Origin: a virus
Strand: one strand, 5' to 3'
Length of the DNA stretch: 20,071 bases
IMG/VR virus record: IMGVR_UViG_3300021368_001152
Coordinates: 1-20,071 of that record
Shown: positions 1-20,071 of the stretch, in pieces
How positions within the stretch are numbered: the stretch's first letter is position 1
Layout: each line of letters begins with the position of its first letter
Translations under genes and position numbers: made by a program
Notes under the pieces: generated by a model
The model's input: the letters and a program-made list of their open reading frames with translations, nothing else
What the model was told of the DNA's origin: nothing
The model's database searches: none

Positions 1-30
1 TGACGCCTGACTAAAAATTCGTTATACTAT
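1..30 (+). promoter_or_regulatory. sigma70-like promoter of gp32 (cut by window start)
   Basis: TATACT at 23-28 resembles a -10 hexamer. The first bases, TGACG, would complete a TTGACG -35 box if the base just before the window is T, and that would give a 17-base spacer. This fits a host-sigma70-type early or middle phage promoter for gp32, with transcription starting near 35. The -35 box is only partly visible, so the call is tentative. Confidence 0.5.
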
Positions 31-60
31 CCAAGTAAATCCCCCAAATCCAAACAATCC

Positions 61-67
61 GAGGAAA
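61..67 (+). promoter_or_regulatory. ribosome binding site of gp32
   Basis: GAGGAAA lies five bases before the ATG at 73. It is the clearest Shine-Dalgarno sequence in the window; most tail genes here have weak or no such site and seem to depend on overlapping stop/start codons. It fixes the gp32 start and fits high expression. Confidence 0.7.
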
Positions 68-72
68 TCTAA

Positions 73-990
73 ATGTCTTTCGCTGATCTTAAAAAGCAAT
101 CCAAACTGGGATCCCTGACCGCCAAACTGGTCAAGGAAGTTGAGAAGATGAACAACTCTGGTTCTTCAGGCGATGAGCGTCTGTGGAAACTGGAATGTGA
201 TAAAGGCGGCAACGGTTATGCCGTTATCCGTTTTCTCCCTGCTCCAAATGGTGAAGATCTGCCTTTCGTTAAACTGTACTCCCACGCCTTCCAAGGTCCT
301 GGTGGTTGGTACATTGAAAACTCCCTGACCACTCTGGGTCAGAAGGATCCTGTGTCTGAACTGAACACGATGCTGTGGAACAACGGCACCGATGCAGGCA
401 AGGAAACTGCCCGTAAGCAAAAGCGCAAGCTGACTTACATGGCAAACATCTATGTTGTTAAGGACCCTGCTAATCCTCAAAACGAGGGTGGTGTATTCCT
501 TTACAAGTTCGGTAAGAAGATCTTCGACAAACTCACTGCTGCTATGCAACCCGAGTTTGAAGATGAGGAAGCAATCGATCCGTTCGACTTCTGGCAAGGT
601 GCCAACTTCAAACTGAAAGCAAAGAATGTTGCTGGTTATCGCAACTATGACTCTTCTGAGTTCGCTGCACAGTCTGCCCTCCTGGACGACGATGATGCAA
701 TGGAAGCACTCTGGAAGAAGGAATACTCTCTTGCTGAACTGGTCGCTGCTGATCAGTTCAAGGACTACGAGACCCTGAAGAAGCGTCTTGATTATGTCCT
801 GGGCAACAAGGGCACTCCTAAGTTCCAAGACCAAGAAACTCTTGAGGAAGAGGAAGATTTCCGTCAGCAGAGTTCTGCTCCTGTCCCTCAATCGGTCAAG
901 GAAGAACTTGATACTCTCACTCCTAAGTCTAAGGTGAGTGACGATGATGACGATGCTCTGTCATACTTTGCCAAACTGGCAGAAGACTGA
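73..990 (+). CDS. 32: gp32 single-stranded DNA-binding protein
   Basis: This is the T4 gp32 homologue, which coats single-stranded DNA cooperatively in phage replication, recombination and repair. At 305 residues it matches T4 gp32 (301). A basic, Ser/Thr-containing N-terminus (KKQSKLGSLTAK) corresponds to the cooperativity domain. The core follows T4 through NGYAVIRFLP, HAFQGPGGWYIE, ANIYVVKDP, NEGGVFLYKFGKKI and FWQGANFKLK (about residues 38-185). The C-terminus is acidic (SDDDDDALSYFAKLAED), the part that contacts other replication proteins in T4. His71 aligns with T4 zinc ligand His64, but the three Cys ligands (T4 77, 87, 90) align with Ser84, Val94 and Leu97; the only Cys is Cys42. Many codons end in C, unlike the tail genes, which suits a highly expressed early gene. 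The gene has its own promoter and terminator. Confidence 0.96.
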   Translation: MSFADLKKQSKLGSLTAKLVKEVEKMNNSGSSGDERLWKLECDKGGNGYAVIRFLPAPNGEDLPFVKLYSHAFQGPGGWYIENSLTTLGQKDPVSELNTMLWNNGTDAGKETARKQKRKLTYMANIYVVKDPANPQNEGGVFLYKFGKKIFDKLTAAMQPEFEDEEAIDPFDFWQGANFKLKAKNVAGYRNYDSSEFAAQSALLDDDDAMEALWKKEYSLAELVAADQFKDYETLKKRLDYVLGNKGTPKFQDQETLEEEEDFRQQSSAPVPQSVKEELDTLTPKSKVSDDDDDALSYFAKLAED

Positions 991-996
991 TACAGC

Positions 997-1023
997 AAAG
1001 GGGGTCTTTCGACCCCCTTTTTT
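997..1023. terminator. hairpin terminator between convergent gp32 and gp53
   Basis: A perfect 10-base-pair stem, AAAGGGGGTC (997-1006) with GACCCCCTTT (1011-1020), closes a TTTC loop and is followed by a T run (1018-1023). This is a strong intrinsic terminator for gp32. The minus-strand gp53 stop codon is at 1022-1024, so the same hairpin also sits right after gp53 and is followed there by only three U residues. It may work in both directions but should be weaker leftward. Confidence 0.92.
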
Positions 1024-1672
1024 AGTCTGGAGATGTATTTCTAGTATTAGTAGTTCTTGCTGTATTAGTGTTTATGTATTCTGAAGATTTGTCGTAGATT
1101 ACTTGGTCTCTCATATCTTCTACAAACTGAGTGAGATATGTATCTTTCAGAACATAAATTTGTCTCTTCTCATTATTCAGTCTGATTTCATAGTCGTAGT
1201 TAGAAACTGATGTAACTGGATTTAAATTAGACAATGGTTGACTTGGATTTGGTATTGTAAAATCAGAATCAACAATCTGACCCTTTGGTAGAATAAGTCT
1301 TCCAGAAGAATCTTTTACTTCAGTGGTCTCATAAAAACGAACATCATATAATGTTGTTCCATACTTATCATCCGCATAGTTATATAATTCGCCATCAGAT
1401 AGGGGCCATTGGTCTCTAACATTAATAATATTTGCAGTCATCATAACAACCCAATCTAGACCAGAATCTCCATAGAGTTTATCTGCTACAGTATCAGGTC
1501 TTTCTCCTTGTTGAATTTGATACTTATCAAATATGGTGAATACATTCTGAAGGTCGTCGCGTAGTTTAGTTCTCCTGAAGAGATTTTTGACTAGAACATA
1601 ATCTTTTGAAGAAGTTCTATCACTAGACTGAGATTGATAGTATAGGTTTGGTAGTTCTCTGAAATAGGTCAT
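1022..1672 (-). CDS. 53: gp53 baseplate wedge protein
   Basis: The 216-residue protein matches the T4 gp53 baseplate wedge subunit (196 residues in T4), which joins wedges round the hub during baseplate assembly. The recognisable core is at about residues 45-105: FDKYQIQQGERPDTVADKLYG, then GLDWVVMMTANIINV and DQWPLSDGELYNY, which correspond to the LysM-like part of gp53 where T4 has YGNPQLYWVLLM. The start ATG (complement of 1670-1672) is one base from the stop of the upstream gp48-like gene, so the two are likely co-transcribed from the promoter before gp4. Its 3' end meets the gp32 terminator. Confidence 0.85.
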   Translation of the reverse strand: MTYFRELPNLYYQSQSSDRTSSKDYVLVKNLFRRTKLRDDLQNVFTIFDKYQIQQGERPDTVADKLYGDSGLDWVVMMTANIINVRDQWPLSDGELYNYADDKYGTTLYDVRFYETTEVKDSSGRLILPKGQIVDSDFTIPNPSQPLSNLNPVTSVSNYDYEIRLNNEKRQIYVLKDTYLTQFVEDMRDQVIYDKSSEYINTNTARTTNTRNTSPD

Positions 1673-1673
1673 T

Positions 1674-2543
1674 TTAGTATCCTACACCTCCACTAGCGTT
1701 ATCGTAATCATCCTTGTAAATTGGATTGAGTTCTTTAAACTCTAATCTTGCATTCATATGTGTAGGTGTTCCATCATGGAAGGTTGAATACCTATTTGAA
1801 GCAGTATAGTTAACACTAATGTTAGTCATCGCCATAGGCAAGAATTTATTCAAGAAAGGATGTGGTCTATTTCCTTTCATATACTGAAGTTGAAAAATAT
1901 ATGGTGCCTTAATGAATAATCCATTTTGAGATTTCTCTGGAACCATAGATTTCTTCAGAGTTCTGATAATCTGTTTCACTTCCTCTGCTTCTTTTAGGTT
2001 TCTTGGGAAAAACTCAAAGGCAAATGAAAAGTTTCTCAGGTTAACACCGTTGAACAGCAGTTCTAAGTTTGGGTTGAGAACCTGACCAGTTGCTCTGGAG
2101 ATTGCTTGATTAACATTTACATTTCCACCGATTGCTTTTCCAATAAGTCCTGCTACCAATCCATCTTGTTGAGATTTATCTATTTGAGATATTGCTGACG
2201 AAGCATTTGCTATTTGTGCCTCTACTTCAGTTACAACACCTCCGGCGCCGTCCCTGCCTGCTTTAACAATACTTACTCCTGCATTTAATGCAAATGCCTC
2301 AAGAGGGTTTAAACTACCATCTGTCCAGTCTACTGGTAGAGTGTCTTGTATATTTCTTGGTATTGGTAATATAATTTGATGCAGAGCATTTTTTAGACTA
2401 TTTCTTTGACTCGCTGTTGGACCCGAAAGAAGATCCCCGCTTTGAGTATCACTTTCACTTTTAGGTACATACTCAGAAATGAAGATCTTCAGATAATCTG
2501 ATTCGTCTGTGAGACGCTCTTTTGGATATCTTAAACTAGTCAT
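1674..2543 (-). CDS. 48: gp48-like baseplate tail tube cap protein
   Basis: This 289-residue protein is probably the homologue of T4 gp48, the cap that sits on the hub and starts the tail tube. The N-terminus (SDYLKIFISEYVPKS, then LPIPRNIQDT) describes a membrane-free structural protein; the middle (about 85-165) is Ala/Gly/Gln-rich. The C-terminal half, with LLFNGVNLRNFSFAFEFFPRN and later PFLNKFLPMAMTNISVNYT and MNARLEFKELNPI, has the look of a tube-type beta-sandwich as in gp19, gp48 and gp54. It lies between gp53 and the 138-residue gene; its start directly follows the upstream stop (TAGATG on the minus strand). T4 gp48 is longer (364) and similarity is low, so gp54 identity cannot be excluded. 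Confidence 0.65.
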   Translation of the reverse strand: MTSLRYPKERLTDESDYLKIFISEYVPKSESDTQSGDLLSGPTASQRNSLKNALHQIILPIPRNIQDTLPVDWTDGSLNPLEAFALNAGVSIVKAGRDGAGGVVTEVEAQIANASSAISQIDKSQQDGLVAGLIGKAIGGNVNVNQAISRATGQVLNPNLELLFNGVNLRNFSFAFEFFPRNLKEAEEVKQIIRTLKKSMVPEKSQNGLFIKAPYIFQLQYMKGNRPHPFLNKFLPMAMTNISVNYTASNRYSTFHDGTPTHMNARLEFKELNPIYKDDYDNASGGVGY

Positions 2544-2960
2544 CTAACTGTTCGTTTGGTAATAGGCAGTTGGAAGTTCCATAGCATCACTCACTTCCGA
2601 TTGATAAATCTCATAAAGACTGCTCACTATTTCTGGATATGTGTATCTCCGAGAATCATTCCAGTGGAGATTTATACCAGTAAAACCATCACGACTTAAA
2701 CTAGAAATACGAACTAATGGATGTTGATCGTATCGAAGTCCAGGAGTTTTTGCGTTATATATGTATGTATAGTATTTATCAGGTTCTGGGAGACCTTGGA
2801 GAGGTTCTAGTGCCTCCATCAATGATTTCATTACATCTGTGGGAGTTATCTTCGTTCCTTTGCCCAAACTATCAACAACGCCACGAATCCTATTGACGTT
2901 TGCGTCAGTATCTGTAGGTCTAGATGCTGCTTTTCTTTGTTTTAGGGTCTTCCTTGGCAT
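2544..2960 (-). CDS. conserved-looking hypothetical protein between gp4 and gp48
   Basis: I do not recognise a characterised family with confidence. The 138-residue protein has a basic N-terminus (PRKTLKQRKAASR), a helical stretch with THR-to-LEU character (TPTDVMKSLMEALEPL, about 39-54), and a beta-rich part with YYTYIYNAKTPGLRYDQHPLV, DGFTGINLHWNDSRRYTY and a helical tail (SSLYEIYQSEVSDAM). The segment with YDQHPLV followed by GFxGINLHW resembles, from memory, a small domain found in assorted myovirus virion or hypothetical proteins; this is a weak impression. There is no signal peptide or membrane helix. Its ATG overlaps the gp4 stop by one base and it abuts gp48, so it is in the morphogenesis operon. 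A head-completion or tail-assembly role is inferred from place only. Confidence 0.8.
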   Translation of the reverse strand: MPRKTLKQRKAASRPTDTDANVNRIRGVVDSLGKGTKITPTDVMKSLMEALEPLQGLPEPDKYYTYIYNAKTPGLRYDQHPLVRISSLSRDGFTGINLHWNDSRRYTYPEIVSSLYEIYQSEVSDAMELPTAYYQTNS

Positions 2961-3400
2961 TACTTCTTAATCCCTAGTTCTTTTTCAGTGAATACCTTAA
3001 ACACATAACCACGATCTAGACACCATTCATTTGCTGCTCTCCACTTTGCCTGGTTCTTAGCATACTCAAATGCCTCACGCAAATATCCTTTTGTCTGTCT
3101 TTTGGGTTTTGCTGGGGGGGAGCACTGATGCTTTGGTTTGATTTCGATGATCATTTTCTTGATGCGTCCAGTAGATTCTCTGACCTTAATATAAAAGTCT
3201 GGGAAGTATCTATGAACCCTATTATCCACAGGAGAAATATATGGGACGATGATTTCTTCACTGCCCCATTCAAGAATGTTCTCGTTTATATCGCAATAAA
3301 CCATAAACTTGCGCTCCCATAGGGAACGATAGATGATATTGGTCGGATCCCCTTTATACTTTCTAGGATAAGACGGTGAATATTTTCCCTTATATGCCAT
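2960..3400 (-). CDS. 4: gp4 head completion protein
   Basis: At 146 residues this is a clear match to T4 gp4 (about 150), needed to finish the DNA-filled head before tail attachment. KYKGDPTNIIYRSLWERKFM (about 14-33) is nearly the T4 sequence, followed by ILEWGSEEIIVPY. The family is related to TnsA-type nucleases, and the PD-(D/E)xK-like residues are visible: Glu29 in WERKF, Asp68 in FPDFYI, and Glu86/Lys88 in IIEIKPK. Whether it cuts DNA is not shown here. It is the first gene of the leftward operon (gp4, 138-residue protein, gp48, gp53), 29 bases from a CTAAATAC late-type motif. The plus strand has seven G at 3114-3120 (seven C in the gene, within Ser-Pro-Pro codons), a possible site of slippage or sequencing error, though the frame is intact. 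Confidence 0.93.
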   Translation of the reverse strand: MAYKGKYSPSYPRKYKGDPTNIIYRSLWERKFMVYCDINENILEWGSEEIIVPYISPVDNRVHRYFPDFYIKVRESTGRIKKMIIEIKPKHQCSPPAKPKRQTKGYLREAFEYAKNQAKWRAANEWCLDRGYVFKVFTEKELGIKK

Positions 3401-3408
3401 CTAAATAA
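3401..3408 (+). promoter_or_regulatory. T4-type late promoter motif for the rightward tail operon
   Basis: CTAAATAA is close to the T4 late -10 sequence TATAAATA and stands 31 bases before the GTG start at 3439. An almost identical octamer occurs in the opposite direction in the same gap and another before gp26. Late transcription in T4 relatives uses a phage sigma (gp55) at such sites. No -35 box is required or seen. Confidence 0.55.
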
Positions 3409-3429
3409 TAATAACAAGCACCATATTAG

Positions 3430-3437
3430 GTATTTAG
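3430..3437 (-). promoter_or_regulatory. T4-type late promoter motif for the leftward gp4 operon
   Basis: On the minus strand this reads CTAAATAC, seven of eight bases equal to the plus-strand motif at 3401-3408, and it stands 29 bases before the gp4 ATG. The two form an inverted repeat (CTAAATA ... TATTTAG) that faces inward, so each transcript would run over the other promoter. Confidence 0.55.
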
Positions 3438-3438
3438 A

Positions 3439-4089
3439 GTGGTCAGACCCCGTAAAATATCAGATTTCAAACCTACATTAACCAATCTCGCTCAGACATC
3501 TCACTATCAAGTGATATTTGGTGGATTGCCTTTACCTTTGAGGCAACACCTTAGGGTAAGGGATGTTGATAATAGGTTTATGACCGAGACTGTTGGTTTA
3601 CTTTGCAATAGTGCTCTCCTGCCTGGTAGCAGACTTGCTACTGCTGATATCATGGACAACCATATGGGTGTCAATGAGCGGATGGCATACTCTAGAATGT
3701 ATTCTGAGATAAGACTAGAGTTCTATGTTGATAATGAATATCAGACGATGAAGTTCCTTGAGCACTGGATGGAGTTCATTGCTAACGGATCAACTAGTAC
3801 AAGTAATCGCCAGTCAAATAAGGATTATTATGTCAGGATGGAGTATCCTGAAGATTATAAGTGCGATGAAACAAAGATTATAAAGTTTGACAGAGACTAT
3901 GATAATGAGATAGAATATAAGTTTATTGGATTGTTTCCCATAGACCTTTCATCTACTCAGGTTACTTATGAAGGATCTCAAATTCTGAAGGCATCTGCTA
4001 CATTCAGTTTCGACAGATACTTGATGGGCAAGTACGATAGCTACTCAGTAAATAGAGGTACTTTTGGAAATATAATAAACCCCTTCTAA
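3439..4089 (+). CDS. 54: gp54-like baseplate tail tube initiator (gp19/gp54 tube fold)
   Basis: The 216-residue protein has the pattern of the T4 tube family (gp19, gp48, gp54). After TLTNLAQTSHYQVIFGGLP comes the strand-turn LLPGSRLATADI, comparable to the MPENRLGYE or LPAGIVEKI turn of gp54 and gp19, then EIRLEFYVDNEYQTMKFLEH, like the gp54 strand and helix, and a last strand FIGLFPIDLSSTQVTYEGSQ, comparable to FGGCIPVAVSSPELSYED in gp54. gp54 starts tube polymerisation on the baseplate, and I prefer it because the gene is in a baseplate cluster; the tube protein gp19 is about the same length and is the alternative. The start is GTG, since no in-frame ATG lies upstream; the Shine-Dalgarno is weak (AGG at 3428-3430). 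A late promoter motif precedes it. Confidence 0.7.
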   Translation: MVRPRKISDFKPTLTNLAQTSHYQVIFGGLPLPLRQHLRVRDVDNRFMTETVGLLCNSALLPGSRLATADIMDNHMGVNERMAYSRMYSEIRLEFYVDNEYQTMKFLEHWMEFIANGSTSTSNRQSNKDYYVRMEYPEDYKCDETKIIKFDRDYDNEIEYKFIGLFPIDLSSTQVTYEGSQILKASATFSFDRYLMGKYDSYSVNRGTFGNIINPF

Positions 4090-4093
4090 ATAA
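4086..4093 (+). promoter_or_regulatory. T4-type late promoter motif before gp26
   Basis: CTAAATAA, identical to the octamer at 3401-3408, overlaps the stop codon of the gp54-like gene and stands 19 bases before the gp26 ATG. This would give a very short leader. It may add a second late start for the chaperone and tape-measure genes. Repeated use of the same octamer at gene starts supports it. Confidence 0.5.
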
Positions 4094-4112
4094 TCATACT
4101 GAATAACATATC

Positions 4113-4829
4113 ATGCCTTTACCAAAGATTTCGACTCCGACTTATGAGTTGACGTTGCCTTCGACTAAGAAGAAAATCAAATACAGACCCTTTCTAGTTC
4201 GTGAAGAAAAGGTTCTTATCATCGCTATGGAAAGTCAAGATGAGAAGCAGATTGCTACGGCAGTCAAAGATGTAATCAAGAACTGTATTATCACTCGTGG
4301 TGTAAAAGTAGACGACCTTTCTACTTTTGATATTGAGTACCTCTTCCTTAATATCAGAGGTAAGTCTGTCGGCGAAGAAATTGAAGTTCTTGTAACTTGT
4401 CCTGATGATGGTGAGACACAGGTTCCTACTGTGATTAATCTTGATGATATTAAAGTCATTACTTCAAAGGATCATAATAGAGATATTGTCTTAGATGATG
4501 AACTCACACTTAGGATGAAGTATCCTTCTATGAGTGAGTTTGTAAAGAATAACTTTAGTGGTGGTGAGATTTCTGTTGAAGATACATTTGATGTTATTTC
4601 TGCTTGTGTAGAGCAAGTCTTTAGTGAAGAAGAATCCTGGACTACTGCTGATTGCAGTAAAAAAGAAATGTCCGAGTTCCTTGAGCAGTTGAGTTCTAAG
4701 CAATTCAAGGAGATTGAGAAGTTCTTTGAGACGATGCCTAAACTTTCTCATACAGTAAAGGTCAAAAATCCTAACACAGGTGTAGAGAATAAAATCGTTC
4801 TGGAAGGACTAAGCTCTTTTTTCGCGTAA
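4113..4829 (+). CDS. 26: gp26-like baseplate hub / tape-measure chaperone (frameshift 0-frame product)
   Basis: This 238-residue protein matches the T4 gp26 hub assembly protein family (208 residues in T4). The typical opening is PLPKISTPTYELTLPSTKKK and YRPFLVREEKVLIIAMESQD, followed by AVKDVIKNCI, FDIEYLFLNIRGKSVGE and a CPDDGE strand (residues about 2-110). The C-terminal half is helical (FVKNNF, EFLEQLSSKQFKEIEKFFETM). The family is related to phage Mu gp41-type chaperones that hold the tape measure during tail assembly. Just before the stop, codons TTT TTC form a U UUU UUC slippery heptamer (4817-4823) followed by a hairpin, so a share of ribosomes should shift to -1 and make a product of about 300 residues that includes the next ORF. 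No Shine-Dalgarno is evident. Confidence 0.82.
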   Translation: MPLPKISTPTYELTLPSTKKKIKYRPFLVREEKVLIIAMESQDEKQIATAVKDVIKNCIITRGVKVDDLSTFDIEYLFLNIRGKSVGEEIEVLVTCPDDGETQVPTVINLDDIKVITSKDHNRDIVLDDELTLRMKYPSMSEFVKNNFSGGEISVEDTFDVISACVEQVFSEEESWTTADCSKKEMSEFLEQLSSKQFKEIEKFFETMPKLSHTVKVKNPNTGVENKIVLEGLSSFFA

Positions 4830-4860
4830 GTATGGCTCATGAGGATCTTGAGTCATACTT
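4817..4860 (+). promoter_or_regulatory. programmed -1 ribosomal frameshift signal, gp26 to gp51-like ORF
   Basis: The slippery heptamer T TTT TTC (4817-4823) is exactly in gp26 frame (TTT at 4818, TTC at 4821). Four bases later a stem of 12 pairs begins: AAGTATGGCTCA (4828-4839) with TGAGTCATACTT (4849-4860), with one G-U pair and a nine-base loop. The -1 frame is open from the heptamer through CGC GTA AGT into the ATG at 4832 and on to 5014. The stem covers that ATG and the gp26 stop codon, and no Shine-Dalgarno precedes the ATG, so direct initiation looks poor. The predicted fusion is gp26 residues 1-237, then Arg-Val-Ser, then the 60-residue ORF. Confidence 0.85.
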
Positions 4861-5014
4861 TAAGACAAATTTTGCCCTGATACAGCACCATAAATACTCA
4901 TTAACAGAGCTTGAAAACATGATTCCGTGGGAGAGAGAAGTATATGTATCACTCCTACAACAATATATTGAAGAAGAGAATCTGAAAGCACAACAATCTG
5001 GATTAAATGGCTGA
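4832..5014 (+). CDS. 51: gp51-like chaperone C-terminal part, likely made by frameshift from gp26
   Basis: The 60-codon ORF has YFKTNFALIQHHKYSLTELE, MIPWEREVYVSLL and EEENLKAQQSG. It looks helical, as expected for the second frame of tape-measure chaperone pairs (lambda G/GT, Mu 41). Cyanophage relatives are often named gp51, baseplate hub assembly catalyst; T4 gp51 itself is much longer (249), so the name is loose. It is in the -1 frame relative to gp26, its ATG lies inside a 12-pair stem and has no Shine-Dalgarno, so I infer it is translated mainly as the C-terminus of a fusion of about 300 residues. It overlaps the next gene by eight bases. Confidence 0.72.
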   Translation: MAHEDLESYFKTNFALIQHHKYSLTELENMIPWEREVYVSLLQQYIEEENLKAQQSGLNG

Positions 5015-6341
5015 GTTTTCGTCCCCAATATTAGGAATGCAGGTTAGAAGGAATGTAATTCCTGCTAACCCTATTTTGGGGCGTCCAGAGCAAGTGTTTG
5101 GGGGTGGTCCAGATCCTCAGACCGCGATGGCGATAGCACAGAATAGAAATGCTATTAATAACTTAAGTGTAAATCTTGATGCTATTGCAGCTCAGATGAG
5201 TGTTGTTAGTCAATCACTCAATGTGATATCAATGCAAATAAATCAATCAAGTTTGATTGAAGAGAGACAGGCAAGAGAGAAAGAAAAACAAGAAAGAATA
5301 TTAGCAGAACAAGCACTAAGAGAAGGAAAAGAAAGTTTAGTAGAAAGAAAAATACAAAATGCCCTGGTAACACCCTTGCAGAAGATTGCTGCTAAAGCGC
5401 AAGGTCCTTTAGCAAATCTAGGTAATTTCTTTATGGTATTACTTGGTGGTGCTCTGGGTATGAAAATAATATCTACAATAGAAAAATTATCGGAAGATGG
5501 TGAACTTTCGATGGGAAATCTGTTTGATGAGATTAAAACGGATTTAGCAATTGCTGGTGGTATTCTTATTGGGTTAAGTGGAGGATTTTCACTTGTCCTA
5601 GGTACAATAACAAGTCTAGTTGGAAAACTAGGGAGTTTTCTTCTTCGCAATTTATTTCTAAGACCAATCAGACTTGTTTTTGATATTGCGAAAGGAATAT
5701 TGAGTGGGTTGAAAAATCAACTTGGTCGCCTTGTGGGAATAAGACCATCAGTTCCCGCACCTGCGGGTGGTGCTCGTGGTGTAAAACCTGGAAGACCTGG
5801 TGCTGGAATAAAAGCTATTGGTCCTGGAGGTATGGCTGTCGCTGCTCTTGTAGATATAGGATTTGGTGGTGAGTTTGATGATGCTATTGTAAGAGCTGTT
5901 GGTGGATCTGCTGGAGCATTTATTGGTGCCAAATCAGGTGCTATAGCGGGTGCTGTTTTTGGTCCAAAGGGTGCCGCTATTGGTGCATTCCTTGGTGGAA
6001 TCGCTGGTTTCATGGGAGGATCTAGCGCAGCGGATTATCTGTACAAAGAGACTGGATTAGATGATGCGATTGATTTTGATTATACCTTAAAAGATGTAGG
6101 ACTTCCTGATATTCCAAGTCTATTCCAATCTACGAAGAAAGAACGAAATCTAGGACAAGAAGAAGGAACTGCTTCAAGTGTTAATATTATTAATGTTGGT
6201 GGAGGAGGTGAATCTCAAGTACCAGAGATAAATGTTCCTGGTGAAAGCGCTAATAATCTTCCTAATGTGATAAGCACCAATTTTGATAATCCTTATTTGA
6301 TCAATTCATTTGTTCAGTATAATGTTGGGAGTATCGCCTGA
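5007..6341 (+). CDS. tape-measure-like tail protein (first of a pair)
   Basis: The 444-residue protein has no enzymatic motif. It begins with a Pro/Gly-rich stretch (1-38), followed by a long heptad-like helix rich in Gln, Glu and Arg (about 42-125; VSQSLNVISMQINQS, EERQAREKEKQERILAEQAL), hydrophobic helices (FFMVLLGGALGMKIISTIEK at 141-160; about 180-205), and a small-residue Gly/Ala segment with GxxxG-type spacing (about 295-340). Position directly after the frameshifted chaperone is the usual place for the tape measure (gp29 in T4), which fills the tail tube and sets its length. I infer this from place and composition, not from clear gp29 sequence identity. The KIIS-IEKL motif and the C-terminal pattern recur in the next gene. 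The stop overlaps the next start by one base (TGATG). Confidence 0.55.
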   Translation: MAEFSSPILGMQVRRNVIPANPILGRPEQVFGGGPDPQTAMAIAQNRNAINNLSVNLDAIAAQMSVVSQSLNVISMQINQSSLIEERQAREKEKQERILAEQALREGKESLVERKIQNALVTPLQKIAAKAQGPLANLGNFFMVLLGGALGMKIISTIEKLSEDGELSMGNLFDEIKTDLAIAGGILIGLSGGFSLVLGTITSLVGKLGSFLLRNLFLRPIRLVFDIAKGILSGLKNQLGRLVGIRPSVPAPAGGARGVKPGRPGAGIKAIGPGGMAVAALVDIGFGGEFDDAIVRAVGGSAGAFIGAKSGAIAGAVFGPKGAAIGAFLGGIAGFMGGSSAADYLYKETGLDDAIDFDYTLKDVGLPDIPSLFQSTKKERNLGQEEGTASSVNIINVGGGGESQVPEINVPGESANNLPNVISTNFDNPYLINSFVQYNVGSIA

Positions 6342-7942
6342 TGTTTTCGCCTATTAGAAAAACATTAACAGGAATAAAGAAATCTATGACCTCATTGGGT
6401 GAGAGTGTTGTTAATACTGCAAAGTCTGCAAATGAGGTATCGCAAACTTTGAAAGAGAATAATAGAGATAAATCTAGGTCTGTAGCTAATTCTGCAAAGT
6501 TTTTTAGGATAAGAAGAGAAGCAGTTAGGAGAAGAGAAAGAGAAGATTTGATAGAAGCGCAATCTAGTACTGGACCTTTCTCAAGAGCAGGTAAAGTTAT
6601 TACACAGAGCACCAGAGGATTCCTTGGTAGGATCATGGATTTTCTTGGTACTATAATCCTTGGATGGGCAGTAGTTAATCTACCCAAGATAATATCTGCT
6701 ATAGAAAAGTTAGTAGAAAGACTTCAAACATATTTTGGTATTTTAAGAGGATTCTTTACTGGAACTTATCAGTTAATATCTTCTTTTATTGGTGGTGTAA
6801 GAGATGTGATTGTAGATATTGCAACCTTAGATTTTGAAGGATTGAGAACCACAATCGACATCAGAATGAATGAGATGAATTCTGCTGTTGAAACAATGAG
6901 TTCTAATTATGATGAGTTAGTTACTGAACTTAGTGGAGATAGTAAAGATGTTTTAGAGAGAATGGGATTTGATCTCGATGACTTTAAAATTCCATTTTTA
7001 GGTGGTGGTGAAGAAGAACCCGAACCAGAAACAGAAGCAACTACAGAGGAAGAACCACAGCAGGAGGGTTCTGCAGAAACGATGGAGACCCCTACTGTGA
7101 ATTTAGGACAGTTGACTAATATTGTCCCGACAGGAAACTATAAAGGAATTGGTATAGGTGATCCTTCAATTCCTGGTACAACTAGTATGAGAGGTCCAAG
7201 ATGGGGTAGACATCATGCTGGTGTTGATATTGGAACTGGTGGTCAAAAGGGTTGGTATGTTGCATTTAGAATGGCAGGAACTGTTAGTTTAGTTCAGTAT
7301 CTTAGTGGTTATGGAAATACTGTTATTATTGAGGCTGGTGGGAAAGATTTCTTCTTTGCTCACCTAGCACGTCCATCAACATTAAGACCTGGAACAGCAT
7401 ATAATGGTGAGATTATTGGTGAGATTGGCAATACTGGTGGTTCAAAAGGAGAACACCTACACTTTGAAGTAAGAACTAAAGGTGGTGGTGGCGGAACTGA
7501 TATGGATCCTATGCCATATACTCAATATCTTCAAATTGGTAGATTGCAATCACCAGATGTAGAGACAAAAAAAGTTCGACTACCACCACAACAGTTAAAT
7601 CAAACACAAGAACAAAAAGACGCTACTAATATTCAAAGAAATCCTGATGGTTCTTTACCTGCTTCGTTGCAAGTAGATAGTCCATCATCAGCAGAAAAAG
7701 GATTTGATATTATGAATTTTATTGATACCAATATCATGAGACACTTTAGAGATGAAAAAGCCCTATCTAAACCAGTAAATAGAACGATAGCAACAAGGAA
7801 TATTATTATTAACAATCAGCAGCAATCTACTATAGTTCCTGTTCCTATAGTGATGGGGGGTGGTGGAAACCCTGTTGCTTCTGGTAGTGTAAATAATGAT
7901 ATGAGAAGTTTTCATAGTATGCAGGATTATAGGATAGGTTAA
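6341..7942 (+). CDS. tape-measure-like tail protein with M23 endopeptidase domain
   Basis: This 533-residue protein starts with a basic helical region (1-70), then a hydrophobic helix at about 93-125 (FLGTIILGWAVVNLPKIISA) resembling the one in the preceding protein. A Glu/Thr/Pro-rich linker follows (223-250). An M23 (LytM-type) zinc peptidase domain covers about 264-400: HHAGVDIG gives zinc ligands His292 and Asp296, FFAHLA gives His341, and EHLHFEVR gives His372 and His374. All five expected residues are present, so an active peptidoglycan endopeptidase is likely, used to open the cell wall during DNA injection. It has no signal peptide, so it should act in the virion rather than in lysis. 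TAATG overlap couples it to gp27. Tail lysin confidence is high; tape-measure role is inferred. Confidence 0.8.
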   Translation: MFSPIRKTLTGIKKSMTSLGESVVNTAKSANEVSQTLKENNRDKSRSVANSAKFFRIRREAVRRREREDLIEAQSSTGPFSRAGKVITQSTRGFLGRIMDFLGTIILGWAVVNLPKIISAIEKLVERLQTYFGILRGFFTGTYQLISSFIGGVRDVIVDIATLDFEGLRTTIDIRMNEMNSAVETMSSNYDELVTELSGDSKDVLERMGFDLDDFKIPFLGGGEEEPEPETEATTEEEPQQEGSAETMETPTVNLGQLTNIVPTGNYKGIGIGDPSIPGTTSMRGPRWGRHHAGVDIGTGGQKGWYVAFRMAGTVSLVQYLSGYGNTVIIEAGGKDFFFAHLARPSTLRPGTAYNGEIIGEIGNTGGSKGEHLHFEVRTKGGGGGTDMDPMPYTQYLQIGRLQSPDVETKKVRLPPQQLNQTQEQKDATNIQRNPDGSLPASLQVDSPSSAEKGFDIMNFIDTNIMRHFRDEKALSKPVNRTIATRNIIINNQQQSTIVPVPIVMGGGGNPVASGSVNNDMRSFHSMQDYRIG

Positions 7943-9261
7943 TGGAAAAAGCACAGGACGCATCGGATTTTAAAGAATTTACAATTGAATCTGCCACAGA
8001 GTCTGGAAGGGATGTTGATGTTCGTTTGGGTGTAATTAGTTTCAACTACTACGAAGATTTATTTTCCCCAACTATATCGGCAAAGGTTCTTATAGTTAGT
8101 AGTGGTGATGTAATTGATAAGAAGTCTCTTTATGATGGTCTTCCAATCCGTGGTGGTGAGAAAGTTACTATAAAAATCAAACCCTTTGGAGAACCTAAAA
8201 ATTCTGGTAAAAATCCAACACTGGATTTTAGTAGAACACCTATGTATGTTTCAAAGGTATCTTCTGTAATTAAACAAGCACAGAGAGAAGTGCTTACCCT
8301 AGAACTAACTTCTAGGGAGACAATTACAAATGAGACTACTAGAGTTTATGAAAAGTATCCAAAGGATCTGACCATTCAAGACTCTATTGAGAAGATTGTA
8401 AATGAGAAGTTGCAATCACAAATCGTAGATTCTGATCAAACATCAAACAAGTATGGTTTTATGGGCAACCTTAAGAAACCATATCATGTTCTTGTATGGT
8501 TAGCATCAAAGGCAGTTGATGATAATGAGGAGGCTGGATATTTCTTCTATCAAACTAAGGAAGGATTTAAGTTTAAATCTGCAGCATCTTTAATCAAAGA
8601 TGGTAAATCTAGTCCAAAGTCAGAATACACCTACAGATCGACTAACCCAAGTCTTCTTGATTATAGTGATGATAATATCCTAACCTATTCAGTCACAGTA
8701 AATAATGATTTGATTTCTAAGTTAAAGAGAGGTATGTATTCCTCTTTCTTTGGGGAATACAATCCAGCGACAGGAGCGTATTCTACTCCCGACAAAGGAA
8801 AATATAATATTGAGGATGATGAACCAGAAACAAAACTTGGTAAGGATTTTGAAGTTCCCGAAATCGTAGAAGCAAATGGATTTAAAGACAATCCAACTAG
8901 ACTTATGTTTTCGGTTGCTGATGTAGGAACCATAGAAAAAGATGCCTATGTTTCAGATAATGAGTCTAGTGCTCCTGCAGAAAATGCTAAGGGATCTGAA
9001 AATCTGAGGCAGTCGGTTATGAGGTATAACCTGCTATTCACTCAGGTTTTAAACATTCAAGTTCCAGTCAATACTAGTCTGGAAGCGGGTGATGTTATCA
9101 AGTGCAACTTCCCCAAGTCATCAACTTCTGGTCAGGAATTTGACCCTGACATGAGTGGTCTATATATGATTAAAGAGTTATGTCATCACTTTGATGCTGA
9201 TCAATCTGTGACATCAATGAAACTGATTAGAGATACCTACGGTTCAACCAAGAGACAATGA
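7942..9261 (+). CDS. 27: gp27-like baseplate hub protein
   Basis: At 439 residues this is a gp27/Mu gp44-type hub subunit (391 in T4), the trimer that carries the spike and joins it to the tube. The opening has KEFTIESATESGRDVDVRLG and ISFNYYEDLFSPTISAKVLI, the typical first hub barrel. Then GLPIRGGEKVTIKIKPF, a TLELTSRETITNE strand, IVNEKLQSQI, and a late barrel with NIQVPVNTSLEAGDVIKCNFP and MSGLYMIKELCHHFDADQS follow, the last being typical of hub proteins (positions about 375-425). The start overlaps the preceding stop (TAATG) and its stop overlaps the gp5 start by four bases (ATGA), so hub and spike proteins are translationally coupled. Confidence 0.85.
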   Translation: MEKAQDASDFKEFTIESATESGRDVDVRLGVISFNYYEDLFSPTISAKVLIVSSGDVIDKKSLYDGLPIRGGEKVTIKIKPFGEPKNSGKNPTLDFSRTPMYVSKVSSVIKQAQREVLTLELTSRETITNETTRVYEKYPKDLTIQDSIEKIVNEKLQSQIVDSDQTSNKYGFMGNLKKPYHVLVWLASKAVDDNEEAGYFFYQTKEGFKFKSAASLIKDGKSSPKSEYTYRSTNPSLLDYSDDNILTYSVTVNNDLISKLKRGMYSSFFGEYNPATGAYSTPDKGKYNIEDDEPETKLGKDFEVPEIVEANGFKDNPTRLMFSVADVGTIEKDAYVSDNESSAPAENAKGSENLRQSVMRYNLLFTQVLNIQVPVNTSLEAGDVIKCNFPKSSTSGQEFDPDMSGLYMIKELCHHFDADQSVTSMKLIRDTYGSTKRQ

Positions 9262-11297
9262 ACGATTTTTCTTTTAACACAAATTTTTTAGGTAGAGACG
9301 GTTTCACCTGGTGGCTTGGTCAAATCGCTCCATATGAAGTTAATAAGGAACAAGATACCCCTGCAGGTTGGGGTACAAGATATAAGGTTCGTATTATGGG
9401 GTATCACCCATATTCAACAGCAGAACTTCCTGATGAAGATCTTCCTTGGGCACAGGTAATGCGTCCTCCAGGAACAGGAACTGGTTCTGCTGGAATGGTG
9501 AAAACTATTCACTTTAATCAAGGTGATAATGTAATCGGGTTCTTCCTTGATGGTGATAATTCTCAGCAACCTATCATTATGGGTGCTATTGGTAATTCTA
9601 AGTATGCTGCTAAGGATGATGATCAGAAACCCTTTGGTAGGGGTAGTGGTTATACTAATGATTTGCCAGAACCATCTGATACTGTAAGGAAGCAGACAGA
9701 ATCTGGTGATGTTGCAGAGACGGAAGCACCACAATCTAGAAGTCCAGCTCAAACAAAGGATTCTGCCAATAAGGCTACAATGACATCGACAGATGAATAT
9801 GTTGTTTCCATTCCTTGTGGTGGTAATGATAGTCCAGAGCAGGCAACAGGAGCTTCGTTTGTTAATGATATTAAGACTTCTGTTCAATCCTTTAACGATT
9901 TCGTACAGCGCGTAAATGCAAACTTTGATGAGGGTTCTGAGTTTGCTAGAGATCTGATACAAAGAGAAGTCGGGATTAAAACACAAGCAATTACTAGTCA
10001 GGCATCTGGATTTGTCACTAGTATGGTTATGGATCTTGGAGAACAAATGATTCCTCTCCTAACTCAAGGTCTAGAGATGCTTTATGAAAGTGTATTTGCA
10101 ACAGTTTTTGCAGCTACTGGAGGAAACTATGCTGCTGCTAGATCAGCAGGTCTCGAATCTCAAGAGGCAATGGCAGTTCCTATCCAGGCATTGCAAGAAG
10201 CATTTCCTTGTGTTATAAACAAAATTGCAAATAGTTTGTCTGGTGTTGTAGAAGCACTTCTAAATTCTGTTGTTGATAATGTTGTAAACTTTGTTCAATG
10301 TGTCGGTGATCAAACGATTGGTGTTCTTGCTAATGATATTATCGCCAAAATTGCTGAAGGTTTGACTGATGTTCTTGGTGGAATTGTAAAAATCTTATCA
10401 TTCCTTGGTGGATTTAATAGTCCAGCAGACTTTGTAGAGAACTTGATGAGAAATACTGTTGGTGGTTTACTTGGTTTGGTTGGTGTTGCTGGTTGTAATG
10501 ATTCTTTCCAGAAGGGTGAATATGGTCCTTGTAAGACTATGCTTGGTGTTGGACCAGCATTTAATCAACCCACAGACTTCAAAGGTATTATTGATGATGC
10601 CAATGTTAATGCCGCAACTAATTTAACTAATGTTGCTGGACTTGATTCTGAAGGTATTACTGATATTGTTGGCGGATTTGATATATTCAATTCAGCATCT
10701 AAAGAACCCGGATTTGTTAGCAACACTGGTGGTTGTTATACTGGGGCACCTCTGGTATGTGGACCACCAAAAGTTTATATCTTCGGTGGTGGTGGCGATG
10801 GTGCCGCCGCTGCTCCGATATATGGTTTCCCAGATACTGGTAAAGACACAGCAAGTATTATTGATATTGAAGTAACCAACCCTGGAAATGGATATTTGTA
10901 TCCACCATTTGTTCAAATTGTGGATAATTGTAATCAAGGATATGGTGCTATTGCCAGAGCAACAGTTAAGGATGGTAAAGTTGATAAAATTTATATCTCT
11001 TCTATTGGTGAAAACTATCCAGCACCAGAAGTAGATCCTGTAATTGTCGATCGTGTTGATATTATCAATCCAGGTTCTGGATATGATGATGGTATTGTTA
11101 CTGATAATCTTGGCAATGAATATCAGGTAGATACTTTTAATGGATCAATCACCAAAGTAACCCCCATAAATACTGTTGATATTGTTGAATTGCCAAGAAT
11201 TTTCCTTAAAAAGGGTAGTGGTGCAATTCTTATTCCAAAACTTGGAAAGAGACCACCACAAGAAGAAGTCAAACAAGTTATAGACTGTGTAGTATAA
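9258..11297 (+). CDS. 5: gp5-like hub protein: OB domain, helical middle, no lysozyme
   Basis: The N-terminal OB domain (about 14-115) aligns with T4 gp5: FTWWLGQIAPYE, RYKVRIMGYHPY, DEDLPWAQVMRPP (T4 EKLPWMSVIQP) and IIMGAIGNSKY. In T4 the OB domain is followed by lysozyme and a beta-helix. Here a polar linker (120-180) leads to an Ala/Leu-rich helical region (about 200-410) with scattered Cys, and no lysozyme Glu/Asp/Thr motif is seen. Residues 500-520 are Gly/Ala-rich (FGGGGDGAAAAPIYG). The C-terminal part (530-660) has GxGY turns, DIEVTNPGNGYLYPP and DIINPGSGYDD, which recur in the 1078-residue protein. At 679 residues it is longer than T4 gp5 (575). The spike beta-helix seems to be in the next gene. 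Overlap ATGA with gp27. Confidence 0.82.
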   Translation: MNDFSFNTNFLGRDGFTWWLGQIAPYEVNKEQDTPAGWGTRYKVRIMGYHPYSTAELPDEDLPWAQVMRPPGTGTGSAGMVKTIHFNQGDNVIGFFLDGDNSQQPIIMGAIGNSKYAAKDDDQKPFGRGSGYTNDLPEPSDTVRKQTESGDVAETEAPQSRSPAQTKDSANKATMTSTDEYVVSIPCGGNDSPEQATGASFVNDIKTSVQSFNDFVQRVNANFDEGSEFARDLIQREVGIKTQAITSQASGFVTSMVMDLGEQMIPLLTQGLEMLYESVFATVFAATGGNYAAARSAGLESQEAMAVPIQALQEAFPCVINKIANSLSGVVEALLNSVVDNVVNFVQCVGDQTIGVLANDIIAKIAEGLTDVLGGIVKILSFLGGFNSPADFVENLMRNTVGGLLGLVGVAGCNDSFQKGEYGPCKTMLGVGPAFNQPTDFKGIIDDANVNAATNLTNVAGLDSEGITDIVGGFDIFNSASKEPGFVSNTGGCYTGAPLVCGPPKVYIFGGGGDGAAAAPIYGFPDTGKDTASIIDIEVTNPGNGYLYPPFVQIVDNCNQGYGAIARATVKDGKVDKIYISSIGENYPAPEVDPVIVDRVDIINPGSGYDDGIVTDNLGNEYQVDTFNGSITKVTPINTVDIVELPRIFLKKGSGAILIPKLGKRPPQEEVKQVIDCVV

Positions 11298-11298
11298 A

Positions 11299-11913
11299 AT
11301 GACATCACCGAAAATTTTTAATCAGTCATTTGCCGAACTATACGGTCCTAAGTTTGGTATCTATGTCAATGACCAGCAGATGGGTATTGATGGGAAGCAG
11401 GTATATTCATTTTATGGTGTTACTGATCAGAATTTAAAATCTTCGATTAGATTTAGTGAAACTGGTAATCTAAAGTTCAACAGTGATAAGAGTATTGAGA
11501 TCACTGCTGGGGAATATAATGAAGACAAAGGTATAGATGTTAACATACAGGCAAGACGAGGAAATATTGTTCTTAAGGCAGACAGAAATGGTAATGTAAT
11601 TATTTCTGGTGCAAATGTTATTGTAAATGCTGCCAAAAATTTAGACCTGATTTCTGGCAAAAGAACCAGAATAATGACTAATGACCTTCAGATTAGGGCA
11701 GTCAGTCATAGTATTAGAGGTCTGGATGGCAATGCTATTCCTCTTAACGAGCAATTTATTGGTCGCATTTATGCAGGAACACAGATAGGTACTGACTTCT
11801 TAGAAGGAACAACAGGTATTGATGGTTCTTTCGCTGGTAGTGCTATTGGCGGTGCCATTGGTGGTCCTGTTGGTGGATTTATTGGAGAAGCATTAGGAGG
11901 GTTATTCGGTTAA
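11299..11913 (+). CDS. small spike-type beta-rich protein (separate gp5 C-terminal-like needle)
   Basis: The 204-residue protein is dominated by short alternating strands: SSIRFSETGNLKFNSDKSIEITAG, then VNIQARRGNIVLKADRNGNV, IISGANVIVNAAKNLDLISG and RTRIMTNDLQIRAVS (about 48-135). This pattern of strands separated by Gly/Asn turns is typical of the gp5 or VgrG-type triple-stranded beta-helix that forms the tail needle. The tail (about 171-204) is Gly/Ala-rich (SAIGGAIGGPVGGFIGEALG). It follows gp5 by one base, which supports a role as a spike-tip or a separately encoded needle attached to the gp5 OB protein; this is inference. The start ATG is at 11299 just after the gp5 stop TAA (11295-11297), without a strong Shine-Dalgarno. 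Confidence 0.65.
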   Translation: MTSPKIFNQSFAELYGPKFGIYVNDQQMGIDGKQVYSFYGVTDQNLKSSIRFSETGNLKFNSDKSIEITAGEYNEDKGIDVNIQARRGNIVLKADRNGNVIISGANVIVNAAKNLDLISGKRTRIMTNDLQIRAVSHSIRGLDGNAIPLNEQFIGRIYAGTQIGTDFLEGTTGIDGSFAGSAIGGAIGGPVGGFIGEALGGLFG

Positions 11914-11917
11914 ATCC

Positions 11918-14900
11918 ATGTCAGAGCATAATAACGAGCAGATTTTTAATAATAAATCAACATTTACTCGCGATGTCGAGTTTATGAAGGATGTGTACAT
12001 TTATGGTACACTCTATTATGATTTCCCAGACAGTCTAGGTTTTGGTGGAACCTCCATCATTACTGATGATATTACTGTTAATGACTTTGCAAATATAAAC
12101 AATCTTTATGTTTCTGGTGTTTCTACTTTTGCTGGTCCAGTAGGAATTAATTCAGATCTTCTTGTTACTGGGGTTTCAACATTCACAGGACCAATTGATG
12201 CAACTGATCTTGATATTGATAATATTGATGTTGGTATTGCAACAGTTCGGGAATTATTTGAACTGAGAAATGATGATGGTACATTACATCTAGTAGGTTT
12301 TGCCGATGGTCCTAGAGCGGGCAGTGTTGGTATTGGTAGCACTCTTCCAGACAGAAGCATTGATGTTGATGATATTAGAATTCTTACCCATATATTTGAC
12401 TCTTCAAATAATCAAGGTGGCGATGGTTATTATCTTTCCCGTGACGCAGTAGGAGTTCGATGGGTACAGGCTGCACCAGATGCACAGACTGATGGTTTCT
12501 TCGTTAAAAATGAAGGAGTATTAGTTGGTGTAGGTTCATATACAACTATGAACTTCATTGGTAATGTGAGTGGCGGAGACCTTGTTCACGCCTCTCAAAA
12601 TGGCAGTATTCCTACTCAAGTTGATGTTACTATTGTTGATCACTGGGTTAAAAATAATTCTGGTCTTCATACTACTGTTAATGTTGGTATTAACCAGCAA
12701 AATCCATCTGTTCCATTAGATGTTAATGGAGCTGCTATCTTTAGAACTTCTATTGAAGTTGAAGGAACATCACAGTTTGATGATGTTGCCATGTTCAATA
12801 ATACTGTGGAAGTTGATGACGCAGAGGTAAGAGTACACAATCAACTTATTGTTGGTACTGCTACAACCACATTATTCGCAGTAAATGCTGGTATCGTATC
12901 TTTTGCTAGGATTGCTGGTTTTGCCACAGTAGCAGGTTTCGCTACTAATGCCGCTAGAGCAGGTCTTGCTACATATTCTGATTTTGCTGGTGTTTCCACA
13001 TATTCCGATTTTTCTGGTATTGCTACAGTAGCATTCGCAGCATCGTTTGCTAATCTTGCTGGTGTTGCTACTATAGCAGGGTTTGCTACTGATGCTGGTG
13101 TAGCAGGTTTCGCTACATTCTCTGGTATTGCTGGATTTGCGACATTCTCTAGTATTTCTGGTTTTGCTACAGATTCTGAAATTGCCGGATTTGCTACATT
13201 TGCTGGAAGGTCTGCATTTTCCACATTCTCTGAGACTGCTGGTTTTGCCACAGTAGCAGGTTTCGCTACTAATGCTGCGAGAGCAGGTATTGCCACATTC
13301 ATTGAAACAGTAGAAACTTTAACTAATCAAGATTTCTTCATTCCATTTGTAGAAAACTCTGTATCTACAGGTATTGAAACTGTAAGAGTTGATGCTGGAA
13401 TTAGGTATAATCCAAATAGTAATAAACTTACACTCGATGGTGAACTTGAATTAAATTCATCTCTCAGAGATGTAAACAATATAGTAGCAGATCCAGGAGT
13501 TGGTCAAACAGATTATAGACTAGCATCTGTTGGAACTGGTGTATCTTGGAGACCTGCTGGTGTAGAAACCAAGAATATTCTTTATGTAACTAAGAATGGT
13601 AATGATAATAATACTGGACTACTTGAAGGTGATGCAAAAGCCACAATTGGTGGTGCATGTGCTGCTGCACAGGATGGAGACACCATATATGTAAGACCAG
13701 GAACATATTTTGAAGATAATCCTATTGGTCTTAGAACTGATGTTTCTATCTCTGGACAAGATTTGAGACTTGTAACTGTCGTTCCCAACAATCCAGCAGA
13801 AGATTTATTCCATGTAAGACGCGGATGTTTGATTGAGAACATGAACTTTGCTGGTAACAGTGTTGCTATTGCTTATACTGGGGCAATGGTTGCTTTCCCA
13901 CCATTAGTTGCTAATCAAAATAGTGGTTATGTTGCTGCTGGACCAGCAAATGAAGGTCCCAGTGGTAGATGGAGATCTCCTTATGTTCGTAACTGCACCA
14001 ACTTTGCATCAGATAGTATTGGTATGAGAATTGATGGTAATCATGCTGACGCAGCATTTACTGGAACTAATAATCTTGGACAAGATTTAAAGAGTATGGT
14101 TGTTGATGCTTATACTCAATACAACCAAAATGGTATTGGTGTTTCTATTACCAATAGTGGATATGCCCAGTTAGTTTCCATCTTTACTATTAACTGTAAG
14201 ATTGCTATCTTCACTAAAGCAGGCGGACAGTGCGACCTTACAAACTCCAACTCTTCCTTTGGTAACTTTGGTTTGTTTGCTGATGGTACTAGTGATGATG
14301 AGTTCACCGGTATTACTACTGGAACAAAAATTGCAGATGAGGATACCTATCAGGTATTTGGTGTCCGTGATACTCTTAGTAATGTTAGAAAACCATTTGA
14401 TGGTCAAGGAAGTTTCTTCAAACTGAACCTAGACAACTACCCTGATACTGGAACTAAGTCTGGTATTGTTACTGAACCACTTAGAACGATTAGGGAGATT
14501 AGAGTTACTAATGGTGGTTCTGGATATAGTCAAAGCGCACCACCAGCAGTTACTGTATCGGGTCCTCTAGGACCAGAAGGTATCTTAGCAGAACTTTCTG
14601 CTAATGTTAGCGCTGCTGGAACTGTAAGTTCTGTTGATATCATTGCTAGTGGTAGAAACTTCCTTCCTCCTGGTAGTGGTTCTAATCAACAGGATATTGT
14701 TATTTCCTTTACTGGAACAGGTGGTGCTACAGCAGAAGCAATAACTGACCCTATTCTATTCACTGTTGACCGTGCTACTGAACCAAATCCAACCACTGGA
14801 TTATCTACGGTTACTTTTAACGAATTTGTTCCATATTCTGTTGGCACTGGCGTGAGTATGTCGTTCCGTCGCCTCAGTCGTATCATCACAAGTTCTCACT

Positions 14901-15154
14901 CCTTTGAATACGTCGGTGCTGGTACGGACATAAATAGAGCGAACCCCTTCCAGGGTGGTGAACCTATTCCTGAGAATGAGATTGTTGCCATCAATGGCGG
15001 TCAAATTCCATTCACCAGCACGGACCAAAAAGGAAACTTTAGAATTGGTCAAGGTCTTGTTATTGACCAAACAACTTCAACGATTTCTGGAAGAGATTTC
15101 AACAGAGCGATACAGGCAAACCTTACACCATTGATACTGGCACTGGGAGGATAA
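11918..15154 (+). CDS. large beta-helical tail fibre or virion structural protein with AGFAT repeats
   Basis: A 1078-residue protein with modular fibre architecture. Residues 1-325 include the tail-protein motif VSGVSTFAG / VTGVSTFTG (near 65 and 83) and VGIGSTLPD. Residues about 327-463 are a nonapeptide repeat (AGFATFSGI-type; nine exact GFAT). A right-handed parallel beta-helix of the pectate-lyase kind follows from about 553 (YVTKNGNDNNTG, GDTIYVRPGTYFED, VSISGQDLRLVTVV) to about 800, with short Gly/Asn turns. A GSGY turn occurs near 867 (VTNGGSGYSQSAPP), as in gp5 C-terminus. The last 120 residues (NEFVPYSVGTGVSM, RLSRIITSSHSFEYVG, DINRANPF, RDFNRAIQANLTPLILALGG) look like a conserved capping domain of cyanophage fibre proteins. 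No catalytic pair was identified, so enzymatic sugar cleavage is unproven. Likely receptor or glycan contact. Confidence 0.78.
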   Translation: MSEHNNEQIFNNKSTFTRDVEFMKDVYIYGTLYYDFPDSLGFGGTSIITDDITVNDFANINNLYVSGVSTFAGPVGINSDLLVTGVSTFTGPIDATDLDIDNIDVGIATVRELFELRNDDGTLHLVGFADGPRAGSVGIGSTLPDRSIDVDDIRILTHIFDSSNNQGGDGYYLSRDAVGVRWVQAAPDAQTDGFFVKNEGVLVGVGSYTTMNFIGNVSGGDLVHASQNGSIPTQVDVTIVDHWVKNNSGLHTTVNVGINQQNPSVPLDVNGAAIFRTSIEVEGTSQFDDVAMFNNTVEVDDAEVRVHNQLIVGTATTTLFAVNAGIVSFARIAGFATVAGFATNAARAGLATYSDFAGVSTYSDFSGIATVAFAASFANLAGVATIAGFATDAGVAGFATFSGIAGFATFSSISGFATDSEIAGFATFAGRSAFSTFSETAGFATVAGFATNAARAGIATFIETVETLTNQDFFIPFVENSVSTGIETVRVDAGIRYNPNSNKLTLDGELELNSSLRDVNNIVADPGVGQTDYRLASVGTGVSWRPAGVETKNILYVTKNGNDNNTGLLEGDAKATIGGACAAAQDGDTIYVRPGTYFEDNPIGLRTDVSISGQDLRLVTVVPNNPAEDLFHVRRGCLIENMNFAGNSVAIAYTGAMVAFPPLVANQNSGYVAAGPANEGPSGRWRSPYVRNCTNFASDSIGMRIDGNHADAAFTGTNNLGQDLKSMVVDAYTQYNQNGIGVSITNSGYAQLVSIFTINCKIAIFTKAGGQCDLTNSNSSFGNFGLFADGTSDDEFTGITTGTKIADEDTYQVFGVRDTLSNVRKPFDGQGSFFKLNLDNYPDTGTKSGIVTEPLRTIREIRVTNGGSGYSQSAPPAVTVSGPLGPEGILAELSANVSAAGTVSSVDIIASGRNFLPPGSGSNQQDIVISFTGTGGATAEAITDPILFTVDRATEPNPTTGLSTVTFNEFVPYSVGTGVSMSFRRLSRIITSSHSFEYVGAGTDINRANPFQGGEPIPENEIVAINGGQIPFTSTDQKGNFRIGQGLVIDQTTSTISGRDFNRAIQANLTPLILALGG
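12913..12951 (+). repeat. 39-base direct repeat, copy 1
   Basis: The sequence starting TGCTGGTTTTGCCACAGTAG is identical to 13237-13275, 324 bases (108 codons, in frame) downstream. It codes for AGFATVAGFATNA and borders the nonapeptide region, so recombination between copies could add or remove twelve 27-base units. Confidence 0.92.
13237..13275 (+). repeat. 39-base direct repeat, copy 2
   Basis: Exact copy of 12913-12951, including silent codon choices, in the same frame. Exact identity over third codon positions indicates a recent duplication or gene-conversion event, in contrast with the diverged units between the copies. Confidence 0.92.
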
Positions 15155-15163
15155 TAAGATAAG

Positions 15164-16132
15164 ATGGCAGTCGCACCCGTCAATAAGTTTCTTACAGTTG
15201 CTGTCCCTGTTGCACCGGGAGAGCAAAAACTTTATGAGGTTCCTACTGGAACTGCATCTATCTTACTGTATGCACAGGTTGCAAATGTTGGGGTTGGAAC
15301 CTATCCAACTGCTACATTAATTCATAGAAGAACTTCAAGAAGCACAGGAAATAGTAGAGATATTAGAGTAATTAAAGATATTGAAATCCCACCAAGCGAT
15401 GCTGCTATTCTGATTGATGGTAGACTTGTATTAGAAAAGACAGCAACTACATTAGATGAATTATACATTAATGCCAATCAGACTGGTATTGGAACAGTCT
15501 ATGGTGTAACTTATGATGAACCTGCAGGTGTTGCTACAATAACGACAATGAACCCACACGGGTTTAGTGCTGGAGACCAAGTAACTCTAGCAGGTCTTGC
15601 TTTTACTTGCTCTGGAAGCACTGGTATTACAACAACTATATTCCCAGATCCACAGCAGTCTTACACTGTTGACAATATTACAGATACTGTTGGAACATCT
15701 AGAACCTTTACTGCATTTATTGGTGGATCTCTTGGATATGTTCACCACTTCAATTCTGCTATTCATTATTTTGTCCGTGCTAAGCAAGATGCTGTTACTG
15801 ATAATACAAGTGCAAAACATACTCCAACCTTAGCACAATATACTGGTGAGACTGGAGCACTGATTCTTACAATTCCTTCTCATGGTTTAACTGTTTCTAA
15901 TACAATTACTATTGCTGATGAAAGTTTGGTATTTACTTGTACTCAAGATAATAATGCTACGGAACATGCTTATCCAAGACCTACAGACCCAGCTTCTGGT
16001 CAAACACTTGCTATCTCAGCAGTTACTGTAGATACATTAACTGTTAATGTTGGAGTTTCAACTGCTGGTGGATTGGTTGCACCACTTCAGATGGAATTTT
16101 TAGCCAGCATTCTTGAAAATACGACGGCGTAA
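15164..16132 (+). CDS. virion or fibre-associated structural protein with two HGL/HGF modules
   Basis: This 322-residue protein has no characterised family that I can name. The N-terminal part (about 1-105) is beta-rich, with KFLTVAVPVAPGEQKLYEV, ILLYAQVANVGVGTYPTATL, RRTSRSTGN and IPPSDAAILIDGRLVLEKT, a pattern resembling small head-fibre or decorative virion proteins. The rest has two related modules, NPHGFSAGDQVTLAGLAFTC (nt about 15550-15610) and IPSHGLTVSNTITIADESLVF (about 15872-15935), each with the order His-Gly-aromatic or aliphatic, turn, ITIA or VTLA, FTC. Such modules occur in phage structural proteins of unknown role. Its place between two fibre genes suggests a fibre adaptor or collar. 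The nearest Shine-Dalgarno, GGGAGGA, is inside the previous gene; TAATAAGAT occurs both before this ATG and before the next gene. Confidence 0.7.
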   Translation: MAVAPVNKFLTVAVPVAPGEQKLYEVPTGTASILLYAQVANVGVGTYPTATLIHRRTSRSTGNSRDIRVIKDIEIPPSDAAILIDGRLVLEKTATTLDELYINANQTGIGTVYGVTYDEPAGVATITTMNPHGFSAGDQVTLAGLAFTCSGSTGITTTIFPDPQQSYTVDNITDTVGTSRTFTAFIGGSLGYVHHFNSAIHYFVRAKQDAVTDNTSAKHTPTLAQYTGETGALILTIPSHGLTVSNTITIADESLVFTCTQDNNATEHAYPRPTDPASGQTLAISAVTVDTLTVNVGVSTAGGLVAPLQMEFLASILENTTA

Positions 16133-16138
16133 TAAGAT

Positions 16139-19100
16139 ATGTCAGAAACAAGGAAACCGACGCAAAGATATCTCAGTGGTAGAGTAAAGATTGCTGGTAC
16201 TGAAGCATTAGCTACAGACAGACACCTTTATGTTGATCCTGGTCAAGTAGAACCCAACTTAGGTTATGTTGGGGAAAAGAATATACCAATCGCTGACAAA
16301 TATTATAATCTAGTAACCATCGAGAATGGCGGTACTTATGATAGGTATTGGCAAGAAACTTCTGGATTAATACCAGGCGGTATTACTATATTTGATGAAG
16401 GCACTCAGGTTGGTTCTGCAAATAGTGTTACTAAACTAAACTTCGTTGGTGCTGCAGTAACTGCTACTGTAAGTGGATCAATTTCTACAATTACAATTTC
16501 AAATAATGCTCAAGTTTCTGTAGGAACGGAACCCCCTGCAGGTGCAGAGCAAGGTGACTTATGGTGGGAAAGTGATGTTGGAGAATTGTTTGTTTATTAT
16601 GAGGATGCTGATAGTAATCAGTGGGTAGAAACCTCTGGTGGTAGTGAAACTGTAGTTATATCTGATGATCCACCCCCAAGTCCAAATGTTGGTGATTTAT
16701 GGTGGGAAAGCGATACTGAACAATTAAGAATTTACTATGATGATGGTGTTAATCCACCAGAGTGGGTTTTTGCTAATCAAGGTGTTACTCAATTTTGGAT
16801 TAAAAATGATACTGGAATTCACACTGTTGGAAATGTAGGTGTTGGAACTACAACCGCAAACGGTGCAGCACATCCTGATAATGAGTTTATTCTCAGTGCT
16901 GGTATTGTTACTGCCAATTACTATTATGGTGATGGTTCTAACTTAACTGGTATTAATTTTGGTGGTTCTGGGGGAAAATGGGTACAAAATGATGCTGGTA
17001 TTCATACCCTATCTGCTGTTGGTGTTGGAACTACCAATCCACTATCACCAGTTCATCCAGATAATAATACGATTTTCCATGCAGGTATTGTTACTGCTAA
17101 TCAGTATTATGGTGATGGATCTACATTAACTGGTGTTGGTGGATCAGTTGGTATTGGAACCACTGCACCAGTAGACCCAGATGCTGGTGATTTGTGGTGG
17201 AATAATTCGGATGGTAAGTTAGCAATTTATTATAATGACCATGATGGTTCTCCATCAGCACAGTGGGTTCAGGTGTCTGAAGGTCCTATGGGACGCCAAG
17301 GTTTCCAAGGTGTCCAGGGTGCTGCAGGTCCACAAGGATTCCAGGGTGATGTTGGTGCCGATGGTGACGATGGTGCTCAAGGTGTCCAAGGTGCTCCTGG
17401 TGTAGGAGCTCAGGGTGTCCAAGGTTCTCAAGGTTTCCAAGGTGTTCAGGGTGCTCAAGGCGTTCAAGGTGCTTCAGGTGCTGGCACTCAGGGTGCGCAG
17501 GGTATTCCTGGAACAAATGCTGGATTGGATATCTCAACTGGAGCACCATCCAGCCCACAAAATGGTGATCTTTGGTGGGATAATGATAATGCCGTCTTAT
17601 CAGTTTATTATGATGATGGAATTGGTACTCCATCAGCACAGTGGGTAGAGATTAGTGCTGGTCCTGAAGGTCATCAAGGCGTTCAGGGTGCTCAAGGTGA
17701 GCAAGGTGCTCCTTCAAATGTTGCTGGTCCTCAAGGTGAACAAGGTTTCCAAGGTCGCCAGGGTGCTCAAGGCAGACAAGGTGCTACAGGAAATCAAGGA
17801 TCACAAGGTCAACAAGGTGCTATAGGTGCTCAAGGGGCTCAGGGTGCTCAAGGTAGACAAGGTGCTCAAGGTAATGCTGGACCCGGTTCAACAGTTGCTG
17901 GACCTCAAGGTGAACAGGGTGCCCAAGGTCTCCAAGGTCTTCAAGGTGTCCAGGGTGCTCAAGGTGAGCAAGGTGCTCAAGGCGAACAGGGTTTACTTGG
18001 TATTACTGGACCTCAAGGTTTCCAAGGTGTCCAGGGTGCTACAGGTCCTCAAGGTGTACAGGGTGCTGCAGGTCCTCAAGGTCTTCAAGGTGTTCAGGGC
18101 AATCAAGGTGTCCAAGGTGCTCAAGGTGAGCAAGGTGCTCAAGGTAATACATCAGCTCAAGGTGATAAAGGTGGATTAAGATATACATTTGTTACTAATA
18201 CTGGAACCAATAACACAAGTGCTGGTCAAGTAAGATTTAACAATTCTACTTTTAATAATATTACCATTTTAGGTCTTCATAATACCGATGCTGATGGAAC
18301 TGACCAAGAGCCTTATATTAAAACTTGGGATGATGGTGGATCTTCAAATGATAAAGGTATCGTTATCATTAAGTCCAATACTAATGGTGATGCAACTTTT
18401 GCTACTTTTAGGATTACTGGTGTTGATAGTGGAAGTCCACTAGGAACTAGATCTAGATGGAGTGTAACACCTTTAAGTGGATCTATTCCCTCTAATGGTG
18501 AAGAGGTAGTCGTTGAGTTTATTCAAAAGGGTGATACTGGCGCTCAGGGTGCTCAAGGTGCTCAAGGTGTTCAAGGTGCTAATGGTCCTCAAGGTGTCCA
18601 AGGTGCTCAAGGTGTCCAGGGTTCTAGTGGTCAAGGTTCTCAAGGTTTCCAGGGAGTACAAGGTGCTCAAGGTTTCCAAGGTGTTCAAGGTGCTTCTGGT
18701 AGTGGGTCTCCTGGAGGCACTGGTCCTCAAGGTTTCCAAGGTGTTCAAGGTGCTACTGGTTCTGGTTCTACAGTTCCTGGTCCTCAAGGTGAACAAGGTT
18801 TCCAAGGTGTTCAAGGTGCTACTGGTTCTGGTTCTACAGTTCCTGGTCCTCAAGGTGAACAAGGTTTCCAAGGTGTTCAAGGTGCTTCTGGTAGTGGGTC
18901 TCCTGGAGGCACTGGTCCTCAAGGTGAACAAGGTTTCCAAGGTGAACAAGGTGCTGCTGGTGGATCTGGAGGCACTGGTCCTCAAGGTGTCCAAGGTGCT
19001 CAAGGTCGCCAGGGTGCTACTGGTTCTGGTTCTACAGTTCCTGGTCCTCAAGGTTCTCAGGGTGTCCAGGGTGCTCAAGGTGAGCAAGGTGCTCCTGGTA

Positions 19101-19555
19101 ATTCGGGTCCAGGAAATTCTATTACAGTATCAGCTACAACGGACGCATCTACTTTCCCAGTTCTTGTTACAAATAGTTCTGCAGGAACTTACACTCCATT
19201 GGTGGGATCTGAATTTACATTTGACGAATCAACTGGTAATTTCACCGCCACTGGTACAGTCACATCAGGATCTGATATTAGTTTAAAAACAAATATTACT
19301 AATATTGAAAACGCTCTAGATAAATTGTGTCAATTGCGTGGTATTGAATTTGATTATAAAGAAAGTGGTAGGCATAACATAGGTGTTATTGCGCAGGAAG
19401 TTGAAGAAGTTTTCCCAGATCTTGTTATTGGAAATGACCCAAAAACAGTTGCTTATGGTAATTTGACTGCAGTTCTTATTGAGGCAGTCAAAGAACTTAG
19501 AGAGGAAGTATCTTCATTAAAACAAGAGATAAATACGTTGAAAGGGAAAATATAA
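16139..19555 (+). CDS. collagen-like tail fibre with S74 intramolecular chaperone
   Basis: The 1138-residue fibre is modular. Four modules with the core DLWW then YYxD and QWV occur near nt 16556, 16694, 17189 and 17566. Two modules of the form NDxGIHT, VGVGTT, HPDN, AGIVTAN, YYGDGS, LTG occupy about 16792-16960 and 16978-17140. Collagen-like Gly-X-Gln triplets fill nt 17282-17520, 17660-18174 and 18530-19118. A globular insert (18175-18525; LRYTFVTNTG, VRFNN) separates the second and third. The end is a peptidase S74 domain: SDISLKTNI, GVIAQEVEEVFPDLV, VAYGNLTAVLIEAVKELREE. Ser1045 and Lys1050 have the spacing of the self-cleaving Ser/Lys pair of endosialidase-type chaperones, so the last about 94 residues should be cut off after trimerisation. 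A final coiled coil (EVSSLKQEINTLKGKI) fits trimer formation. Role: host receptor binding (inferred). Confidence 0.85.
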   Translation: MSETRKPTQRYLSGRVKIAGTEALATDRHLYVDPGQVEPNLGYVGEKNIPIADKYYNLVTIENGGTYDRYWQETSGLIPGGITIFDEGTQVGSANSVTKLNFVGAAVTATVSGSISTITISNNAQVSVGTEPPAGAEQGDLWWESDVGELFVYYEDADSNQWVETSGGSETVVISDDPPPSPNVGDLWWESDTEQLRIYYDDGVNPPEWVFANQGVTQFWIKNDTGIHTVGNVGVGTTTANGAAHPDNEFILSAGIVTANYYYGDGSNLTGINFGGSGGKWVQNDAGIHTLSAVGVGTTNPLSPVHPDNNTIFHAGIVTANQYYGDGSTLTGVGGSVGIGTTAPVDPDAGDLWWNNSDGKLAIYYNDHDGSPSAQWVQVSEGPMGRQGFQGVQGAAGPQGFQGDVGADGDDGAQGVQGAPGVGAQGVQGSQGFQGVQGAQGVQGASGAGTQGAQGIPGTNAGLDISTGAPSSPQNGDLWWDNDNAVLSVYYDDGIGTPSAQWVEISAGPEGHQGVQGAQGEQGAPSNVAGPQGEQGFQGRQGAQGRQGATGNQGSQGQQGAIGAQGAQGAQGRQGAQGNAGPGSTVAGPQGEQGAQGLQGLQGVQGAQGEQGAQGEQGLLGITGPQGFQGVQGATGPQGVQGAAGPQGLQGVQGNQGVQGAQGEQGAQGNTSAQGDKGGLRYTFVTNTGTNNTSAGQVRFNNSTFNNITILGLHNTDADGTDQEPYIKTWDDGGSSNDKGIVIIKSNTNGDATFATFRITGVDSGSPLGTRSRWSVTPLSGSIPSNGEEVVVEFIQKGDTGAQGAQGAQGVQGANGPQGVQGAQGVQGSSGQGSQGFQGVQGAQGFQGVQGASGSGSPGGTGPQGFQGVQGATGSGSTVPGPQGEQGFQGVQGATGSGSTVPGPQGEQGFQGVQGASGSGSPGGTGPQGEQGFQGEQGAAGGSGGTGPQGVQGAQGRQGATGSGSTVPGPQGSQGVQGAQGEQGAPGNSGPGNSITVSATTDASTFPVLVTNSSAGTYTPLVGSEFTFDESTGNFTATGTVTSGSDISLKTNITNIENALDKLCQLRGIEFDYKESGRHNIGVIAQEVEEVFPDLVIGNDPKTVAYGNLTAVLIEAVKELREEVSSLKQEINTLKGKI
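17282..17520 (+). repeat. collagen-like Gly-X-Gln region 1
   Basis: Codons read [18 protein letters not shown] and so on, with a few Asp and Pro variants (GADGDDG, GAPGVG). Gln fills most third positions of the triplet; Pro is rare. The DNA is a degenerate nine-base repeat based on GGTGCTCAA and GGTTTCCAA. Confidence 0.9.
17660..18174 (+). repeat. collagen-like Gly-X-Gln region 2
   Basis: The longest triplet run, with GAQ, GEQ, GVQ, GRQ and GLQ units and one break at GPGSTVAGP (about 17880-17910). It ends in GAQGNTSAQGDKGG before the globular insert. Confidence 0.9.
18530..19118 (+). repeat. collagen-like region 3 with 60/66-base tandem units
   Basis: Gly-X-Gln triplets interrupted by Ser/Thr/Gly linkers. 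Long units repeat in tandem: GGTTTCCAAGGTGTTCAAGG begins at 18671, 18731, 18797 and 18863, spacing 60, 66 and 66 bases (20 and 22 codons). The block beginning at 18671 recurs at 18863 (192 bases). The linkers GSGSTVPGP and GSGSPGGTGP break the triplet register, so each unit is a short collagen segment plus a hinge. Confidence 0.9.
19271..19552 (+). other. peptidase S74 self-cleaving chaperone domain
   Basis: The domain starts at Ser1045 (TCT at 19271) of the fibre and contains Lys1050, the pair that drives self-release in S74 domains. GVIAQEVE and AYGNLTAVLIEAVKEL are signature segments. Cleavage is expected just before Ser1045. Confidence 0.85.
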
Positions 19556-19565
19556 AATATAGATA

Positions 19566-20071
19566 ATGGCGGCGTTCAACTTTCCTTCTAATCCCAATCT
19601 AAATGACACTCACACCGAAAATGGTGTCACTTTTCGATGGAATGGTACAGTTTGGAGGAGAGTTGGTGATGTAGGAGCACAGGGTGCTCAAGGTTTGCAG
19701 GGCGAACAAGGTGCTACTGGAACTGGTAATCAAGGTGTCCAGGGTGCTCAAGGGGAACAAGGATCGCAAGGTGTCCAAGGTGCTCAAGGTCGCCAAGGTG
19801 CTCAGGGATTTCAAGGTGTTCAGGGTGCTGGTGGTGTAGGTACTCAGGGTTCTCAAGGTGCTCAGGGATTTCAAGGTGTTCAGGGTGCTGATGGAAACTT
19901 TGGTGGAGCAACATTTGATTATACTTTTGATAATGGAACTGCCAATGCTGATCCTGGTCAAGGTAGACTGAGATTTGATACTAATACAATATCTGCAGTC
20001 ACACATCTATACATTGATGATGAGGATGATAATGGAACAGATATTACTTCATTTTTAGCAACTATTGATGA
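19566..20071 (+). CDS. second collagen-like fibre protein (partial, continues past the window)
   Basis: An open frame from ATG 19566 runs to the window end with no stop (168 codons). It begins [20 protein letters not shown] with [15 protein letters not shown], a short N-terminal domain often preceding collagen-like regions in such phages. Gly-X-Gln triplets ([10 protein letters not shown]...) run from about 19675 to 19895. Then comes [21 protein letters not shown] with [23 protein letters not shown], which is clearly related to the globular insert of the previous fibre at 18175-18525 (LRYTFVTNTG, QVRFNNS, ILGLHNTDADGTDQEP). It is therefore a paralogous fibre or receptor-binding subunit, likely a partner of or alternative to its neighbour. 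No good Shine-Dalgarno is seen; the ATG lies 11 bases after the previous stop. Confidence 0.85.
19794..19890 (+). repeat. 37-base direct repeat with 60-base period in second fibre
   Basis: Bases 19794-19830 are identical to 19854-19890 (CAAGGTGCTCAGGGATTTCA and onward), a period of 60 bases or 20 codons, the same period as one of the units in the upstream fibre. The segment between them codes for GGVGTQGSQ-type linker. Confidence 0.9.

Follow-up and report, generated by a model that had tools for sequence, protein, structure and literature searches.

A probable programmed -1 frameshift joins gp26 to a gp51-like domain in marine T4-like viruses

The gp26 gene of a marine T4-like virus and the short gp51-like open reading frame (ORF) that follows it very probably form a single gene, in which a programmed -1 ribosomal frameshift extends a putative short tail assembly chaperone into a long one. 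The window analyzed here is a complete 20,071-base IMG/VR virus record, which is itself a fragment and contains one copy of gp26. The frameshift had been proposed in an original prediction made for this DNA, and comparison with relatives now supports it through a conserved slippery heptamer, an open -1 frame, a covarying hairpin and loss of the start codon of the second ORF. The occurrence of slippage, its frequency and the binding partners of the two protein forms are what we infer from these features.

The gp26 gene (4113-4829, plus strand, as are the slip site, the hairpin, the gp51-like ORF and the two flanking genes) encodes 238 amino acids. In profile searches its product matches PF12322 (T4_baseplate; 2.6e-76) and phrog_150 (7.8e-83). 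The gene ends with AGC TCT TTT TTC GCG TAA. The predicted heptamer T TTT TTC is present there in the register of gp26 (4817-4823), its TTT and TTC being codons 236 and 237 of the 0 frame. It had been placed six bases before the stop, which holds for the last base of the TAA codon (4827-4829); only three bases (GCG) separate it from the stop codon itself. Read in the -1 frame, the junction is TTT TTT CGC GTA AGT ATG GCT CAT and continues free of stops, as predicted, to a TGA at 5012-5014. The -1 extension (4823-5014) thus comprises Arg-Val-Ser and the 60-codon gp51-like ORF (4832-5014), which in our interpretation encodes the long form's C-terminal domain. The expected fusion has 237 + 3 + 60 = 300 residues, in agreement with the predicted size of about 300. 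The sequence TTTTTTC is depleted in the window; the slip site is the only copy on either strand, versus 6.5 expected. The probability that a strict in-register slippery heptamer occurs by chance within the last 10 codons is about 0.03, and that for TTTTTTH is about 0.006.

The gp51-like ORF matches phrog_634, annotated as "baseplate hub assembly catalyst" (5.5e-28, profile search). It also matches phrog_150, the gp26 family (1.6e-5), at profile positions 239-278 of 282. Because this is the last part of the phrog_150 profile, other phages carry both parts in one chain. Immediately upstream of gp26 is a gene of a tail-tube family (3439-4089; phrog_45, 2.7e-40; PF23849, 3.5e-13), which is gp54-like by synteny, gp54 being annotated 5' of gp26 in phages phiM9 and S13. 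The ORF downstream (5007-6341) overlaps the end of the gp51-like ORF and is tape-measure-like by weak matches to phrog_3405 (4.2e-6) and phrog_167 (tape measure; 3.5e-4). Two successive ORFs of 444 and 533 amino acids occupy 5007-7942; each weakly matches phrog_3405, and the second has an M23 peptidase domain. A BLASTP comparison of these two ORFs with each other gave no significant match. Tape measure function may be split over the two.

In the proposed mechanism, most ribosomes would terminate at 4827 and release the 238-residue short chaperone. A minority would stall on U UUU UUC, where a hairpin beginning four bases 3' (about eight bases for its core) would aid stalling and slippage. The ribosome would move back one base in both of its sites, and slipped ribosomes would continue to 5014 to produce the 300-residue long form.

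Scans of viral contigs, together with named phages, yielded 177 gp26 loci representing 121 distinct junctions; viral-contig scans using the Vibrio and Caulobacter gp26 proteins as queries contributed few loci. The sequence T TTT TTN lies just before the last gp26 codon in 119 of the 121 distinct junctions (115 TTTTTTC, three TTTTTTT and one TTTTTTG). The stop codon may be TAA, TAG or TGA in relatives, and its position is fixed. Phages with the heptamer include members of the Kyanoviridae, Vibrio phages VH7D and EniLVp02, Aeromonas phage AS-szw, Caulobacter phage Cr30, Sinorhizobium phage phiM9, Stenotrophomonas phage Bhz51 and Desulfovibrio phage 7757. Cronobacter phage S13 and Prochlorococcus phage P-SSM4, which were added after the 121-junction set, have the same arrangement, and in Methylophilales phage Melnitz-1 a T TTT TTT directly adjoins the stop and the -1 frame is open. 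The codon preceding the Phe-Phe pair specifies Ser, Ala, Asp or Asn, and its third base is always T. Phe-Phe itself is written TTT TTC in 115 distinct junctions. By comparison, the genes of the window contain 13 further Phe-Phe pairs, of which only one is written this way and none forms the heptamer. A variable codon that always ends in T, followed by a fixed TTT TTC, implies a constraint on the nucleotides beyond that on the protein.

The junction alignment, which the original prediction had named as a check, speaks strongly in its favor: the heptamer is conserved, the -1 frame is open, and the stem has compensatory changes. The two refuting observations that the prediction had named for homologues were looked for in relatives and did not overturn it: among the homologues compared at this junction, the heptamer is missing only in very distant phages of the Ackermannviridae type, and none of those with T TTT TTN has a -1 stop between the heptamer and the domain. 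Seven Ackermannviridae-type gp26 ends (L087, L190, L191, L192, L093, L197 and L193) have the form NTT TTC NNN plus stop, with no X XXY YYZ sequence. In all seven the -1 frame continues without a stop into a gp51-like domain that often has no start codon, and the NTT TTC ends are possibly a reduced slip site.

The hairpin in the window has the predicted form, with a 12-pair stem (4828-4839 paired with 4849-4860), one G-U pair (4835-4853), a nine-base loop and a four-base spacer after the heptamer. The ATG of the gp51-like ORF (4832-4834) is within the 5' arm, as had been noted. The predicted energy is -16 kcal/mol (z = -3.69), and none of 200 shuffled sequences folds as well. When 42-base windows were folded from -243 to +297 about the heptamer (540 bases) in the 121 junctions, the mean z score was -3.6 just 3' of the heptamer and close to 0 over almost all of the remaining profile, with a single further clear dip, to a mean of -1.4 at about +213. 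In the 72 distinct junctions that bear the ATG, the window's stem is paired in 88.7% of cells, versus 28-41% for versions of the stem slid along the alignment. Two-sided compensatory changes are found in 23 cells, versus 4.0 in shuffled alignments (0 of 500 reaching this number); the shuffles ignore relatedness, and these counts are therefore support rather than a probability. The best covariation exchanges T-A for G-C between alignment columns 21 and 35 (4837-4851 in the window), where the silent third base of an Ala codon (GCT or GCG) tracks GAG or GCG on the opposite arm.

The four-base spacer had seemed short, a worry that is eased by the poor conservation of the basal pairs. Because these pairs are the least preserved and the core begins at about the ATG, the effective distance between heptamer and stem is probably 7-8 bases. 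A single stem common to all cyanophages was rejected, as in the S-PM2 group an equally good hairpin forms in another pairing register. The hairpin is thus conserved as a feature rather than pair for pair. Its stem is weak or absent in some lineages without a start codon (L080, L131, L145 and L163), so the hairpin is usual, not strictly required. An Rfam search of the window gave no match. A second hairpin (5042-5070; GGTTAG A AGGAAT GTA ATTCCT G CTAACC; z = -3.82), to which the dip at about +213 belongs, lies where the tape-measure-like ORF begins, and is preserved, with compensatory-looking changes, in close relatives only.

Perhaps the hairpin mainly locks the ATG against separate synthesis of the domain, and the heptamer drives frameshifting alone. 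This proposal bears only on what the hairpin does and does not conflict with the frameshift. In raw counts, hairpins of -8 kcal/mol or better are found in 95% of ATG-bearing junctions and in 67% of those without ATG, and some start-less lineages have no stem at all. However, strong stems are retained in several start-less lineages (among them L144 and L156), and on a tree the comparison reduces to five independent pairs and is not significant. The apparent dependence of the stem on the ATG was therefore kept as suggestive only, and we consider a predominantly locking role unlikely. A combined role is also doubtful, if a little less so: the hairpin might both stimulate slippage and lock the ATG, and lineages without the ATG would then be free to lose the stem. 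If this were true, the gp51 domain would be made only within the long form.

Evidence that the domain is read by frameshifting comes from the frame itself. Every junction examined has an open -1 frame, and the domain is 53-64 codons long in all complete ones. Downstream of the heptamer, the entropies at -1 codon positions 1, 2 and 3 are 0.53, 0.38 and 1.04, which is the pattern of a coding frame. An ATG is nevertheless absent from the start of the domain in about a quarter of the distinct junctions. Three examples, L080, AS-szw (L084) and Desulfovibrio phage 7757 (L089), have no ATG, GTG or TTG there, and their domains are intact. On a tree built from 128 fused proteins, the state of the start codon has changed at least nine times. 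Repeated loss of the start codon while the -1 frame stays open means that separate translation cannot be the general route. Judged by sequence, fusion is the only way in which a start-less ORF can yield the complete gp51 domain.

Termination at the gp26 stop followed by reinitiation at the ATG at 4832 would instead make gp51 a separate protein and the heptamer incidental. The ATG lies two bases past the stop in the window, an equivalent ATG is present in 79 of the first 80 loci, and gp51 is annotated as a gene of its own in P-SSM2, S-PM2 and others. However, the many losses of the start codon from a frame that remains open and coding, the preservation of the heptamer down to synonymous codon choice, the burial of the ATG in a stable hairpin and the presence of the same two parts in one chain in T4-type phages all argue against this explanation, and we regard it as highly improbable. 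The ATG was correctly reported to lack a Shine-Dalgarno sequence, but this argument was dropped as weak because the ATG of gp26 also lacks one. Where the ATG survives, some separate gp51 may be made by reinitiation in addition to the frameshift product. Slippage of RNA polymerase on the six-T run, a process that T runs can cause when they are longer, is the least credible source of the frame change, as six is short for such slippage, the run is nearly always exactly six (seven in three junctions), the hairpin is conserved at a ribosomal distance, and in Ackermannviridae the run falls to four T residues with the -1 frame still open.

Phage T4 contains the same protein families as the window, and in both cases the long form corresponds to the short form plus the gp51 domain. 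Genes 26 and 51 of T4 are adjacent and on opposite strands. Both T4 proteins match PF12322 (8.8e-64 for gp26 and 3.9e-52 for gp51). T4 gp51 covers positions 13-280 of 282 in phrog_150 as well as phrog_634, whereas T4 gp26 covers only positions 14-235 of phrog_150. A profile comparison of gp26 with T4-type gp51 gives an E value of 1.6e-10, and the gp51 domain of the window aligns to the C terminus of T4-type gp51 (residues 210-245; E = 1.8e-5). By these matches, T4 gp51 is the long form in one ORF and a paralogue of T4 gp26, the short form. The suggestion that separately annotated gp51 might be the C-terminal part of gp26 is confirmed by T4 gp51, in which one chain has an N-terminal part resembling gp26 and, after it, this domain. 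T4 makes the long form from a separate gene, whereas in the window the two parts would be joined by frameshifting. T4 gene 26 does not have the heptamer, and ends with TTC TTT GAG TTA CTA TAA; in T4-type gene 26 generally, Phe-Phe is usually retained, spelled TTC TTT, and forms no heptamer. Phages that make the long form from a second gene have no slip site here. Because the frameshift form is widespread, gene duplication presumably replaced the frameshift, and not the reverse.

An AlphaFold2 model of gp26 has a pLDDT of 86. Its residues 1-90 match 3fgx (rbstp2171; Z = 7.9), the HK97 chaperone 2ob9 (gp13; Z = 7.8) and 3klu (YqbN; Z = 7.2); the next structure has a Z of 4.8. Both 3fgx and 3klu are chaperone-type proteins. 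These matches come from a second look at Foldseek candidates with VIA-align, the HK97 protein having ranked 8-9 in Foldseek. Foldseek alone gave no match with E ≤ 0.001, and searching the PDB by sequence with profiles of gp26 and T4 gp51 returned nothing informative. The one-chain T4-type gp51, folded as the long form, matches 2ob9 with a Z of only 3.7. In the model, the N-terminal part of gp26 has a fold of the tail assembly chaperone type (HK97 TAC/YqbN); a Z just under 8 over about 90 residues can also reflect a common arrangement.

In lambda, gpG forms a coat on the tape measure, the tube protein is recruited by gpGT, and neither chaperone is found in the virion (PMC5009743). By analogy, the gp26 short form might coat the tape measure and the C-terminal domain of the long form might recruit the tail tube, with neither form in the virion. 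Like gpG/gpGT, the window has an in-register X XXY YYZ near the end of the short form, and its -1 frame is open and codes for a C-terminal domain that is conserved. It also shares a downstream RNA structure, an element that is common, not universal, in such systems, and that is absent in some relatives of the window. Unlike lambda, the window has U UUU UUC in place of lambda's heptamer, a strong covarying hairpin, and a chaperone of the gp26 family (PF12322) from contractile-tailed phages.

A 2016 review (PMC5009743) stated that long-tailed phages share a conserved frameshift, "except T4". Vladimirov, Gautam and Davidson (Virology 2022, 566:9-15) are cited for T4 gp26 and gp51 as short and long chaperones (PMC10885494, PMC12846349), and for T4-like phages that, in place of a frameshift, have one gene for a short protein and another for a long fusion (PMC10885494). 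Poly-T slip signals in T4-like chaperone genes are reportedly known (PMC10885494, PMC12846349). By these citing papers, the general idea of T4-like chaperones, some with poly-T slip sites and some with two genes, is prior art. In Vandenendeviridae and Andersonviridae, as in the window, a poly-T -1 frameshift is described and the downstream ORF is annotated as a separate hypothetical gene; these are another phage family, the motif is GTTTTT, and the excerpted report mentions no covarying hairpin (PMC12846349). As far as the literature showed, what this analysis adds is the scale of the comparison, a hairpin that covaries, recurrent loss of the start codon with the resulting start-less gp51 ORFs, and an explanation for "truncated" cyanophage gp51.

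The gp51 proteins of cyanophages and marine vibriophages have been reported to be reduced, and Aeh1 to lack gp51 (PMC3037559). A frameshift explains the reduced proteins, and a start-less -1 ORF such as that of AS-szw would account for the missing one by analogy. In many marine T4-like records, gp26 and gp51 would thus be mis-annotated as two genes, or a start-less gp51 overlooked. The tail assembly chaperone scheme now has a place for T4 gp51, which had long been described as an essential hub assembly protein whose function was unknown (PMC3004832). The phages also offer a natural comparison, in that most lineages obtain the protein pair by frameshifting and T4 obtains it by gene duplication. 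Elsewhere in the window, a long ORF (16139-19555) with collagen-like GxQG repeats is probably a tail fiber gene; because of these repeats, the same region has many mechanical ORFs in other frames.
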